Assembly: GCA_014859965.1 (NCBI GenBank) | Contig: JACZKQ010000102.1 | Coordinates: forward strand, 1 to 64,000 | Direction of reading: 5' to 3' | Length of the DNA: 64,000 bases | From: Phycisphaerae bacterium | Lineage (GTDB): Bacteria; Planctomycetota; Phycisphaerae; Sedimentisphaerales; Anaerohalosphaeraceae | Shown here: positions 1 through 64,000 of the stretch, piece by piece | How positions within the stretch are numbered: the first letter of the stretch is position 1 | Layout of the letters: each line of letters begins with the position of its first letter | Program-made: the position numbers and the translations under genes | Notes under the pieces: model-generated | Databases searched by the model: none | What the model was told of the DNA's origin: nothing | What the model saw: only the letters and a program-made list of their open reading frames with translations

Positions 1-294
1 GGCGGCAATACGCCGCCGCCTCGCACCACGCCCGTTGGCAATTATCCCGCCTGGGGATACGGCATCTGCGACATGGCCGGTAATGTCTATGAGTGGTGCA
101 ATGACTGGTACGCGGCGGACTATTACGCGGTTTCTCCTGCCAATAATCCCGGCGGGCCCGACAGCGGCTCCCTTCGCGTCCTTCGCGGAGGCAATTGGCT
201 GACTATCGCAAACGGCTGCCGTGTTGCTTACCGCTTCAAGAATTCACCCGATGCAAATGGCGACTACGGGTTTCGTCCCGTGCGCGACCTGTAG
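1..294 (+). CDS. SUMF1/FGE-sulfatase-domain protein, C-terminal fragment
   Basis: The reading frame is open from base 1, so the gene starts outside the window and only the last 97 residues are present. They match the end of the formylglycine-generating-enzyme-like (SUMF1) fold: DMAGNVYEWCNDWY, then LRGGNW, then a closing GFRPVR. True formylglycine-generating enzymes carry two copper-binding cysteines just before the RVAAR-like segment. Here the segment reads NGCRVAYR, with only one displaced cysteine, so sulfatase activation is unlikely. A structural or ligand-binding SUMF1 domain, common in Planctomycetota surface or kinase-linked proteins, is more plausible. The product upstream of this domain cannot be known from the window. 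Confidence 0.85.
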   Translation, partial: GGNTPPPRTTPVGNYPAWGYGICDMAGNVYEWCNDWYAADYYAVSPANNPGGPDSGSLRVLRGGNWLTIANGCRVAYRFKNSPDANGDYGFRPVRDL

Positions 295-346
295 CTCGCA
301 TCGCCGGAATCCTCGGGCAAATCCCTGATCCCCTTGCCGCAGCGCA

Positions 347-1084
347 TCACTTCATCAGGTGCTTGGCCATCCTGGGCTCGCGGTGCATGAGTTCCCTGAA
401 ATGATAGATCAACACCTTCTCCACATCGTTGAGCACGGCTTCAGGTGCCGTTACAAGGCCTTTCAGATCGCTCAGCGTTTGCCCGACCGGACACGACAAG
501 CGGGTCTTCTCCGGGAACGCCTGCTCACAGTCCTCGCAGATCAATCCGTTGGCCGATGAGCTGAAATACACTTGCCGCCACGGTGGTTTGAACGGCCGGC
601 GGCAATTGGCACAACCCTTCAGCATCGGCTGAATGCCTGTTTCTTGCAGCAGCGATAATTCGAACAGCACGAGCAGCGCAAGCGATTCGGCACGCCCGCG
701 TGCCTCCTGCACGTCGCTGAGGAACTGGACGAAGATGTCGAATAACTCGGGGTGCGCGTCGGCCTCATGTGTAAGGCCGTCGACCAGTTCTGCCGCCAGC
801 AGCGCACAATGGAGTCCGTAGAGGCTGCTGCGCAGCCCGCGGAAACGCGGCTGCTGCCCGAACTCCGTAAGTGTCGCCAGTTTGCCGCCGGAAGGTGGGG
901 CTTTGAAAACGGCCTGTCCGTATGAAAACACTTCCAACGGGCCCTCGAACGCCGACTTGGCCCTCTTTGCACCCTTGGCGATCGCCCCCAGTTTGCCCGC
1001 GCGGCGGCACAGCAGCGTCACCACCTGAGACGTTTCGCTGTAATCCACAGTACGCAGACAAATGGCCTGGTCTTTGGTCAGCAT
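347..1084 (-). CDS. recO: DNA repair protein RecO
   Basis: RecO promotes RecA loading and strand annealing in the RecFOR recombination pathway. The 245-residue length is normal. The N-terminal OB fold is recognisable (LTKDQAICLRTVDYSETSQV near residues 2-21), and the C-terminal helical part carries a zinc site of two CxxC pairs at about Cys158/161 and Cys183/186. The ATG start lies 3 bases past the stop of the CNNM/CorC gene, so recO looks like the last gene of the long minus-strand run. A RecO zinc ribbon is found in some lineages only, so its retention is worth noting but not unusual. Confidence 0.93.
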   Translation of the reverse strand: MLTKDQAICLRTVDYSETSQVVTLLCRRAGKLGAIAKGAKRAKSAFEGPLEVFSYGQAVFKAPPSGGKLATLTEFGQQPRFRGLRSSLYGLHCALLAAELVDGLTHEADAHPELFDIFVQFLSDVQEARGRAESLALLVLFELSLLQETGIQPMLKGCANCRRPFKPPWRQVYFSSSANGLICEDCEQAFPEKTRLSCPVGQTLSDLKGLVTAPEAVLNDVEKVLIYHFRELMHREPRMAKHLMK

Positions 1085-1087
1085 GCC

Positions 1088-2362
1088 CTATTGGTTTGCT
1101 TTCTCCGAGGGCGACGGCTTTCTGATGCGAAGCCGCTTGATCTGCCGCGCCTCGGCCGCCACCACCGTGAAGTTAATGTTCTCGTAGTCGAATGTCTCCC
1201 CCGTTGTCGGAATATATCCCAGGTGCGAAAACACAAAGCCGCCCACCGTATCGTAGTCCTCGTCCTCGGGAAGATCGATATCGAATTCCTCGTTGAGATC
1301 GTCCACGTACATCCGCGCGTCGATCTCCACCGTCAGTTCGTCAACCCGCTCCATCGCCTCCGGCGGCATCTCTTCATATTCATCCACAATCTCGCCCACC
1401 AGCTCTTCGAGAATGTCCTCGATGGTCACGATGCCCGCGGTGCCGCCGTATTCGTCCAGTACGATGGCGATATGCAGCTTCTGATTCTGAAACTCATGCA
1501 GCAGAACGCGCAGCGGTTTGGTTTCCGGCACGAAGTACGCCTTGCGGATCTTGTCGCGCAGCGAAAACGCGCGCTCATCGGCTCCGATCTCTGCAAGCAA
1601 GTCTTTTGCGTAAACCAGACCAATGATATTGTCGATCGTGCCCTCGTATACCGGTATTCGAGAGTGCCCCGCCTCGGAGATCATCTGCACCACCGCGGAA
1701 AGATCGGTGTTGACCTCTATGGCGTGCACGTCCGTTCGCGGCGTCATGATCTCTTCGGCCGTCGTATCGCTGAGTTCCAGCACGTTCTCGATCATCGCCA
1801 GTTCTTCCTCGTCCACCACCCCTTCCATCCGGCTTTGTTCCACAAAACTCAGAATCTCATCGTGTTTCTCCTCCTGCGTCTCCTCCGGTGAAGATTCCGG
1901 CACACCCGCCAGCCGCCGCACCAGGCTGTCGTGCAGCGCCAACAGGGCCAGGGCGGGGGCGGCCAGCGCCGCCGAAAACGCCAAAACGCGGTGGGTGCGA
2001 ACGAGAATGTTTTCGCACGTATACTTCGCCCAAGAGTGTGGAATGGCGAACGTGAAAACCGCCAGGATACAAACAGCCGCCAGGCAAAACCATGCAAAAT
2101 GCACGCCTTGCGACATGAACAGCCTCGCCAGCACGGCCACAATACCGATGTTGGCGATCAGCCGAAACAACGAACACGTGATGAGCAGCCGTTCGTCGTG
2201 CTCAACCAGTGCATCCAGGTAAGGCTCCTTGTTGCGTGCCTTGAATGCCTCCTGCAGCTTGACATAGGAATACGAACGCAATGCAAGATTATTCAACGAG
2301 TAGAACAGAGAAACCCCCGTCAGCACCGCTAACGTCAAGACCGACCATCCAACTTCATCCAC
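1088..2362 (-). CDS. CNNM/CorC-type membrane protein with CBS pair
   Basis: This 424-residue protein has the layout of the hemolysin C / CorC / CNNM family. About four membrane helices fill the first 150 residues (the DUF21-type region). A CBS-domain pair follows (around EEIMTPRTDVHAIEV to GGTAGIVTIEDILEELVGEI), and then a CorC_HlyC transporter-associated domain ending near residue 410. Family members act in Mg2+ or Co2+ export or in sensing. The frame opens with GTG at 2362, preceded by an AAAGGA ribosome-binding site; no in-frame ATG lies nearby upstream. Pairing with ybeY is common in bacteria. A gap of 76 bases separates it from ybeY. Confidence 0.88.
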   Translation of the reverse strand: MDEVGWSVLTLAVLTGVSLFYSLNNLALRSYSYVKLQEAFKARNKEPYLDALVEHDERLLITCSLFRLIANIGIVAVLARLFMSQGVHFAWFCLAAVCILAVFTFAIPHSWAKYTCENILVRTHRVLAFSAALAAPALALLALHDSLVRRLAGVPESSPEETQEEKHDEILSFVEQSRMEGVVDEEELAMIENVLELSDTTAEEIMTPRTDVHAIEVNTDLSAVVQMISEAGHSRIPVYEGTIDNIIGLVYAKDLLAEIGADERAFSLRDKIRKAYFVPETKPLRVLLHEFQNQKLHIAIVLDEYGGTAGIVTIEDILEELVGEIVDEYEEMPPEAMERVDELTVEIDARMYVDDLNEEFDIDLPEDEDYDTVGGFVFSHLGYIPTTGETFDYENINFTVVAAEARQIKRLRIRKPSPSEKANQ

Positions 2363-2438
2363 TACGTCGTTTCCTTTCGCAATAAACCTTGTTCACGCTG
2401 ATCCGCTCGTTTCAGCTTTCCCCTTTCAGTTCGAAATT

Positions 2439-2909
2439 TCATGCTGGTCCCTCCCCGTACACTTTTCCGTATCCGGCTTCCTCGAGAATGGCATTTTCGG
2501 CGGCATGCATGCGCTCGGCGTCTTCCGGCCGAGCGTCATCAAAGCCCAGGTGGTGCAGCAAACCATGCGTTACGTACAGGGCCAGTTCCGCTGCCGGCGA
2601 ATGGTTTCGCAGGCGACTCTGGCGCACGGCCTCGTCCATGTTGACCACCAACTCGAAACTCGCGGCGCCCGCCTCCGAAAGGTCGAAACTGATCACATCG
2701 GTCGTATGCGGCTCACCCAGGAACTGCTCGTTCACCTGTTGAATCGCCCCGTCGTCCACGATAGCTATGCTCACCGACACAGCCTTCGCACCGAACCGCA
2801 GACACACCGACTCGGCCAATGTTTCAAGCGGCGCCGGATCGACCGGCACGCCCGCACAAGCGATCGTCACCTCCACCTGTATGTCAGCCTTTTCGCCGCG
2901 CGGCTCCAT
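2439..2909 (-). CDS. ybeY: rRNA maturation endonuclease YbeY
   Basis: YbeY is a metal-dependent RNase involved in 16S rRNA 3'-end maturation and ribosome quality control. I chose the ATG at 2909: it is one base past the stop of the HD gene and has a GAGGAAG ribosome-binding site. The frame could extend upstream but has no support there. The product is 156 residues. The metal motif reads HGLLHHLGFDD at residues 115-125. The canonical motif is H-x3-H-x5-H, so the third ligand position is Asp125 here rather than His. The phoH-HD-ybeY order is the classic bacterial neighbourhood, which supports the assignment. Confidence 0.9.
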   Translation of the reverse strand: MEPRGEKADIQVEVTIACAGVPVDPAPLETLAESVCLRFGAKAVSVSIAIVDDGAIQQVNEQFLGEPHTTDVISFDLSEAGAASFELVVNMDEAVRQSRLRNHSPAAELALYVTHGLLHHLGFDDARPEDAERMHAAENAILEEAGYGKVYGEGPA

Positions 2910-2910
2910 G

Positions 2911-4470
2911 TTACTTCCTCCCCGCCACCGCCGGATGTTTGCTGCTGTCGTCGACGGGTTCCGTCGGCGACTTCGGGTATGCAACGCGGCCGTGATAGTG
3001 TGCAGCCAGCGATTTGGAGATACTGTTTTCGATCGTGCTCAACTCACGCAGCGTCAGGTCGCATTCATCGAACTGCCCGTCCTGAAGGCGCTTCATCGCC
3101 ATGTTGTGCACGATCACCTCGATGCGCATCGGCGTCAGTTCCGTCATCGAACGCACGGCGCTTTCCACCGTATCGACTAACATGACAATCGCCGCCTCTT
3201 TGGTCTTTGGCTTCGGGCCCGGGTACCTGAATTCGGTCTCCGAGACGGGCGTGTCGCGGTCGGCCTGCTTTTTGCGTGCTTCATGGTAGAAATATTCGAT
3301 CAGCGTCGTGCCGTGATGCGTTTCGATGAACTGCCTCAGCACGCTCGGCAACCCGAACTCCTTGGCGATCTCAATGCCGTCCTTGACGTGTCCAACAATC
3401 ACCAGTTGGCTCATCGCCGGCGATAACTGCTCGTGCCGGCTCACCGACCCCATCTGGTTTTCAATAAAATAAGGCGGCTTGTTCACCTTGCCGATATCAT
3501 GGTAGTAAGCGCCCACACGGGACAGCAGGCCGTTGGCCCCGATCGCCTCGGCGGCCGCTTCGGCTATCGAACCGATCAGCAGACTGTGACTGAATGTCCC
3601 CGGCGCATCCATCGCAAGCTTTCGCAGCAGCGGCTGATTCGCATCGCTGTAATCCATCAGCGTCATGCTTGTGGCGATTCCGAACACCCGCTCGATCATC
3701 GGCAGAAAGCCCTGAAGCACCACGCCCACCACGAACGTAATGCCGCCGGCCCAGCCGGATGTCTTGAACAGGAGCGGCATAGGACGCTGGCGCAGAATGC
3801 CAAGGCACATCGTGACCGCAAAAACTACAACGGTCGCAAGAGTGGCCACCTCGATGATTTTCATCCGGGTGCGAATCTCCTTGAGCGAAAAACAGCACGT
3901 CAGCGACCCCACCAGCATAATCAACATCAGTTCAATCGTCGCGGCGCCGTCCAGCGTGTAAAAAATAAGGCTCGCCAGCGCCGCGTAAAACATGGTCAAG
4001 CCGATGGCGAATCGCTGATCATAGGCGATCGTCAGCACAATCGCGCAGGTCACGGCGGTGCCCGTCGCAAGATACGTCATCCCCCGGTCCATCGAGATGA
4101 ACTTTGTTATCGCCAGCAATACCAGAAAGAGGCCAGCCAAAGCCATTGTACGCGTCGGTCGACGCATAATTCTCGGCTGATAGTGGCCCACGTACAGCGC
4201 CGTCGCCGTACAGATAACCAGGATGACTCCGCCTACAGCGGCGATCTGGGGCCAGGGCTTAAACATCGGAACCGACGGGTCAAACAGTTTGCCGCCGGCC
4301 GCGTCGAGGCTCAGTACCGCTGTCGATGCGGCGATGAAGACAAACATGACCACCAGTGCTACAGGCAGCGTGCTGTTGGCGAACGCCGTCACCCGCGCAA
4401 AGCGCTCCGGCGACATTGTCCTGCGCACGTGCGCACGACGCGCACTGACTTTTTTCTTCTTCAGAGCCAT
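2911..4470 (-). CDS. 7TM-HD family phosphohydrolase (PgpH-like)
   Basis: The 519-residue protein begins with a lysine-rich cytoplasmic tail and one helix (about 32-54). It then has a short loop of some 25 residues, a block of further membrane helices up to about residue 265, and a cytoplasmic HD domain with YYHDIGK and a downstream HHGTTLIEYF. Such HD domains in the PgpH branch hydrolyse cyclic di-AMP. Typical PgpH proteins are about 700 residues, because a large extracellular 7TMR-HDED domain sits between helices 1 and 2; here that domain is missing. The start ATG overlaps the phoH stop by one base (TAATG), so the two are translationally coupled. Confidence 0.87.
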   Translation of the reverse strand: MALKKKKVSARRAHVRRTMSPERFARVTAFANSTLPVALVVMFVFIAASTAVLSLDAAGGKLFDPSVPMFKPWPQIAAVGGVILVICTATALYVGHYQPRIMRRPTRTMALAGLFLVLLAITKFISMDRGMTYLATGTAVTCAIVLTIAYDQRFAIGLTMFYAALASLIFYTLDGAATIELMLIMLVGSLTCCFSLKEIRTRMKIIEVATLATVVVFAVTMCLGILRQRPMPLLFKTSGWAGGITFVVGVVLQGFLPMIERVFGIATSMTLMDYSDANQPLLRKLAMDAPGTFSHSLLIGSIAEAAAEAIGANGLLSRVGAYYHDIGKVNKPPYFIENQMGSVSRHEQLSPAMSQLVIVGHVKDGIEIAKEFGLPSVLRQFIETHHGTTLIEYFYHEARKKQADRDTPVSETEFRYPGPKPKTKEAAIVMLVDTVESAVRSMTELTPMRIEVIVHNMAMKRLQDGQFDECDLTLRELSTIENSISKSLAAHYHGRVAYPKSPTEPVDDSSKHPAVAGRK

Positions 4471-5417
4471 TATTCGGACCGGGCCTTCTTGCGTTTCTCA
4501 TAGGCGTTGACGATGTTCTGCACCAGCCGATGCCGCACGATGTCGGCCTCGTCCAACTCCGTGAAACCAATGCCCGGGATGCCCTCCAGCGTCCGGATCG
4601 CGTCCATCATACCACTGGTCTGGCCGCGCTCGAGGTCCACCTGCGTCACATCTCCCGTGATGATCATCTTCGAACCCCGCCCCATTCTCGTCAGAAACAT
4701 GAGCATCTGCGTGGGCGAGGTGTTCTGGGCCTCGTCGCAGATAATCGCCGCCTCATTGAGGGTACGGCCGCGCATAAACGCAAGCGGGATCACCTCGATG
4801 ATGTCCATCTCGATGAACTTGCGCATCTGATCGAACTCCATCATATCCTCAAGGCTGTCAAAGAGCGGCCGAAGATACGGATTGACCTTTGCCTGCATAT
4901 CGCCCGGCAGAAATCCAAGCCGCTCACCTGCTTCGACCGCCGGCCTGGCCAGTACGATCTTTCGGATCTGGCGTTTCTTCAGCATTGCCACTGTCATCGC
5001 CACAGCCAGGTAGGTCTTGCCGGTGCCGGCCGGCCCCAGGCAGAATGTGAGGTCATTGGCCAGCATCGTCTCGACGTATCGCAACTGGCCCTTTGTAAAC
5101 GGCTCGATAACGCCCTTGTGCGAGTACACCGACAAAATCCCACCGCGGCTGGGCTCCACCGCGTTGCGCACCTGTTCGATCATCTCTCGAACATCGGTTT
5201 CGCTAAGCCGGCCGCGTTGAATCAGCCGCCTCTGCATCCGGTCAATCACCTCCGCGGCCGCCTTTACTTCGTCGTCCGGACCGCTCACGATCACGTTGCC
5301 GTCGCGTCCGGAGATCGAAACGCCCATCGCGTCCCGTAAAAGGCGCAGGTGCCTGTCGGCCGGCCCAAATAACTCAAGGCTCTGCGTATCCGACTCAAAT
5401 GTGATCTTTATTTCCAC
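4470..5417 (-). CDS. phoH: PhoH-like ATPase
   Basis: PhoH is a cytoplasmic P-loop ATPase with predicted RNA-linked roles. It is usually encoded beside ybeY, as here. The 315 residues include an N-terminal KH-like region, the Walker A motif GPAGTGKTYLA, an IICDEAQN Walker B motif and the family segment ITGDVTQVDL. The start is GTG at 5417 with GGGAAC upstream; no better ATG is in frame. It lies 12 bases downstream of cdsA and overlaps the HD gene by one base. Confidence 0.92.
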   Translation of the reverse strand: MEIKITFESDTQSLELFGPADRHLRLLRDAMGVSISGRDGNVIVSGPDDEVKAAAEVIDRMQRRLIQRGRLSETDVREMIEQVRNAVEPSRGGILSVYSHKGVIEPFTKGQLRYVETMLANDLTFCLGPAGTGKTYLAVAMTVAMLKKRQIRKIVLARPAVEAGERLGFLPGDMQAKVNPYLRPLFDSLEDMMEFDQMRKFIEMDIIEVIPLAFMRGRTLNEAAIICDEAQNTSPTQMLMFLTRMGRGSKMIITGDVTQVDLERGQTSGMMDAIRTLEGIPGIGFTELDEADIVRHRLVQNIVNAYEKRKKARSE

Positions 5418-5429
5418 TTCCAGTTCCCG

Positions 5430-6302
5430 TTACCTGCAAACGACCAACGACAAGAATAAGTACGCCACCGGCGCCGTACAGAGCAATGAATCCGCTATAT
5501 CCAATACGCCGCCGAAGCCGGGTATGTTGGACGAAGAATCCTTCCGTCCGGCATCGCGTTTCAACATGGATTCGACCAAATCGCTCAACTGGCCGAGAAA
5601 GGCGAACACACCGCCGAACAGCATTGCGTGAGGCCAGGGCATTATATCACAAAAGACCGAGAAGCACACGGCCGTAACCGCAGCGAGGATGATTCCGCCC
5701 GCCAGGCCTTCCCACGTCTTGCCGGGGCTGATCCTCGGGGCAAACTTGTGCTTTCCAAACATCTTGCCTGCTGCATAAGCACCTGTATCGGCAGACTTTA
5801 CGGTGAATATGAACATCAAAAGGGCCCAGGGCCCGAATGCCACACGAATTCCCAACACAAAACTGCTCAAAAAGCCCAGGTAGAAGATGCTCAGGTAAGT
5901 TACGCTGGTGTTTACAATGGCGCCGGTGGTCCCAAAAAAAACGGCCTGGTAAAGGAATATCGCCAGCAACAGAAAGGCCGCCGCAAACAGCTGATATTGG
6001 AGCCCGAACACCGCCGGCTCGGCACTCATCTGCATCCAGTACCAGGTGGTCGCCAATATGACAGAGCCGCAGATCGCCAGAGGCGTAAACACCTTCGCCT
6101 CTTTCTGGGCCGCCAAGGCCCTCATTTCCGGCACCGCCAGTAGGTTCACCACCGCGATGAGAAAGCAGAAAATGCTGGCCTGAATCGGCTTGTCGTCCTC
6201 GCCGGCCGCGGTGATCGAGCCGTCCAGCCGTCCGTCGACCAAAATCAGGCCGACAAAGAACAGAATCATCAATGTCCCGAAAAGAAGTCTATATTTCAGC
6301 AT
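5430..6302 (-). CDS. cdsA: Phosphatidate cytidylyltransferase
   Basis: CdsA makes CDP-diacylglycerol from phosphatidic acid and CTP, the branch point for bacterial phospholipids. The 290-residue protein is a polytopic membrane protein. The C-terminal signature is present (SPGKTWEGLAGG, then MLKRDAGRKDSSSNIPG) but ends FGGVLDIADS where most enzymes have HGGxxDRxDS. The aspartates are kept, so this looks like a lineage variant rather than a dead enzyme. It sits 15 bases after uppS, a pairing that is widely conserved. Confidence 0.9.
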   Translation of the reverse strand: MLKYRLLFGTLMILFFVGLILVDGRLDGSITAAGEDDKPIQASIFCFLIAVVNLLAVPEMRALAAQKEAKVFTPLAICGSVILATTWYWMQMSAEPAVFGLQYQLFAAAFLLLAIFLYQAVFFGTTGAIVNTSVTYLSIFYLGFLSSFVLGIRVAFGPWALLMFIFTVKSADTGAYAAGKMFGKHKFAPRISPGKTWEGLAGGIILAAVTAVCFSVFCDIMPWPHAMLFGGVFAFLGQLSDLVESMLKRDAGRKDSSSNIPGFGGVLDIADSLLCTAPVAYLFLSLVVCR

Positions 6303-6317
6303 GAGTCAGGCGTTCTG

Positions 6318-7091
6318 TCAGTTGGTTTCTGATTTGACATCCCCAAAGCGGCGCGTCCGCCGGCTGTAGGCGCAAACCGCCGCATCCATATCGGCCGTGG
6401 TGAAATCCGGCCAGAGCGTCTCGGTCACGTAAAATTCCGCATACGAAATCTGCCATAGAAGAAAATTGCTGATTCGCAACTCGCCCGACGTGCGTATCAG
6501 CAGGTCCGGGTCCGGCAGGCCCGCCGTATACAGATGATTCGAAACACATGCCTCGTCGATGTCCTCGATTTCGAGCCGCCCGGCCTTATAATCCCGGGCA
6601 ATCTGGATCGCTGCATCCGCAATCTCTGTGCGGGCGCCGTAGTTCAGCGCCAGCCCGAGCGCCATGCCGGTATTTGGCGCCGTCATTGCCACCGTTTCAG
6701 CCAGCGCGGTCGTCACGTTGTCCGGAAGCCGCGCCGTCCGCCCCAAGTGCACCAGCCGCACGTTATTGTCCATCAGTTTCGGTCTTATCTCCTCCAGATA
6801 CCGCGAATACAGGTACATCAGAAATTCGACTTCCTCCGCTGGCCGTTTCCAGTTCTGCATACTGAACGAGTACAGCGTCAGGCACTCAATTCCAATATCG
6901 ACGCAGTACATCGCAATCTTTTCGACTGTTTTGGCTCCCTCGCTGTGACCTTCGAAGCGCCGCAGGCCCCGGTTCTGCGCCCACCGTCCGTTTCCGTCCA
7001 TGATGACGGCCACATGACGAGGAAAACTTTCCGGCTGCAGACCCAAGCGTTCCGCCGCCTGACGACGTTTTTCTTCGAAACTCCCAGCCAA
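6318..7091 (-). CDS. uppS: Isoprenyl (undecaprenyl) diphosphate synthase
   Basis: This cis-prenyltransferase makes the C55 lipid carrier for cell-wall and surface polysaccharides. The 257 residues hold the substrate motif VAVIMDGNGRWAQNRG (with the catalytic Asp), SFSMQNWKRP, and the late motif RTSGELRISNFLLW. The frame begins with TTG at 7091, four bases after the purA stop, with a well placed GAGGAT ribosome-binding site. The first in-frame ATG would cut into the catalytic motif, so the TTG start is likely real. Confidence 0.92.
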   Translation of the reverse strand: MAGSFEEKRRQAAERLGLQPESFPRHVAVIMDGNGRWAQNRGLRRFEGHSEGAKTVEKIAMYCVDIGIECLTLYSFSMQNWKRPAEEVEFLMYLYSRYLEEIRPKLMDNNVRLVHLGRTARLPDNVTTALAETVAMTAPNTGMALGLALNYGARTEIADAAIQIARDYKAGRLEIEDIDEACVSNHLYTAGLPDPDLLIRTSGELRISNFLLWQISYAEFYVTETLWPDFTTADMDAAVCAYSRRTRRFGDVKSETN

Positions 7092-7095
7092 GTCG

Positions 7096-8373
7096 CTATC
7101 CTCTGAAAATCACTTCACTGCGCTTGGGCCCGACGCCGACAAGGCTGATCGGAACCTTCACGAGCTTTTCGACCGCCAGAACGTAGGCCTTTGCGGTTTC
7201 CGGCAGGTCATTGAAGTCTCTGATGTGAGAGAGATCCCCCTCCCAGCCGTCCACCGTCTCGTAAACACATTCGGCCGCGGCGAGTTCCGACGCATCGCAC
7301 GGGAAAAATGTTGTTTCATCACCCGCAATGCGGTATGAGCGGCAGATCTTCAGTTCCTTGAGACCCGCCAACGTATCCAGGTGCATCATAGCTATTTCGT
7401 CGATGCCGCCAATGCGTGCACTGTACGAGACCGCCACCGCATCGAACCACCCACAGCGTCTCGGCCGACCCGTCGTCGTGCCGTATTCGTGGCCCTTCTC
7501 GCGGATCAGATCGCCGATTGCGTTGTCCTGCTCCGACGGGAACGGCCCGGCCCCGACCCGCGTGCTGTACGCCTTGACCAGACCGATGAACTTGCCGACC
7601 ATCTTCGCCGGCACGCCGCAGCCGGCGCCCAACCCCAGCGCACTGGCATTTGAGCTGGTCACAAACGGGAACGTGCCGTGATCCAGGTCCAGCAGGGCGC
7701 CCTGGGCCCCTTCGAAGAGCACGCGCTTGCCCGCGTCCATCGACTCGTGCAAATACCGCGTCGTATTGGTTACGCAACAGCTCAAGCGGTCCGCATAATG
7801 ACGGCACTTCTCAAAAATGACGTCCAATCGCATCGGCTCGGCGCCGTACAAGGCATGGAAGACCGTGTTCTTATACGTGACGATCTTTTCTAATTTGTCG
7901 TGCAGCGCATCCATGTCGCGAAAATCGGCCATGCGCACGGCGTAACTTCGCCCGCTCTTGTCCGCATAGCAGGGGCCGATCCCCCGCGCCGTCGTGCCTA
8001 TTTTGTCGCGGCCCAGTGCTGTTTCGCGCAACTGATCCTCTGCTTTGTGGTAGTCCAGAACCACGTGCGCATTTTCACTGATCAGCAGCCGGCTCAAAAT
8101 ATCGATACCGCGTTTGGCCAGGCCGTCGATCTCCCCCAGCAGCACCTCGGGATCGACCACCACCCCATTTGCGATAACACACGTCGTGCCGGGCCGCACC
8201 GCCCCGCTGGGCATAAGATGCAGGGCAAACCGCTCGTCGCCGATAATGACCGTGTGCCCCGCGTTGGCGCCGCCGCCGTAGCGCACGACGATATCGCTGT
8301 TGGCGGCAAGAATGTCGACCACCTTGCCCTTGCCTTCGTCACCCCACTGAAGTCCGACTACGCAACAATTCAT
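7096..8373 (-). CDS. purA: Adenylosuccinate synthetase
   Basis: PurA converts IMP, aspartate and GTP to adenylosuccinate, the first step to AMP. The 425-residue length is standard. The N terminus has the GTP-binding loop GLQWGDEGKGKVVD, followed by NAGHTV, GTTARGIGPCYADK and the GTTTGRPRRCGWFD stretch of the active site. It opens the purA-uppS-cdsA run and follows an uncharacterised membrane-protein gene by 35 bases. There is no sign of damage. Confidence 0.96.
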   Translation of the reverse strand: MNCCVVGLQWGDEGKGKVVDILAANSDIVVRYGGGANAGHTVIIGDERFALHLMPSGAVRPGTTCVIANGVVVDPEVLLGEIDGLAKRGIDILSRLLISENAHVVLDYHKAEDQLRETALGRDKIGTTARGIGPCYADKSGRSYAVRMADFRDMDALHDKLEKIVTYKNTVFHALYGAEPMRLDVIFEKCRHYADRLSCCVTNTTRYLHESMDAGKRVLFEGAQGALLDLDHGTFPFVTSSNASALGLGAGCGVPAKMVGKFIGLVKAYSTRVGAGPFPSEQDNAIGDLIREKGHEYGTTTGRPRRCGWFDAVAVSYSARIGGIDEIAMMHLDTLAGLKELKICRSYRIAGDETTFFPCDASELAAAECVYETVDGWEGDLSHIRDFNDLPETAKAYVLAVEKLVKVPISLVGVGPKRSEVIFRG

Positions 8374-8408
8374 TACTCTGCGGAACCTTTCAACAACATA
8401 CCCCCGTT

Positions 8409-8906
8409 TCAGGCGCTTTGCCCGGTAATCTTCGCCGTCAACACATCCAGAATCGCCGGCATATTGTCGTACGCCCGCGAAGTGAGTCTCAGATTGGCCT
8501 CAGCCCCGCGGTCGGTCTTATAGGTAACCACAAAAAAACCCTTCGAATCGAAATGTGTCTTGTCGATCTGTTCGATCCGGTCATATGCTATGGTTTTGCC
8601 GTTGGGCAGGATCAGCGCCTCATCGCCGGCCGTGATCCTGCGGCCCCTGACCATGACCAGTCGCACCGCCAGCAATGCCGCGATCACCGCGAACACCGGC
8701 GGCAAACTCCGGTTCAACTGCATGGTGCCGTCGGGCACGCCGTCGTTGTCCAGCACGTGTTCCTTGTAGAACGACTGACGCATCGACCATTCATACTGGC
8801 TCAAATAGCCGTCATAGGCGAACAAAATACCGAATACCACCAACACGGCGATTCCGATGCGGTAATTATCCTTCTTGTACTTACTCAGCGGTGCTTCTAC
8901 GGCCAT
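8409..8906 (-). CDS. Uncharacterised two-helix membrane protein
   Basis: I do not recognise this 165-residue protein. It has a hydrophobic helix at about residues 17-36, a hydrophilic loop of some 30 residues, a second helix near 70-88, and a soluble C-terminal domain (RRITAGDEALILPNGKTIA onwards) that resembles a small beta-rich PH-like module. The start at 8906 is favoured by GGGAGAG seven bases upstream; an upstream in-frame alternative at 8957 would overlap the preceding gene. It sits between an uncharacterised gene and purA in what looks like one transcript. Confidence 0.7.
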   Translation of the reverse strand: MAVEAPLSKYKKDNYRIGIAVLVVFGILFAYDGYLSQYEWSMRQSFYKEHVLDNDGVPDGTMQLNRSLPPVFAVIAALLAVRLVMVRGRRITAGDEALILPNGKTIAYDRIEQIDKTHFDSKGFFVVTYKTDRGAEANLRLTSRAYDNMPAILDVLTAKITGQSA

Positions 8907-8931
8907 GGTCTCTCTCCCTTCGGATGTGTGA

Positions 8932-9684
8932 TTATTTCCGGCGCTGCGCGATGGCATTAATCAGCGGCTTGGCGAAATACGGAATAATCCGCTCGGCCAT
9001 GATCTCCTCGGCAATCTGACACTGCCGATGGAACGACGCCAAGGCATCGAATTTACCGTGAGGATCCGGATAACGTCGGATCGTGAAATAAAGACTGATC
9101 GCTTCGTCCCCTTTGTATTTGTCGTGGCGTATCTCGTAGACGCTGGTCCGCGGCTCCACCGCGATTCGCGCCTGCGTCCGACAGTCCTCGGTCAGGGCGA
9201 CAATCACGTTGGGCGAAAAACCGATGGGCGTCGCCAACGGCAGGTCGAGCAGCGAAGTAAACGCCGTCGATCCGAACAGCGCATCGGCCACGACCTCGTC
9301 ATGATTGCCCTGGAAATCGAAGTCCATCGTAAACGTCACGTCCAGCGATGTCATATCCAGGTGGCTGACCCCTAACATATACGGCGCCAACTCCAGCACC
9401 AGGGCGTGCAGTTCATACGCATCCTTAAGGTTCGTTGGATTGGCGCACGTCGAACCGATGCGATCCAGTTCCAGCGTCACCCACCGGAATCGCTCGCCAT
9501 CACGCTCCTCCTCCAGACAGAACTCCCCGGTATCCTTCCGGGCAAAATTGCCCATCGCCGGGAACTGGCGCTGAATCCGCTCGAAGAAAGTCAGGATCGT
9601 ATCCCGTTCGCTCGGAAGATCCAGTTCCGTGTTGATGTGCATATCTAAATAAAGATCATCGCAAAACGACGTAAAGCTGTTCAT
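8932..9684 (-). CDS. Uncharacterised conserved protein
   Basis: This is a soluble protein of about 250 residues with no membrane helix or signal peptide, and I cannot place it in a family. It is acidic in its N-terminal half and has a DFDFQGNHDEVVADALFG segment near the middle and a basic C terminus (AQRRK). The start is uncertain: ATG at 9684 gives MNSFTSF with GGAG/GAGAAG upstream, while ATG at 9720 adds 12 residues with no clear ribosome-binding site. It is 25 bases upstream of the two-helix membrane-protein gene, so the two may act together. Confidence 0.65.
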   Translation of the reverse strand: MNSFTSFCDDLYLDMHINTELDLPSERDTILTFFERIQRQFPAMGNFARKDTGEFCLEEERDGERFRWVTLELDRIGSTCANPTNLKDAYELHALVLELAPYMLGVSHLDMTSLDVTFTMDFDFQGNHDEVVADALFGSTAFTSLLDLPLATPIGFSPNVIVALTEDCRTQARIAVEPRTSVYEIRHDKYKGDEAISLYFTIRRYPDPHGKFDALASFHRQCQIAEEIMAERIIPYFAKPLINAIAQRRK

Positions 9685-9923
9685 CTTCTCAAATACTCCG
9701 CTCAAAACATCCGCAACCATACCATTGTCACATAAAACACGGGAGTTTACAAGAGACAATGTGCGGCAAGAACGCACGAAAAAGTCTGCGTCAGGGCTCC
9801 CACAATGCCCTCGCGGTCAAATCCTGTTTTTTTCGCACCAAACCTCATTCCAACCATCACCCATACGCCCCTGCCAGGCTTTTGTTTTCCGCACGTAACC
9901 CTCTGAAATACGGTTTTGCGCCG

Positions 9924-10982
9924 CTAATCCTGACCTGTTTCCCCGAACAATTCCGCCTGTTCGTTGGTCGAAGCTGCCTTCCGCCGCGGCCGCAAACCCA
10001 CATGATCGCACGCCGCCGACGTGACTTCTCGCCCGCGCTTCGTCCGTCGCACGAATCCTATCTGAAGCAGATAAGGCTCCACAACATCTTCCAGCGTATC
10101 CCGCTCCTCGCCCAGGGTCGCCGCCAAGGCCTCAATGCCTGCGGGCCCGCCGTCGTAAACGGTGATCAGCGACCGCAAGAACGCCCGGTCCAACTCGTCC
10201 AGTCCCAGGGCGTCGATCTGCTCCATCTTCAGCGACCGCTCCACAACGTCCACCGTCAGTTTGCCGGCCCCTTTGACCTGGGCGTAATCCCGCACCCGCT
10301 TGAGGAGGCGGTTGGCGATCCGGGGCGTACCGCGCGACCGCGATGCAATCATCTCCAGGCAGCCGTCGGAGCTTTCAAGTTCCAGAAGCCGTGCCGAACG
10401 CACCAGAATATCTGTCAATTCCGCGGCACTGTAAAACTCCAGGTGGTGCAGCATACCGAACCGCCCCCGCAGCGGCGCACTCAACAGCCCGGCCCGCGTG
10501 GTCGCCCCGATCAGCGTGAATCGCTTCAGCGGGAAGTTGATCGTTTTGGCATGCAGGCCGCTGTCGACTGTGAAGTCTACCTTGAAATCCTCCATTGCCG
10601 GGTAGATGAATTCCTCCACCGGGGCGCTCAGCCGGTGAATTTCATCAATGAAGAGGATGTCGCCCGTACTGACGTTGCTCAGCAGACCCATCACATCCCC
10701 CTGCTTGGTCAACGCCGGCCCCGACGACACCCGGATCGCCACACGCATCTCATGGGCGATCACGTTGGCCAATGTCGTCTTGCCGAGGCCCGGCGGACCG
10801 TAGAACAGGATGTGCTCAAGCGGCTCGCCGCGCTGCCGGGCGGCCTGAATCGCGATCGTCAGCTTCTCTTTGACGTTGTGCTGCCCGATGCATTCGGCAA
10901 GCGTCTGCGGGCGCAGCGCAGCATTAAACGTCTCTTCTTTGGCTCCGCCGCTGTCGGCGCTCAATACCCTGTCTATCGCCAT
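9924..10982 (-). CDS. ruvB: Holliday junction branch-migration helicase RuvB
   Basis: RuvB is the AAA+ motor that, with RuvA, drives branch migration. The 352 residues include Walker A GPPGLGKTTLANVIAHE, Walker B ILFIDEIHRL, the sensor segment IGATTRAGLLSAPLRGRF and a C-terminal winged helix (GGPAGIEALAATLGEE). The gene ends the ruvC-ruvA-ruvB block, 14 bases after ruvA. The roughly 240 bases beyond its stop hold no gene I can support. Confidence 0.96.
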   Translation of the reverse strand: MAIDRVLSADSGGAKEETFNAALRPQTLAECIGQHNVKEKLTIAIQAARQRGEPLEHILFYGPPGLGKTTLANVIAHEMRVAIRVSSGPALTKQGDVMGLLSNVSTGDILFIDEIHRLSAPVEEFIYPAMEDFKVDFTVDSGLHAKTINFPLKRFTLIGATTRAGLLSAPLRGRFGMLHHLEFYSAAELTDILVRSARLLELESSDGCLEMIASRSRGTPRIANRLLKRVRDYAQVKGAGKLTVDVVERSLKMEQIDALGLDELDRAFLRSLITVYDGGPAGIEALAATLGEERDTLEDVVEPYLLQIGFVRRTKRGREVTSAACDHVGLRPRRKAASTNEQAELFGETGQD

Positions 10983-10996
10983 AAGCTATCGCTTCG

Positions 10997-11623
10997 TCAG
11001 ACTTCAATCCCTTGTTTGACCCGGTAGATGAGCGGCACCAGTTCTTCGGCGCTGCGAATTTCCGGGTGCTTCCTGCATGCCAGCGCGATCAATTCCATCG
11101 CCTCGGCCCGCTTCTCGCCCCAGGCGATCATGATCTCCAGCGCCTCCACCTGGAACTGCTCAAATTTCTCTGTTACCGCTGCAACGCCGGCGCCGGCGGC
11201 GAAACCGCTCAACTTGCCCTTCAATTCCGCAATGATCTGCTGGGCAAATCGTTTGCCCACCGACGGCAGCGAAAGAAGCATCTTCTCGTCGCCCGCCTCA
11301 ATTGCATCGGCAATCGTCCCGATCGGAATCGTCAGCGATTTGAGCCCCTTCTTGATGCCCATGCCCTTGACGCTCGTATAGCGCTCAAAAAAGTCACGTT
11401 CCGCCTGACTCAGGAACCCGACCATTCGCGGAACCAGGTTGCCGCCGCCCAACGTGCCCTCGTAATACTCCATCGTACACAAAACCACATCATGCCCGAT
11501 CCGCCCCGCGAGCGCACCGACGGCGTAACCCGGCAGCATCACCTCATAACAGACCGGCCCCACCTGCACCAGGCCGCTCTTGTCGTCCAGACTGATCAAC
11601 TTGCCTTGTATCTGCGCTATCAT
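10997..11623 (-). CDS. ruvA: Holliday junction RuvA subunit
   Basis: RuvA binds four-way junctions and recruits RuvB. The frame is open further upstream, but ATG at 11623 is the proper start: it overlaps the ruvC stop as ATGA and has AAGGTGAG seven bases before it. The product is 208 residues with the OB-fold opening MIAQIQGKLISLDDKSG, a helix-hairpin-helix region (SVKGMGIKKGLKSL, LLSLPSVGKRFAQQIIAEL) and a C-terminal domain that contacts RuvB. The hairpin segment KGMGIKKGLK departs from the usual GIGPKxA pattern. Confidence 0.92.
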   Translation of the reverse strand: MIAQIQGKLISLDDKSGLVQVGPVCYEVMLPGYAVGALAGRIGHDVVLCTMEYYEGTLGGGNLVPRMVGFLSQAERDFFERYTSVKGMGIKKGLKSLTIPIGTIADAIEAGDEKMLLSLPSVGKRFAQQIIAELKGKLSGFAAGAGVAAVTEKFEQFQVEALEIMIAWGEKRAEAMELIALACRKHPEIRSAEELVPLIYRVKQGIEV

Positions 11624-12105
11624 AGCAAGCTCACCTTCATCTCGTTTGCACAGCACAGCGCCACGGCGATCGCGTCCGCCACGTCCGGCGGCTCGGGCGC
11701 CTCGGGCAGACCCAACATCGATTGAATCGCCCGCTGCATCTGCCCCTTCGACGCATGGCCGTTGCCCGTCAGCGACTTCTTGATCCGCGTCGCCGCAAAA
11801 CTCTCCACCCTGGCGCCCGCCTCGGCGGCTCGCTGCAAAATCACCCCGCGGGCGTGTCCCATCAATATCGCCGTTCTCGGGTGCTTGTAGTGCGAATACA
11901 ACTGCTCGACCGCCACCACGTCCGGCCGAAACTTCTCCAGAAGCGACACGACGTCGGCGGCAATCTGGTTCAGCCGCGCACCGAGGTCGCCCGCCGCGTC
12001 CGTCCGAAACACACCCGCCTCCAGAAGCTTCTCGTCATGTGAGTCGGCTTTGACAAGTGCATACCCGCAAACCTGCAAACCCGGATCAACGCCCATGACA
12101 ATCAT
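11620..12105 (-). CDS. ruvC: Crossover junction endonuclease RuvC
   Basis: RuvC resolves Holliday junctions by paired nicking. The ATG at 12105 is chosen because it overlaps the cysS stop as ATGA and has GGAG six bases upstream; a GTG at 12117 is a poorer option. With this start the acidic residues fall at the family positions: Asp7 in VMGVDPG, Glu67 in VAVEQLY, and aspartates in PDVADAIAVALC near the C terminus. The length is 161 residues. The overlap continues straight into ruvA. Confidence 0.95.
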   Translation of the reverse strand: MIVMGVDPGLQVCGYALVKADSHDEKLLEAGVFRTDAAGDLGARLNQIAADVVSLLEKFRPDVVAVEQLYSHYKHPRTAILMGHARGVILQRAAEAGARVESFAATRIKKSLTGNGHASKGQMQRAIQSMLGLPEAPEPPDVADAIAVALCCANEMKVSLL

Positions 12106-13580
12106 TGGCGTCTCCACGTTGTGCCGGCGGGGGAATCTTCCAGCACGATGCCGAACTCGGTCAGCTTGTTGCGGATGGCGTCGGCGGCGGCGAAATCTTT
12201 CTTGGTACGGGCTTCCTTCCGTTGTTGGATAAGCAAGCCGATGAGGTGATCGAGCAGGGCCTCGTCGCCGCCGCCTGCCTGCGGGTACTCGGCCCTGACG
12301 ATGCCCAGAACATCGCCGCCAAGCCGATTGAACATATCGGCCACCGCTTTTAGCGTGCCCGCTGTCGCCGAGCCGTCGGCAAGCAGACGGTTGGAAAGCT
12401 TGACGAGCTCGAAGATAACGGAAAGCCCCACCGCCGTATTGAGGTCGTCGTTCATCGCCTCTTCGAAGCGGGCTTTGAGCTTATCGAGTTCGGCAGCAAC
12501 AGCTTCGTCAACGCCGCCTTCACCGGCCTGGGGGACTTGTTTTCTTATCGCAATCACTGCCTCGCATATCCGATCATAGCCGCTCTGGGCCGCCGTCAGG
12601 GCCGCATCCGAAAAATCGATGGGGCTGCGGTAGTGGCTTTGCAGGATCAACTGCCGCACGGCCAGCGGATCGTACGCCCGGCTGAGCGTTTCATGGTCGC
12701 CCTTGAACAACTGCTTGAGATTGATAAAGTTGTTCAGACTCTTGCCCATCTTTTGTCCGTTGACGGTGACCATATTGTTGTGCAGCCAGTACCGGACGAA
12801 CGGCACGCCATTGGCCGCCTCCGATTGGGCGATCTCGCACTCGTGGTGCGGGAACTGGTTTTCGATGCCGCCGCCGTGAATATCGATCGTGGCGCCGAGG
12901 TATTTCATGCTCATCACCGAACACTCCAGATGCCAGCCCGGGTAGCCCATACCCCACGGGCTGTCCCACTGCATGATATGGTTCGGCTCGGCCTTTTTCC
13001 ACAAGGCAAAATCCGCCGGATGCCGCTTCTCCGTCGACACCTCGATCCGTGCCCCGGCCTGCATGTCCTCAACGCTTCGCCCCGAAAGCTTGCCATAAGC
13101 GGGGAACCTGGCCACTTCAAAATAAACCGACCCATTGACCTCGTACGCGCAGCCCTTATCGACCAGCGACTTAACGAGTGCGATCTGCTCGGGCACATGC
13201 CCCGATGCCCGCGGACTGATGTCCGGCCGAACGCACTGGAGTTTGTCCATATCCTCGAAATAGCTTGCCGTATAGAACTCGGCCAGCGCCATCGGATGCT
13301 TATGCTCTTTTCGCGCCGCCACGGCGAGCTTGTCCTCGCCGGCGTCCGCGTCGTCGGTCAAATGCCCCACGTCGGTGATGTTCTGAATATACGTCACCGA
13401 GTAGCCGAGGTATCGAAGGTACCGCACCAGCACGTCGAAGCTCACGTAACTCTTAGCGTGCCCCAGATGGGCATGCCCGTACACCGTCGGCCCGCACACG
13501 TAAATGCCTACGCGACCCTCGTGCAGCGGCTCAAATGGCTCTGTTTTTCGGCTCAGCGTATTGTAAAACTTAAGACCCAT
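12102..13580 (-). CDS. cysS: Cysteinyl-tRNA synthetase
   Basis: This class I synthetase charges tRNA-Cys. The product of about 492 residues has the zinc/HIGH region YVCGPTVYGHAHLGHAKS, the HGGGIENQFPHHECEIAQSE stretch with zinc ligands, and the KMSKS equivalent KMGKSLNN. The ATG at 13580 gives the usual N terminus MGLKFYNTLSRK. Two ATG codons at 13598 and 13595, directly after the ispF stop, are possible alternatives and would add five or six residues. It overlaps ruvC by four bases. Confidence 0.95.
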   Translation of the reverse strand: MGLKFYNTLSRKTEPFEPLHEGRVGIYVCGPTVYGHAHLGHAKSYVSFDVLVRYLRYLGYSVTYIQNITDVGHLTDDADAGEDKLAVAARKEHKHPMALAEFYTASYFEDMDKLQCVRPDISPRASGHVPEQIALVKSLVDKGCAYEVNGSVYFEVARFPAYGKLSGRSVEDMQAGARIEVSTEKRHPADFALWKKAEPNHIMQWDSPWGMGYPGWHLECSVMSMKYLGATIDIHGGGIENQFPHHECEIAQSEAANGVPFVRYWLHNNMVTVNGQKMGKSLNNFINLKQLFKGDHETLSRAYDPLAVRQLILQSHYRSPIDFSDAALTAAQSGYDRICEAVIAIRKQVPQAGEGGVDEAVAAELDKLKARFEEAMNDDLNTAVGLSVIFELVKLSNRLLADGSATAGTLKAVADMFNRLGGDVLGIVRAEYPQAGGGDEALLDHLIGLLIQQRKEARTKKDFAAADAIRNKLTEFGIVLEDSPAGTTWRRQ

Positions 13581-13599
13581 CGCACGTCCATTCATCATG

Positions 13600-14112
13600 C
13601 TACAATGTTCTCTTGAGGCGGCGCCGCAGCAGCACCGCCGCCGTTGAGGCGATCGCCTGGCCGGCGCCGATCTCACCAAGGCCTTCGTTGGTCTTGGCCT
13701 TAACATTGACACTGTTAAAGTCGACGCCCAGCACGCTGGCGATCGTTCGCTTCATCTGCTTTTTGTACGGCTCCAGTCGCGGCTCCTCGGCATGTACGAT
13801 CAGATCGAGATTGACCACCTCCCAGCGGTTATCGCCGAGGTACTGGCCCACGACGTGCAGCAGGTCGCTGCTGTTGGCGTCTTTCCACTGGTCATCGGTG
13901 TCGGGAAACAGCTCCCCAATGTCCCCCATGACAATCGCCCCCAGAAGCGCATCGATCACCGCATGCATCACCACGTCGCCGTCGCTGTGCCCCAGAAGCC
14001 CCCGCGCAAACGGGATCTCCACGCCCCCCAGCACCAGCCGGCGATCCTCCACCAAGCGGTGAATGTCCGTGCCTATCCCTGTGCGGTATTCGTAGTTCGG
14101 TTCGAAACTCAC
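13600..14112 (-). CDS. ispF: 2-C-methyl-D-erythritol 2,4-cyclodiphosphate synthase
   Basis: IspF forms the cyclic diphosphate intermediate of the non-mevalonate isoprenoid pathway, which feeds uppS. Metal ligands are visible in GTDIHRL (DxH) and in the HSDGDVVMHAVIDALLGA stretch. The 170-residue length is normal. The start is GTG at 14112, overlapping the hisB stop as GTGA. No ispD fusion is present. Confidence 0.95.
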   Translation of the reverse strand: MSFEPNYEYRTGIGTDIHRLVEDRRLVLGGVEIPFARGLLGHSDGDVVMHAVIDALLGAIVMGDIGELFPDTDDQWKDANSSDLLHVVGQYLGDNRWEVVNLDLIVHAEEPRLEPYKKQMKRTIASVLGVDFNSVNVKAKTNEGLGEIGAGQAIASTAAVLLRRRLKRTL

Positions 14113-14693
14113 AATGTCCCTTTTGTGCTCGGTATCTCCGTTGACACGATCCGCACGGCCTGGCGCATCGCTTGTCCGAACGCCTTGAAGATCGCTTCGG
14201 CAATATGATGGCTGTTCGTTCCGTACGGCACGTTCACGTGCAGGTTCAGCCGCCCGGCATGCGAGAAGCTCCGCAGGAATTCCTCAATGCATTCCACATC
14301 GAAATCCCCGATCTTCTCGGTGCGATACTCCGCATGATACGAACAAAACGCCCGGCCGGACAGGTCCACCGCCACGTTCGCCAGCGCATCTTCCATGGGC
14401 ACCGAGCTGTTGCCGTACCGGGCAATGCCCTTCTTGTCGCCCAATGCATTGCCCAATGCATTGCCCAGGCATATCCCCACGTCCTCGACGGTGTGGTGCG
14501 CATCCACCTCCAGATCGCCCTTGGCGTTGACCGTGAGGTCTATGGCGCCGTGCTTGGCCAGGTGGCTGAGCATATGATCCAGAAACCCCACCCCCGAGTC
14601 GATCTCATAGGCGCCCCGGCCATCGAGATTCACCTCGACCACAATCTCGGTCTCGCTGGTTTTCCGTTCAATTTTCGCCTGTCTTGCTTCCAT
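14109..14693 (-). CDS. hisB: Imidazoleglycerol-phosphate dehydratase
   Basis: HisB catalyses the seventh step of histidine synthesis and binds Mn2+ through repeated histidine motifs, seen here as DHMLSHLAKHG, DAHHTVEDVG, SYHAEY and SHHIAEAIFKA. At 194 residues it is the monofunctional form. Two exact copies of a 12-base unit lie in tandem at about 14446-14469 and encode GNALGNALGD, in a place where relatives have a similar but non-repeated GxAxxxALGD. The ATG has GTGAGGATC upstream, and the gene follows hisC by nine bases. Confidence 0.95.
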   Translation of the reverse strand: MEARQAKIERKTSETEIVVEVNLDGRGAYEIDSGVGFLDHMLSHLAKHGAIDLTVNAKGDLEVDAHHTVEDVGICLGNALGNALGDKKGIARYGNSSVPMEDALANVAVDLSGRAFCSYHAEYRTEKIGDFDVECIEEFLRSFSHAGRLNLHVNVPYGTNSHHIAEAIFKAFGQAMRQAVRIVSTEIPSTKGTL

Positions 14694-14702
14694 GGTCGAT
14701 CC

Positions 14703-15767
14703 TCACTGCCGCAGTAATTCCTTCAGTGTCCCGATCAGCGCGGCGTTCTGCGCCTCAGTGCCCACCGTGATCCGCAGTTTGTCCTCCAGATGCGGCAAGG
14801 GGAAGTACCGCACGTAGATCCCGCGCCGCGCAAGCGCCTCGTGCAGGTCCGCCGCGTCGCCGTTAGGACATCGGGCCAGCACAAAATTTGCCCGGCTGTC
14901 GCGGACGTCGAGCCCCAGCCTCCGCAAATCCTGCGTCAAAATCGCCCGCTGCGCCTTGATCTTTTCGATATTCTCATGAAAATACGCCTGATCCCGTATC
15001 GCCGCCGTCGCCGCGGCAATCGCCATGGCGTCCACGTTGTACGAATCCTTCACCTTGGTCATGCCCTCGATCAGCGACTGGCACGCCACCGCGTACCCGA
15101 ACCGAAGGCCGGCCAAAGAATACCCCTTGCTAAGCGACCGCAGCAGAATTACATTGTCGAACTCGGCCGTCAGCGCAAGGCAATTTGTCTCGGCGTAATC
15201 CACATACGCCTCGTCGATCAACAGCACCGCCCGATCCTGCAAGGCGGCTGCGAGCCGTCCCAGTTCGTCCGGTGAAATAAACGATCCCGTCGGCGCATTT
15301 GGGTTGCATACGACGACTAAAGACGCATCGACCTCGTACAGCGCCTCCGGAATGCCGAAGTCCTCCGCAAATGGAATCTCCACCGCATCGCACTCCTGAA
15401 TCCGCGCCAGCACAGGATACAGCGAATACGTCGGGGTCGGATACGCCATCGCGCGCCACTGATCGCAAAACGACCGGACCGCAATCGTCAACAGATCGTC
15501 ACCGCCGTTCACCGCCATGATACAAGACGGCGAAATCCCTAACACCTCCGATGCCGCCTGGCGAAAATCATCCGCCATCGGCTGAGGATACCGACGGAGC
15601 TTTTCGTCGGGCAGGCGCCGCAGCGCTTCCATTACGGTCGGCGACGGAGGCCACGGGTTTTCGTTCGTGTTGAGTTTCACCACGTCCGTCCGCGCCGGCT
15701 GAAAACCCGGCGTGTATCCGGCTAACGATTCTATGTTATCTCTGAAATAAGTCATACCTTCGTCCAT
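14703..15767 (-). CDS. hisC: Histidinol-phosphate aminotransferase
   Basis: This is a PLP-dependent fold-type I aminotransferase acting just before the last steps of histidine synthesis. The 354 residues include LNTNENPWPPSP, the VVVCNPNAPTG loop, DEAYVDY and the PLP lysine in SLSKGYSLAGLRFGY. The start could be ATG 15767 or ATG 15755, four codons in; neither has a clear ribosome-binding site. It heads the hisC-hisB-ispF-cysS-ruvCAB run and has a promoter-like sequence just upstream. Confidence 0.94.
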   Translation of the reverse strand: MDEGMTYFRDNIESLAGYTPGFQPARTDVVKLNTNENPWPPSPTVMEALRRLPDEKLRRYPQPMADDFRQAASEVLGISPSCIMAVNGGDDLLTIAVRSFCDQWRAMAYPTPTYSLYPVLARIQECDAVEIPFAEDFGIPEALYEVDASLVVVCNPNAPTGSFISPDELGRLAAALQDRAVLLIDEAYVDYAETNCLALTAEFDNVILLRSLSKGYSLAGLRFGYAVACQSLIEGMTKVKDSYNVDAMAIAAATAAIRDQAYFHENIEKIKAQRAILTQDLRRLGLDVRDSRANFVLARCPNGDAADLHEALARRGIYVRYFPLPHLEDKLRITVGTEAQNAALIGTLKELLRQ

Positions 15768-15781
15768 AATTTACAGCCAGG

Positions 15782-15810
15782 ATTATACGCCGACCGCCGG
15801 TCCGACAAAA
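15782..15810 (-). promoter_or_regulatory. Candidate promoter for hisC-to-ruvB run
   Basis: On the minus strand a perfect TATAAT lies at 15787-15782, and TTTTGT stands 17 bases upstream (15810-15805). An overlapping TTGTCG would give a 15-base spacer. The -10 box is 15 bases from the hisC ATG, so the leader would be very short. Confidence 0.5.
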
Positions 15811-15882
15811 GGGGAATCTCAAGAAATGACCACCACATGCAGACGACCGAAACGATCCCGCGCAGCGACAGGACGCCAGGGG

Positions 15883-16725
15883 CTATTTGCCGCAATAGTC
15901 GATCAGCCGACCAATTTCGCTGCGGAGGTCCTTGCGCTTGACGATCATGTCCACAAAGCCGTGCTCGAGCAAAAACTCCGACCGCTGGAACCCCTTCGGC
16001 AGTTCGATCTTGATCGTCTGGTAAATGGTCCTCGGCCCCGCAAAACCGATCAGCGCCTCGGGCTCGGCGATAATCACGTCACCCAACATGGCGAAACTCG
16101 CCGTCACCCCGCCTGTCGTCGGGTCCGTCAGCACTGAAATGAACAAACCGCCGGCCTCATCCAGTTTGGCCAGGGCGGCGCTCGTCTTGGCCATCTGCCC
16201 CAGCGAAACAACCCCTTCGTGCATCCGTGCCCCGCCTGACGCGCTGACCACCACCAGCGGCAGCGATTCGGCTATCGCCCGGTCCACCGCGATGCAGAAC
16301 TTCTCTCCCACCACCATGCCCATGGACCCGCCCAGGAAATCGAAATCCATCACCGCCAGCATGACACCGCGGCCCCGGATGAATGCCTTGCCCACCAAAA
16401 TCGCCTCGCTGGCGCCGCCTTTGCCGGCGCCGCCGATCCGGTCGGCGTACTTTTTGCCCAGGCTCTCAAACCCCAGTGGGTCCGAAGAGATCAATTCGGC
16501 GGCCATCTCCTCGAATGACCCTTCATCTGCAAGCTGCTGTACCCGCGTCGGCCCATTGATCCGGAAATGATACCCGCATTCCGGACACACATGCATATTT
16601 TCCTCCATCGTCTTGCGGAACAGCGTATGTTCACACGACGGACACCCAAGCCAAAGCCCGTCCGGCATCTCACGCCGCGGCCTTAAGCTGAACCCATCCC
16701 ACGATGATTTTGACTTTGCTTCCAT
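15883..16725 (-). CDS. accD: Acetyl-CoA carboxylase carboxyltransferase subunit beta
   Basis: AccD with AccA transfers CO2 from carboxybiotin to acetyl-CoA, the first committed step of fatty-acid synthesis. The 280 residues start with the expected zinc ribbon (CPSC, then CPEC 18 residues later) and continue with the crotonase-fold carboxyltransferase core (SASGGARMHEGVVSLGQMAK, DPTTGGVTASFAMLGD). ATG 16725 is chosen; a TTG at 16740 would add five residues. A perfect TATAAT on the minus strand at 16784-16779, with only a weak -35, may be its promoter. No accA is in the window. Confidence 0.94.
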   Translation of the reverse strand: MEAKSKSSWDGFSLRPRREMPDGLWLGCPSCEHTLFRKTMEENMHVCPECGYHFRINGPTRVQQLADEGSFEEMAAELISSDPLGFESLGKKYADRIGGAGKGGASEAILVGKAFIRGRGVMLAVMDFDFLGGSMGMVVGEKFCIAVDRAIAESLPLVVVSASGGARMHEGVVSLGQMAKTSAALAKLDEAGGLFISVLTDPTTGGVTASFAMLGDVIIAEPEALIGFAGPRTIYQTIKIELPKGFQRSEFLLEHGFVDMIVKRKDLRSEIGRLIDYCGK

Positions 16726-16886
16726 CAAGAACTCAAACAAACGTCCTGTGCCGGACTGAACCCGTCGACTTCCGGGCTATTATACACACTCCGCCCGCAA
16801 AAAGCCATACCTGAAAGATTCTGCTGGAACTGTCCGGCATGCTCGAACCCTGCTCATAATCCTCACTGCCGCTTTCCTGCTCCTGC

Positions 16887-17564
16887 TCACCGGCCGGTGC
16901 CCGCCCGCAGGGCCGTTATTGCCGCAGCACGGTCATTTTCGCCGAAAATCGCATTCCCCGCGACAATTGTATCGGCCCCGTATCCGACAACCCGCGCCAC
17001 CGTATCGGGATTAATCCCTCCGTCCACCTCGATGCGAACATCCGGGCCCACCAGTTCCCGCAGCCGGATGCATTTCCGCGCGGCCGCATCGATATATGTC
17101 TGACCGCCGAACCCCGGATGCACCGTCATTACCAGAATCATGTCGCACAACGGCGCCACCGCCTCGATAGTCGCCACCGGCGTCTCCGGATTGAGGCTCA
17201 CGCCCGCGGTCACGCCCAGGTCGTGCAGGTAGGCAATCATGTCCGCGGCGTCGTCCACTGTCTCAACGTGGAACGTGATATGGTCTGACCCCGCATCGAC
17301 AAAACGCTTTGCGTACTTGCGCGGATCGGTGATCATCAGATGGGTGTCGAACACCAGTTTGCAACACCTGCGAAGATGCGCCACCACCGGCGGCCCAATC
17401 GTGATATTCGGCACAAAATGCCCGTCCATCACGTCAAGGTGGACCAACTTGACACCGGCCGCCTCCACTTCGGCGATCTCCGAGCCCAGACTCGCGAAAT
17501 CGGCGCTCAGGATCGAGGGTGAAATCTCAATGCTGCCGGCCTTTGGCAAACGCACGTCAGACAT
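16887..17564 (-). CDS. rpe: Ribulose-phosphate 3-epimerase
   Basis: Rpe interconverts ribulose 5-phosphate and xylulose 5-phosphate. The TIM-barrel landmarks are all present in 225 residues: ISPSILSADFASLG, HLDVMDGHFVPNITIGPPVV, the MTVHPGFGGQTYI loop and IEVDGGINPDT. The start ATG has GGAAAGAACGGA upstream. It lies 38 bases downstream of pgk and could be on the gap-pgk transcript. Confidence 0.95.
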   Translation of the reverse strand: MSDVRLPKAGSIEISPSILSADFASLGSEIAEVEAAGVKLVHLDVMDGHFVPNITIGPPVVAHLRRCCKLVFDTHLMITDPRKYAKRFVDAGSDHITFHVETVDDAADMIAYLHDLGVTAGVSLNPETPVATIEAVAPLCDMILVMTVHPGFGGQTYIDAAARKCIRLRELVGPDVRIEVDGGINPDTVARVVGYGADTIVAGNAIFGENDRAAAITALRAGTGR

Positions 17565-17602
17565 TCCGTTCTTTCCGTTTTTAGGTCGCCGCTGCGCCCG
17601 TT

Positions 17603-18841
17603 TTACTTGTTATCCAGGATTTCAAGGCACTTGAACTGCTTGCCTTCGAGGAACTCCAAACTCGCTCCGCCACCCGTTGAAATATGGCTGACTTTGTCTT
17701 CCAGCCCCAACTGAACAATGGCACTGGCGCTGTCGCCGCCGCCGATGATGCTGCGGGCCCCGCGGCCGGTCGCCTCGGCAACCGCTTGGGCAACCGCCCG
17801 AGTGCCTTCATCGAACGGCTCCAGTTCGAAGACCCCCATCGGACCGTTCCATACGATTGTCCGGGCGCCTTCCAACTTCTCAGCGAACACCTTGCGCGAC
17901 TCCGGCCCGATGTCCAGTCCTTCCCAGCCGTCTGGGATGTCGCCGCTGACCACCTTGTGCTCGGCGTTCGCCTTGAACTCCGTGGCGATCACCGTGTCGA
18001 CCGGCAGCACAATTTCGCAGCCGATATCGCCGGCCTGCTCCAGCAGGTCGTTTGCCTTGTCCACGAAATCGTCCTCGCAGAGGCTGTTGCCCACGGTTTT
18101 GCCCTGCGCCTTGAAGAATGTATACGCCATCGCGCCGCCGATTAAGATGCAATCGACCTTGCGGATAAGATTTTCAATCACCCCAATCTTATCGCTGACC
18201 TTGGCCCCGCCCAAAATCGCCACGAACGGCCGCTCGGGCTTCTCCACCGTTTCACCGAGGAACTTCAGCTCTTTTTCGATCAGGAAACCGCTCACCCGCG
18301 GCTTGCCCTTCATCACCGCCGGCACCGTGTACATCGACGCGTTATCCCGATGCGCCGTGCCGAATGCATCATCCACGTACACGTCGGCCGATCCCGCAAG
18401 CTCTTTGGCGAAATCGTCCTTCGCCTTGCGAAGTTGCGCGTCTTCCTTGGCGGCCTTGTCCTTGATCGTCTCTTCTTTGTGGAAGCGAAGGTTTTCCAGC
18501 AGCATCACATCGCCGGCCTTCATAGCCGCGGCTTTTGTCTTAACGTCTTTGCCCACACAGTCTTCGGCGAAGGTCACGGCCTTGCCCAACAACTCCGACA
18601 GCCGCTCGGCCACGGGCTTCAGCGAATACTTCGGATCCCGCTCGCCTTTGGGGCGGCCCAGATGGCTCATCAGGATCAATGAGCCGCCGTGGTCCAGAAT
18701 ATGGCGGATCGTCGGCATGGCCTTGGTGATCCGATCGTCGTTGGTAATCCGGCCCTTGTCGTCCAACGGCACGTTGAAATCCACGCGCATCAGAACCTGC
18801 TTGCCTTTAACGTCGATATCCGAAATCGTCTTCTTAGCCAT
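17603..18841 (-). CDS. pgk: Phosphoglycerate kinase
   Basis: Pgk makes ATP from 1,3-bisphosphoglycerate in glycolysis. The 412 residues contain VLMRVDFNVPLDDKG, LILMSHLGRPKGERDP, the VDDAFGTAHR stretch, FVAILGGAKVSDK and the nucleotide loop IIGGGDSASA. The ATG has AAGGATC upstream. It follows gap by about 70 bases, with a strong hairpin between the two that may set their expression ratio. Confidence 0.97.
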   Translation of the reverse strand: MAKKTISDIDVKGKQVLMRVDFNVPLDDKGRITNDDRITKAMPTIRHILDHGGSLILMSHLGRPKGERDPKYSLKPVAERLSELLGKAVTFAEDCVGKDVKTKAAAMKAGDVMLLENLRFHKEETIKDKAAKEDAQLRKAKDDFAKELAGSADVYVDDAFGTAHRDNASMYTVPAVMKGKPRVSGFLIEKELKFLGETVEKPERPFVAILGGAKVSDKIGVIENLIRKVDCILIGGAMAYTFFKAQGKTVGNSLCEDDFVDKANDLLEQAGDIGCEIVLPVDTVIATEFKANAEHKVVSGDIPDGWEGLDIGPESRKVFAEKLEGARTIVWNGPMGVFELEPFDEGTRAVAQAVAEATGRGARSIIGGGDSASAIVQLGLEDKVSHISTGGGASLEFLEGKQFKCLEILDNK

Positions 18842-18868
18842 CCGTTTGATCCTTCCCCAAAAAAGAAA

Positions 18869-18902
18869 TTCGGGCCTGCTCGGAATTCAGAACAGGCCCG
18901 AA
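18869..18902 (-). terminator. gap-pgk intercistronic hairpin
   Basis: A perfect 10-bp stem (TTCGGGCCTG with its complement) encloses a 14-base loop. Read on the minus strand it is followed by AATTTC and then a T-rich run, so it could end part of the gap transcripts before pgk or protect the gap 3' end. Confidence 0.65.
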
Positions 18903-18911
18903 AAAATCGAA

Positions 18912-19925
18912 TTACATCTTTGCCAGTTTTTCCATGATGTCCACCGTACGAGTCGAATAACCCCATTCGTTATCGTACCAGCTTACCACCTTGACCGTCT
19001 TGCCCATGACCATCGTGCACAGCGAATCGAAGATGCTCGATGCCGGGTTGCCGAGGATGTCGCTGCTGACGATCGGCTCGTCGCAGTATTCCAGAATGCC
19101 CTTCAGAGCGCCCTGGGCCGCCGCTTTCACCGCCGCGTTGACTTCCTCTTTGGTCACTTCCTTCTTCAGGTCCGCCACCAGGTCCACGCAACTGCCGTCG
19201 ATCACCGGAACGCGAAGCGCATAGCCGTCCAGCTTGCCGGCGAGAGCGGGAATAACCTTGCCCACCGCCTTGGCGGCGCCCGTCGTTGTCGGAATGATAT
19301 TCTGTGCGGCCGCACGTGCACGACGCAAATCGCTGTGAATCATGTCCGACACGCGCTGATCGTTGGTGTAACCGTGCACCGTGACCATCAAGCCCTTTTC
19401 CACGCCGAAGGCATCGTGCAGCGCCTTGGTGAGCGGCGCCAGACAGTTGGTCGTACAGCTTGCATTGGAGATGCAGTGCGTATCCCGCGTCATCATGTCG
19501 TCATTGACACCCAACACGATCATCGCGTCAATATTGTCCTTGGCCGGAACCGTCAACACCACCTTTGACGCCCCTGCTTTCAGGTGATCGCCATAACCGC
19601 CCTTCGGCGATTCCTTGACAGTGAAAACACCCGTCGACTCGACCACGATCTTGACGCCCATTTCCTTCCAGGGCAGTTCGGCGGGGTTCTTCACCGCAAC
19701 CACCTTGATCGTCTTGCCATCGATGACGAGCGCATCTTCTTTTGCTTCGACAGTGCCGGGCCATTTGCCCATTACGGTGTCGTATTTGAAAAGGTGCGCC
19801 AGGCTTTTGGCATTCGACAGATCATTAATCGCCACCAGTTCCAGATCACCTTTTCGCTGAAGCAGTATCCGCGCAACCGCCCTGCCGATTCGCCCAAAAC
19901 CGTTAATTGCAACCTTTGTTGCCAT
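18912..19925 (-). CDS. gap: Glyceraldehyde-3-phosphate dehydrogenase
   Basis: This is the glycolytic type I enzyme: NAD-fold opening VAINGFGRIGRAVARI, catalytic cysteine in SNASCTTNCLAPL, TTTGAAKAVGKVIP, and the C-terminal SWYDNEWGYSTRTVD. The length is 337 residues. The start ATG has the strong site AAAGGAG. A well formed sigma-70-like promoter stands about 80 bases upstream. The gene heads the gap-pgk(-rpe) cluster. Confidence 0.97.
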   Translation of the reverse strand: MATKVAINGFGRIGRAVARILLQRKGDLELVAINDLSNAKSLAHLFKYDTVMGKWPGTVEAKEDALVIDGKTIKVVAVKNPAELPWKEMGVKIVVESTGVFTVKESPKGGYGDHLKAGASKVVLTVPAKDNIDAMIVLGVNDDMMTRDTHCISNASCTTNCLAPLTKALHDAFGVEKGLMVTVHGYTNDQRVSDMIHSDLRRARAAAQNIIPTTTGAAKAVGKVIPALAGKLDGYALRVPVIDGSCVDLVADLKKEVTKEEVNAAVKAAAQGALKGILEYCDEPIVSSDILGNPASSIFDSLCTMVMGKTVKVVSWYDNEWGYSTRTVDIMEKLAKM

Positions 19926-20231
19926 TACAAATCTCCTTTACTGATTGACAGATATTCACATGCACTTGTGCCCACACGCCGCGCACACCGTCAGCGGCCC
20001 ATTACTTTATGAATCGTACCCCCCGCTGTCAAGCATTTATTCAAACCGGCATGTTCTGATATCTGTGCATGCTTGAATATAGCGCAACTCATTGTTTTTA
20101 AGCAGTTTAAAGAAAAAAAAGTGCAGGGTCGGCCCCCTAGTCGCCCGAAAACTCCGAGCCAATCGCCCCATATCTGCCCCACAAAGTTGTACCCATTCCA
20201 GCGAAATCGGTGCGTACTTGACTTCAGCAAG
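19926..20231. other. gap upstream region
   Basis: The 306 bases between gap and the alcohol dehydrogenase gene hold the gap promoter. The 220 bases beyond it are A/T-richer than the surroundings and contain a run of eight adenines near 20112-20119. I see no further gene or repeat. Confidence 0.6.
20004..20032 (-). promoter_or_regulatory. Promoter of gap
   Basis: TTGACA (20032-20027), a 17-base spacer and TAAAGT (20009-20004) on the minus strand match a vegetative sigma-70 promoter. The gap ATG is about 80 bases downstream. Confidence 0.7.
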
Positions 20232-21377
20232 TTAAAAACTGTCGGCTGCAATCTGCCGCAGTTCCTCGTCTGTCAGCGCGATGGGGTTCCCTTTCATGCT
20301 GCTGGCTCGTTTGGCATTCTCAACGACCTGTGGGATCAACTCCGAAGTCAGCCCATACGCAGCCAGCGAGGGTATCGCCAGATCGACACACAACCGCTTT
20401 ACCCAGTCAATTGCATCCTCGGCTGTCGCCTTTGCATCGCCCGTGACAATTCGTCCGATCCGCTCATATCGCCTCAGGGCCGGGTGCTCCCGCGAGCGCT
20501 GCCTCATTGCAGCGACATTGGCCCGCATTACCCACGGCAGGAGCCGCCCGCAGATTGCCCCGTGCGGCGCCCCGATCATACCGCCTAATGGCCCTGCAAA
20601 GCCGTGAACCGCACCCAATCCCGCATTGGCCAGCGCCAGCCCCCCAAACAAGCTGGCCACCGCCATATCTTGACGCGCACCGATATCCTGCCCTTCCGCA
20701 TACGCCCGGCAGAGCGATCGGGCCGCCCGCGTCAGCCCCTCCACACAGATGCCGTCCGTCAGCGGGTTGGCGCGACAGGAAACATACGGCTCGATCAACT
20801 GCGTCAGCGCATCCAGCCCGGTCGAGGCCGTAATCTCCGGCGGCATTGACCGGGTCAGTTCAGGATCGACCAGCGCCAGCCGCGGCAGCATACTCGCACT
20901 CCGCATACTCACCTTGACGCGCGCATCCGGCACATACAGCACGGCGTTGCGCGTCACCTCCGCCCCCGTTCCCGCCGTCGCAGGAACCGCAACGCAAGGC
21001 GCCGCCGTCTGCGCCAGCGGCTTGCCCTCCCCGACGACCTCCAGGTACTCCATGACCGCCCCGTGATTGGTTAACAGCGCCGCCACCGCCTTGGCCGTAT
21101 CGATCACGCTCCCCCCGCCGATACCCACCACCACATCACATTGGGCCGCCCTTGCCTGCTCGACGGCCTCGCCCAGGACCTCGACAGAGGGCTCGCCCGA
21201 AACAGTAAACCATCCCCCCGTTATCGTCTTCAACGAATCCAACGCCGCGGCATAACGCACAGGCGAAGAGCCGGTAATCACAAACACGCGCGTCCCCAAA
21301 GCGCGCACATGCCCCCCGAGCTCCGACACCGTGCCGCAGCCAAAGACAATCCGCCCCGCTGCAAACTCGAACCGCAT
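20232..21377 (-). CDS. Iron-containing alcohol dehydrogenase
   Basis: This is a group III Fe-dependent dehydrogenase of about 381 residues. The N-terminal NAD domain has the VVVGIGGGSVIDTAKAVAAL motif, and the C-terminal metal domain has HGFAGPLGGMIGAPHGAICG, including two metal histidines. The start at ATG 21377 is preferred for its AAGGGTGG site; ATG 21392, which overlaps the upstream stop as ATGA, would add five residues. Its partner is an LsrG-like monooxygenase just upstream, so the substrate may be a small hydroxy- or keto-compound. The exact substrate cannot be read from sequence. Confidence 0.88.
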   Translation of the reverse strand: MRFEFAAGRIVFGCGTVSELGGHVRALGTRVFVITGSSPVRYAAALDSLKTITGGWFTVSGEPSVEVLGEAVEQARAAQCDVVVGIGGGSVIDTAKAVAALLTNHGAVMEYLEVVGEGKPLAQTAAPCVAVPATAGTGAEVTRNAVLYVPDARVKVSMRSASMLPRLALVDPELTRSMPPEITASTGLDALTQLIEPYVSCRANPLTDGICVEGLTRAARSLCRAYAEGQDIGARQDMAVASLFGGLALANAGLGAVHGFAGPLGGMIGAPHGAICGRLLPWVMRANVAAMRQRSREHPALRRYERIGRIVTGDAKATAEDAIDWVKRLCVDLAIPSLAAYGLTSELIPQVVENAKRASSMKGNPIALTDEELRQIAADSF

Positions 21378-21388
21378 GGCGCCACCCT

Positions 21389-21718
21389 TCATGACGCTGC
21401 ATCCCGAGCCATATCCCATCCCCCCTCACCCGGCCAGACATTGGCATACTTCACCGCCGACCTGGGCTCGGCCATCATCTCGGCAACCGTATCCCGCCAT
21501 TTCGCGTAATGCGCCGTCTCCTTGTGCCGCGCCGGATCGTCGGTCGTGCGATACACCTCCACCAACACGAACCGCGTCGGATCGTCTGCCTGCTGAACCA
21601 CATCAAATCGGGCAATCCCCGGCTCCTGCACACTGCTGCGGGCATTCTCAATTGAGGCCGCCCGGAACGCCTCAATGCAATCCGCCTTTACGTGAACAAA
21701 AACATGCACAACCAGCAT
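21389..21718 (-). CDS. LsrG-like antibiotic-biosynthesis-monooxygenase-fold protein
   Basis: The 109-residue protein has the ferredoxin-like ABM fold: [13 protein letters not shown], then [20 protein letters not shown], then the [17 protein letters not shown] strand-helix and HYAKW. It is closest in pattern to LsrG, which handles phosphorylated autoinducer-2 in enteric bacteria. No lsr transport genes are nearby, so an AI-2 role is only a possibility. ATG 21718 has an excellent AAAGGAG site; the open frame further upstream is not used. It is transcribed with the Fe-dehydrogenase. Confidence 0.8.
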
Positions 21719-21771
21719 TGCTTCTCCTTTCCCATCATGCGCTAATCCAACAACTTGCCTGCGGCATGCCG

Positions 21772-23343
21772 TCACACCTGACAGGCCGGCAGCGATACGA
21801 AGAACCGGCTGCCTTTGCCCAGCTCCGATTCCACCCATAATCTTCCGCCATGTCTTTCCAGTATGCGCCGTGCGATGGTAAGCCCCAATCCGTCGCCTTC
21901 GACGGGCCCGTCCGGCTCAAGCCGGTGGAATATTTCGAAGACCTTGCCCTGGTACTCGCGCGCGATTCCAACGCCATTATCTTCCACGCAATACACGGCC
22001 GCATCGCCCTGCACCGTTCCGGAGACGCGAACCGCACCCTTTCTCGCCGGGTCCAGGTACTTGATCGCGTTGGTCAGAAGATTGGTGAAAACCTGGTTTA
22101 CATGGCGACCGTCGCCGCGGCAGTTTGGCAGGTCGTCCACCCTGACCTCGGCGCCGCTGTTGGTGATCTGGAACTGCATGCCCGCGATAATGCGCTCCAT
22201 CATGTCGTTCATGTCAATTGTTGCGACTTTGAACGCCGCCGTCCCCACCCGCGATGCCTCCAGGAGCCCCTTCAGAAGCGACTGCATCTTTCCGGTGCCT
22301 GCCCGGATAAACCGAATTGATTCGGCCATGTCTTCCTCTATCACCCGTTTTAGCTGCCGCCGGATTTCCGGGCTGTAATCCTCGCTGCCTAACATCTCCT
22401 CGATCTGTTTGCAGGCCAGCACAAGTTCGCCGCTGAACCCCTCGATATTCACCAGCGGCGACTTCAAATCGTGCGAGGCCACGTAGACGATGCTTTGCAG
22501 TTCTTCATTTTTGACCTCAAGCGTTTTGAGCAGCCGTTCGCGCTCCTGCTCGGCCTCCTCGCGATCCGCCATCTCCAGGTTGATTCTGCGTATGTAGTTG
22601 CGCGTGTTGCGCGTTGCCGCAAGAACGCCCGCTCCGCCTAATATCCAGATGGCGGCATGTCCGAGCGACAGTGGAACCAAGGTCGTCGTCGCCCCCGACA
22701 GATAACGCTTCATCGGAACGGAAACACTGAAGCCCCCTCGGACATCGCCCACCTGGTAACCCTGCTCGGCGTGGCATTTTAGACATGATGAATCCGTTAA
22801 CATCGGACGCATGAGCCGCATGTATGGCTGACCGTCCAATGTCTCCACCGAGCTGACTTCACTGCTTCCGTTTTCGAAGGCCTTCAGCGCTTCGGCTTCC
22901 CACGCATCCGGAGCATTGCCCGGGCGAATCGGGTTGAGGCTCGTGAAATGCCCCTGGACCACACCTTTTCTGTGACCGTACGTATACAACTGCCGCATCA
23001 CGTAGGCTGCATTCATCAACGTGAGAGGCCGTCCGGAGGAAGTTTCGGCGTCTCGATCCGCAATGTGAGACAAGTACATGTTGGGCGGGATCTCTTCAGA
23101 AACAGACGCATAGATGCCTCCCTGTCCGGCAATCCACTGCTGGATAAGAAGATCCTTTTCCGACGACCCCCATGCCTCCATCAGCGCCCGCTGCCGAAAA
23201 TCCACCCTCACTCTGTATATGTTCCAGCCCAGGGACGCGCCCACAACGACTGTCCACGCGACAAGTAGTGCGATCGTATACTGCCCTCTGTAAAGGGATC
23301 GAATCTTTGGTGTTTTCGCTCGTTTCAAGGACGCTCCAAACAT
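21772..23343 (-). CDS. Sensor histidine kinase with Tll0287-like haem-type domain
   Basis: From ATG 23343 the product is 523 residues. A membrane helix (about 22-40) is followed by a periplasmic Tll0287-like (DUF3365) domain holding CLKCH at 187-191, the usual haem-attachment CxxCH. Then come a second helix (about 222-243), a short coiled coil, a HisKA domain with [13 protein letters not shown] (His291), and an ATPase domain with [19 protein letters not shown] and GDGLGLTI. Haem binding suggests redox, oxygen or NO sensing. The frame runs open upstream past the divergent rubrerythrin start, but those codons look non-coding. No response regulator lies adjacent. Confidence 0.88.
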
Positions 23344-23590
23344 CAACACAAGCCCCCGGCAACGGCCGCTGACTCTCGCACCGAAGGATACATCATAAAG
23401 GACCGGCCCGTCAACGGGTTTTCCCAAACGCAAGTTGGCGGCTTGGCGGGGCATGTCTCCTATCGGACGCATGCCTGGCGGAATACGCACCTTTTGTGCT
23501 AATGCTGCTACCAATCGAACCGTTTTGCCGATACGACCATAAGCTTCAGCCGGCCGATGCTGAACTTTACGACAAGGGGGGGCATGTGTT

Positions 23591-24163
23591 ATGCAAAAAA
23601 TGACAGAACAGAATTTGATCAACGCCTTTGGCGGCGAGGGGATGGCGCACATGCGGTATCTGCACTTTGCCCTGCGGGCCGAGCAGGACGATTTCCCGAA
23701 TGTCGCTCGCCTCTTTCGAGCCGTTGCAAGGGCCGAGTTCATCCATGCCGGAGACCACTACCGCGAATTAGACCATCTCGACGGGGGCTTCGTCGCCAAC
23801 GGCATGGGCGCATTTGGCCCAGGCGATACGTTTAAGAACCTGGGACTGGCGATCGCCGGAGAGACCTATGAAATAGACGAGATGTACCCGACGTACCTGG
23901 AGGTGGCGAGATTTCAGGGAGAGAAAGGCGCCCAGCGGAGTTTCGAGTGGGCGTATGGAACAGAAAAGATGCACAAGGCGCTATTCGAGAAGGCCCGCGG
24001 CGAAATGGAAGCCGGGCGCGACGTCGAGATGGGTACCCTGCACGTGTGCAGTGTCTGCGGCTATACGCTCGAAGGCGACGCGCCGGACAGATGTCCGCTA
24101 TGCGGCGTCTCCAAAGAAAAGTTTATCAGCTTTGAGCCCGGTATGCAGACCCAGCAGGCCTGA
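23591..24163 (+). CDS. Rubrerythrin
   Basis: Rubrerythrin is a non-haem di-iron peroxidase that removes hydrogen peroxide in anaerobes and microaerophiles. The 190 residues have a four-helix di-iron domain (HMRYLHFALRAEQ, AVARAEFIHAGDHYRE, GETYEIDEMYPTY, GTEKMHKALFEKA) and a C-terminal rubredoxin-type Fe(Cys)4 site built from CSVCGY and CPLCGVSK. An AAGGGGG run eight bases before ATG 23591 supports that start. It is divergent from the haem-type kinase, which hints at shared redox control. Confidence 0.95.
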   Translation: MQKMTEQNLINAFGGEGMAHMRYLHFALRAEQDDFPNVARLFRAVARAEFIHAGDHYRELDHLDGGFVANGMGAFGPGDTFKNLGLAIAGETYEIDEMYPTYLEVARFQGEKGAQRSFEWAYGTEKMHKALFEKARGEMEAGRDVEMGTLHVCSVCGYTLEGDAPDRCPLCGVSKEKFISFEPGMQTQQA

Positions 24164-24188
24164 AGGGCACACGGGAAGGATGCTCCTG

Positions 24189-26753
24189 CTAAGGTACTTT
24201 AAATACGGCTGTCGGCGGCCTGCCGTCCTGGTCGGCCTCGTAATCGTATGAAAACGTGCTCTTTGCACCGTTGATGTGACATGCCAAGAGGCGAAGCTGG
24301 TACGCGCCGGGCTCCAGTTCGCCGATTTGCAGGCGGAAATGGCCGTGTGCGTCGACGGGACAGGTCCAGCCGACCGCATCGTAATCGCCTTCGTGTCGGG
24401 CCGGGTCGTTGTAGGCTGCGATGCCATGGACTGCCGGGGCCGCCTCAATCCGCCCCGAGAGCACCAGCACCCCGTCGGCAAACGCAGCCTTCAGCTCCAC
24501 CAGTTCGCACCGCGGGCTCCGTCGTGCACCTTTCAAGTCGCCGGCAAACGGACGCGTATATGCCAACACCATCGCGCTCGTCTCCGTCAGGAAAGTACCG
24601 AGGCCCTCGGTGCGAAGCTCCTGACCGTATGTGTGATTGCCGTGACCCATCAGCGCCGTACCGCGGTCTGCATCGGCTTTTCGCTGGCAGGCGTGCGGCA
24701 GACCGAAGGCATGGCCCAATTCATGTGCAACTCCGCCGATATAGTGGGAATTAAATTTGCCGATAGAGCAGGGCCCGCCATAGAACCCCCCGGGCTCTTT
24801 GGACGACAGATTCTGCGGGTCGAGCAGCATATCATCATAGACCCACGCCGTTCCGCTGAGGTGATTGCCGCCGCCTACGTAAGGCCCGACCTCGACCGCT
24901 TTGTCTCCGTTCCAGTCCAGAAGAACCTGGAATATAACCACCGTTTCATGGTCCATATCCAATCCCGTGGACTTAAGCGCTTCCTTGACTTCATCTCTCA
25001 CTGCATCCCACGCATCGCGGCCGTACGTCGCGGCCGGATGGGCCCCCTGTACAACGCGAATCCGCATCTTGCCCGCATCATCCAGATCAAGGCCGAAAAC
25101 CTGACCTGCGCGCCCCGCCGCGGCCATGCCGTCGCCGTAAAAACGCTGCACCTCTTTCATCACACGCCCCAGACGCTCCTCATACCCTGCAAGCACGGTC
25201 CGGTCACACGGCACGAAATAGGCTATGTGTACAAGCCCTTGGCCGGCCGGACTTGAAACACCGGACGACTTGGAAGGGGAGCTGGTATAATGGTTTATGA
25301 CCTTTTCGATGGCCCGGCGGCTGACCGCGTTATACTGGCCGCCGCGGACGAAGTCGGTATCGATGCCTGAGCGGTAAAGCCCTTTGGCGGTGTAGCCGGC
25401 GCCCTCGAAGACGCCGATTGTGTCTGCGTGTTTTTCCCGATTCTCCCGGCGAATCGCCTCGATTTGTTCATCCACGCGACGATTTTGAGCTATTAATTCG
25501 TTGTGAAGGGCGATTTTTTTTGCTTCAGGGGCGTTTCTTGCCTCCAATCGCGCGATTTTTGCAGTGATTTTGTCGCTCTGGGCGTCCTTTTCGCCCCTCA
25601 GTTTTTCAATTTCTTCCTGGCCCCACGGCGTGGGGACAGCGATTCCGGGCGAAAGCAGGTCTTTCCATTTCACGTCCGACGGGTCCAAAAGGGCGGTGAT
25701 ATTGGACTCCAGCGGTTCCACGCCGGGCGGGAAGAATTCGTCGTAGGCGACCGAAGCGTTGAAGTATTCATCCGCAAGGTTCGCAAACGAATGCCCGAAC
25801 TCGTGCAGGAAGATTGTTTCGCTGGTGCGATGCCCGGCGGTGAAGATGCAGTAATCGTTGTAAATACCCCCGCCGCCGTATCGCGGGCTGTTGGCGATCA
25901 CCACAACGGTGTCATGCGGAACCCGCCCGGCGATGTCGTTCAAGGCCTTGTTGTCGTCGACGAGCAGGTAGCGATCCAGCCCCAGCGCATTATACGCCGC
26001 ACTGACGGCCGTGCCGCAAAAGACGCCCTTGTCCGGCTCATCCACCCCGGATTCCGCCGAGGCCCGGAACACGCCCGTAATATTGATGCGGTCGCGGTAC
26101 GTCTTGAACGGCTCCGCCTCAAGCAGTACCCGGGCGAACCGCTGCGCGTCAGCCTCAAAGTCGGCATGCTGTCCCTCGGTATAGCCCTCAGCGACGAACA
26201 CGATGTCGAGGCTCTCTTGAGGCGGGCCGCTCTGGACAATGACGTGGATTCGATCCCGTTCGTCCGGTTTCTCTTTGATGATGTTCACGTCCGCGGGATC
26301 AATCTTCGTGCTGAAGATCGGCGAGGACACGTTCTGCCGGTCACGCCGTTCTACGACAAACAGGACGGCTCTGCGGGGAAAAGGGACAAGGGCCGTGGCA
26401 TGGTAAGTGCGCATGACCCCGCTTCGGGCGGGATTCGTAGTCCTGTATTCGGCAAAAATACAACTGAATCCGCGCGAGAAGACGAGTGTGTTGGTGGCGA
26501 TGTCGTAAATTTTGACGCTATAAGGGCCGTAATTCAGATCATCGATGAGATGCTCCGGGCTGCCCGCCCACGTTTCGCGCCGGTATATCTGATCCAGCGT
26601 AATGATCTCGTCGCTGTGATTACCGGCCTGAAAATAGTCAATCCGCAGGGTGGCGTCGTCGAAGTATTCGTCGAAACAAATGCCGCGATCGGCGCACAGA
26701 CAAACACCCGGCGTAAACAGGATCAGCAGGCTGCAAACAAGTCCGATTCTCAT
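24189..26753 (-). CDS. Exported double metallopeptidase (M64-like plus metzincin-like)
   Basis: The product of about 854 residues starts with a signal peptide (MRIGLVCSLLILFTPGVCLCA). Residues of about 170-490 form a peptidase M64 domain with HEFGHSFANLADEY at 317-330. It carries an inserted charged, coiled-coil-like stretch near 375-440. A second, separate catalytic region follows, with HELGHAFGLPH at 677-687 and a Met-turn-like GTALMGHGN: the HExxHxxGxxH pattern of metzincins. The last 120 residues look like a beta-sandwich. ATG 26753 is chosen for its signal peptide and GGGGAT site; ATG 26777 is an alternative. A strong promoter lies upstream. Confidence 0.82.
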   Translation of the reverse strand: MRIGLVCSLLILFTPGVCLCADRGICFDEYFDDATLRIDYFQAGNHSDEIITLDQIYRRETWAGSPEHLIDDLNYGPYSVKIYDIATNTLVFSRGFSCIFAEYRTTNPARSGVMRTYHATALVPFPRRAVLFVVERRDRQNVSSPIFSTKIDPADVNIIKEKPDERDRIHVIVQSGPPQESLDIVFVAEGYTEGQHADFEADAQRFARVLLEAEPFKTYRDRINITGVFRASAESGVDEPDKGVFCGTAVSAAYNALGLDRYLLVDDNKALNDIAGRVPHDTVVVIANSPRYGGGGIYNDYCIFTAGHRTSETIFLHEFGHSFANLADEYFNASVAYDEFFPPGVEPLESNITALLDPSDVKWKDLLSPGIAVPTPWGQEEIEKLRGEKDAQSDKITAKIARLEARNAPEAKKIALHNELIAQNRRVDEQIEAIRRENREKHADTIGVFEGAGYTAKGLYRSGIDTDFVRGGQYNAVSRRAIEKVINHYTSSPSKSSGVSSPAGQGLVHIAYFVPCDRTVLAGYEERLGRVMKEVQRFYGDGMAAAGRAGQVFGLDLDDAGKMRIRVVQGAHPAATYGRDAWDAVRDEVKEALKSTGLDMDHETVVIFQVLLDWNGDKAVEVGPYVGGGNHLSGTAWVYDDMLLDPQNLSSKEPGGFYGGPCSIGKFNSHYIGGVAHELGHAFGLPHACQRKADADRGTALMGHGNHTYGQELRTEGLGTFLTETSAMVLAYTRPFAGDLKGARRSPRCELVELKAAFADGVLVLSGRIEAAPAVHGIAAYNDPARHEGDYDAVGWTCPVDAHGHFRLQIGELEPGAYQLRLLACHINGAKSTFSYDYEADQDGRPPTAVFKVP

Positions 26754-26791
26754 CACGCGATCCCCAAGAGTTTTCAAGTCCGCAAAGCCGT

Positions 26792-26820
26792 ATTATAGCC
26801 AATCCGCCCCCTGCCGTCAA
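26792..26820 (-). promoter_or_regulatory. Promoter of the double-metallopeptidase gene
   Basis: On the minus strand TTGACG (26820-26815), exactly 17 bases and a perfect TATAAT (26797-26792) form a near-consensus sigma-70 promoter, about 40 bases before the chosen ATG. Confidence 0.75.
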
Positions 26821-26939
26821 GCAGGCGCGGAGACCTTTGCAGCGAGGGTCAAAATTCTGGGTGCGATCAATGAAATGTGTGCCGGCTGAAATGGGCTTCA
26901 AGCCGTTTCTTTGCGATATGTTCCGTAAGGACCTGCGAC

Positions 26940-28484
26940 TCAGAAACGGTACTGCACGCTGAGGCTCGTCCAGTACTCATCCGAGGTGTTGACGGAATCA
27001 TCCCACGAAGTTTGATAGTTGAAGCCCGGAACGAACATAAAGCCGCTGCCCAGGTCGAAGTCTGTCGAAACACTGAACACCGCGTGTGACCAGTCGTGGT
27101 CGGCCGCGTTGCCCGCCGGCCCGAAACCGTCATTATAAAACGCATGTGCCCCCAAGCGCACCACCTGCTCCGGCTGGTTGCCGAAAATGCTCTCAAACGT
27201 GATGTTCTTGCTAAACCCGAGCAAGTGTCCCCACCCGCCGTCATTTCGGGCCGTACTGCCCGACACCGACGGCCAGTACGCAAACACCTCGTACTCCGGC
27301 ACAATTCCCCACGGCAGCAGATTCGGCCACGCGAACTCCCCGAAAATCTCCTGCGCATCGGCCGTCTGGCGAATCAGCGGATTGCCCCGCCGCGGTGTAT
27401 CCGGGTAACTATAGTACCGGTATCCCACCCGAAAATGCATCGCGTGCGCCTCTCCCGCAAACAGCGCCCCCCCGTAGTATCCCGTAAACGTCAGCCATTC
27501 GCTGTCTTCGAATCCCGAGCCGTTCGCCCGCGACATCCACACGTTCACCCCAAAACCCGTCCCGAAAAGGTCCATGTCCACGCTCGGCTGAAACGCACCG
27601 TGGTTATTCTCGTAAATGTCGTATCCCCTCCAAATGAACCGGCTCACGTAAGTCGCGTCAATCACGCCATGCAGCCCGCCCAATCCGTCCGTCGTGTGTT
27701 CCGGCCGCCGGGTTAATGGTCTGTTTTCCGGCTGAGGCTCATAAATCGGTTTTCGATCCGTCGTAAATGCAACCGGCGGAGAAACAACGTACGTCCGTAC
27801 GGGTCTATCGAATGCGTTTTTCGGTCCTTCCACGTCGCTGGCCGCTCCCATGACGCTCATGCTCATAACGACATCGCCGGCCGCCTTGGTTGTCGACGCG
27901 GCACTGACGACTGCGGGCCGTTCGATAATCGCCTCCGCCGCATACGCGGTCTCCATGGACTCCCACTCCGCCGTTGTGAGCAAAGTCTCCACCTTCGGCT
28001 CGACCGCCGGCGTCGCAATCACCGGCTCCTCAGCCGCGTCGAAATCATAGCTTGCGTCATACCTTGATTGCACCGGAGGCGTTGGTACGACCTCTGAACT
28101 GGCCAAAGGTTGAGTTGCCGCCTCGACCTTATGCGACGGGATTGCCGGCCGTGCCATGTCTGCAGCCGCGGGCGCACTGTCCAGCATCGTCGCCGCCATC
28201 GGCTCGGGCGCGACTACGTGTTTAACAGTCTCGGCCGCTGCCGCTTCCTCTCCCGGCCGCATACCAAAGGGCAGGCGCAACTCTTCATTGGCCACCCTCG
28301 CCAGATTCGTTACGCGGTCGTCCTCCCCCGGCCGCTCGAATTGCCATCGCTGCCCCGCCAGCGAGTCCGACACGCCAGGAATGGGCTTTTCGTCCCGGCC
28401 GCCCCACATACCCGCGAACCGTGCAACGCCAAGAAAACCACCCCCAACCAGAACAATGACCACCATCCATGACAGCTTTCGCAT
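26940..28484 (-). CDS. Porin-like outer-membrane protein with long linker
   Basis: The 514-residue product opens with a signal or anchor helix (MRKLSWMVVIVLVGGGFLGVA). It then has roughly 210 residues rich in Ala, Pro, Val and Glu, and a C-terminal beta-rich region from about residue 240 (GLHGVIDATYVSRFIWRGYD). That region has alternating hydrophobic strands, many aromatics and a terminal YRF, the usual outer-membrane insertion signal. The barrel resembles the TorF/TIGR02001-type putative porins. ATG 28484 has an AAGGGAGAT site three bases before it; the open frame upstream has no support. What it transports is not evident. Confidence 0.72.
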   Translation of the reverse strand: MRKLSWMVVIVLVGGGFLGVARFAGMWGGRDEKPIPGVSDSLAGQRWQFERPGEDDRVTNLARVANEELRLPFGMRPGEEAAAAETVKHVVAPEPMAATMLDSAPAAADMARPAIPSHKVEAATQPLASSEVVPTPPVQSRYDASYDFDAAEEPVIATPAVEPKVETLLTTAEWESMETAYAAEAIIERPAVVSAASTTKAAGDVVMSMSVMGAASDVEGPKNAFDRPVRTYVVSPPVAFTTDRKPIYEPQPENRPLTRRPEHTTDGLGGLHGVIDATYVSRFIWRGYDIYENNHGAFQPSVDMDLFGTGFGVNVWMSRANGSGFEDSEWLTFTGYYGGALFAGEAHAMHFRVGYRYYSYPDTPRRGNPLIRQTADAQEIFGEFAWPNLLPWGIVPEYEVFAYWPSVSGSTARNDGGWGHLLGFSKNITFESIFGNQPEQVVRLGAHAFYNDGFGPAGNAADHDWSHAVFSVSTDFDLGSGFMFVPGFNYQTSWDDSVNTSDEYWTSLSVQYRF

Positions 28485-28830
28485 GATATCTCCCTTATCA
28501 AGTGGATTCCTGCATCTCCACAGCAATCTTCGCAGTCCTCCTCCGGTATTTTCCTTGCCGGCATCGCAAACATCAAGAAAAAAATCTCCCGCGTCCGGAA
28601 AAAAGCTTGCCTGATTTACAATGCAGACGGTATCAGGCGGCAGGTTCTTGCGGATCTGCGTCGCCGATTGCCTCGCGCCCTGGCGATGAAAGCGCGCACA
28701 GAAGCAACCCCGATTTTTACGCTGAGGGAACTATGGTTAATAAGTGAAGTTGAAGTGCTGCAAAGGGCTTACCGGCATCCTCGCTGACAATCTGAACGCC
28801 TGCCTCTCGGGGCATCAGGCACCCGCGCGA
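28485..28830. other. Gene-free interval before the porin-like gene
   Basis: No convincing gene was found in these 346 bases. A weak hairpin (GCCTG paired with CAGGC, about 28800-28823) just past the aquaporin stop could end that transcript, but it lacks a T-run. I could not define a promoter for the porin-like gene. Confidence 0.5.
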
Positions 28831-29520
28831 TCAGCTTTTCTGGCTGCCGAGGAAACGGTAGACAGCCGCGCCCAGGATGCCGCCAACGATCGGAGCTATC
28901 CAGAAAAGCCATAACTGCAAGACAGCCCAACCGCCGACGAACACCGCGACGCCCGTGCTGCGTGCAGGATTCACCGAGGTATTGGTAACCGGAATGCTGA
29001 TCAAGTGGATCAGCGTGAGACCCAACCCGATGGCAACAGGCGCAAAGCCCAACGGCGCGCGTGTGTCGGTGGCGCCGAGAATGATGAGAAGGAACATCAT
29101 CGTCATGACTATTTCGGTAACCAGTCCCGCAAGCATGGAGTACCCGCCCGGCGAATGCTCACCGTAGCCGTTGGCCGCAAAGCCGGTCGACACTTCGAAG
29201 TCCGCCCTGCCGCTGGCGATGACGTAGAGAACACCGCCGGCCGCCACCGCGCCCAGAACCTGCGACACGATGTACGGCAACAGTTGATTCGCCGGAAACC
29301 GCCCGCCGGCCCACAGCCCGATCGAGACGGCGGGATTCAGATGAAAACCCGAGATGTGCCCGATGGCGTAGCCCATCGTCAGCACGGTCAGGCCGAACGC
29401 CAAAGCGACACCGAGGAACCCAATGCCCAACTCCGGAAAAGCCGCAGCCAGCACCGCGCTGCCGCACCCGCCCAGAACCAGCCAGAATGTCCCAAAGAAC
29501 TCTGCACTATAGCGTTTCAT
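28831..29520 (-). CDS. aqpZ: Aquaporin Z-like water channel
   Basis: This 229-residue MIP-family protein has six membrane helices and both half-helix signatures, [11 protein letters not shown] and [13 protein letters not shown]. The residue pattern fits a water-selective AqpZ rather than a glycerol facilitator: the arginine follows the second NPA, and HxxGxHLNP lies in the first repeat. The ATG has GCGGAGATAA upstream. It lies beside a small membrane peptide and a cluster of envelope or stress genes, which suggests a role in osmotic response. Confidence 0.95.
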
Positions 29521-29570
29521 AAAGTTATCTCCGCTTCATATGCTCGTTTATCGCCCAACAGAACGGCGGC

Positions 29571-29705
29571 TTAATTCCTCTTGTCGGATGTGAAACGACG
29601 GGCTTTCAACTTCGTCGTCATGCTTATGTAGCACGTCAGCAGGACAACGGGCATCAAAATGCCGATCGCTGCAAACATGTCACCTATGTCCAACATAGTC
29701 TCCAT
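29571..29705 (-). CDS. Putative 44-residue membrane peptide
   Basis: A short frame encodes METMLDIGD, then one hydrophobic helix (about residues 10-29, MFAAIGILMPVVLLTCYISM), then a basic tail (KLKARRF...SDKRN). The helix followed by positive charge is the pattern of a single-span membrane peptide. It lies 50 bases upstream of aqpZ on the same strand and 123 bases from the PRC-barrel gene. No clear ribosome-binding site precedes ATG 29705; ATG 29696 is possible. I do not recognise a family. Confidence 0.5.
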   Translation of the reverse strand: METMLDIGDMFAAIGILMPVVLLTCYISMTTKLKARRFTSDKRN

Positions 29706-29762
29706 CGGTCGTTACTCGGACTTTTCACAATTGCCGAGAAGCGCTCCATGCCCCGGCAAGTG

Positions 29763-29798
29763 ACGGATAAGGGAGCCGTTGCCAACCCCCTTATCCGT
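29763..29798 (-). terminator. Hairpin after the PRC-barrel gene
   Basis: A perfect 11-bp stem (ACGGATAAGGG with its complement) closes a 14-base loop 31 bases past the PRC-barrel stop. A T-run is weak on both strands, so it may stabilise the 3' end as much as terminate. Confidence 0.6.
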
Positions 29799-29828
29799 TT
29801 ATGCTCACCAGTTAAGTATACAGGCGAT

Positions 29829-31409
<1,581 letters not shown>

Positions 31410-31889
31410 TTTTTTGTCTCCTGTGTAAATCAGAGTCTACTCCCCCCACCGGTGGGCCGCGCGGCCCATATCCCCGGCTTTCGTATGCGTCGATTAATGT
31501 TCCATAGAATCCCTTTCCGTGCGAAACCGACTAATCGCAAATGTGCGGAGTTGCTGTTGCGGATTGTATGGTTTTGTTCCTCTGCCCCCCTTTCGATAAA
31601 GCCCCGCTTTGAAACTCATGCCCCTTACTTTTATAAACATCCGGAAGATGTTTCTAATCAAATCCCCCGGGACTTCGCTGCTACTGCGGCTGCCCCGCTT
31701 GTGCCGCGTCAAAAAACTCGGTGAATACGCTGGGCCACTTTAATCACTTTTTCACCTTTTCACCCCATCCGCTCCCGCAATTACGCCTCGCCGAAGAGTA
31801 AAAGGCTAACCCCCCACGGCAGGCCGAATACGTAATAAAAAGTAGCAATCGGCAGTCCGGGATTATTGAAGCAGTGAAGGGGGGATAAA
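31410..31889. other. Gene-free interval with palindromes
   Basis: These 480 bases separate the PRC-barrel gene from the entericidin-like gene and carry no convincing gene; the short frames here lack ribosome-binding sites. Structure is present: overlapping perfect palindromes at 31445-31456 and 31454-31467, and a perfect 7-bp hairpin at 31635-31653 (AAACATC, loop CGGAA, GATGTTT). Promoters for both flanking genes should lie here, but I could not identify clear -35/-10 pairs. Confidence 0.6.
31445..31467. promoter_or_regulatory. Overlapping perfect palindromes
   Basis: A 12-base palindrome, CCCACCGGTGGG (31445-31456), shares its last three bases with a 14-base palindrome, GGGCCGCGCGGCCC (31454-31467). 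They lie 35-60 bases upstream of the PRC-barrel start, a place where an operator could act. The bound factor is unknown. Confidence 0.4.
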
Positions 31890-32030
31890 ATGAGCCGACT
31901 GGCGAAATTTGTCAATCTTGTGGTGATCACCGTTATCAGTCTCGTACTGACTGGATGCAACACAGCGGAAGGCATTGGCAGGGATGTGGAAAGAGCCGGC
32001 GAAGAAATTCAGGAGGAGGCAAGAGAATAG
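31890..32030 (+). CDS. Entericidin-like lipoprotein
   Basis: The 46-residue product has a signal helix (VNLVVITVISLVLTGC) ending in a lipobox cysteine at residue 23. A short tail follows (NTAEGIGRDVERAGEEIQEE), a close match in pattern to the entericidin EcnA/EcnB family. Those are small stress-induced lipoproteins, first described as a toxin/antidote pair in enteric bacteria. Only one copy is present, so a toxin pair is not shown. A GAAGGGGGGATAAA stretch precedes the ATG. It is 53 bases upstream of the DUF1328 gene. Confidence 0.85.
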   Translation: MSRLAKFVNLVVITVISLVLTGCNTAEGIGRDVERAGEEIQEEARE

Positions 32031-32083
32031 TCGATGCATCAGAAACGAGTGAAATTGTATAATTCTTCTACAGGGGGACTATC

Positions 32084-32269
32084 ATGGGTTTGTTAGGATG
32101 GGCGATCACGTTCTTAATTGTAGCGTTAGTAGCAGCGGTCTTCGGATTCGGCGGCATAGCGACTGCCGCGGCTGGTATTGCGGAAATCCTGTTTTACATC
32201 TTTCTCGCGATTTTTGTCATCCTGCTTGTCGCGGCGCTTTTTACCGGCCATCGCCTTAGCCGACATTAA
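32084..32269 (+). CDS. DUF1328 (YtjA-like) membrane peptide
   Basis: This 61-residue protein has two membrane helices separated by a [15 protein letters not shown] turn, the exact layout of DUF1328, ending with a short basic tail (GHRLSRH). Members are common stress-linked inner-membrane peptides of unknown function. AGGGGG lies seven bases before ATG 32084. A TATAAT at 32058-32063 could give it a separate promoter, though its -35 is weak. An intrinsic terminator follows. Confidence 0.9.
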
Positions 32270-32300
32270 AGTCGGCGAGGAAGGCGTTAGGAATTCACCA

Positions 32301-33329
32301 TTAGGGGCTGTCCGAAAAGGCAGCCCCTGTTTTTATATGCTCGCCGTCCCGCGACGGACATGTCTGGCACACATACGGAGCCGCAGCCGACGATTTGAGG
32401 AATAGCAACCACTCGCGATTGAGATGATCGAGCGGGCCGAATGATTGCTCGAATTCGCGCCGCAGGTGGCGAACGCTCCGCCCGCCCGGCCGGAGGGAAT
32501 ACAAACGTGCAAAGTACTCCTTCAAATCCTCTGCCCGATTCGCACAAAGGAACTGAAAGAAACCCCATGCCTGGGCATAAACGTCCGCATCACGCACCCC
32601 CGCAGGCAGCCGAGACATCGTGATAAACTCATGCACTCCAATGAGCGACCCCGCCCGGTATAGCTCCAGCAACCGCTCCTTGCGGCCGTCGCTGTATCGC
32701 CCTCGGGGCAGGTACTCCGACACACAGTCTTCAAAGACCAGTGCAATCCCCTCCGTCGCCCAGAATGGATACATCACTCCCCGTTTTTGCAGCCCCATAT
32801 TAAACGCAAGCTGATGCCCTGCCTCGTGCACAATCTTCACCAAGCCGTCATCCACCCCGTCATCGACCCGCGCCGAAACATCCGCGACATGCCGGCCAGG
32901 CCCATACCATTTGCGGACCCGCCACGGCCGAACCACAGCGACACGGTTTGTTCGAGATGAATAATACCCGCTCAACCACGACAAGTCGGCGTTTTCGGTC
33001 GCAAAGGCATAATCTGCAAACAAGGTTTTCTTACGAAAGCACATCCACTCCAAAGGCTCCCCGCAATCATGCAATTCGAACCCGTAGCCGCCGAAATACG
33101 ACCCGAATTGATCATGCGCAAACTCCAGAACCTTCGCCATCCCCTCCGCCTCATCCGCCCGCATGTCGTGAATCAGCCTGAAATGCTCCGTTTCCATGGC
33201 ATCGCATGCCGTGCGAAAGAAACCGGCTTCCTCTGCACCCACCGCCACCCGCCGAAAGGACGTACCCTCTCCGCCCTGCGCTACGCAGCAAGTGCCCCAG
33301 ACCGCCAAAATGACCGTAAATATACGCAT
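32301..33329 (-). CDS. Exported DUF1570-type putative metallopeptidase
   Basis: From ATG 33329 the product is 342 residues with a signal peptide (MRIFTVILAVWGTCCVAQGG). The zinc motif HEAGHQLAFN lies near residue 170, and FWATEGIALVFED follows, where the glutamate after the ATE triad would be the third ligand, as in gluzincins. This matches DUF1570, a family frequent in Planctomycetota. A TTG at 33341 is a weaker start. The 3' end runs through the terminator of the convergent DUF1328 gene. The substrate is unknown. Confidence 0.8.
   Translation of the reverse strand: MRIFTVILAVWGTCCVAQGGEGTSFRRVAVGAEEAGFFRTACDAMETEHFRLIHDMRADEAEGMAKVLEFAHDQFGSYFGGYGFELHDCGEPLEWMCFRKKTLFADYAFATENADLSWLSGYYSSRTNRVAVVRPWRVRKWYGPGRHVADVSARVDDGVDDGLVKIVHEAGHQLAFNMGLQKRGVMYPFWATEGIALVFEDCVSEYLPRGRYSDGRKERLLELYRAGSLIGVHEFITMSRLPAGVRDADVYAQAWGFFQFLCANRAEDLKEYFARLYSLRPGGRSVRHLRREFEQSFGPLDHLNREWLLFLKSSAAAPYVCQTCPSRDGEHIKTGAAFSDSP
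32303..32335 (+). terminator. Intrinsic terminator after DUF1328
   Basis: AGGGGCTG and CAGCCCCT pair as an 8-bp stem around a 10-base loop, followed by GTTTTT. It overlaps the 3' end of the convergent DUF1570 gene. Confidence 0.85.
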
Positions 33330-33528
33330 AATAGTGGGCAAGCATACCTAAACCAGTGCCAGTAATCTTCCCCATTATGCCTATCTCGCCCCGATTGTCA
33401 AGCTGTTCTGCAAGATATCATGCTGCACCCGATTGTGGACCTCCGCACGAGTCGCATACGGCCGGTTTCAAGGCAAAGCTAAAAGCCAAAAAAAAGGTGC
33501 GAACCGCCAAGCAACCCCCGCAGTACTA

Positions 33529-33547
33529 AATAATAATAATTCTTATT
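33529..33547 (+). promoter_or_regulatory. Fur/PerR-box-like A/T-rich repeat
   Basis: The 19-base stretch AATAATAATAATTCTTATT lies 16 bases before the perR ATG. It contains the inverted repeat AATAA...TTATT and resembles PerR and Fur boxes in a GC-rich genome. It is a likely site for autoregulation of the perR-katA-prx cassette. Confidence 0.6.
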
Positions 33548-33563
33548 CAGTAGCGAGACCATA

Positions 33564-34043
33564 ATGATAGTGTCCGAAGTTGAAGTAACGCGTCGAATGG
33601 AGGCATTTATGCAAACATGCCGTGAACGGGGCATGAAAGCCACGCACCAGCGGATTGAGATATTTCGCGAGTTGGCCGCAAGCGGCGCCCATCCCGACGC
33701 TGAAACGGTCTATCAGGCAGTATCCCAGCGTGTGCCCAGCATCTCTCGCGATACGGTCTATCGGACGCTCGCCACCCTCGAGGCCGAAGGGTTTGTACGG
33801 AAGATCAACCCGCTTTTTGAAAGGGCCCGTTATGATGCAAACTTGGATCATCACCACCATTTCATCTGCACAGTGTGCGGCAGCGTAACCGACTTTTGCA
33901 GCGAAAGGCTGGATAACCTTCCAATCCCCGCCTCCGTCGAGGCTCTGGGGGAGATCGACTCCGCTCATGTTCAGGTGCAGGGAATCTGCGCAGCGTGTGC
34001 CCACAATAGAAAACCAACGCAGCCGCCTGCCGGCGTGCTGTAA
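33564..34043 (+). CDS. perR: Fur-family regulator, probably PerR
   Basis: The 159-residue protein has a winged helix ([35 protein letters not shown]), a regulatory site with [11 protein letters not shown] and a second CAAC pair near the C terminus for structural zinc. Its place directly before catalase and peroxiredoxin genes, and an A/T-rich operator-like repeat in its leader, argue for peroxide sensing (PerR) rather than iron control (Fur). A GAGACC stretch precedes ATG 33564. It is 32 bases upstream of katA. Confidence 0.88.
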
Positions 34044-34075
34044 AAATGATCCCGACAGAAGAGAGGAACCACATT

Positions 34076-35584
34076 ATGGCAGACAAGAATCAACTGACTA
34101 CCGCTTCAGGAATGCCGGTCGACAACGACCAGCAGACATTGACAGCCGGCCCTCGCGGGCCCGCCCTCATGCAGGACGTTCACCTGATGGAGAAGTTGGC
34201 TCATTTTAACCGCGAGCGCATTCCCGAGCGCGTGGTGCACGCTAAAGGCGCCGGCGCCTACGGTGTTTTCGAATGCACCGCCGACATGTCAAAGTACACC
34301 CGAGCCGAATTCCTGTCGCAGGCAGGCAAGAAAACGGAGGTCTTCGCCCGGTTCTCAACCGTCGGCGGCGAAAAAGGCTCCGCCGACGCCGCCCGCGATC
34401 CACGCGGGTTTGCCGTGAAGTTCTACACCGAAGCAGGCAACTACGACATGACCGGCAACAACACCCCTGTCTTCTTCATCCGCGACCCCCTCAAGTTTCC
34501 GGACTTCATCCACACACAGAAACGCAACCCGGCAACCAACGCTCCTGACCCGGACATGTTCTGGGACTTCCTGTCCCTCACTCCCGAATCGATCCATCAG
34601 GTCACGGTTTTGTTCTCCGACCGCGGCACACCTAAAGACTACCGCCACATGAACGGCTACAGCAGCCACACCTTCAAATGGTACAACGTAAACGGCGAGG
34701 TCTTCTGGGTACAGTACCATTTCAAGACACTCCAAGGTGTTGAGACACTCACGCGACAAGAGGCAACCCGCCTCGCCGGCGAAGACCCCAATCATGCCAC
34801 AACCGACCTGCACACCGCCATTGAAGAGGGTGAATTCCCCGCTTGGCGCGTCTGCGTACAGATCATGCCCGAGAAGGAAGCAAAGACCTATCGCTGGAAC
34901 ATCTTCGACATCACCAAGGTCTGGCCGCACAAGGACTACCCGCTGATCGAGATCGGCCGCATGACGCTCAACCGCAATCCCGCCAACTACTTCGCCGAGG
35001 TGGAACAGTCGGCCTTCAGTCCCGGCAACTTCGTGCCCGGAATCGGACCCTCGCCCGACAAGATGCTTCAGGCCCGCATCATCAGCTATCACGACGCCCA
35101 CCTCTACCGGCTCGGCCCCAATTACCAGCTCTTGCCGGTCAACGCGCCTAAAGCCTGCAAGGCTGCCAATTACCAGCGCGACGGCTACATGCGGCTCGAC
35201 GACAACGGCGGCTCCCAGCCCAACTACTGGCCCAACAGCATGGGCGGGCCCGAACCCGACCCTGGCATGGCTGAGCCGCCCATCGCACTGGAAGGCCCCG
35301 CCGCGCGGCATCCCCAGGAGGTCACCGAGGATGACTTCTTCCAGCCCGGCGAACTCTACCGTCGCGTCATGAACGACACCGACCGCGAGCACCTCGTCGG
35401 CAACATCGTCACCCATCTGTGCAATGCACAGAAGCGCTTGCAGCTTCGCCAGACGGCGCTGTTTTTCAAAGCCGACCCGGATTACGGCCGCCGCGTCGCC
35501 GAGGGTCTCGGCCTCGATACGAAAGACGTGCAGCGTCTGGCTGCTATGTCGCAAGAGGAACGCGTCAAGGCGACCTCCGCCTGA
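34076..35584 (+). CDS. katA: Haem catalase (small-subunit type)
   Basis: This monofunctional catalase of about 502 residues decomposes hydrogen peroxide. The distal histidine region [12 protein letters not shown], the asparagine region [11 protein letters not shown] and the proximal haem-ligand stretch [14 protein letters not shown] are intact. ATG 34076 ([12 protein letters not shown]) has an AGAGAGG site; ATG 34046 would add ten residues with no such site. The length fits clade 3 small-subunit enzymes. It is the middle gene of perR-katA-prx. Confidence 0.96.
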
Positions 35585-35636
35585 ATGACTCGATTATAAA
35601 TCAGATTGAAATCAAGTGAAAAGGAGTACGACAGTA

Positions 35637-36311
35637 ATGTGCAGCGAAAATAGATTGCCGCTGATTGGCGAAAAGGCCCCGTCGTTCAAAGCAGAGACCA
35701 CACAAGGGCCGATCAACTTCCCCGATGATTTCAAGGGCAAGTGGGTTGTGTTCTTCTCGCACCCGGCTGACTTCACGCCGGTATGTACGACGGAATTCAT
35801 GACGTTCGCCGCCATGGCGCCGGAGTTCGAGAGGCTCAACTGCAAGCTGCTGGGCTTATCGATTGACAGCACCTACAGCCACATCGCCTGGCTGCGGACC
35901 ATCAAGGAGAAGATCGAATACAAGGGCATGAAGAACGTTGAGGTGAACTTCCCGGTCATCAGTGATCTGACGATGGACGTCTCCAAAGCCTTTGGCATGC
36001 TCCAGCCGGCCGCCAGCAGCACGCAGGCCGTCCGCGCCGTGTTCATCATTGACCCTAACGCCATTGTGCGGGCGATCCTCTATTATCCGCTGAGCAACGG
36101 CCGAAACATGGAGGAAATTAAACGGCTCCTGACGGCAATGCAACTGTCCGATGCGGAGAAGGTCGCCACCCCCGCCAACTGGCAGCCGGGCGACGACGTT
36201 ATCGTTCCTCCGCCCGGCTCCTGCGGCTCCGCCAAAGAACGCGTCGAAAAGCCCGCCGCCGACACAAAGGTGCTGGACTGGTTCATGGTTCTGAAGAAAT
36301 GTCCTAAGTGA
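35637..36311 (+). CDS. Peroxiredoxin (Prx6-like, AhpC/TSA family)
   Basis: The product of 224 residues has the peroxidatic motif HPADFTPVCTTEF and the long C-terminal extension of the Prx6 group, ending WFMVLKKCPK. Extra cysteines in GSCGSAKE and KKCPK might resolve the sulfenic acid, so it may not be a strict 1-Cys enzyme. ATG 35637 is 10 bases after AAAAGGAG; the GTG at 35616 overlaps that site and is not the start. It lies 52 bases after katA and should be co-expressed with it. Confidence 0.92.
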   Translation: MCSENRLPLIGEKAPSFKAETTQGPINFPDDFKGKWVVFFSHPADFTPVCTTEFMTFAAMAPEFERLNCKLLGLSIDSTYSHIAWLRTIKEKIEYKGMKNVEVNFPVISDLTMDVSKAFGMLQPAASSTQAVRAVFIIDPNAIVRAILYYPLSNGRNMEEIKRLLTAMQLSDAEKVATPANWQPGDDVIVPPPGSCGSAKERVEKPAADTKVLDWFMVLKKCPK

Positions 36312-36316
36312 CTATC

Positions 36317-36357
36317 AGGCTCTGACCCTCCCGGTTATAACGGAGGGCTAGGAGCCT
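36317..36357. terminator. Hairpin between convergent prx and K+ channel genes
   Basis: AGGCTC...CCCTCC pairs with GGAGGG...GAGCCT around a short loop, with a 3-base internal mismatch. There is no T-run, so it is a weaker, possibly two-way terminator. Confidence 0.5.
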
Positions 36358-36367
36358 AATACCCACA

Positions 36368-37156
36368 TCAATCCAATGTCTCGCCGCAATGCGGACATGC
36401 CCGCTTCTTTTTCGCTTTCTGTATCTCTTCCATGAACCCCGCACCTAAAATCCCTGCCGGCAGTGCAAACATCATGATCCCCAGAACCGCAATCACCGAA
36501 CCGAGCATCTTGCCCGTGACCGTCACCGGATAAAGGTCGCCGTATCCCACCGTTGTCAGCGTCGCCACCGACCACCACATCGTCGCCGGAATACTCGAAA
36601 ACACCTCAGGCTGCGCCGCGTTCTCGCACACATACATCAGCGAGGACGCCACCACCAGCAGCATCACCATCACCGTGCTCGTCAGCACGAGCTCCTCCTT
36701 TTGTGTGACAAATACGTTCCGTATCACCCGGAGCGCCGTATAGTACCGCGCCACCTTCGCCACCCGTACGATCCGCATCATTCGGAGCACCCGGATCGAC
36801 CGCAGGTCCATCCGCCAGAACGGAAGATAAAACGGCAGCACCGCCAGCAAGTCCACCAGCGCCATCGGCCGCAGTAAAAAACGTATCCGCCCCCGCACCG
36901 GCCCGCGATACCGCTCATCCTCCACGCATGACCACGCCCGGAGAACGTACTCTACCGTAAACACCGCCACCGAAAACACCTCCAACCCCCTGAGAACCCC
37001 CCCGAACCGCGCACAAAACGTTTCGACCGTCTCAACGATCACCGCCGCCACATTGAGAACGATGAGACCCAGGATGAAAGAGTCAAACACCCGGCTCCAC
37101 ACATCCCCGACCCGCGCGACCTCAACAATCTCCCAGACCCGACGACGATCCAGCAT
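36368..37156 (-). CDS. Voltage-gated-type potassium channel
   Basis: The 262-residue protein has the six-helix ion-transport layout. An S4-like helix carries regularly spaced arginines (RSIRVLRMMRIVRVAKVARY). A pore loop with the selectivity filter TLTTVGYGDLYP is followed by S6. The C-terminal tail is short and ends with CPHCGETLD, a half zinc-ribbon-like pair; no RCK domain is present. ATG 37156 has GGAG eight bases upstream; a GTG at 37165 lacks a proper site. It is convergent with prx and follows a Dabb-domain gene by 58 bases. Confidence 0.9.
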   Translation of the reverse strand: MLDRRRVWEIVEVARVGDVWSRVFDSFILGLIVLNVAAVIVETVETFCARFGGVLRGLEVFSVAVFTVEYVLRAWSCVEDERYRGPVRGRIRFLLRPMALVDLLAVLPFYLPFWRMDLRSIRVLRMMRIVRVAKVARYYTALRVIRNVFVTQKEELVLTSTVMVMLLVVASSLMYVCENAAQPEVFSSIPATMWWSVATLTTVGYGDLYPVTVTGKMLGSVIAVLGIMMFALPAGILGAGFMEEIQKAKKKRACPHCGETLD

Positions 37157-37214
37157 AAGACGCACTCCACAGATTTTTTTCGGCCCGCCACTCAGAGTTC
37201 GGCCCCCCGGCCGA

Positions 37215-37619
37215 TCACTTCACAAACGAATCGAACACCCGCACATTTTTCCAGTTTGCTTTGTTCCGTTCGATGAACGTGTGGTGGGCGGCCGCATCCT
37301 GGTACCTGTCATGATGCGCCATGTTCGCAAAGACGACATGCAGGCCCACATGCCAGTCCCGCACGTTCACCTCCCTGTCCAGTTCATCCACCAGCGGCCC
37401 CGCCGCGAAAAAGACAATACCCTTCTCCCCGGCCAGATAGGTGTAGCACTCCTTCACCAACCGCTCGCACGCCTCCGGGGTCGCATCGTGGAGTTCAAAA
37501 TACACATTGTGTGCAACTCGCCGCTGGCCGCCGCCCTGCCTGGCAAACTCCCGGCCACAGCCGCTAAGAGCCAAGACTCCGGTCACTACGACCACCATGA
37601 TCAATGCAAATCTTCTCAT
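37215..37619 (-). CDS. Dabb-domain lipoprotein
   Basis: The 134-residue product has a lipoprotein signal ending in LALSGC, then a stress-responsive alpha/beta-barrel (Dabb) domain: VAHNVYFELHDATPEACERL, an FFAAGPLVDELDREVN strand region, VGLHVVFANMAHHDRYQD and the final KNVRVFDSFVK. Such domains are common in Planctomycetota, often exported, with few known activities. ATG 37619 has a GGGAAG site; the frame upstream is not supported. Confidence 0.85.
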   Translation of the reverse strand: MRRFALIMVVVVTGVLALSGCGREFARQGGGQRRVAHNVYFELHDATPEACERLVKECYTYLAGEKGIVFFAAGPLVDELDREVNVRDWHVGLHVVFANMAHHDRYQDAAAHHTFIERNKANWKNVRVFDSFVK

Positions 37620-37829
37620 AATCAAGACTTCCCATAGCAAACAACGCATATCCCCGGCCCAACAACACCGCCAGGCCGGATATGCAATCAGAATACCAAC
37701 TCCAACTCAACCTGTCCACCCCGCCAATCGTATGTCATCACTGCCCCCTTTTTTCTGGCATACCACCCAGCAGAAGCTGATTATCGACAGCCAGCAGCTA
37801 ACGCCATCCCATGTGACTGCCCCAAAGCT

Positions 37830-39512
37830 TCATCCTGTAAGCAGATCGAATTCTTCCGGGCTGAGATTGTGGCGGAGTTTTTGGAGCGCGATCAGTTCGA
37901 TCTGCCGCACGCGTTCACTGCTGAGGTTCAGTTCCTCGCCGATCTGGCGAAGGGTTTTGGGCTTACGTTTCACGGGGCCGGTATCCAGGGCGAAGTGGTT
38001 GCGGACGATGTACTGCTCGCGTTCCGTAAGATTGTGCCCGATGACCTCGTCGAGGCTGCTGTGGGCCCGCTCCACCGCCGCAAAATCGACAATGGGCCCA
38101 AGCCGCATGTCCTGCTGCAGTTGCGTGACATCACCGCCGCTCTTGTCGGGGCGATGGGCCTCTTCCGGAATTCTCTTGGCGAAGTCTTTAGCGATCGCCC
38201 ACATGGCGTAGGTGCTGAAGCGGTATCCGCGGGTGTAGTCGAATTTCTCGACGGCCCGCATAAGCGAAAAATTGCCTTCGCTGATAAGGTCGGCCCGCTG
38301 GGCGCCGAGCGCTTGATGCTTCTGGGCGACGCTGGAGACAAGGCGGAGATTCGCCTCAATGATCGTTTTCTTGATCCGCGTCGCTTCTTCCAGATAATCT
38401 TCTATACGGCCAAGCTGCCGATTTGCACAGTGCACCCGATCGACGTCGTCAAGCAGTCGGCGGGCCTGACATTTGAGACAGTTGTATCGCCGAAACAGGT
38501 CCGTTTCCTGCTGACGCGTGAGCAGGCCGCGAGTTTCGCTGCCGCCGGGCGTCGCGGCCCCGTAGTGGTCCGAAATGATAGCCTCGACTTTTTGCGGATC
38601 GTCGAATTCGGGGCTGTCGATCCAGGCGATATTGCGTTCGAGCAGGTCGCCTGCTCGCCGGGTATTAATAATGCGGTAAATGGAGCTTCGACTGCGGTCG
38701 AATTTTTCCATGAGTTCGCCGATAGAGGCCCCCTGGCTTCGGGCGCGGCAAATCTGCTTGATCTCACGCAGACGGAGCCTTCCCTGGGACTTTCGGAAGA
38801 CGCTTCTGTCTTTTGCCTTCTTGTCGTAGGCGACGAGCAATCCGCGGATGGCCTCCGGAGAGCGCCCGGTTTCGGCAGCGATTTTCATGAGGATGCGGTG
38901 GCGGCTCTTTATGCCGCCCTCGGCGAGCGCGACGGCCCTGGCGACGATGTGGTCTTTTTCCTGGGGCGAGAGCTGGTTAAAGCCTGCCGCCTTTTCGACG
39001 AGATCACGATTGTCCGCGGCAAACCGGTCTACGGCGGGCGCAAGGAATCCCAGTTTCTTGCGGCCGTGGTCGAATACGAAGAGCCGGCCGCGCAATCCGC
39101 GGCTGCGCCAGCGGTGGATCGTCTTAGTGGACACTTTGAACCGGCGGGCGAGGTCTTCAACGGTAAAGACGGCGTCGCCGGGCGCCGGGATTGCAGGGGC
39201 GACCTGTCGGTTTGTCGAGGCGATGAAGGTGTTCAGCGCGCTGATCAGTTCCTCACCGCGAATGATCTGCTCGGCGTCCGGCGACTGAGGCCGGAAGCCG
39301 GCGACCTTAAAACATACAAACTCGAAGGGGTATTCCATTTCGGGCCGGACGATGTGCAGCAGGTCTTCGGCGCGGGCCAGTTCTCGCTCCTTCTGGCCGC
39401 GGGGCGCAAAACGCAGGCCGCTAAAGAAGAGTTTCAAAAGTTCGTTTTTGATTCGCCGCACTCGGTTATCTCCGCGCCGGTTTTTAAAGACAGGATTCAA
39501 AATCAAGTACAT
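37830..39512 (-). CDS. Sigma-70-family factor with extra N-terminal HTH units
   Basis: The product of about 560 residues ends in sigma region 2 (about 381-444, IIEANLRLVSSVAQKHQALG through FDYTRGYRFSTYAMWAI) and region 4 (about 483-551, LTEREQYIVRNHF, TLRQIGEELNLSSERVRQIE). The segment between them is short, so region 3 is reduced. Ahead of the core are a MerR/excisionase-like helix-turn-helix (115-166, TVEDLARRFKVSTKTIHRWR), a second HTH-like stretch (KIAAETGRSPEAIRGLL) and a third resembling resolvase HTHs (SIGELMEKFDRSRSSIYRII, 263-283). ATG 39512 is used; the TTG at 39554 is less likely. It is divergent from the rhamnosidase gene. Confidence 0.85.
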   Translation of the reverse strand: MYLILNPVFKNRRGDNRVRRIKNELLKLFFSGLRFAPRGQKERELARAEDLLHIVRPEMEYPFEFVCFKVAGFRPQSPDAEQIIRGEELISALNTFIASTNRQVAPAIPAPGDAVFTVEDLARRFKVSTKTIHRWRSRGLRGRLFVFDHGRKKLGFLAPAVDRFAADNRDLVEKAAGFNQLSPQEKDHIVARAVALAEGGIKSRHRILMKIAAETGRSPEAIRGLLVAYDKKAKDRSVFRKSQGRLRLREIKQICRARSQGASIGELMEKFDRSRSSIYRIINTRRAGDLLERNIAWIDSPEFDDPQKVEAIISDHYGAATPGGSETRGLLTRQQETDLFRRYNCLKCQARRLLDDVDRVHCANRQLGRIEDYLEEATRIKKTIIEANLRLVSSVAQKHQALGAQRADLISEGNFSLMRAVEKFDYTRGYRFSTYAMWAIAKDFAKRIPEEAHRPDKSGGDVTQLQQDMRLGPIVDFAAVERAHSSLDEVIGHNLTEREQYIVRNHFALDTGPVKRKPKTLRQIGEELNLSSERVRQIELIALQKLRHNLSPEEFDLLTG

Positions 39513-39744
39513 TATGCCCGATTTGAAGCCAAAAATCAAGGTTAAACTCTGCAAATCTCAGTTCACCATGTGTCCCAGGAAAACTGGGCTGCTTCGCCCG
39601 CACGATGCATGGTGATCAGGACGGATGGTTGAAAAAAATCGCACCGCTGGTTAGAATCTGGACCAGGTCAGATGTTTTGCGGCAGCCGGGGCTTTATGCC
39701 GTATGCCTGATGGCTTGCTGCCGCAGTATTCACGACGAGCGGCA

Positions 39745-39774
39745 TTGGGCCCTGCCGATCGATCTCATTAAAAT
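39745..39774 (+). promoter_or_regulatory. Candidate promoter of the rhamnosidase gene
   Basis: TTGGGC (39745-39750), an 18-base spacer and TAAAAT (39769-39774) lie just upstream of the rhamnosidase ATG at 39792, in the gap shared with the divergent sigma-factor gene. Confidence 0.4.
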
Positions 39775-39791
39775 AGTGGAGTGAGCGGATT

Positions 39792-42700
39792 ATGCTAAAC
39801 GGGATGAGAAGTAGCTTGTGGTTGGTCTGTGCGGCAGCGGCTTTGCTCGGAGCGATTCCGCCGGCGGAGGGCTTGTGTGATGTGACGGTATCGGGTCTGC
39901 GCTGTGAGTACCTGACCGATCCGCTTGGGATCGATGTCCTCGAACCTCGCCTGAGCTGGATGCTGGAAGCAGAGGGCGATGGGGCGAAGACGGGTCGCGG
40001 TGTGTCGCAGTCGGCCTGTCGCATTCTTGTGGCCTCCTCGCCGGAGCGACTCGCCCGCGACGAGGGCGACCTCTGGGACAGCGGCAAAATAACCTCCGGC
40101 GAGACTCAGCATGTCGCATACAGCGGCAGCGCCTTGCTCGCCCGTCAGCGTTGCCATTGGAAGGTGCGGATTTGGGATGGGGACGGGAAGGCATCCGGCT
40201 GGAGCGCGCCCGGGCAGTGGACGATGGGCCTTCTGGCGCCGGAGGATTGGCGGGCAAGCTGGATCACCGCGGGGGCGGAGGACGACAAGCCTTTACGGGA
40301 CTGCAACTGGATTTGGTCGGCTCGGGCGGCCGAGGGCGACCCTTCGATCATGCCGCCGGGAACCCGCTGGTTCCGCCGGCGTTTTGCGCTGCCGGCCGGG
40401 GCGGTTGCTGCTAAGGCCACCCTGTACTTGACAGCGGACAATTCCTTTACCGCTTATCTGAACGGCCGCCAGGTGCTGCAGGGGAGCCAGTGGCAGAGCC
40501 TGGCCGCCGTTGCGGTCGCGGACAGGCTGGTTGCCGGCGACAATGTAATTGCTGTTTGCGCCGTCAATGGGGGCACAGCTCCCAATCCGGCCGGCCTGCT
40601 CGGCTATTTGACGATTACCCTGAAGGATGGCGCGCAACACGCCGTCCCGGTGGACACTCACTGGCGGACCCGGAACGAAGAAGAAGCGGGGTGGACCGGT
40701 TTGGATTTTGATGACCGGTCGTGGCCCGCGGCCGTGTCGGTGGCGCGTTTTGGCGAGGGGCAATGGGGAACACAAGTGAATGTGCCGCGCAATCTGCCGT
40801 TGTTGCGCACGGCGTTTTGTGTCGACAAGCCGGTGCGACGCGCGGAACTGTCCATTTGCGGCCTGGGCTCTTATGAAGGGCTGCTGAACGGCCGCATGCT
40901 GGACGATGCCGTACTCGAACCGGGTTGGACCAACTACCGAAAATCCGTCTTGTATCGCGTGCATGACGTAACCGCCCGTCTTGTGCCGGGGGAGAATGTG
41001 CTGGGTGTGCTGCTGGGCAACAGCATGTACAATGTAACCGGCGGACGTTATACCAAATTCACCGGGTCTTTCGGGCCGCCCAAACTGATCGCTCAACTCG
41101 ATATCGACTATCAGGACGGAACCCGCAGCCGAGTTGTCAGTGATGCGAATTGGCGAACCTCGCCCGGGCCGATCACCTTCTCCTGCATTTTCGGCGGCGA
41201 AGATTATGACGCGCGTCAGGAGCAGGCCGGATGGGACCACAGTGGTTTCGATGACTCCGGTTGGAAACCTGCGCGGGAATGCGACGGTCCCGGCGGAACG
41301 TTGACCACTCGCTCGGCTCCGCCTGTCAAGGCGATGGAAATACTTCAGCCGGTGGGGATCACCCGTCCGCGGGCCGATGTGTGGGTTTATGATCTGGGAC
41401 AGAATTTCTCGGGCTGGCCCAGATTGAGCGTGGCCGGTCCGGCGGGGGCTGCCGTCAAAATGATTACCGGGGAACTGCTGGACGAAAATGGCCTGGTCAG
41501 CCAGCGCAGCAGCGGCGGGCCAGTCTGGTTTGCCTACACGCTCAAGGGGGACGCGCCGGAGGTCTGGCGGCCGCGATTCAGCTACAGCGGGTTTCGGTAT
41601 GTACAGGTAGAGGGCGCGGTGCCGGATGGGCGTCAGGCCGAGGGGCTCGGATTGCCCCGCATCCTGCATCTTCAGGGAGAGTTTCTTTATCCCGATACCT
41701 CCGTGGCCGGACAGTTCGCCTGTTCTAACGACGAGGTCAACCGGGTGCATGCCCTGATACTGGCGGCCATCAAGAGCAACTTCAAGAGTGTGCTGACCGA
41801 CTGTCCGCACCGTGAAAAGCTGGGGTGGCTGGAATGTTCGCACCTGCTGGCGGGCTGCTTCATGTACAATTTTGACTGCGCCCGGTTCTACGACAAGATT
41901 GCCCGGGACATGCGCGAGTCGCAGCTTGACAATGGACTCGTGCCGGATATAGCGCCGGAATATGTGGTGTTCAGCGGTGGTTTTCGCGATTCACCGGAAT
42001 GGGGCAGCGCCTCAGTGCTTTCGCCCTGGCGCACCTGGCGGATGTATGGCGATGTGCGGATATTGCAAGAACAGTATGAGACCATGAAACGGTATGTGGC
42101 ATACCTGGGCACGCGGGCCAAAGACCATATCGTGGCTTACGGACTGGGAGACTGGTACGACATCGGTCCGCGCGGGCCGGGACCCTCGCAGCTTACGTCA
42201 CTGGGGTTGACTGCGACCGGGGTTTACTATCAGGACATTAATGCCGTGCGGCAAATCGCGGCCCTGCTGGGGCGGGAGGACGATGCCGGTTTTTATGCCC
42301 GGCTGGCCGGCGAGGTCAAAAACGCCTTTGCAGCGGCCTTTTTCGATGCGGACACGAACCGGTATGATCGCAACAGCCAGACAGCGAGCGCCATGCCGTT
42401 ATTTCTGGATTTGGCGGCGCCTGGGCGGAGGGCCCTGGTGCTCGATAACCTGGTCGCCGACATTCGCGCCCGCGGCAACCGTGTGACCGCCGGGGATGTT
42501 GGTTTTTATTATGTGGTTCAGGCCTTGTTGGACGGCGGGCGCAGCGATGTGCTTTATGACATGCTCTGCCAAACCGAGGGCCCGGGTTATATGTACCAGC
42601 TCCAGAAGAACGCCACGAGCCTCACCGAGGCCTGGGACACCAACCCGGCTTCGTCTCAAAACCACTGCATGCTGGGCCACATTGAAGAGTGGTTTTACAG

Positions 42701-43040
42701 CGGACTGCTCGGCATCCGGCCCGCCGAGCCCGGATTTCGCCGGATTATTATCCAACCCCAGTTGGTGGGCGACCTAACCTGGGTTCGCGGCTATTACGAC
42801 TGCCCGTACGGCCGGATCGCCTGCGCGTGGCGGCGGGATGATGACACGGTCACACTCGACGTCACGATTCCCGTAAACACCACAGCTACTGTCTTCATCC
42901 CTGCCTGTGACGCAGCAACGGTTACTGAAGCGGGCCAACCGGTGGCCCGGGCCGCGGGGGTGACGTTTTTGCGGATGCAGGGGCAGGCTGCTGTTTTTCA
43001 GGTCGGCTCCGGAGTGTACCGGTTCGCATCGAAAATGTGA
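39792..43040 (+). CDS. Exported alpha-L-rhamnosidase (GH78)
   Basis: This 1082-residue enzyme cleaves terminal alpha-L-rhamnose from plant or algal polysaccharides and glycosides. A signal peptide (LWLVCAAAALLGAIPPAEG) is followed by the N-terminal fibronectin-like and beta-sandwich domains of GH78 (VSGLRCEYLTDPLGID, LSWMLEAEG). The (alpha/alpha)6 catalytic domain has TDCPHREKLGWLECSH near residue 670, and a C-terminal beta domain follows (WVRGYYDCPYGRIACAW). The length is typical. It stands alone: no sugar transporter or rhamnose catabolic genes are adjacent, and the upstream neighbour is the divergent sigma factor. Confidence 0.93.
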   Translation: MLNGMRSSLWLVCAAAALLGAIPPAEGLCDVTVSGLRCEYLTDPLGIDVLEPRLSWMLEAEGDGAKTGRGVSQSACRILVASSPERLARDEGDLWDSGKITSGETQHVAYSGSALLARQRCHWKVRIWDGDGKASGWSAPGQWTMGLLAPEDWRASWITAGAEDDKPLRDCNWIWSARAAEGDPSIMPPGTRWFRRRFALPAGAVAAKATLYLTADNSFTAYLNGRQVLQGSQWQSLAAVAVADRLVAGDNVIAVCAVNGGTAPNPAGLLGYLTITLKDGAQHAVPVDTHWRTRNEEEAGWTGLDFDDRSWPAAVSVARFGEGQWGTQVNVPRNLPLLRTAFCVDKPVRRAELSICGLGSYEGLLNGRMLDDAVLEPGWTNYRKSVLYRVHDVTARLVPGENVLGVLLGNSMYNVTGGRYTKFTGSFGPPKLIAQLDIDYQDGTRSRVVSDANWRTSPGPITFSCIFGGEDYDARQEQAGWDHSGFDDSGWKPARECDGPGGTLTTRSAPPVKAMEILQPVGITRPRADVWVYDLGQNFSGWPRLSVAGPAGAAVKMITGELLDENGLVSQRSSGGPVWFAYTLKGDAPEVWRPRFSYSGFRYVQVEGAVPDGRQAEGLGLPRILHLQGEFLYPDTSVAGQFACSNDEVNRVHALILAAIKSNFKSVLTDCPHREKLGWLECSHLLAGCFMYNFDCARFYDKIARDMRESQLDNGLVPDIAPEYVVFSGGFRDSPEWGSASVLSPWRTWRMYGDVRILQEQYETMKRYVAYLGTRAKDHIVAYGLGDWYDIGPRGPGPSQLTSLGLTATGVYYQDINAVRQIAALLGREDDAGFYARLAGEVKNAFAAAFFDADTNRYDRNSQTASAMPLFLDLAAPGRRALVLDNLVADIRARGNRVTAGDVGFYYVVQALLDGGRSDVLYDMLCQTEGPGYMYQLQKNATSLTEAWDTNPASSQNHCMLGHIEEWFYSGLLGIRPAEPGFRRIIIQPQLVGDLTWVRGYYDCPYGRIACAWRRDDDTVTLDVTIPVNTTATVFIPACDAATVTEAGQPVARAAGVTFLRMQGQAAVFQVGSGVYRFASKM

Positions 43041-43121
43041 CTTGGAAGGCTCAAGCAGGTGTGTCTGATAAAGCTGCTGGGAGCGCAACCTCTGCCGACC
43101 CAAAGACTTGCGCGAACGGAA

Positions 43122-43192
43122 TGGAGCTGGCGGGAATCGAACCCGCATCCCCGCGATGCGACCGCGGTGTACTCCCATTATACGACAGCCCC
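43122..43192 (-). tRNA. tRNA-Ala (anticodon CGC)
   Basis: The minus strand folds into a 71-base tRNA. The 7-bp acceptor stem contains the G3-U70 pair that marks alanine tRNAs, and the discriminator is A73. The D arm is short, the anticodon stem is a perfect 5 bp (CCGCG/CGCGG) with loop GTCGCAT, the variable loop is 4 bases, and the T arm is GCGGG-TTCGATT-CCCGC. The anticodon reads CGC, decoding GCG. CCA is not encoded. The C at position 9 and the loop bases G32 and T38 are unusual. Confidence 0.85.
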
Positions 43193-43346
43193 GTCTCAAA
43201 CCCGGCGAAAAGAACGGCTCTTGCGCTGGTTTTTGCCCGGCGACGGCTTATATTACGAAATCCGCAATGGAATTCAACATTTTTCCGGCAAAATCCGTGT
43301 TTTCACGTCACATTTCGCTCGGGAAACGCTCTTGGGGAGCTGAATT

Positions 43347-43370
43347 CAACGTTTTGGCGCCCAAACGTTG
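43347..43370. repeat. 24-bp near-perfect palindrome
   Basis: CAACGTTT and AAACGTTG flank a GGCGCC centre, giving 11 of 12 matching pairs. It lies 52 bases past the nitroreductase stop on the minus strand and could be a 3' hairpin or a protein-binding site. A related GAATTCAAC(A/G)TTTT direct repeat begins at about 43270 and 43342. Confidence 0.6.
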
Positions 43371-43421
43371 CCTTGGTTTGCTGCGTTTTGTGCTTTCTTT
43401 GCGAACTTTTGAGCGTTTGCC

Positions 43422-43934
43422 TCAGAATGCCCATTTTTCGTAGCAGACTATGCTGTCCATCTCGTCACGTTTCTTGGGGGCGGGTTTGTCGGCCGGGTAG
43501 CCGATGGGCATCAGCTCGATGACGGCAATTTTGTCGGGAATGCCGAGGAGTGCGCGGACCTTTTCGGGGAAAAACGAGCCGACCCAGCAGGTTGCCAGCC
43601 CCTCAGCGGTCGCCTGGAGGGCGATGTGCTCCAGGGCGATGGCGACGTCGATAGGGGCGACGGGCTGGCCGCACCGCATGACGTGGTCGCTTTCGCTGCA
43701 TGCGATGATGACAGCGGCGGCGGCGCCGACGAAGGCCTGGTTATTGGCGGCCTCGACGAGCTGTTCCTTCGCGGCCCGGTCCGTGACGACGACAAACCGC
43801 CAGTCCTGGAAATTGCGAGCAGACGGCGCCAGCCGTGCGGCCTCCAGTACGCGATCAAGCTTTTCGGCTTCTATGGGCTGATTGCGGTATGCCCGGCAAG
43901 AGTACCGGTTACGAATGGCTTCGAAAACGTCCAT
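43422..43934 (-). CDS. Nitroreductase-family flavoprotein
   Basis: The 170-residue protein has the FMN-binding opening VFEAIRNRYSCRAYRNQPI, the APSARNFQDWRFVVVTD stretch, and the mid-domain LQATAEGLATCWVGSF that contacts flavin. The end matches small nitroreductases (ELMPIGYPADKPAPKKR). Such enzymes reduce nitro compounds, quinones or other substrates with NAD(P)H. ATG 43934 has GGAGG seven bases upstream; the earlier in-frame codons are not used. It looks like a single-gene unit. Confidence 0.92.
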   Translation of the reverse strand: MDVFEAIRNRYSCRAYRNQPIEAEKLDRVLEAARLAPSARNFQDWRFVVVTDRAAKEQLVEAANNQAFVGAAAAVIIACSESDHVMRCGQPVAPIDVAIALEHIALQATAEGLATCWVGSFFPEKVRALLGIPDKIAVIELMPIGYPADKPAPKKRDEMDSIVCYEKWAF

Positions 43935-44120
43935 GCAAGTGCCTCCAAACAGATACTGTTCCAATTCTATGCACCCACAATGTAGCGTGGATCGATAGTG
44001 ACGTCAAGGGTCCCGGGCGATGGTTGGGCGGCTGGCGAAAGGCGGAGCCAATTGGTTAGGGCGTGGAAAAGAGGTATCATGCGCGCGTATGAGAGCAAAT
44101 GCGCAACCAGATACCCCCGG

Positions 44121-45680
44121 CTACAGGGTTTTGAGGCGGATGTTTTTGAACTGGACGGTCATGTCAGGGCCTCGGTGGACTTGGAGGGCGAGTTTGCCGG
44201 CGGTCGGGCGGTTTGGGTCTTTGTCTTCGACCTGGCACATGGTTTGGTTGTTGATCTTGAGGGTGGTGCGGCCGGCACGGGTGATTACCGTGTAGTCGTT
44301 CCATTGGGCGAGGTTGACGTGGGTTAGCAGTTCGGCGGGGTCGCCCGTTTGGGCGGTGACTTTTTTGTTGCCCTTTTCGTCGATTTGGACTTTTTGGCCG
44401 CGTTCGGCAAGGATGTCACGGAGCGTGTATTCCATGAGGACGCCGGTCCAGCGGTTGTCGGCGGAGAAGTCGGCCTGGGGGCCGATGAGGGCTTCGGGCT
44501 CCATGGCGGTGCGGGGGCGACTGTGGAAGTAGATGCCGGAGTTACCGCCTTCGAGGCGGAACTGGAGGCGGAGTTCGAAGTCCTTCGGTTCGCCGCCGGT
44601 CCATATCAGGAAGTTATTTTCGGCGATGCGGTTCTCGGGGGTGGTTCGGCCGGTGATGGCGCCGTCCTGGACCTTCCAGAGGCGCGGGTTGCCGGACCAG
44701 CCGGTGAGGTCTTTGCCGTTGAAGATGCTGACGAAGCCTTCTTCGGACTGCGAATCCAGAGGACCGAGCGGCGTGGTGTCGGCTTCGAGGTCGCCGCAGG
44801 CGAATTGAATGCCGTCGAGGTAGAAGCGGAGGATGGTCGGGTTCCACCAGTGCTCGGTGCGGTGGCCGATGGCGGAGTAGAAGACGCGGCCTTTGTCATA
44901 CAAGCGGACCCAGGCGAGGCCGAAGTCGTTGTCTTTGCGGTGGATCCACGGGACGGTCATGTTGGTGTTAGCGACGTCGAGTGACATGAGGACGCGGCTG
45001 GTGTTGCGAGACCAGGGGTCGTTAAACTGGAAGATTTCTTCGGCGAGGCGGAAGTCTTTGCCGTTAAAGGCGGCCATGAGGGGGTGGTCGGGGTCGTCGA
45101 TTTTGATGGCGACTTCTTCGTTCCAAGGGTGGCCCCAGTATGTGGCGCCGATCATGTCGAGGAACTCGGGCCAGTGGGTATTGCCGCCGATTGCGTGGTG
45201 GAACGCGACGACGCCGCGGCCGCTCTTGACCCAATCCATAAAGCTTTTTCGCAGGAGCTGCTCGACGGCCTGGATGGTGTCGCCGCGGCCTTCGAACTTC
45301 GGCATGTCGGCTTCGGTGGGGCGAATCCAAGGGCCGTTGGAGTTATTCATGATGATCGCATCGAAGCGGGCTAACGTCTCGGGGAGGAACATGGCGACGT
45401 CGTCGCTGACGACCGGTTCGTAGGCGCCGGTCTTTTCGCCCAACAGCTTCACGGCGTGCTCGGCCTGCGGGACACTGTAGCCCTTGTGCGGACAGGTGTC
45501 CATAAAAGGCGTGTTCCAGATCAGCACCCGCCGCGCGGCCTTGGGCGAAACACGGGCCGCCTTCGGAACCGCTTCATCAATTCGCCGCGCCTGGTCCCTC
45601 GTGAGCTGCGCTTGGCCTGAAGCGACAAGCATAACACAAACAAACAGAACAACGGCTGATTTCACAACACGATTCATCAT
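44121..45680 (-). CDS. Exported ThuA plus DUF1080 fusion protein
   Basis: From ATG 45680 (GGAGG upstream) the 519-residue product has a signal peptide and a ThuA-like domain (about 50-300: RRVLIWNTPFMDTC, DAIIMNNSNGPW, GRGVVAFHHAIGGNTHWPEF, GHRTEHWWN). A DUF1080 concanavalin-like domain follows (about 315-519: GFVSIFNGKDLTGWSGNP, SGIYFHSRP, QWNDYTVI). ThuA proteins act on keto-disaccharides, and DUF1080 members include 3-keto-glucoside hydrolases. It lies 25 bases downstream of a Gfo/Idh/MocA gene, the expected partner in a 3-keto sugar pathway. The fusion is common in Planctomycetota. Confidence 0.88.
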   Translation of the reverse strand: MMNRVVKSAVVLFVCVMLVASGQAQLTRDQARRIDEAVPKAARVSPKAARRVLIWNTPFMDTCPHKGYSVPQAEHAVKLLGEKTGAYEPVVSDDVAMFLPETLARFDAIIMNNSNGPWIRPTEADMPKFEGRGDTIQAVEQLLRKSFMDWVKSGRGVVAFHHAIGGNTHWPEFLDMIGATYWGHPWNEEVAIKIDDPDHPLMAAFNGKDFRLAEEIFQFNDPWSRNTSRVLMSLDVANTNMTVPWIHRKDNDFGLAWVRLYDKGRVFYSAIGHRTEHWWNPTILRFYLDGIQFACGDLEADTTPLGPLDSQSEEGFVSIFNGKDLTGWSGNPRLWKVQDGAITGRTTPENRIAENNFLIWTGGEPKDFELRLQFRLEGGNSGIYFHSRPRTAMEPEALIGPQADFSADNRWTGVLMEYTLRDILAERGQKVQIDEKGNKKVTAQTGDPAELLTHVNLAQWNDYTVITRAGRTTLKINNQTMCQVEDKDPNRPTAGKLALQVHRGPDMTVQFKNIRLKTL

Positions 45681-45705
45681 GATCCTGTCCTCCGGTGCAA
45701 TTCTC

Positions 45706-47082
45706 TTACAATGCCCAGCCGTGGCGGTATTGGCGCTGTATGGCTTTGTTGGCGGCCTCATGGTTTGTGATCTTCATGGCGGCCGGGTCGAATTCTATTT
45801 TTTCGCCAACAAGGGTGGCGATGTTGCCCAACAGGACGTATTCGGCTAATGGGGCGGCGTAGTCGAAGTTGGACATACCCGCCGGGCCGCCTTTGACGGC
45901 GTCGAGCCATTCGTTTTCGTGGCCGCGCGAGCGGACGGTCTCGGGCGTTTTGTAATCCTTGAACTTCTCCGTCGGATACAGGGCGTATTCGGTGTTGTGG
46001 CCGTTGGAGTGCAGCATGCCCTCGGAGCCGATGACGAAGCAGCCGGCGTGGTCGCGCCATTGTTTGGCGCCGGCGTCGCCCCAGTCGAGCGGGCGGCCCA
46101 TCTTCTCTTCGATCATCTTTCGCGGGCCGGGTGCACCGCCTGCGCCGTTGTACCAGTGAACCTTCACAGGCGGCATGTCGCCGCGGGCGGGGAAGTCGTA
46201 TTCGAGGATTTCCCATTGGGGGAATGCGCCTTTGCAGACTTCGGAGACCTGCGGAATGAGGCGAATGTTGTTCTTGCCGTTGGGATTGTCCGCGGACCAG
46301 AGCGTGTCGAGACGCAAGCCTTTGAAAAAGACGTTCATCGTGTGGCAGCCCCAGTTGCCGAGCTGGCCGGTGGCGAAGTCGCGCCAGGTATGCCAGGCCG
46401 TCCAGCGGGTGTTGTACTCGCGCCACTGGGCCGGGCCCAGCCAGAGGTCCCAGTCGATGTAGTCGGGCAGGTCATGTTTCTCGGTTGGGACAGGTCGGTC
46501 GCCCGCGCCGCCGCCGGTGTTCCAGGCATGGACTTCGCGGACGTGGCCCAAGGCGCCAGCCTGGATGAGCGCGACGCCTTCGCGGAAGGCGCGGCTGGCG
46601 GTGCCCTGGTTGCCCATCTGCGTGGCGACCTTGTATTGCCTGCCGAGGTCGCGGAGTTTGCGAGCCTCGAAGATGTCGTGCGTGAGCGGCTTTTCCGTGA
46701 AGATACCCTTGCCGTGACGGATGGCGGCGGCGGAGATAACGGCGTGGGTGTTGTCGGGCGTGGCGACCGTTACGGCGTCGATTTCGTTGTCCATCTCGTC
46801 GAGCATCTTTCGAAAGTCCACGTACCTCTTCGCGTTGGGCGCCTTGGCGAATTGACCCGCCGCACGGCGTGTGTTGACGTCGCACATGGCGACGACATTT
46901 GAGATACGCGGCATGGTATCGGAGAACCAGCCGCCGCGGCCGTCGACGCCGACGAGTGCGACGTTCACCTTCTCGTTGGCGGGATAGCCGAAGGCCGACC
47001 GGCTGTCGTTGAGAATGAGAAAACCCGCGCCGGCGGCGACGGTATTGCGGAGAAAAGCACGACGATTTATGACGGTTTTCAT
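45706..47082 (-). CDS. Tat-exported Gfo/Idh/MocA-family oxidoreductase
   Basis: The 458-residue protein starts with a twin-arginine signal (INRRAFLRNTVAAGAGFLIL). It continues with the NAD(P)-binding domain (VNVALVGVDGRGGWFSD), the ATPDNTHAVISAAAIRHGKGIFTEKPLTHD motif region (around residues 108-138) and the C-terminal substrate domain. Members oxidise or reduce sugar hydroxyls, some making 3-keto sugars. It is transcribed first, with ThuA-DUF1080 behind it. A sigma-70-like promoter lies about 60 bases upstream. Confidence 0.92.
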   Translation of the reverse strand: MKTVINRRAFLRNTVAAGAGFLILNDSRSAFGYPANEKVNVALVGVDGRGGWFSDTMPRISNVVAMCDVNTRRAAGQFAKAPNAKRYVDFRKMLDEMDNEIDAVTVATPDNTHAVISAAAIRHGKGIFTEKPLTHDIFEARKLRDLGRQYKVATQMGNQGTASRAFREGVALIQAGALGHVREVHAWNTGGGAGDRPVPTEKHDLPDYIDWDLWLGPAQWREYNTRWTAWHTWRDFATGQLGNWGCHTMNVFFKGLRLDTLWSADNPNGKNNIRLIPQVSEVCKGAFPQWEILEYDFPARGDMPPVKVHWYNGAGGAPGPRKMIEEKMGRPLDWGDAGAKQWRDHAGCFVIGSEGMLHSNGHNTEYALYPTEKFKDYKTPETVRSRGHENEWLDAVKGGPAGMSNFDYAAPLAEYVLLGNIATLVGEKIEFDPAAMKITNHEAANKAIQRQYRHGWAL

Positions 47083-47138
47083 AGCACGGACCCTTTCCCT
47101 GCAAATGTCAATACACCTGAAACGGCATCATTCCAACT

Positions 47139-47167
47139 ATCTTACCAAATCGGGGGGACACATGCAA
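47139..47167 (-). promoter_or_regulatory. Promoter of the Gfo/Idh/MocA-ThuA operon
   Basis: TTGCAT (47167-47162), 17 bases and TAAGAT (47144-47139) on the minus strand form a plausible vegetative promoter. Confidence 0.55.
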
Positions 47168-47225
47168 CCAACGCCCGGCAGTCGAGAATGGGCAGGTGGC
47201 CGATGAGCAGGTTATCCGTGCGCGT

Positions 47226-47252
47226 AAAAAGGCCCGCTGTTCGGCGGGCCTT
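47226..47252 (-). terminator. Intrinsic terminator of xerC
   Basis: AAGGCCCGC pairs with GCGGGCCTT around a 6-base loop; read on the minus strand, a TTTTTAC run follows at once. It starts 18 bases past the xerC stop. Confidence 0.9.
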
Positions 47253-47269
47253 CTGTTGAGTTGGGGCTT

Positions 47270-48274
47270 TCAATAGTGTGACTGTTCCCGGGGATGCGCC
47301 GCGGCATAGACGTCTTTCATCCGGGAGGTGGTTACGTGAGTGTAGACCTGCGTGGTCGACAGGGACTGGTGCCCGAGGAGTTCCTGGACGCTCCGAAGGT
47401 CGGCGCCGTTGTTGAGCATGTGGGTGGCGAAGCTGTGCCGCAGGGTGTGCGGACTGATCGCCGGGTCGAGCCCGGAGGCCTCCAGGTACTTATCCATCTT
47501 GCGGCGGACGCTTCGGGTACTTAGGCGTTTGCCGTGTTTGTTTGCGAAGAGCACCTTGCTGTCGAAGGCGTTGTCGCTGGCCATGCGCTTGTTGCGGAAC
47601 TCGATATATCGCTGGATCGCCTGCAGCGCACTGGAGCCGATCGGCGAGATGCGCTCTTTCTTGCCCTTGCCGCGGATATGAATGACTTCACCGAGGAAAT
47701 CGACGTCGTCCATGTTCAACGAGACCAATTCGCTGACCCGCATGCCCGTGCTGTAGAGCGTCTCAAGGATCGCGCGGTCGCGTGCGCCGAGCCACGTATT
47801 CATGGGTGGAGTATTCAACAGCCGCTGGACCTCTTCGTACTCTAAGAATCGCGGCAGCTTTTTATCCTGCTTGGGCGTCTTAATGGTCGTGACCGGGTTG
47901 GAGTTGACATAGTTGCGCTTGACGAGAAATTTATAGAAGCTTCTCAGGGTCGCCAGCTTGCGTGCGGTGGTGGATTTGGAATACTGCTGGCCGCCGAGAT
48001 GCGCCATATAGACTCGAATGGTCTCGGTGTCCGCTTGAAGGACCGCCTGTTCGATGACAGTTTGCGTTTGCGTGTCTGTCTGGGTCATGACGCCGCCCGA
48101 GGCGTCGGACCAGGATTGCGCCGAATCGGCGTCTTGCGCCTGGCTCACCCGATTGGCGAAGAAGCCGACGTACTGCTCGAGGTCGGCCCCATAACATTTA
48201 GCGGTATGAGCGGAAAAATGCCTCTCAAACTTGAGATAGCTGAGGAATTCGTGAATGATGGCGCAATCTTTCAT
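47270..48274 (-). CDS. xerC: Tyrosine recombinase XerC
   Basis: XerC/XerD resolve chromosome dimers at dif. In 334 residues the catalytic set is complete: Arg179 (STGMRVSELVSL), Lys of RGKGKKER, His276 and Arg279 (SPHTLRHSFATHML), His302 (LGHQSLSTTQ) and Tyr311 (QVYTHV). It is longer than the usual 300 residues because the N-terminal DNA-binding domain has an insertion of some 35 polar residues (about 43-80) with a TQTDTQTQT stretch. Housekeeping XerC is favoured over a mobile-element integrase, because no attachment site or element genes are nearby. ATG 48274 has an AGAAGGG site. Confidence 0.88.
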   Translation of the reverse strand: MKDCAIIHEFLSYLKFERHFSAHTAKCYGADLEQYVGFFANRVSQAQDADSAQSWSDASGGVMTQTDTQTQTVIEQAVLQADTETIRVYMAHLGGQQYSKSTTARKLATLRSFYKFLVKRNYVNSNPVTTIKTPKQDKKLPRFLEYEEVQRLLNTPPMNTWLGARDRAILETLYSTGMRVSELVSLNMDDVDFLGEVIHIRGKGKKERISPIGSSALQAIQRYIEFRNKRMASDNAFDSKVLFANKHGKRLSTRSVRRKMDKYLEASGLDPAISPHTLRHSFATHMLNNGADLRSVQELLGHQSLSTTQVYTHVTTSRMKDVYAAAHPREQSHY

Positions 48275-48361
48275 GGTTTACCCTTCTTTTACTCACAATC
48301 ACACTCTTTCGCACCGGGCCGGTCGATGGCGACCGCCCTCGCCCGCTTACGCCGTCGGCGG

Positions 48362-48616
48362 TCAGCCGGCGTCGTCGCCCAGCACCTGAATCGCGTCCGC
48401 AATTCCCTTGTGAAGGATTTCGTCGGCTTCTCCCATTAGTGACTGGGTGAGCTTGAAGCTCAGCACCGCGGCGTCGAACCAGTCGAAATCGGTGCGTCGG
48501 TCGGCCGCCTGGCCGGCGAGACAATCGAGTAACTGGCCTTCGCAGCCGCTGTCGTAGCGGAAGATGTACTTTTCAGCGCCTTTGTTCAAAATGAGCTGTT
48601 TCTTACCTGTTTTCAT
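48362..48616 (-). CDS. Uncharacterised small acidic protein
   Basis: This 84-residue soluble protein (MKTGKKQLILNKGAEKYIFR...) has two cysteines (GCEGQLLDCLAG) and a helical C-terminal half (DAAVLSFKLTQSLMGEADEIL). I do not recognise a family. ATG 48634 would add six residues. It ends 87 bases upstream of xerC and may share its transcript. Confidence 0.6.
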   Translation of the reverse strand: MKTGKKQLILNKGAEKYIFRYDSGCEGQLLDCLAGQAADRRTDFDWFDAAVLSFKLTQSLMGEADEILHKGIADAIQVLGDDAG

Positions 48617-48960
48617 TTCTATAAAGCCAAGCATATAGCCCGCCAAAAGCCAAAAATGTCCTATAGTTTTTATCGGGCCGGTTTAACTTCTCTAAAGTTC
48701 ATTTTTGCAAATTCCGGAATAAAAAACGCGTCAGCGCACGTGCCGCTCATCCCTGCTATCGACCGATAACGAAAAGGTCTTAAGATATTGATCTGCAAAA
48801 TGCTGCGAAATGTTGGGACGGTGACGGGCAGCGAAACACTGTGGCGAGCACAACGTCCCGTAATAGTATCGCAGACGGCGTTTGTGTGAAAGAATGCGAG
48901 GTGAAACGAGATGTAACTAGCGCGCCTTGGGGACGGAACCGCCAAAGTGCGGCGGAAGTT
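48617..48960. other. Gene-free interval
   Basis: In these 344 bases I see no gene with a credible ribosome-binding site. The part beside the small acidic gene is A/T-rich and probably holds its promoter; no clear -35/-10 pair stands out. Confidence 0.5.
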
Positions 48961-49896
48961 TTACGCGGGTACGATATAGAATGTCTTGCCGTCCTGCACT
49001 TGTGTCCGGACGCGGCCGGCGGCGATCAGGCTGTTTATATTTTTTATAGCCACAATTCCCCCGACACCCAATCCCCGGCAGACATCTTCCAGGCTGCAGG
49101 GCCGGCGGCGCAGCATTTCAAGGATTTGACGGGACGCTTCCGGCATTTCCTGAGACTCCGGCGGCCGGGCGAAATCGGCGATGACCTCGGCATTGAAATT
49201 AAGTTTGCCGGCGATGGCTTGCAGCCGCGCCTCATCCAGGGCGGCGAGGTTTCGTTCGGCAGTGGGCCGCACCGCCGTATTAAGCTGCACCTTGTCGGGG
49301 CGTATCCGTGCGATGAGTTCGCGCATTCGGGCGATCTCATCGTCTGCGGTGTTGACGCCCTCCAGCAGAAACACCTCGAGCCAGATGGGCCCGGCGTATT
49401 GCTCCCTGAAACGGCACAAGCCCTCGATAAAAGCATCGAAACGGATGGCCTCGTGCGGGCGATTGATTTTTTCAAATGTTTCCGGATCGGCGGCATCGAG
49501 CGACGGCAGTACGACGTCGGCCTTGCAGCAGTCGGCGCGGACCTCCGGGTCGCCAAGGAGCGTTCCATTCGTGATAATCGCCACCTTCATATCAGTCATG
49601 GCGCGTATGCCGTCGATCATGGCCCCGATGTCGCGATTGAGCGTGGGCTCGCCGGAACCGCTGAAGGTGATGTAATCGGCGCGCAGGCCTTCGGCAATCC
49701 GCTGCTTCAGTTCCGCAAGCACCGCCTGAGCGGCGACGTAACTCTTGCGCTCGAGCGTCTGTACGCCATGGCGCCCCAACTGGCAGTAGATGCAATTCTG
49801 TGTGCACGTCTTGAGCGGCACCACGTCGACGCCGAGACTGAGTCCGAGGCGGCGTGAGGGCACCGGTCCGAAAAGGTATTTTGACTCCGTGCTCAC
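48961..49896 (-). CDS. Radical SAM protein (cytosolic, unknown substrate)
   Basis: The 311-residue protein has the radical SAM cluster motif CTQNCIYC (Cx3Cx2C) near residue 31, the SAM-contact GSGEPTLN stretch, VAIITNGTLL, and a C-terminal winged-helix-like part (CSLEDVCRGLGVGGIVAIKNI). It resembles the COG0731-like group related to tRNA wybutosine enzymes, but the reaction is not established for bacterial members. The start is GTG at 49896, just past the kdsA stop. It closes the CYTH / lipid kinase / kdsA operon. Confidence 0.83.
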   Translation of the reverse strand: MSTESKYLFGPVPSRRLGLSLGVDVVPLKTCTQNCIYCQLGRHGVQTLERKSYVAAQAVLAELKQRIAEGLRADYITFSGSGEPTLNRDIGAMIDGIRAMTDMKVAIITNGTLLGDPEVRADCCKADVVLPSLDAADPETFEKINRPHEAIRFDAFIEGLCRFREQYAGPIWLEVFLLEGVNTADDEIARMRELIARIRPDKVQLNTAVRPTAERNLAALDEARLQAIAGKLNFNAEVIADFARPPESQEMPEASRQILEMLRRRPCSLEDVCRGLGVGGIVAIKNINSLIAAGRVRTQVQDGKTFYIVPA

Positions 49897-49899
49897 GCG

Positions 49900-50718
49900 T
49901 CAGCTTCTTACCGTTTCATAAATTTGTTTGCACTGCACGATCAGGGGTTCGAGCCATTCGATCGGCATGACGCAGGCGGCATCGGACTTGGCCTGTTCGG
50001 GCTGCGTGTGGACTTCCAGAAAGAGCCCGTCGGCGCCGGCGGCAACAGCGGCGCGGGCCAGCAGCGGACCCATTTCACGTGCGCCGCCGCTGGCATGACC
50101 GAGGCCGCCGGGGCGCTGCGTGCTGTGGGTGGCGTCGAAAACGACCGGGCAGCCCAACTGCTGCATTTCGGCAACTGCCGTCATATCGTTGACAAGGCGG
50201 TTGTAGCCGAAAAAGGTGCCGCGCTCGGTCAGCAGTATGCGATCATTACCCGCGGAGCGAAGCTTCTCGACAACGTTGGACATCTCGGCGGGCGAGAGGA
50301 ACTGCCCCTTCTTTACGTTGACGCACTTCTGTGTCTTCGCGCAGGCCACGAGCAGATCGGTCTGGCGGCACAAAAAGGCGGGCACCTGGAGACAATCGAC
50401 TACCTCCCCGACGGCGGCCGGCTGGCCGGCTTCGTGAACATCGGTCATTATGGGCAGGCCCGTAGCGTCCCGAACGGCCGCCAGTATCCGCAGCCCCTCT
50501 TCGATACCCGGCCCGCGAAAGCCGCTGATGCTGGAGCGATTGGCCTTATCGAAGCTGGCTTTGAAAACCACCGGCACGGCGGTTCTTTCGGCGATCAGGA
50601 CCAGGCGGCTGGCTATGTCCAGGCAGTTCTCGAGGCTTTCGATGACGCAGGGACCGGCCATGACAAACAGGCCCGAGCCGGCGGCGATATTCAGACGACC
50701 GATGGGAATTTCTTGCAT
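49900..50718 (-). CDS. kdsA: 3-deoxy-8-phosphooctulonate (Kdo-8-P) synthase
   Basis: KdsA condenses PEP with arabinose 5-phosphate to start Kdo synthesis for lipopolysaccharide. The 272-residue product (ATG 50718, AAGGAA upstream) has GPCVIESLE, the family stretch FKASFDKANRSS, FLCRQTDLLVA, NVKKGQFLSP and VVFDATHSTQRPGG. The frame is open 99 codons upstream, over the lipid kinase gene, but that part is shadow sequence. It implies a Kdo-containing outer membrane. Confidence 0.95.
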   Translation of the reverse strand: MQEIPIGRLNIAAGSGLFVMAGPCVIESLENCLDIASRLVLIAERTAVPVVFKASFDKANRSSISGFRGPGIEEGLRILAAVRDATGLPIMTDVHEAGQPAAVGEVVDCLQVPAFLCRQTDLLVACAKTQKCVNVKKGQFLSPAEMSNVVEKLRSAGNDRILLTERGTFFGYNRLVNDMTAVAEMQQLGCPVVFDATHSTQRPGGLGHASGGAREMGPLLARAAVAAGADGLFLEVHTQPEQAKSDAACVMPIEWLEPLIVQCKQIYETVRS

Positions 50719-50738
50719 TGCGTGTTCCTTGTGATCCA

Positions 50739-51683
50739 TTATCCTAAGATGCGCATCAGTCGCGTGCGTATGCCCGCCGGTCTGGCATTGGGCGGTACGA
50801 TCATTCGCACGGCGTGCGGGATGAGTTCGATGGTGACGGGAAGCGGCGGCCCGGGATCGCCGTCGAATTGCGAATAGACGCCGGCCTCGGGCGTACTGAC
50901 GTGGATGGTGCGGCCCTGTCGATAGAGCACATCGCGCCGGCCGGCGTGCACCTTGAGCAGGGTCAAGGCCGAGTGTTTGGCCAGTCTCGGGCGCGAGGTG
51001 CATTTGAACACGCACAGGTCGAGCAGTCCGTCGCCGTAATCGGCGCGATGAAGAATCTGCAGCCCGACGGCGTAGCGCGAAATGTTGCCCACGAAGACCA
51101 GGCCGCGGCCCTCAAACAGCTCCTCGTCGTCAATGGTGACATTAAAGACGGGGAAGTGATGACCCCAGAAGGTGCGCCATATGGGCCAGAAGTAATCCAT
51201 GTGATTGATGTGTCCCTGGCGGCTGTCCATGACGCGTTTGACAACGTCGGCGTCGAAGCCGAAGCCGGCGATGGAGGTGAAGCACCGGCCTTCGGCGTTG
51301 CCGAGGTCCAGTGGACGTACGCAGCCGCCCTCGAAGGCTTTGATCAAGGTGCTGGTCCGCTCGTCGAAACCGAGCTCGTTTGCGAGAAGATTTTCAGTTC
51401 CGCAGGGGATGATGAGCACCGGGATTTCGGCGCCTTGCATGCCGTGCACCACCTCGCGAATGGTGCCGTCGCCTCCGGACGCGACAACCATGGCGCAGCC
51501 GCTGTCGTTGACGGCGGTATGGGCGAGTTGGCCGGCATGGCTGAGCGACTTGGTAATACTCGTGCGGACGTCGTACTTTTGTCCGGAGAGATAATCCTTG
51601 AATTCGCGAACCATGTCCTTGCCGCTGCTGGCGCCGGCCTTGGGGTTTACGATATAAGCAATATACCCGTCGTTGGGATTCAT
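50739..51683 (-). CDS. Diacylglycerol-kinase-family lipid kinase
   Basis: The 314-residue protein shows the DAGK catalytic layout: AYIVNPKAGASSGK, the nucleotide motif VVASGGDGTIREVVHG, IIPCGTENLLA, and the second-domain motifs SIAGFGFDADVVKRV and DGLLDLCVF. It probably phosphorylates a membrane lipid such as diacylglycerol or a related alcohol, like YegS or DgkB; the exact lipid is not readable. It lies three bases after the CYTH gene and 20 before kdsA, so envelope-lipid synthesis fits the context. Confidence 0.9.
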   Translation of the reverse strand: MNPNDGYIAYIVNPKAGASSGKDMVREFKDYLSGQKYDVRTSITKSLSHAGQLAHTAVNDSGCAMVVASGGDGTIREVVHGMQGAEIPVLIIPCGTENLLANELGFDERTSTLIKAFEGGCVRPLDLGNAEGRCFTSIAGFGFDADVVKRVMDSRQGHINHMDYFWPIWRTFWGHHFPVFNVTIDDEELFEGRGLVFVGNISRYAVGLQILHRADYGDGLLDLCVFKCTSRPRLAKHSALTLLKVHAGRRDVLYRQGRTIHVSTPEAGVYSQFDGDPGPPLPVTIELIPHAVRMIVPPNARPAGIRTRLMRILG

Positions 51684-51686
51684 ACG

Positions 51687-52250
51687 TTATCTTTCAAAAA
51701 GCACCTGCCGGTCCGTCGAGCCGGTCCGGCCGAGATACCGCCGTATCATACCGGCGTATCCTTTGCTAATGTGCTGCCGCGTGTCGAGCCCGAGGTCGCC
51801 TGATACTTCTTCGATAACTTCCTCGGAGGCCCCTTCCACCTCGACGAAACTTCCCAAAATGGGCAGTTCGTCCAGGCAGACGTCACATTCTTGATACTCC
51901 CACAGAGTACGCCGCTTTTCGAGGACAAGTTCTCTGCGGCAGCCCATCGCCGCCAGCAGCGCATCCATGGCATCGGGGTCGGCGATTTCGACCTCAATTT
52001 CTTTTCGTGTCTTGAATCGTCCGTTTTGCCTGGGGCCTTTATAAGTCAAAACAGCCTTTTCACCGGCGCGGCCTGCCTGCCGCCGAAGCCGCAGGGCGGA
52101 GCCCGCCCGAATCAGCACACCTTCGGCATCGCCGTAGAAGGTATCCAGATGCGTAAAATCGTCACGATGGGCGGCGCCCAGGTCGGCCAGTCGGCCCGCC
52201 ACCGCCGTCAGATCATCCACTTTGATTTTTAATTCGACTTCAAGGCACAT
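51687..52250 (-). CDS. CYTH-domain protein (class IV adenylyl cyclase / triphosphatase type)
   Basis: The 187-residue protein begins MCLEVELKIKV, the ExExK signature of CYTH enzymes. It continues with LDTFYGD, ALRLRRQ, VLTYKGP, KTRKEIEVEI and a late FVEVEG, all strands of the triphosphate tunnel. It is closest to the CyaB-like branch, whose members act as adenylyl cyclases, thiamine triphosphatases or inorganic triphosphatases. ATG 52250 has GGAG upstream; an earlier in-frame codon at 52319 is not supported. It heads the operon. Confidence 0.88.
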   Translation of the reverse strand: MCLEVELKIKVDDLTAVAGRLADLGAAHRDDFTHLDTFYGDAEGVLIRAGSALRLRRQAGRAGEKAVLTYKGPRQNGRFKTRKEIEVEIADPDAMDALLAAMGCRRELVLEKRRTLWEYQECDVCLDELPILGSFVEVEGASEEVIEEVSGDLGLDTRQHISKGYAGMIRRYLGRTGSTDRQVLFER

Positions 52251-52487
52251 CGCAGACTCCGGACGGCAACGCTTTCGGGATATCGGCACTATTATACCTG
52301 CGCCGTGCGCCGTCGCCACCCCTTTTTGCCCATCCCGCCGTTTGCGCCGGCGGATCGCTCAAGTTGCCTCCCCGGAAGGCCGACCTGAGACTGCGAGCCG
52401 CTCGTTCGGCGAGTCGGCGGCAGAGCTGGGGTGCTGAGCCGTATGCGGATACGGACAATTGAGCAACTTAATTCGGGGGAACCACAC

Positions 52488-52934
52488 ATGAAAAGGACAA
52501 TCGTCATTATCATGGGCGTGCTGATTCTGGCCGCCGGCACGTACATCGCCGTTGCAGCAAGGACGACCGACGACCCGGCGAGGCCGCAGCCGGGGTGGGG
52601 CAGGAGGTCGCAAATGGGCATGCGGCCCATGCGCTGGCAGCGAGATGAACAGGGGGCGATGGGCATGTGCCCGATGCACGGGGGCATGATGCGAAGCATG
52701 ATGGACAGGAAGGTACTGCCTACCGAGGATGGCGGCGTCATCGTGATGATCGGCTGCCAGTTATTCAAGTATGACGCCAATCTGAATCTCGTCGGACAGA
52801 CCCAGGTGGAGGTCGACCTGGACGCCATGCAGAAGAAGATGCAGGAGATAATGGAAAAATGCCCGGTACGCAAGGAAATGATGGAAATGCAGCAGGACAA
52901 CGGCAACGGGGATGAAGACAATAACCAGAATTGA
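52488..52934 (+). CDS. Exported methionine-rich small protein
   Basis: I do not recognise this 148-residue protein. A signal or anchor helix (TIVIIMGVLILAAGTYIAVAA) is followed by a Met-rich segment near residues 43-75 (MGMRPM, MGMCPMHGGMMRSMM), a short beta-rich part (GGVIVMIGCQLFKYDANLNLVGQTQVEV) and an acidic helix rich in Met, Lys and Glu. Met-rich motifs of this kind often bind Cu(I), which is only an inference here. A GGGGGA site precedes the ATG. Its last 23 bases overlap the start of the PflX gene. Confidence 0.68.
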   Translation: MKRTIVIIMGVLILAAGTYIAVAARTTDDPARPQPGWGRRSQMGMRPMRWQRDEQGAMGMCPMHGGMMRSMMDRKVLPTEDGGVIVMIGCQLFKYDANLNLVGQTQVEVDLDAMQKKMQEIMEKCPVRKEMMEMQQDNGNGDEDNNQN

Positions 52935-53877
52935 TCCCGAGGCAGCGTTCGCGCCGGCGCCCGCATTGCGTGTGCCGGCGCGAATAGAACACTGGCTCGA
53001 CAGGCGGCGTAACGCCGGTATGGCTGACACCGATAGACTGGCGAACATGCTGACCTGCTGCACAATGTGTCCGCGGGCGTGCAGGGTAGACCGCAATGCG
53101 GGCCATACGGGCTACTGCGGCATTGGCGCCAAGGCACGGATCGCCTCGGCGGGTCCGCATTTCGGCGAGGAGTCGGTGCTCGTCGGAAGCGGCGGCAGCG
53201 GGACAATCTTCTTTTCCGGCTGCAATCTGCACTGCATTTACTGCCAGAATTACGATATCAGCCAGCAGCGGCGCGGCCGGGACATCGGCACGGAAGAACT
53301 TGCCGGCGTGATGCTCCGTCTGGCGGCCGACGGGGTGAGCAACATCAATCTTGTGACGCCTTCTCATGTCGTCATGCAGATCGCAGAGGCGGTGGTGACG
53401 GCCCGCGATCAGGGTCTGATGCTGCCGGTCGTGTATAATACCGGAGGATACGACAGCGTCGAAATGCTCAAAACGCTGGACGGCCTCATCGACATCTACA
53501 TGCCTGATATGAAGTATGCCGACCCCGCGGTGAGCGCCGACCTGTCTGACGCAGGTGATTACCCGCAGGTCAACCAGGCGGCGATCCGGGAAATGCACCG
53601 GCAGGTGGGGGACCTGAACCTTGAAAATGGCCTGGCGACCCGCGGCCTGCTGGTGCGGCACATGGTCTTGCCTAACGGGCTCTCGCAATCCGCGGCGGTC
53701 GTCGATTTCCTCGCCGAGGAGATATCGCAGAACACCGCCATCAATGTGATGGGCCAGTACCGCCCGTGCTACCAGGCGGTGCGATGCCCGCCCATTATGC
53801 GCCGCCTGTACCCCGAGGAAATCAACGAGGCGGTCGCATACGCAAAGGAAAGAGGCCTGCGCGTCCTCGAAAGCTGA
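52912..53877 (+). CDS. pflX: PflX-type radical SAM protein
   Basis: The 321-residue protein matches COG1313 (PflX). It has an N-terminal cysteine cluster (CCTMCPRACRVDR, GYCGIG), the radical SAM motif CNLHCIYC, the SNINLVTPSHV stretch and PDMKYADP. It resembles glycyl-radical-enzyme activases, but its target is not known. No pyruvate-formate-lyase-like gene is in the window. ATG 52912 overlaps the upstream Met-rich gene by 23 bases, which suggests coupled translation. The 35-residue N-terminal part is proline/alanine-rich, and the real start could lie later. Confidence 0.82.
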   Translation: MKTITRIDPEAAFAPAPALRVPARIEHWLDRRRNAGMADTDRLANMLTCCTMCPRACRVDRNAGHTGYCGIGAKARIASAGPHFGEESVLVGSGGSGTIFFSGCNLHCIYCQNYDISQQRRGRDIGTEELAGVMLRLAADGVSNINLVTPSHVVMQIAEAVVTARDQGLMLPVVYNTGGYDSVEMLKTLDGLIDIYMPDMKYADPAVSADLSDAGDYPQVNQAAIREMHRQVGDLNLENGLATRGLLVRHMVLPNGLSQSAAVVDFLAEEISQNTAINVMGQYRPCYQAVRCPPIMRRLYPEEINEAVAYAKERGLRVLES

Positions 53878-53894
53878 CAATAAACCCGCTCGAC

Positions 53895-54100
53895 GCAGGG
53901 CAAACGCATTCTCCTCATACCTCGCTGGGCAGCCGGCGGCGCCAGGACCGAGCAAAACCGGTCGGGGCCCCAGAGGCCAAAATCACCCCCCCAGCGAACA
54001 GATGCTCCCGATTTTGGCCTCTGCCCAACCGGTTTTGCTCTCCATTGTCGCCGCAGGTTGAGTTTGGGATGCGGACATCCGGAGAATACGCCCGCCCTGC
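53895..54100. repeat. Long imperfect inverted repeat (about 206 bp)
   Basis: The inner arms, 53950-53984 and 54010-54040, are near-perfect complements (GAGCAAAACCGGT and CAGAGGCCAAAATC in one arm, their complements in the other), separated by 25 bases. Similarity reaches further out: GCAGGGC and ATTCTCC at 53895-53914 have complements at 54081-54100. The whole lies between pflX and the ABC genes, with no coding frame of its own. It could fold as one long hairpin. A MITE-like element, a palindromic repeat family or a 3' RNA structure are the options. Confidence 0.8.
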
Positions 54101-54117
54101 CGCGCGACGAACACTTC

Positions 54118-54146
54118 TTGTCAATCCGTGTAACATCTGGTATGTA
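54118..54146 (+). promoter_or_regulatory. Candidate promoter of the ABC exporter
   Basis: TTGTCA (54118-54123), 17 bases and TATGTA (54141-54146) lie about 50 bases before the ABC ATPase ATG, directly after the long inverted repeat. Confidence 0.5.
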
Positions 54147-54195
54147 TGCACGTCTGTAAACGGGATCACTTGCAACCTCCGTCGGGAGACAGGGT

Positions 54196-55107
54196 ATGTA
54201 CTGTGTGCAAATGGAAGATGTAACGAAGACCTTCGGCAGGACCGTCGCGGTCGACGGACTGTCGCTGGCCGTGCCGCCGTCCAGCATTTACGGGTTCATT
54301 GGGCCCAACGGGTCCGGCAAGACGACCACCCTGCGGATGATCATGAATATCTTCTATCCCGATCGCGGCGCCATCCGCGTGTTGGGCAAGCCGCTCCACG
54401 GCGCCGGCAACGATCGCGTCGGGTATCTCCCCGAAGAACGAGGGCTTTACAAACGCATGAAAGTCCGTGAAATCCTGCGTTTCTACGGGCGGCTCAAGAA
54501 CGGCCGTAATATCAATTCCCGCGTCGACGAATGGCTGGAGCGATTTGAGTTGACCGACTGGGCGAACAAGAAGGTCGAGGCGCTCAGTAAAGGGATGAGT
54601 CAAAAGGTTCAGTTCATCGCCACCGTGGTGTCGCAGCCGGAGCTTGTGCTGCTCGACGAGCCATTCGCCGGGCTGGATCCCGTCAACAGCGATGTGATGC
54701 GCGAGGCCGTGCTCGATTTGCAGGCCGCCGGCACAACGGTGATCTTCAGCACGCATGATATGGCGGTCGCCGAAAAGATGTGCGATTTTATCTTCATGAT
54801 ATTCAAAGGGGCCAAAGTGCTCGACGGTACGCTGGAAGATATCCAGTCGCACTATGGCAGCGACACGATCCGTGTCAGCACCGACAACGGCGCCGCCGCG
54901 CTGGATAAGCTGCCCGGCATCGTAAGTGTCCGCGATTTCGGACGGATGCAGGAACTTCGCATGGCCCACGATTGCGACCCGCAAAAGATCCTTGCCGAAA
55001 TGATGTCGCGCACACGCGTGCGGCATTTTGAGATCGCCCGGCCGTCGCTGCACGACATCTTTGTGCGAATCGCCGGACCTGAAGCCACGGAGGCCGCAAA
55101 TGCCTAA
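54196..55107 (+). CDS. ABC exporter ATP-binding protein (NatA-like)
   Basis: The 303-residue ATPase has Walker A GPNGSGKTTTLRM, a signature of form LSKGMSQKVQF, Walker B LVLLDEPFAGLDP and the switch histidine in STHDM. The C-terminal 80 residues match the DUF4162 region seen in NatA and related ABC-2 exporters. A GGGAGACAGG site precedes the ATG. Its stop overlaps the start of the permease by 8 bases, a tight pair. The substrate is unknown; Na+, drugs or envelope components are options. Confidence 0.93.
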   Translation: MYCVQMEDVTKTFGRTVAVDGLSLAVPPSSIYGFIGPNGSGKTTTLRMIMNIFYPDRGAIRVLGKPLHGAGNDRVGYLPEERGLYKRMKVREILRFYGRLKNGRNINSRVDEWLERFELTDWANKKVEALSKGMSQKVQFIATVVSQPELVLLDEPFAGLDPVNSDVMREAVLDLQAAGTTVIFSTHDMAVAEKMCDFIFMIFKGAKVLDGTLEDIQSHYGSDTIRVSTDNGAAALDKLPGIVSVRDFGRMQELRMAHDCDPQKILAEMMSRTRVRHFEIARPSLHDIFVRIAGPEATEAANA

Positions 55108-56413
55108 GGTTCTTCAAATCGCCTGGCGCGAATACAAGGCTACCGTTAAGACAAAAGGCTTCATCATCGGCCTGCTCTTGGCGCCGGTCCTCATGAGCGG
55201 CGGCTTCATCGCCATGATTATCACAGAAAAAAAGGTCGACATCACAGATCGGCGGATTGCGGTTATCGACCACACCTCGCAAATCGCCCCCGCCGTCGTC
55301 GAAGCGGCCAAGGCGCGAAACGAAAATGAGATTCACGACCCGCGGACCGGCGCAAAAATCAAGCCGGCCTACTTGATCACCGTCATCGAACCGGCCGCCG
55401 ACGCACGCACCCAGCGGCTGGAGATGTCTAATCGCATCCGCGCCAAACAACTGGACGGCTTTGTGGAAATCGGCCCTTCCGTCGTTCATCCGTCCGAAAA
55501 CGCCGAGGGCGCCGGCGTGCATTATTATTGCGAAAATGTACTCTTCGACGAAGTGCGCAACTGGATGGGCTGGCCTGTTAACAACCAGCTCCGCAAGCTG
55601 CGGCTGGCCAGCGCCGGCATCGATGAGGAGAGAGTTCCGGACCTTTTCCATTGGACGGGCGTGCAGAGCATGGGGCTGGTCACCGTCAATGCCCAGACCG
55701 GACAAATCAGCGATGCCCAGCGGCCCAATGAACTCCAGGCAGTCGCAGGTCCGGTGGTCATGGTGATGCTCATGTTCATGATGATCATGATGGGCGCAGT
55801 GCCGCTGCTGCAGTCGGTGATGGAGGAAAAAAATCAGCGGATTGCCGAGGTCCTGATCGCCTCGGTACGTCCGTTTGAATTCATGATGGGCAAGGTCCTG
55901 GGCGGACTTGCTGTCGCCCTGACGGCTTCATCGGTCTACATCATCGGCGGGGCGGCGACCATTACGAGAATGGGTCTGGCGGAATATCTGCCCTATGATT
56001 TGCTGCCGTGGTTCTTTGTGTACATGCTGCTGGCGATCATCATGTTCGGCTCTAATTTCGCGGCCGTGGGCTCGGCGTGCAGCGATGCGAAGGACGCACA
56101 GACGCTGACCCTTCCGGCGATGCTGCCGGTAATGGTCCCCATGTTCTTGCTTGGACCCATATTGAAGCATCCTACCGGACCATTTGCAACGGTGCTGTCA
56201 CTGCTGCCGCCGTTTACTCCCACACTGATGATGATGCGGCAAAGTTCCTCCATGACCATACCCGCATGGCAGCCGTGGGCGGGCCTGGCAGGCATCGTGG
56301 TGTTTACTCTCTTGAGTGTGTGGGCGGGAGGACGTATTTTCCGAGTGGCTATTCTCACCCAGGGGAAACCGCCGCGGCTGACGACGCTCCTCAGGTGGGC
56401 CATACGCGGCTGA
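55100..56413 (+). CDS. ABC-2 type exporter permease (NatB-like)
   Basis: The product of 437 residues has an N-terminal helix (GFIIGLLLAPVLMSGGFIAMI), then a soluble domain of about 200 residues outside the membrane, then five to six helices. In the membrane part, PLLQSVMEEKNQRIAEVLIASVRPFEFMMGK (about residues 235-265) is the family motif of NatB/ABC-2 permeases. ATG 55100 has GGAGG upstream and overlaps the ATPase gene; the longer open frame is not used. It is followed by an intrinsic terminator. Confidence 0.9.
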   Translation: MPKVLQIAWREYKATVKTKGFIIGLLLAPVLMSGGFIAMIITEKKVDITDRRIAVIDHTSQIAPAVVEAAKARNENEIHDPRTGAKIKPAYLITVIEPAADARTQRLEMSNRIRAKQLDGFVEIGPSVVHPSENAEGAGVHYYCENVLFDEVRNWMGWPVNNQLRKLRLASAGIDEERVPDLFHWTGVQSMGLVTVNAQTGQISDAQRPNELQAVAGPVVMVMLMFMMIMMGAVPLLQSVMEEKNQRIAEVLIASVRPFEFMMGKVLGGLAVALTASSVYIIGGAATITRMGLAEYLPYDLLPWFFVYMLLAIIMFGSNFAAVGSACSDAKDAQTLTLPAMLPVMVPMFLLGPILKHPTGPFATVLSLLPPFTPTLMMMRQSSSMTIPAWQPWAGLAGIVVFTLLSVWAGGRIFRVAILTQGKPPRLTTLLRWAIRG

Positions 56414-56537
56414 ACCTTTTCTGCAGAATCGTTATTATCGGCATGACCTTACAAGCCAAAGCGCGTTCTTAACCCATGAAAGCAGAAAGGCCGCTAATTT
56501 ACACGGGATGAATGCCGATAGGGTGAATAGAAAGACG

Positions 56538-56571
56538 AAAAGGGGTGCCGGATTGCCCGAACACCCCTTTT
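56538..56571 (+). terminator. Terminator after the ABC permease
   Basis: AAAAGGGGTG pairs fully with CACCCCTTTT (10 bp) around a 14-base loop. The A and T flanks would let it work on either strand. Confidence 0.75.
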
Positions 56572-56756
56572 CTGGAGGGGAGAAAATTTACACCATTACT
56601 ACGTCAAGCCATCTGACGTGTGCGTTTAAAAATATTGCCGCTTGGCGGCACATCCAACTTTCTAATTGATTATACCATCTCCTGCGTAGAAATCCACAAA
56701 AAAATGGGGAAGTCCACCGATTGTCATATGCCCGTCTATCGCTGATAATCCCAACT

Positions 56757-56826
56757 ACCGCTTGTCTTTGGAAATCGAGCCTTGTGGTCTCGTTCTCCTT
56801 TCGCGGAAAGGCAAGCGGTTTTTTTT
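56757..56826 (+). terminator. Strong intrinsic terminator with inner hairpin
   Basis: CCGCTTGTCTTT pairs with AAAGGCAAGCGG (12 bp, one G-U) and is followed by eight T. The 37-base loop contains a small CGAG/CTCG hairpin. It ends a plus-strand transcript, but the nearest plus-strand gene already has a terminator 190 bases earlier. Confidence 0.85.
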
Positions 56827-56938
56827 ATGCTCGTGTCGCCCTAATCAGCCGGCAGGGGCTTTTTTTCGCTGTTTTGAGGCTCTGCCGGGGCGTTTCCGGG
56901 GCTTGCAGGCCCTCGCCGGTAAAGCGGATTTGCGGATT

Positions 56939-57673
56939 CTAACGACGCCGCATCTTCGACAGAAGCCGCAATATTTCGATATACAGCCATACTAATGTCA
57001 CCATCAGCCCGAACGCCGCGTACCACTCCATGTATTTTGGTGCGCCGGCAGCGGCGCCGTTTTCGATAAAATCGAAGTCAAGCACCAGGTTCAGCGCAGC
57101 GATTACCACCACAAAGAGGCTGAAAAGAATGCCAAAAGTACCCGCACTGTGGATCATCGGCACCTGAATACGGAAGAAACTTAACACCAGAGTAACCATA
57201 TACACCAGGAATATGCCCCCTGTGGCGGCGACCACGCCCATTTTAAACTTGTCCGTGGCCCGGACCAAACCCGTCCGGTACGCGAAAAGCATCACCGCCA
57301 GGACGCCAAACGTCAAGCCGACAGCCGAAACCACAATCCCCGGATACTGCATTTCAAAGAGTGCCGAGATCGCCCCCAGCGCCAGCCCTTCAAGGGCCGC
57401 ATACAAGGGCCCAGTGATCGGGGCAAGATTTTTCTTGAAGATGGTCACCATTGCGGTGACCAGTCCGCCGATGAGGCCGCCGATGACCCACGGCATGGCT
57501 GTCTCGGGGGCGGCACTTGCCATGCTCCACGTCCACGCGGCCGTCAACACACACAACCCAAGCAACACCCCAGTCTTGGCCACGGCGCCGTTGACAGTCA
57601 TGACATTTTCGCCGTAGTAGGGTATTGCGGTAAATATCTTTTCGTTTAACGCCGGATTCGCCGTTCTGACCAT
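56939..57673 (-). CDS. Bax inhibitor-1/YccA-family membrane protein
   Basis: The 244-residue protein has seven predicted helices and closely follows the bacterial BI-1-like (DUF4870-unrelated, YccA/TMBIM) branch: MTVNGAVAKTGVLLGLCVLTAAWTW (around residues 25-49), GPLYAALEGLALGAIS, NLVLDFDFIENGA and a basic end (KMRRR). Relatives are linked to membrane calcium leak or FtsH regulation; the role here is open. ATG 57673 has an AAGGAG site, and the upstream open frame is unsupported. It is 77 bases downstream of clpB and may share its transcript. Confidence 0.92.
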   Translation of the reverse strand: MVRTANPALNEKIFTAIPYYGENVMTVNGAVAKTGVLLGLCVLTAAWTWSMASAAPETAMPWVIGGLIGGLVTAMVTIFKKNLAPITGPLYAALEGLALGAISALFEMQYPGIVVSAVGLTFGVLAVMLFAYRTGLVRATDKFKMGVVAATGGIFLVYMVTLVLSFFRIQVPMIHSAGTFGILFSLFVVVIAALNLVLDFDFIENGAAAGAPKYMEWYAAFGLMVTLVWLYIEILRLLSKMRRR

Positions 57674-57750
57674 GACAGGCTCCTTTGTAATTCTTGCATT
57701 CTCGACCCGGATTTCATCCCGCTGTTTTTCTTCGCATCGTAGCATCCGCA

Positions 57751-60336
57751 TCAGAGCTTTTCAAACACAAACCGATGCTCTCCCGCATCAACGCGGATTC
57801 TGTCACCGTCTTCAAACCGGCCGGCGATCAATTCGGTTGCCAGCGGATTTTCAATGCGACGCTGTATGACCCGCTTCAACGGCCTGGCGCCGTACGCCGA
57901 ATCGAATCCTTCTTCCATCAATTGTTTTTGCGCCGCTTCGGTGAACTCCAACTCGATCCGCCGTTCGCGCAGGCGGTCCTTCAAGTAGCCGATTTGAATG
58001 TCAACAATCTTTTCGAGGTCCTCGCGGCTGAGCATGTGAAACACGATGGTCTCGTCAATGCGGTTCAGAAACTCCGGACGAAAATGCTGCTTCAGCGCCT
58101 CTTTGACATGCGCTTCGATTTCCCAGTCGGCCCCGGCCTCGTCGGTAAGTTCCTGGATCTTCTGCCCGGCGAAGTTGCTGGTCATAATAATCACCGTGTT
58201 TTTGAAATCCACGGTTCGGCCTTTGCCGTCCGTCAGGCGGCCGTCGTCGAATACCTGGAGCAGGATATTGAACACATCCATGTGGGCCTTTTCGATCTCG
58301 TCCAGCAGAATCACCGAATAGGGCTTTCGCCGCACGGCCTCCGTCAGCCGCCCGCCCTGTTCGTAGCCCACGTACCCCGGAGGGGCACCGATAAGCCGGG
58401 CGACCGAGTGCGCCTCCATAAACTCGCTCATATCCACGCGCACCATACAGTTGGGGTCGTTGAACATGAACTCCGCCAGCGACTTGGCAAGTTCCGTCTT
58501 GCCCACACCCGTGGGCCCGAGGAACAGAAAAATACCGATGGGTCGATTAGGATCACCCAGGCCGGCGCGATTGCGCCGCACGGCGTCGCAGACGGCGCGC
58601 ACCGCTTCATCCTGGCCCACCACCCGCGTGCGGATCTCCTCTTCCATCCTGATCAACCGCTCGCGCTGGCCGCTCATCAGCCGGGACACGGGAATGCCTG
58701 TCCATTTACTCACCACCTCGGCGATATGCTCGGCCGTGACTTCATTGCGAATCAAGTTGCCGCCATTGGCCTGCGAAAGGGCCTCTTCCACCTGGCTGAG
58801 CTGCTTTTTCAATTCCTCAATCGTACCGTATTTGAGCCGGGCAGCCGTTTCGAGTTCGCCGCGGCGCTGGGCCTCCTCGAACTGGGTGACGGCCTCGGCG
58901 ATCTCCTGTTTGAGCGCCTTCACCCGGTCGATTTCCTGCTTGTCCGCCTCCCAGCGAGCCGTGAATTCCGCATTCTCCTGCTGCAGTTGCGCCAGTTCCT
59001 TCTCCGTGCGCTCCAACTGCTTGGCGCTGGCGGCATCGGTTTCTTTCTTCAGCGCCTCCTTCTCGATCTGAAGCTGCATGATGCGCCTGCGAATCGTGTC
59101 CAGTTCGGCCGGCAGCGAATCGTTTTCGATCCGCATGCGCGACGCCGCTTCGTCGATCAAATCTATCGCCTTGTCGGGAAGCCAGCGGTCAGAGATATAA
59201 CGATTGGAAAGCGTCGCCGCCGCCACGAGCGCCGCATCGGCGATACGCACGCCGTGGTGCGCCTCATACCGATCCTTGAGCCCGCGAAGGATGGCGACCG
59301 TCTCCTCCACGCTCGGAGGATCGATCGTCATCGGCTGAAAACGCCGCTCCAGCGCCGCATCTGTTTCGATATATTTGCGATACTCGTCAATGGTGGTGGC
59401 CCCGATGCAGCGCAGTTCGCCCCGGGCCAGCGACGGCTTAAGCAGGTTGCCCGCGTCCACCGCCCCCTCTGCCTTGCCCGCCCCGACGATGGTGTGCAGT
59501 TCGTCGATGAACAGAATAATCTCGCCTTCCGATGCAACCACTTCCTTGAGCACCGCTTTGAATCGATCTTCGAATTCGCCGCGGAATTTCGTGCCCGCGA
59601 TCAGCGCGCCCATATCCAGCGCAAGAACACGTTTATTCTGCAGGCCCGTTGGCACATCGCCGGCGACGATCCGCTGGGCCAGGCCTTCGACAATGGCCGT
59701 TTTCCCCACGCCGGGCTCGCCAATCAGCACAGGATTATTTTTCGTTCGTCGATTCAGAATCTGCATGCAGCGGCGGATTTCTTCTTCGCGCCCGATGACC
59801 GGGTCCAGCCGTCCCTTGCGGGCCATCTCCAGGAGGTCGATGCTGTACCGCTGCAGCGCCTGATACTTGCTTTCCGGATTATCGTCTGTGATCTTCTCTC
59901 CGCCCCGAATCTGCTTCAGCGCCCCTTGGATCCGCTCCGGTGTGATTGAGTTGACGCTGAGCACTTCCTTGGCGTCGCTCTTGACGTCGGCCAGCGAGAT
60001 GAACAGGTGTTCGACTCCGAGATATTCATCGCCCATTTTATCTGCACGGTTCTGAGCGTCGAGAATGATCTGCTGAAATGCCGGTTCCGGCATGGCCATC
60101 CCGCCGCCAGTCGAGCCTTTGGGAAGCCGGCCGATCTCGCTGGCGGTCATCTGACGCACACGGTCGATATTGGAGCCGATCTTCTTTAATACCAGCACGG
60201 CAACACCCTGGTCGTCTTCCAGCAGCGCCTTAAGCAGGTGCAGCGAAGAAACCACAGTGTTCGATTCGGCCATCGCGAACTGCTGCGCAGAACCGATCGC
60301 TTCCTGGGCCTTCATGGTGATCCGGTCAAACTTCAT
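57751..60336 (-). CDS. clpB: Protein disaggregase ClpB
   Basis: ClpB works with DnaK to rescue aggregated proteins. The 861 residues show the double Clp N domain ([16 protein letters not shown]), AAA-1 ([31 protein letters not shown]), the long coiled-coil middle domain (about 395-530), AAA-2 ([31 protein letters not shown]), and the C-terminal domain with [19 protein letters not shown] precedes ATG 60336. A start-proximal promoter is not obvious, and no CIRCE element is seen upstream. Confidence 0.97.
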
Positions 60337-60520
60337 TCATTGCATTCCTCTCTGGGGCTCTGGTTCTACTTCGGCCCCAAGATACTTTTAGCAAAACTCG
60401 TGCCCAGAACCACAGTGAAGTCATAACTGCCTATTACTAAAGGTCTTAGGTTTTATAGATTTTTGACGGCATGCCATTTTGACATGAAAAGTCAACGCGA
60501 CTGGTCTGCAAACCGACATA

Positions 60521-60549
60521 TTGAAGGACCCGGGCAGATATGCTATACT
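60521..60549 (+). promoter_or_regulatory. Promoter of the LamG/dockerin-like gene
   Basis: TTGAAG (60521-60526), exactly 17 bases and TATACT (60544-60549) precede the GTG start by about 38 bases. This also shows that the frame's upstream codons are not translated. Confidence 0.75.
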
Positions 60550-60586
60550 CGCCTATCGGACGATTCTGCTTGCAGGAGGACTAAAA

Positions 60587-63355
60587 GTGAAGGTTCAGCT
60601 ATTACCGCTCGCGTTGGTCTTAATCTTTGGCGGCCTCTGCGGCGATGCTTTTTCCGCCGGTTCCATCGCCGGGCAGGGCCGATTTGAAAAAATCGCCGGC
60701 AACCCGTCGGCCGGTTACCAGACGCTCTATGAGTGGGACCTGTTTCTCACGCCCCCTACCGACGCGTTCATCGGGCCTTGCCGTCGCCTCGGCGCACCGC
60801 CCGGTCAGACGCCAACCGGCGACGGGTACTACAGAATTGACAACCTTCCGGCAGGCAAGTACTCCATATTAGTCAACCAGCCGGACTTCTTCGCCTCGCC
60901 CAAGGTCATCCCAAATGTTCAGATCACCGACGGGCAGACCACAACGCTCAATATCAATCTCGACGTCGACTATTCAACCTACTACCGAATCGATGGGAAG
61001 TGGACCGAATGGGGCGCGCCCTGGTACCAGACATTTCGCGCTACCGGCGATAGCGTGCGAGGGGTGGCATGGAAAATGGCCGGATGGAACCTTTACGGCG
61101 GCCAAAGGGCCGAGGTGTCCATTTTGGAAGACAACGGCAGCCCCGACGTTCGCCAGTGGAAACAGATCGGCATGGGGGAAGACAATCAGTTAAGCTCCGA
61201 CTCAGACGAATGGGTACGGTGGACGTCCGGACAGGTGCCGCTGACGCCAGGCAAGATGTACGCGGTCAAGATATGGGTCAGCGGCGGGTGCGCCATTTTC
61301 TACAGGGACAAGGACGTAAACAGCTACGCTCATGGCCGGGCGTATGACACAAACGGCAATGCGAAGAATTTCGATCTCAACGCGACGGTCTTTGTTGATA
61401 AAGATAGCCAGATCGTTACTCATACCAAGCATTTTTCCAAACTCCAGGGGCTGAAGGCAGGGCATTATGCAACGCGCTGGGGGCAGACCTTTGTCGCCAC
61501 GGGCACGTCGCTGGCCTCGGTCGACGTTTTCGCCGCGGGTGAAGATGTGCCCGGAATCGATGTGTTTCATCTGACATGGACAATTCACAAAGACGGCCCG
61601 GGTGGACCGCAAATCGGACCAGCCAGGAAAACTTACGGCGCCTATTATGCGGCCGCCACCGATCTCATCGGCGTCAGCTACAACCCCGGCGATATTCCGC
61701 TTGCGCCCGGACAGAAGTACTACATAGAATTTACAAATCCTTCGGGCTTTACGCCGCATACTCAGGAATCATGGGACAGGTACGAAGACGGCCAGGCTTA
61801 CAGGAACGGCGTCGCCGTCGACGAAGACTGCGCCATGACAATCATCGAGTACAACCTGGATGTGTACAGGCCGGTCGGTTTTGCAGGCTGCTGGCAGTTC
61901 GATGAGGGCTCGGGGACGACCGCGATCGATGCTTCCGGAAACAATCGCCACGGCACTTTGAAGCACATGGACGGCGATGCCCGCGTGTTGGGCAGAATCG
62001 ACGGTGCACTGCATTTTGACGGCATCAACGATCACATCACTGTGGCTGATTACAAAGGTATTACGGGCACGCAGCCGCGCACTTGCGCCGCATGGATCAA
62101 GACGGACACACCCGGCGGCGACATCATCGCGTGGGGCAAGAATGGCACAGTCGGAGCCCGATGGATTGTACGAACGGACGAGACAGGCAGGCTCCGTGTC
62201 GAAGTCGGCAACGGCGCCGCCGTCGGAACCGCCGTGCTCATAGACGATCAATGGCGTCACATCGCCGTCGTGTCTGACGGCGTCGATACCGGGAATTTTA
62301 GGTTTTTCGTCGACGGCCGGCCCGAGACGCTCAGCACAGTTAACCCTCGCTCGATCAACACGGTATCGGCCGCCGATGTCACTCTCGGTGTTTATCCTGA
62401 TTTTGGACGTTACTTTCAAGGCGCCATGGACGAGGCGGTTCTATTCGATGTGGCTTTGACGGATGCACAGATTCGCCGGCTTTACACGACATCCGCGGCG
62501 GCCTTTCTCAACCCCTGCGGCGACGCCACCCTTGCAGAGGTCTTCAGCCGTCCCGCCGACGTCAACAAAGACTGTATCATCGACCTGACCGATGCCTCTC
62601 TGCTCGCCGCCGACTGGCTGCGGGGCGGCTTGTCGGCCGGGGACATCCTGTACGATGAAAGCGTCAACATCAGCGACCTGGTTTTGCTGGCCGACGACTA
62701 TCTCCTGTCAATTAAGCCCGGCCTGATGGTCCATCTGCAATTCGATGAAGCTTCGGGCGCCGCGGCCCATGACAGCAGCATCAACGCCTGGACCGCCGCA
62801 CTGATGAATATGGACGACACGGCCTGGGTGCCGGGGCGGACGGGCAACGCGCTGGCGTTTGACGGTGTGGACGATTCGGTCGTCGTCACCGGTTACAAGG
62901 GCATCGGCGGCGGGCAGTCGCGGACGGTCTGCGCATGGATCAAAACAACGGACACTGCGGGCGAGATCGTTTCGTGGGGCGCTAACGGCGTCCCGGGAGG
63001 GCGATGGATCCTGCGAACGGAAGAAAACGGATACCTGCGTCTCGAAGTAGGGGGAGCCTTCATTGTCGGCGGCACATACATCTGCGATGACCAGTGGCAT
63101 CATATCGCGGTCGTCCTGGAGAACGACGGCTCGCCCAACGTGAACGAGTTAAGGCTTTACGTAGACGGCCGGCTCGAAACGCCCACCGCCGCCTCCGACC
63201 GCACAATCGACACGCGGGTCGACGACCCGGCGGCAGGCGACGTCCGAATTGGCGTCTACGCCCCGAACGCAAGATTCTTCAGGGGCCTCATCGACGATCT
63301 GAGAATCTACACCCGGGCATTGACCATTGAAGCAATAGCAAACTTGGCGCAATAA
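60587..63355 (+). CDS. Exported protein with two LamG domains and a dockerin-like segment
   Basis: The GTG start at 60587 has a perfect GGAGGA site and gives a 922-residue product with a signal peptide (VQLLPLALVLIFGGLCGDAFSA). An N-terminal carboxypeptidase-regulatory-like part (GDGYYRIDNLPAGKYSILV, about 78-98) leads into a long beta-rich region. The first LamG domain is at about 431-634 (CWQFDEGSGTTAIDASGNN, ALHFDGINDHITV). A dockerin-like calcium segment at about 658-705 (DVNKDCIIDLTDASLLAADW, NISDLVLLADDYL) precedes a second LamG at about 713-918. A dockerin-like unit between LamG domains rather than at the C terminus is unusual. Carbohydrate binding is likely. Confidence 0.85.
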   Translation: MKVQLLPLALVLIFGGLCGDAFSAGSIAGQGRFEKIAGNPSAGYQTLYEWDLFLTPPTDAFIGPCRRLGAPPGQTPTGDGYYRIDNLPAGKYSILVNQPDFFASPKVIPNVQITDGQTTTLNINLDVDYSTYYRIDGKWTEWGAPWYQTFRATGDSVRGVAWKMAGWNLYGGQRAEVSILEDNGSPDVRQWKQIGMGEDNQLSSDSDEWVRWTSGQVPLTPGKMYAVKIWVSGGCAIFYRDKDVNSYAHGRAYDTNGNAKNFDLNATVFVDKDSQIVTHTKHFSKLQGLKAGHYATRWGQTFVATGTSLASVDVFAAGEDVPGIDVFHLTWTIHKDGPGGPQIGPARKTYGAYYAAATDLIGVSYNPGDIPLAPGQKYYIEFTNPSGFTPHTQESWDRYEDGQAYRNGVAVDEDCAMTIIEYNLDVYRPVGFAGCWQFDEGSGTTAIDASGNNRHGTLKHMDGDARVLGRIDGALHFDGINDHITVADYKGITGTQPRTCAAWIKTDTPGGDIIAWGKNGTVGARWIVRTDETGRLRVEVGNGAAVGTAVLIDDQWRHIAVVSDGVDTGNFRFFVDGRPETLSTVNPRSINTVSAADVTLGVYPDFGRYFQGAMDEAVLFDVALTDAQIRRLYTTSAAAFLNPCGDATLAEVFSRPADVNKDCIIDLTDASLLAADWLRGGLSAGDILYDESVNISDLVLLADDYLLSIKPGLMVHLQFDEASGAAAHDSSINAWTAALMNMDDTAWVPGRTGNALAFDGVDDSVVVTGYKGIGGGQSRTVCAWIKTTDTAGEIVSWGANGVPGGRWILRTEENGYLRLEVGGAFIVGGTYICDDQWHHIAVVLENDGSPNVNELRLYVDGRLETPTAASDRTIDTRVDDPAAGDVRIGVYAPNARFFRGLIDDLRIYTRALTIEAIANLAQ

Positions 63356-63390
63356 TCGCCCAAGACGCCGATCGAGTTATCCGCAAAATC

Positions 63391-63430
63391 AAAAAAAAAC
63401 CGGCGGCCCGCATTCCCGCGAACCGTCGGC
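63391..63430 (-). terminator. Terminator after the LTXXQ-type gene
   Basis: CCGACGG and CCGCCGG arms (one mismatch), with an inner CGGG-type pairing, are followed on the minus strand by nine T. It lies just past the 63457 stop. Confidence 0.75.
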
Positions 63431-63456
63431 TCCGTCATCGCACCCTGCATGATATT

Positions 63457-64000
63457 CTATTGCTCGCGCTGCGATTCACGACGCGTTCTTTGCGGCCGTT
63501 CACGCTCGGCTGCCTGCGGCTCGCGAGTTTGGCCCGGCCGCACCTGGCGTGCATTCTCCCGGGTAACCTGGGGCCTTTCATCCTGGAGCGGCCGTGCCTG
63601 GGCGGCCTGCAGCCGCTCCTGGGCCTGGGCCAGCTGCGCCTTCTGGGCATCCGTCAGGACCGCTTTAATGTCGTTCATCAACTTCTTAATCGCCTCTTCG
63701 CGAAGTTTCGTGATCTTTGCCTGCTGCGCTTCTGTCAGTTCAAGGCGTCCGGCAATCGCATCATACAACTGCAGTGCATCCATTGTCCGTGCACGCGTCG
63801 CCTCCGGTGACGGACGAACCTGATCGCCGCGTGCCGCCGGCCTCTCCACCACGGGCCTCTCCGCGTCAGCGGGACGCGTTAAACGCGACCGCATCTTTGC
63901 AGCCTGCTCTTCCGTCAGAACACCCTCCATCTGTGTCCGCATCTGAGCGAAAACCTCACGCCTCGCCTCGGCTGTATCCGCGTTGCGAATCTTCTCCGTC
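63457..64000 (-). CDS. LTXXQ-motif (Spy/CpxP-like) protein, N terminus cut off
   Basis: The frame is still open at the window edge, so the first part of the gene is missing; at least 180 residues are visible. The part present has LTEEQAAKMRSRL and LTEAQQAKITKLREEAIKKL, two LTxxQ repeats typical of periplasmic Spy/CpxP-like proteins, and a third, LTDAQKAQLAQAQERL. A charged, low-complexity tail rich in Arg, Gln, Glu and Pro follows. Family members are helical periplasmic stress proteins or chaperones. ATG 63942 lies inside the conserved region and is not the likely start. Confidence 0.75.
   Translation of the reverse strand, partial: TEKIRNADTAEARREVFAQMRTQMEGVLTEEQAAKMRSRLTRPADAERPVVERPAARGDQVRPSPEATRARTMDALQLYDAIAGRLELTEAQQAKITKLREEAIKKLMNDIKAVLTDAQKAQLAQAQERLQAAQARPLQDERPQVTRENARQVRPGQTREPQAAERERPQRTRRESQREQ

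Follow-up and report, generated by a model that had tools for sequence, protein, structure and literature searches.

The DNA analysed here, referred to as the window, is a stretch of 64,000 nucleotides from contig JACZKQ010000102.1 of a Phycisphaerae bacterium. On its reverse strand lies a single uninterrupted open frame for a protein of 854 amino acids, in which two zinc peptidase modules follow one another behind a putative signal peptide (Table 1). The start codon is preceded, at a distance of about 8 nt on its 5' side, by GGGG, which resembles a ribosome site. A consensus scan of positions 23500-27100 returned one promoter-like site; since shuffled sequences give 1.3 on average, a single match is no more than chance yields, and the site counts as weak support. 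From its signal peptide, the two-protease chain is predicted to be an exported protein.

Table 1. Features of the fused gene and its upstream region (positions in the window)
Feature	Position	Strand	Basis and remarks
Promoter-like site TTGACG-17-TATAAT, shortly upstream of the gene	26792..26820	-	Consensus scan, 11/12 matches
Whole gene, 854 aa + stop	24189..26753	-	ATG at 26753; single uninterrupted open frame
Putative N-terminal signal peptide, residues 1 to ~21, MRIGLVCSLLILFTPGVCLCA	26691..26753	-	Recognized by eye from the sequence
M64_N beta-sandwich domain, residues 27-143	26325..26675	-	Pfam PF16217, residue mapping; Glu102 = BF3526 E97
Peptidase_M64 catalytic domain, residues 172-486	25296..26240	-	Pfam PF09471, 4df9 match
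Zinc site 1, HEFGHSFANLADEY, residues 317-330	25764..25805	-	Ligands H317, H321, D328; base E318
Charged helical-hairpin insert, BF3526 loop 4, residues 379-441	25431..25619	-	Alignment, AF2 model
Fusion-point linker rich in Ser and Pro, residues 491-505	25239..25283	-	Alignments, junction DNA; ~15 residues
O-glycopeptidase-type module, residues 506-854, no NPCBM tail	24192..25238	-	PDB matches; stand-alone genes share 73% identity
Zinc site 2 and Met-turn	24636..24725	-	HELGHAFGLPH (H677, E678, H681, H687) through M702, N706

The immediate neighbours of the fused gene encode a rubrerythrin, a histidine kinase, an aquaporin and a PRC-barrel protein; they are unrelated housekeeping or regulatory genes and are uninformative on mucin. 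The histidine kinase (21772-23742) has a Tll0287-like, possibly heme-sensing domain, and the rubrerythrin gene beside it (23591-24163, + strand) is divergently oriented. An exported-looking protein of 528 amino acids (26940-28526) combines a Pro/Ala-rich N-terminal half with a beta-barrel-like C-terminal part and has no Pfam match. The PRC-barrel protein (29829-31409) contains very long polyglutamine runs (>15 Q consecutively). A large alpha-L-rhamnosidase with Pfam Bac_rhamnosid domains is encoded at 39792-43040, followed on the opposite strand by a tRNA-Ala (CGC) at 43122-43192.

An earlier note on this DNA, made from the letters alone, had reported two zinc motifs about 360 residues apart and had assigned them to two unlike zinc peptidase sites in one chain. 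Both statements hold: HEFGHSFANLADEY begins at residue 317 and HELGHAFGLPH at 677, a distance of exactly 360. Full-length domain homology was found for each half separately, which puts the observation of two sites well beyond chance.

The first half is covered by the Pfam models PF16217 (M64_N; E 4.6e-34; 117.1 bits against a cut-off of 27) and PF09471 (E 2e-70; 237.8 bits against a cut-off of 26; profile positions 3-302 of 302). Its nearest PDB sequence is the Bacteroides enzyme BF3526 (4df9, E 4.9e-70), followed by 3p1v (E 8.1e-68). The published BF3526-peptide complex provides a list of catalytic and main substrate-contact residues (PMC12402451), which we mapped onto the fused protein via alignment. 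All ten (E97, R255, Y256, Y286, G290, H311, E312, H315, D322 and Y324) are identical. Zinc site 1 falls on H311/E312/H315/D322/Y324, and the contacts E97, R255, Y256, Y286, G290 and Y324 correspond here to E102, R261, Y262, Y292, G296 and Y330. Changes are seen at N304, at D329 and M331 (which close the loop), at the motif Gly and at the second-zinc cysteines.

One of these changes concerns the M64 pattern itself, which is HEXXHXXXGXXD (PMC12402451), and calls for a correction to the earlier note. The ligands and the base of this pattern are present, but its Gly is replaced by Asn325; the stand-alone relative L017 likewise has Asn. At the second zinc site of BF3526 (E323, C398, C409, C412), the fused protein keeps E329, has T466 and S478 at the first and third cysteine positions, and has lost the second by deletion. 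The cysteines are also missing from the M64 relatives L005, L017 and L018. The charged insert that had been noticed in the first domain (residues ~379-441) is indeed there, and it is common to the same three stand-alone relatives and absent from L006, L019, L020 and L023. Since three stand-alone relatives carry the insert, it is regarded as a trait of a subgroup; since these three are without the cysteines and one of them has the Asn, the same applies to Asn325 and the cysteine loss, which are thus not signs of decay. In L005, L017, L018 and the window, the insert, a helical hairpin in the flexible loop above the M64 active site, is accompanied by the absence of the second-zinc cysteines, and it may brace this loop in place of the second zinc.

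Structure prediction of the full chain by AF2, with an alignment of the window, L086 and L087, gave a mean pLDDT of 42. L088 was left out of this alignment because it is an M64 protein and had aligned to the second zinc motif. The insert came out as helical (pLDDT about 50-71), but no usable 3D model was obtained.

For the second half, which consists of a catalytic domain and a beta-rich C-terminal part, the earlier note had suggested a metzincin. The zinc-binding centre and the Met-turn (...GTALMGHGN, Met702) bear this out, but by its PDB sequence matches this half is best assigned to the OgpA/AMUC_1438 group of O-glycopeptidases and not to a generic metzincin. AMUC_1438 (8dek/8df2) matches residues 502-836 with E 6e-43, and OgpA (6z2o) matches residues 508-845 with E 7e-24. 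In the domain search that had been advised, the metzincin Pfam models scored weakly, as follows from membership in this group: outside the region around the motif, the family falls into no MEROPS or Pfam class (PMC9513282). A generic reprolysin or M6 identity was considered and rejected, the Pfam matches being weak and located around the motif (M6 model, 33.9 bits against a cut-off of 110.8).

Residues H677, E678, H681, H687 and M702 align to H223, E224, H227, H233 and M248 of AMUC_1438, so the Met-turn-like segment described before is confirmed, and the HEXXHXXXXXH and Met-turn columns are invariant among 19 relatives. The O-GalNAc contacts D166, Y171 and Y217 of AMUC_1438 align to D613, Y625 and Y671, of which the two tyrosines are conserved. 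D613 stands beside a 7-residue alignment gap, an insertion of the fused protein relative to AMUC_1438, and its column varies among relatives, which makes strict Tn-antigen specificity uncertain. Neither Pfam nor the alignment finds a C-terminal NPCBM module, as the frame stops at 24189, right after the catalytic module. Such a tail is not taken to be a need of the whole family, because the solved OgpA chain (~370 aa) is matched nearly to its end without one.

Stand-alone M64 relatives stop near what is residue 490 in the fused protein; the linker, short and of low complexity, bridges this usual C-terminus and the beginning of the second module. The close stand-alone O-glycopeptidases each start after a signal peptide of their own and carry an NPCBM-like module at the C-terminus (confirmed by Pfam for L086). 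The fused protein has neither the second signal peptide nor the NPCBM module, so that the junction lies at natural domain ends. Two tandem genes separated by a frameshift were also considered and rejected, since the second signal peptide has been lost. The host genome is a 199-contig assembly and no second genome with the fusion was found, which would agree with an assembly chimera made from two unrelated reads or contigs. Nevertheless, the codon usage of both halves is within the range of the neighbouring genes and hence native, the gene lies mid-contig, and a linker is present. As the join is moreover in frame and located at both domain ends, namely the end of the M64 domain and the point where the mucinase's signal peptide, now lost, would have ended, we consider a chimera highly improbable.

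The distribution of the two modules was surveyed in ~812 whole genomes, all Planctomycetota; the searches at phylum and class level covered a sample of genomes and scored no more than two candidates each. Both modules are common in this set, elsewhere as separate genes, and a six-frame check of 86 loci placed both in one frame in this genome only. The occurrence in one assembly is a bound and does not prove that the fusion is unique. A contig-collection search returned a stand-alone sister only, with no fusion, and viral contigs contained one distant relative of each half, again with no fusion. Plasmids hold M64 relatives, yet no plasmid record spans 80% of the protein. In one genome (G696, L082:838-3530), two M64 genes are adjacent. 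The earlier note knew of no described enzyme with this pair, and neither the ~812 genomes nor the literature searches, which were thin on subscription journals, provided a fused relative or a paper on such an M64/O-glycopeptidase fusion. The pairing therefore looks real and new, and each half, by homology, adds a member to a known family.

The two halves differ in their sister sequences. For the O-glycopeptidase half these are the stand-alone genes G023 and G026, from the same family (100/100), and for the M64 half it is L005, from a different family of the same order (93/92); hence this lineage probably joined two genes that had been inherited separately. The joining may have been an accident that left both domains working independently and without coupling. 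The occurrence of the fusion in 1 of ~812 genomes where separate genes are common, and the short, low-complexity linker, would suit such an accident, while the retention of both functional residue sets argues against it. In addition, the fused gene is the sole M64 gene above the cut-off and contains the sole OgpA-type domain found in this genome. With no stand-alone copy of either enzyme, the fused gene appears to be one that is being maintained, and we regard a mere accident as unlikely, if by no means negligible.

Our preferred reading is that the gene encodes two exported zinc peptidases fused into one chain, an O-glycopeptidase that cuts and an M64 enzyme that trims, acting on one mucin-like substrate; on the evidence described here, we give it a probability of about 60%. 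AMUC_1438 cuts directly before GalNAc-Ser/Thr (PMC9513282). BF3526 trims the Pro-rich VPCPVPSTPP, starting at the N-terminal end, and also binds STPP; its M64_N domain works as a gate (PMC12402451). In the fused protein, the C-terminal half would recognize a small O-glycan (O-GalNAc or similar) and cut the peptide bond directly before the glycosylated Ser/Thr. The BF3526-type half, gated by M64_N, would then trim the N-termini of the resulting Pro/Ser/Thr-rich fragments, and the single chain would keep cutter and trimmer together on the substrate. Homology shows what the parts are, while both activities, their order and any coupling are inferred. A coupled endo/exo hand-over, in which the M64 half shortens each new N-terminus by two residues per step until the next glycan, is a speculative extension that we think rather improbable.

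One half might also have become inactive as a peptidase and serve in binding or gating instead; the M64 half, for example, might replace the lost NPCBM as substrate holder. The NPCBM module is missing here and present in the sister genes, and the M64 half has lost the second-zinc cysteines and carries Asn in place of the motif Gly, all of which could be read in this way. But the zinc ligands, the general base and the substrate-contact residues are intact in both halves, and stand-alone M64 relatives likewise show the Asn and lack the cysteines. This explanation is accordingly given little credence.

The role in glycoprotein breakdown that the earlier note proposed is favoured by the evidence as likely, but IgA is not the best guess for the substrate. 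An IgA-type immune protease would be in line with the Pfam name of the domain, IgA Peptidase M64, as the M64 family includes ThomasA, which is an IgA protease (PMC12402451). However, the M64 half is far nearer to BF3526 than to the IgA-specific M64 enzymes, which match it weakly at E ~1e-10 (9ekk, E 4.5e-10). BF3526 leaves intact IgA uncut and trims pre-cut fragments near their N-terminus (PMC12402451), so the fused protein is probably not an IgA protease, and we hold this identity to be extremely unlikely.

The genome further contains an M60 peptidase gene, nearly 40 sulfatases (40 matches, some of them split) and two NPCBM proteins. The M60 frame (L089:2-1345) runs off the start of its contig and is a fragment. 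In Phycisphaerales bacterium UBA7708, the stand-alone sister gene adjoins a GH36 gene, and a GH92 gene lies at a greater distance. The M60 peptidase, the sulfatases and the GH36 and GH92 genes of the sister make up a setting that fits the degradation of glycoproteins.

We have not seen a joint role of BF3526-type M64 enzymes and O-glycopeptidases proposed before. By a Rosetta-stone argument, the fusion suggests that O-glycopeptidases may supply the natural substrates of BF3526-type M64 enzymes, whose targets are N-termini of pre-cut chains rich in Pro, Ser and Thr. If the hand-over took place, it would make the protein a coupled endo/exo enzyme for mucin domains, of which we found no described counterpart. 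A possible application is a one-enzyme reagent for the breakdown of mucin domains in glycoproteomics.

Compared with known systems, the fused protein shares the M64_N and M64 layout and ~35% identity with BF3526 (Bacteroides fragilis, 4DF9/9QDI), which is without a second protease domain and without the helical insert, but has the second zinc site and the motif Gly. The M64 catalytic core of ThomasA (Thomasclavelia ramosa) is matched only weakly, at E about 1e-10, and ThomasA differs in being IgA-specific, with one catalytic domain and other accessory domains. On the O-glycopeptidase side, the catalytic module resembles that of AMUC_1438 (Akkermansia muciniphila, 8DEK/8DF2), with ~40% identity over the aligned catalytic part, whereas AMUC_1438 is a stand-alone enzyme that has a signal peptide to itself and ends in an NPCBM/CBM51-like module, which helps substrate binding and which the fused protein does not have. 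OgpA (Amuc_1119, 6Z2O) is of the same fold family and matched over the region given above, but it is more distant, accepts a range of O-glycans and is not fused. The closest relatives of the second half, the stand-alone G023 (UBA7708) and G026 enzymes, are 73% identical to it and differ in that each has a separate signal peptide, an NPCBM tail and no M64 domain. Somatic ACE contains two M2 zinc sites in one chain, which are duplicates of one family; the fused protein likewise has two zinc sites per chain, but from two different families.

Follow-up and report, generated by a model that had tools for sequence, protein, structure and literature searches.

The gap between an ABC-2 permease gene (stop at 56413, plus strand) and a Bax-inhibitor-1-like gene (stop at 56939, minus strand) very probably contains an RNA gene, apparently undescribed, which, judging from comparison with related genomes, lies on the minus strand and has the first terminator of the gap as its own end; its product is probably a small regulatory RNA. 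The window, meaning the whole stretch of 64,000 nucleotides analysed, lies within a 64.8-kb contig of a draft genome of 5.28 Mb. The original prediction had proposed an undescribed RNA on the plus strand at 56572-56826; comparative evidence strongly supports the presence of an RNA gene, which is shifted, however, and encoded by the other strand, the interval first proposed splitting it in two. The features involved are collected in Table 1.

Table 1. Features of the gap, with the observations on which each is based.
Feature	Position	Strand	Basis
Candidate small RNA of type B, ~130 nt	56530-56662	-	fold z -3.24 (56534-56661; 1/200 shuffles as good); covariance-model match; homologues; ends predicted
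Extended -10 promoter TGGTATAAT, predicted	56669-56677	-	TGNTATAAT matched exactly 3 times in 64 kb, versus 0.5 expected; use here inferred
Stem-loop 1 (tight hairpin)	56636-56650	-	sequence, predicted fold
Stem-loop 2 (inverted repeat)	56601-56619	-	inside type-B motif 56623-56595
Conserved C-rich core UUUUCUCCCCUCC	56574-56586	-	exact match; recurrence in family and order genomes
Intrinsic terminator hairpin of the minus-strand RNA	56537-56572	-	-24.5 kcal/mol; tail TTTCGTCTTTC; in relatives, a corresponding hairpin follows the core
Promoter-like TTGTCA-17-GATAAT, possibly unrelated	56721-56749	+	1 found, 0.5 expected
T8-tailed terminator, 13-pair stem	56757-56826	+	fold z -4.15 (1/200 shuffles as good)

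Organization of the gap

No credible protein gene was found between the two stops, and both the inverted repeat ACGTCA..TGACGT and the tight hairpin TGCCGC..GCGGCA described earlier are present, forming stem-loops 2 and 1 of the minus-strand RNA. In the predicted fold, these two 5' stem-loops are followed by a mostly single-stranded core region, with the core unpaired except for its last letters, and then by the terminator. Both features that define the family are found in the window copy, namely the exact core, read from 56586 to 56574, and an intrinsic terminator beginning 0-3 nt after it. The RNA also holds a 21-codon frame (56588-56653), rejected as a conserved small ORF after no equivalent was seen in relatives by eye. 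The complement of the core, GGAGGGGAGAAAA, was rejected as a plus-strand ribosome-binding site, there being no start codon at a suitable distance in the window or at loci L002 and L003.

Regarding the plus strand, the 255 nt taken as one RNA fold like shuffled sequence (z -1.06, with 30/200 shuffles equally good) and show no conservation outside the part belonging to the minus-strand RNA, and on these grounds this candidate was rejected. The T-tailed terminator announced at the end of that interval is present and real, but separate from the minus-strand RNA. The first hairpin had been taken for the permease's own terminator; its conserved neighbour lies on the minus side, the side on which related copies carry more T in the tail. 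Two terminators in a row therefore no longer argue for an additional plus-strand transcript, because the first ends the minus-strand RNA and the second may end either the permease mRNA, about 410 nt past the stop, or a separate short plus-strand RNA. The promoter-like site and the T8 stem could together yield a plus-strand RNA of ~70 nt, divergent from the minus-strand RNA; a blastn comparison of the gap with 40 genomes found no conservation of either element. A plus-strand RNA, whether running from ~56572 to 56826 or only ~70 nt long and ending at 56826, is very improbable, as the strong stem and the promoter-like site that speak for it are weighed against the shuffle-like fold of the long version, the near-chance occurrence of the site and a stem that may merely end the permease mRNA.

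Recurrence, strand and taxonomic range of the core

Apart from the genome that contains the window, the same blastn search of 40 genomes returned three short matches, spread over two genomes. Each of them aligns within 56531-56625, and they have in common a hairpin with CTGGAGGGGAGAAAA after it. The 15-mer YYGGAGGGGAGAAAA occurs in 34/39 genomes of the family, with 1-4 copies each, compared to a single match of the reversed pattern across all 39. In the order, the core was found in 104 of 148 genomes (one match for the reversed control), some families lacking it. When the other strand is read, nearly every copy consists of UUUUCUCCCCUCC followed by an intrinsic terminator. The polarity is also seen in the 11-nt tails of 96 hairpins, a count that excluded hairpins weaker than -12 kcal/mol: the mean number of T is 7.4 when the RNA strand is read and 2.1 for the opposite strand, the RNA strand being richer in 92/96. 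Loci L067-L105 were omitted from the strand and promoter counts; with them included, a U-rich tail follows the hairpin at 97/125 core places. Atypical copies are L028, which has no T tail, and L136 and L137, which by eye have neither a type-A nor a type-B hairpin.

In a sample of the class, the 15-mer is present in 44/198 genomes, distributed by hand count over the same order (21/31), family f13 (20/26) and family f11 (3/28), with 0/113 in the rest. Outside the class, the hand count for the phylum gave 6/186 versus 4/186 for the reversed control, which is background. A scan of named genomes for the core with a loose tail gave 39 stretches. Titles identify 20 of them as planctomycete (Phycisphaerae, Phycisphaerales, Sedimentisphaerales, Planctomycetales or Planctomycetota), while 18 belong to other phyla and one to another bacterium; 19 of the 20 planctomycete stretches are type A, and the type-A terminator is present in 0/19 of the others. 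A blastn search against plasmids gave no match.

Two RNA types sharing one core

Two types can be distinguished around the core. Type A is marked by GAAAACAUC..GAUGUUUUC terminators, with a GCCGAUA box and, frequently, AAGAG 5' of the core. Type B, which includes the window copy, is marked by GCACA-N14-ACGUAGUAAU or a related form, and its terminators are mostly GGGG/CCCC. In the window, the type-B motif precedes the core at 56623-56595. The window genome carries both, type A on contig C15 and type B at the window locus; the proposed window RNA is the second of two core-sharing RNAs in this genome, type A occurring across much of the order.

Because the loci had been found via the core, its constancy was tested without it. 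A search with the type-A terminator alone matched 82/146 genomes of the order, exactly once each, with none in the control, and the exact core lies next to 81 of these 82 matches (the exception is genome G057). A search with the upstream motif of type B alone, which was derived from the same loci it was then searched against, gave four places in 39 genomes, including the window and compared to one in the control, all four being core loci. The type-A covariance model R1 matched 36/38 family genomes, some of its matches being opposite-strand ones to nothing but the terminator. Its matches include type A with a slightly altered core, CUCCCCUCAA (G007), and type-B-like forms with CUCCCUUCC (G040, G041 and G047), so the core is not absolutely fixed. 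On the 64-kb window, R1 gave a single match, on the minus strand at 56653-56530 (E 8.9e-7, 30.5 bits), a score that must derive largely from the core.

The search for covariation in relatives that had been suggested was successful for type A only: in 58 sequences, RNAalifold predicts a terminator stem of 16 pairs, at 8 of which both partners change while pairing is retained (alignment A1, 58 of 71 loci, 13 having been dropped by hand, mostly near-duplicates). The 13 type-B sequences (alignment A2, from 15 hand-chosen loci) aligned poorly and gave no consensus pairs, so the compensatory evidence rests on type A. By eye, type-A loci such as L037-L040 and L062 show a variable 5' hairpin (CCAUACAAUGCG/CGUUGUAUGG, CCACGU/ACGUGG) before the UUGCCGAUA box.

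Could the sequence encode no RNA at all and be just a repeat element or a terminator working in both directions? Convergent genes with a hairpin between them and a recurring sequence would fit this reading, but it is hardly credible: type A is single-copy (82 matches in 82 genomes), on which ground a repeat element was rejected, the same core stands beside differing hairpin sequences, and the type-A promoter motif described below keeps a near-constant distance.

The genomic surroundings bear on a further alternative, a cis-acting attenuator in which pairing of the core with the terminator's 5' arm would let a ligand or protein set the read-through into the next gene. Such a pairing can be drawn by eye (UUUUCU/AGAAAA in the window and GUUUUC/GAAAAC in type A), but it is poor in L002 and L113. 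Moreover, the RNA's own strand carries no gene 3' of it within the window, its nearest neighbour in that direction being on the opposite strand, and the downstream genes of relatives differ, being co-oriented at L010, L013 and L014 and opposed at L008, L009 and L016. With flanking genes that vary and an opposite-strand neighbour in the window, a cis-acting leader is therefore unlikely, and the attenuator reading as such is regarded as highly unlikely; a stand-alone RNA is preferred. Nine type-A loci of the family (L010, L022-L025, L027, L029, L030 and L034) lie downstream of one conserved gene (cluster 1), preceded at five loci by a further shared gene (cluster 2), which suggests a possible ancestral location for type A.

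Promoters

Upstream of the core on the RNA strand, GAAC-N16/17-CGTA is present in 31/70 type-A loci, compared to a mean of 0.215 and a maximum of 2 in shuffles, at 71-93 nt from the core with one case at 122. The spacing is 16 in 24 loci and 17 in 7, and scanning spacings from 10 to 21 added just one pair, at 14. GAAC/CGTA is the general shape of promoters of ECF sigma factors, and from this motif, type A may be made from an ECF-type promoter in many genomes. The motif also provides independent support for the RNA strand. It was preferred to TTGGAC-N17-TAAAG, rejected as the type-A promoter because few loci have GGAC at the corresponding offset. None of the 27 non-type-A loci, window copy included, has GAAC-N16/17-CGTA, and the genome's own type-A copy on contig C15 likewise lacks it. 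For the window copy, the predicted promoter is the extended -10 element, for which no good -35 was found.

Proposed mode of action

Sequence comparison establishes the recurrence, the strand, the core, the compensatory changes of the type-A terminator and the type-A promoter motif. On this basis, the window RNA is rather likely to be a stand-alone sRNA of ~130 nt acting in trans through its core on Shine-Dalgarno regions, its transcription, exact ends, trans action and mRNA targets being predictions. The RNA would start at the extended -10 promoter near 56677-56669, fold into two 5' stem-loops followed by the mostly unpaired UUUUCUCCCCUCC, and stop at the intrinsic terminator at 56572-56537. 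The core would then pair with G-rich, GGAGGGG-like Shine-Dalgarno regions of several mRNAs, blocking ribosome binding on them.

As the core is the complement of the Shine-Dalgarno-like GGAGGGGAGAAAA, pairing in trans with ribosome-binding sites is the simplest reading. Long perfect complements of the core before an ATG were found at 19 places in 9/39 genomes, some being the RNA loci themselves and the frames mostly short, and no mRNA with such a complement is common to several of the 39 genomes. Being rare and unshared, these complements imply that targets, if any, would have to use shorter pairing.

The lack of a recurrent target with a long complement is also compatible with protein binding by the core, or with a G-rich sponge RNA that targets it, instead of pairing with Shine-Dalgarno sequences. 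This is considered unlikely, although the core exceeds a typical seed in length and constancy (81/82), and two loci combine the core with G-rich complements to it. At these loci, L004 (G019:C317) and L107 (G010:C13), the core-complementary stretches (GGGGAGAAAGGGG and GAGGGGAGAAA) precede a core copy on its own strand, as would be expected of a self-sequestering or sponge-like form. Against it stand the Shine-Dalgarno-like complement of the core and the pairing of similar C-rich sRNAs elsewhere, as described in two reports (PMC8216469 and PMC3927594).

Relation to known RNAs

Rfam 15 gave nothing at the gathering threshold in the window except a tRNA at 43122-43192, and nothing at 18 related loci; at nine loci, no match was found at E up to 1. 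The best sub-threshold match is BjrC68 (RF02353) on the minus strand at 56591-56533, reaching 19.2 bits versus a cut-off of 39 and covering mainly the terminator stem. In open-licence papers, no description of such an RNA was found among planctomycete and Phycisphaerae sRNAs, and the core letters occur only in apparently unrelated papers. A table in a review gives 8 annotated sRNAs for the whole PVC group (PMC9029176), and a 2010 survey reports a Rhodopirellula-1 motif in Proteobacteria and Planctomycetes (PMC2864571).

The window RNA would most likely act like RoxS/RsaE or CcsR, its C-rich stretch binding to Shine-Dalgarno regions by base pairing. RoxS/RsaE, FsrA and CsfG are C-rich sRNAs of Bacilli and Staphylococci, RoxS pairing with the Shine-Dalgarno sequences of its mRNA partners (PMC8216469). 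The window RNA resembles them as a predicted stand-alone sRNA with a C-rich region; however, it belongs to another phylum, has a single core directly 5' of the terminator and shares no sequence homology with them in Rfam. In Rhizobiales, SmelA075 and SmelA099 carry the anti-Shine-Dalgarno motif CCUCCUCCC in three or four hairpin loops (PMC3927594); cuckoo RNAs, CcsR and NfeR1 are their kin. A constant anti-Shine-Dalgarno motif among variable stems is common to both systems, whereas here the motif is a single-stranded stretch before the terminator and has different letters. MicA and RybB are RpoE-dependent sRNAs (PMC8103513), and type A may similarly come from an ECF-type promoter; the window copy, in contrast, lacks the ECF motif, and the sequences are unrelated as far as Rfam shows.

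Among weak model matches, L221 and L222 (G005, G017) and L225 (G042) have C-rich stretches (UUUUUCCUCCUCCG; CACCCUCCUCCG) right before T-tailed hairpins, and L221 and L222 carry CCUCCUCC, with letters recalling the rhizobial motif. These loci are perhaps further anti-Shine-Dalgarno RNAs.

Significance

If true, the proposed mode of action would define an order-wide family of base-pairing sRNAs in planctomycetes, extending the C-rich anti-Shine-Dalgarno strategy from Bacilli and Alphaproteobacteria to another phylum. With so constant a core, targets could be mapped and mutations tested directly, and for type A, a stress sigma factor is likely to stand upstream. More tentatively, and with somewhat less than an even chance, the two RNAs may form an undescribed seed-sharing pair in Phycisphaerae-type planctomycetes, type A made under stress through an ECF sigma factor and type B from a housekeeping-type promoter, thus giving two inputs to one regulon. 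Such a regulon would be built on one anti-Shine-Dalgarno core in a phylum with little described sRNA regulation.
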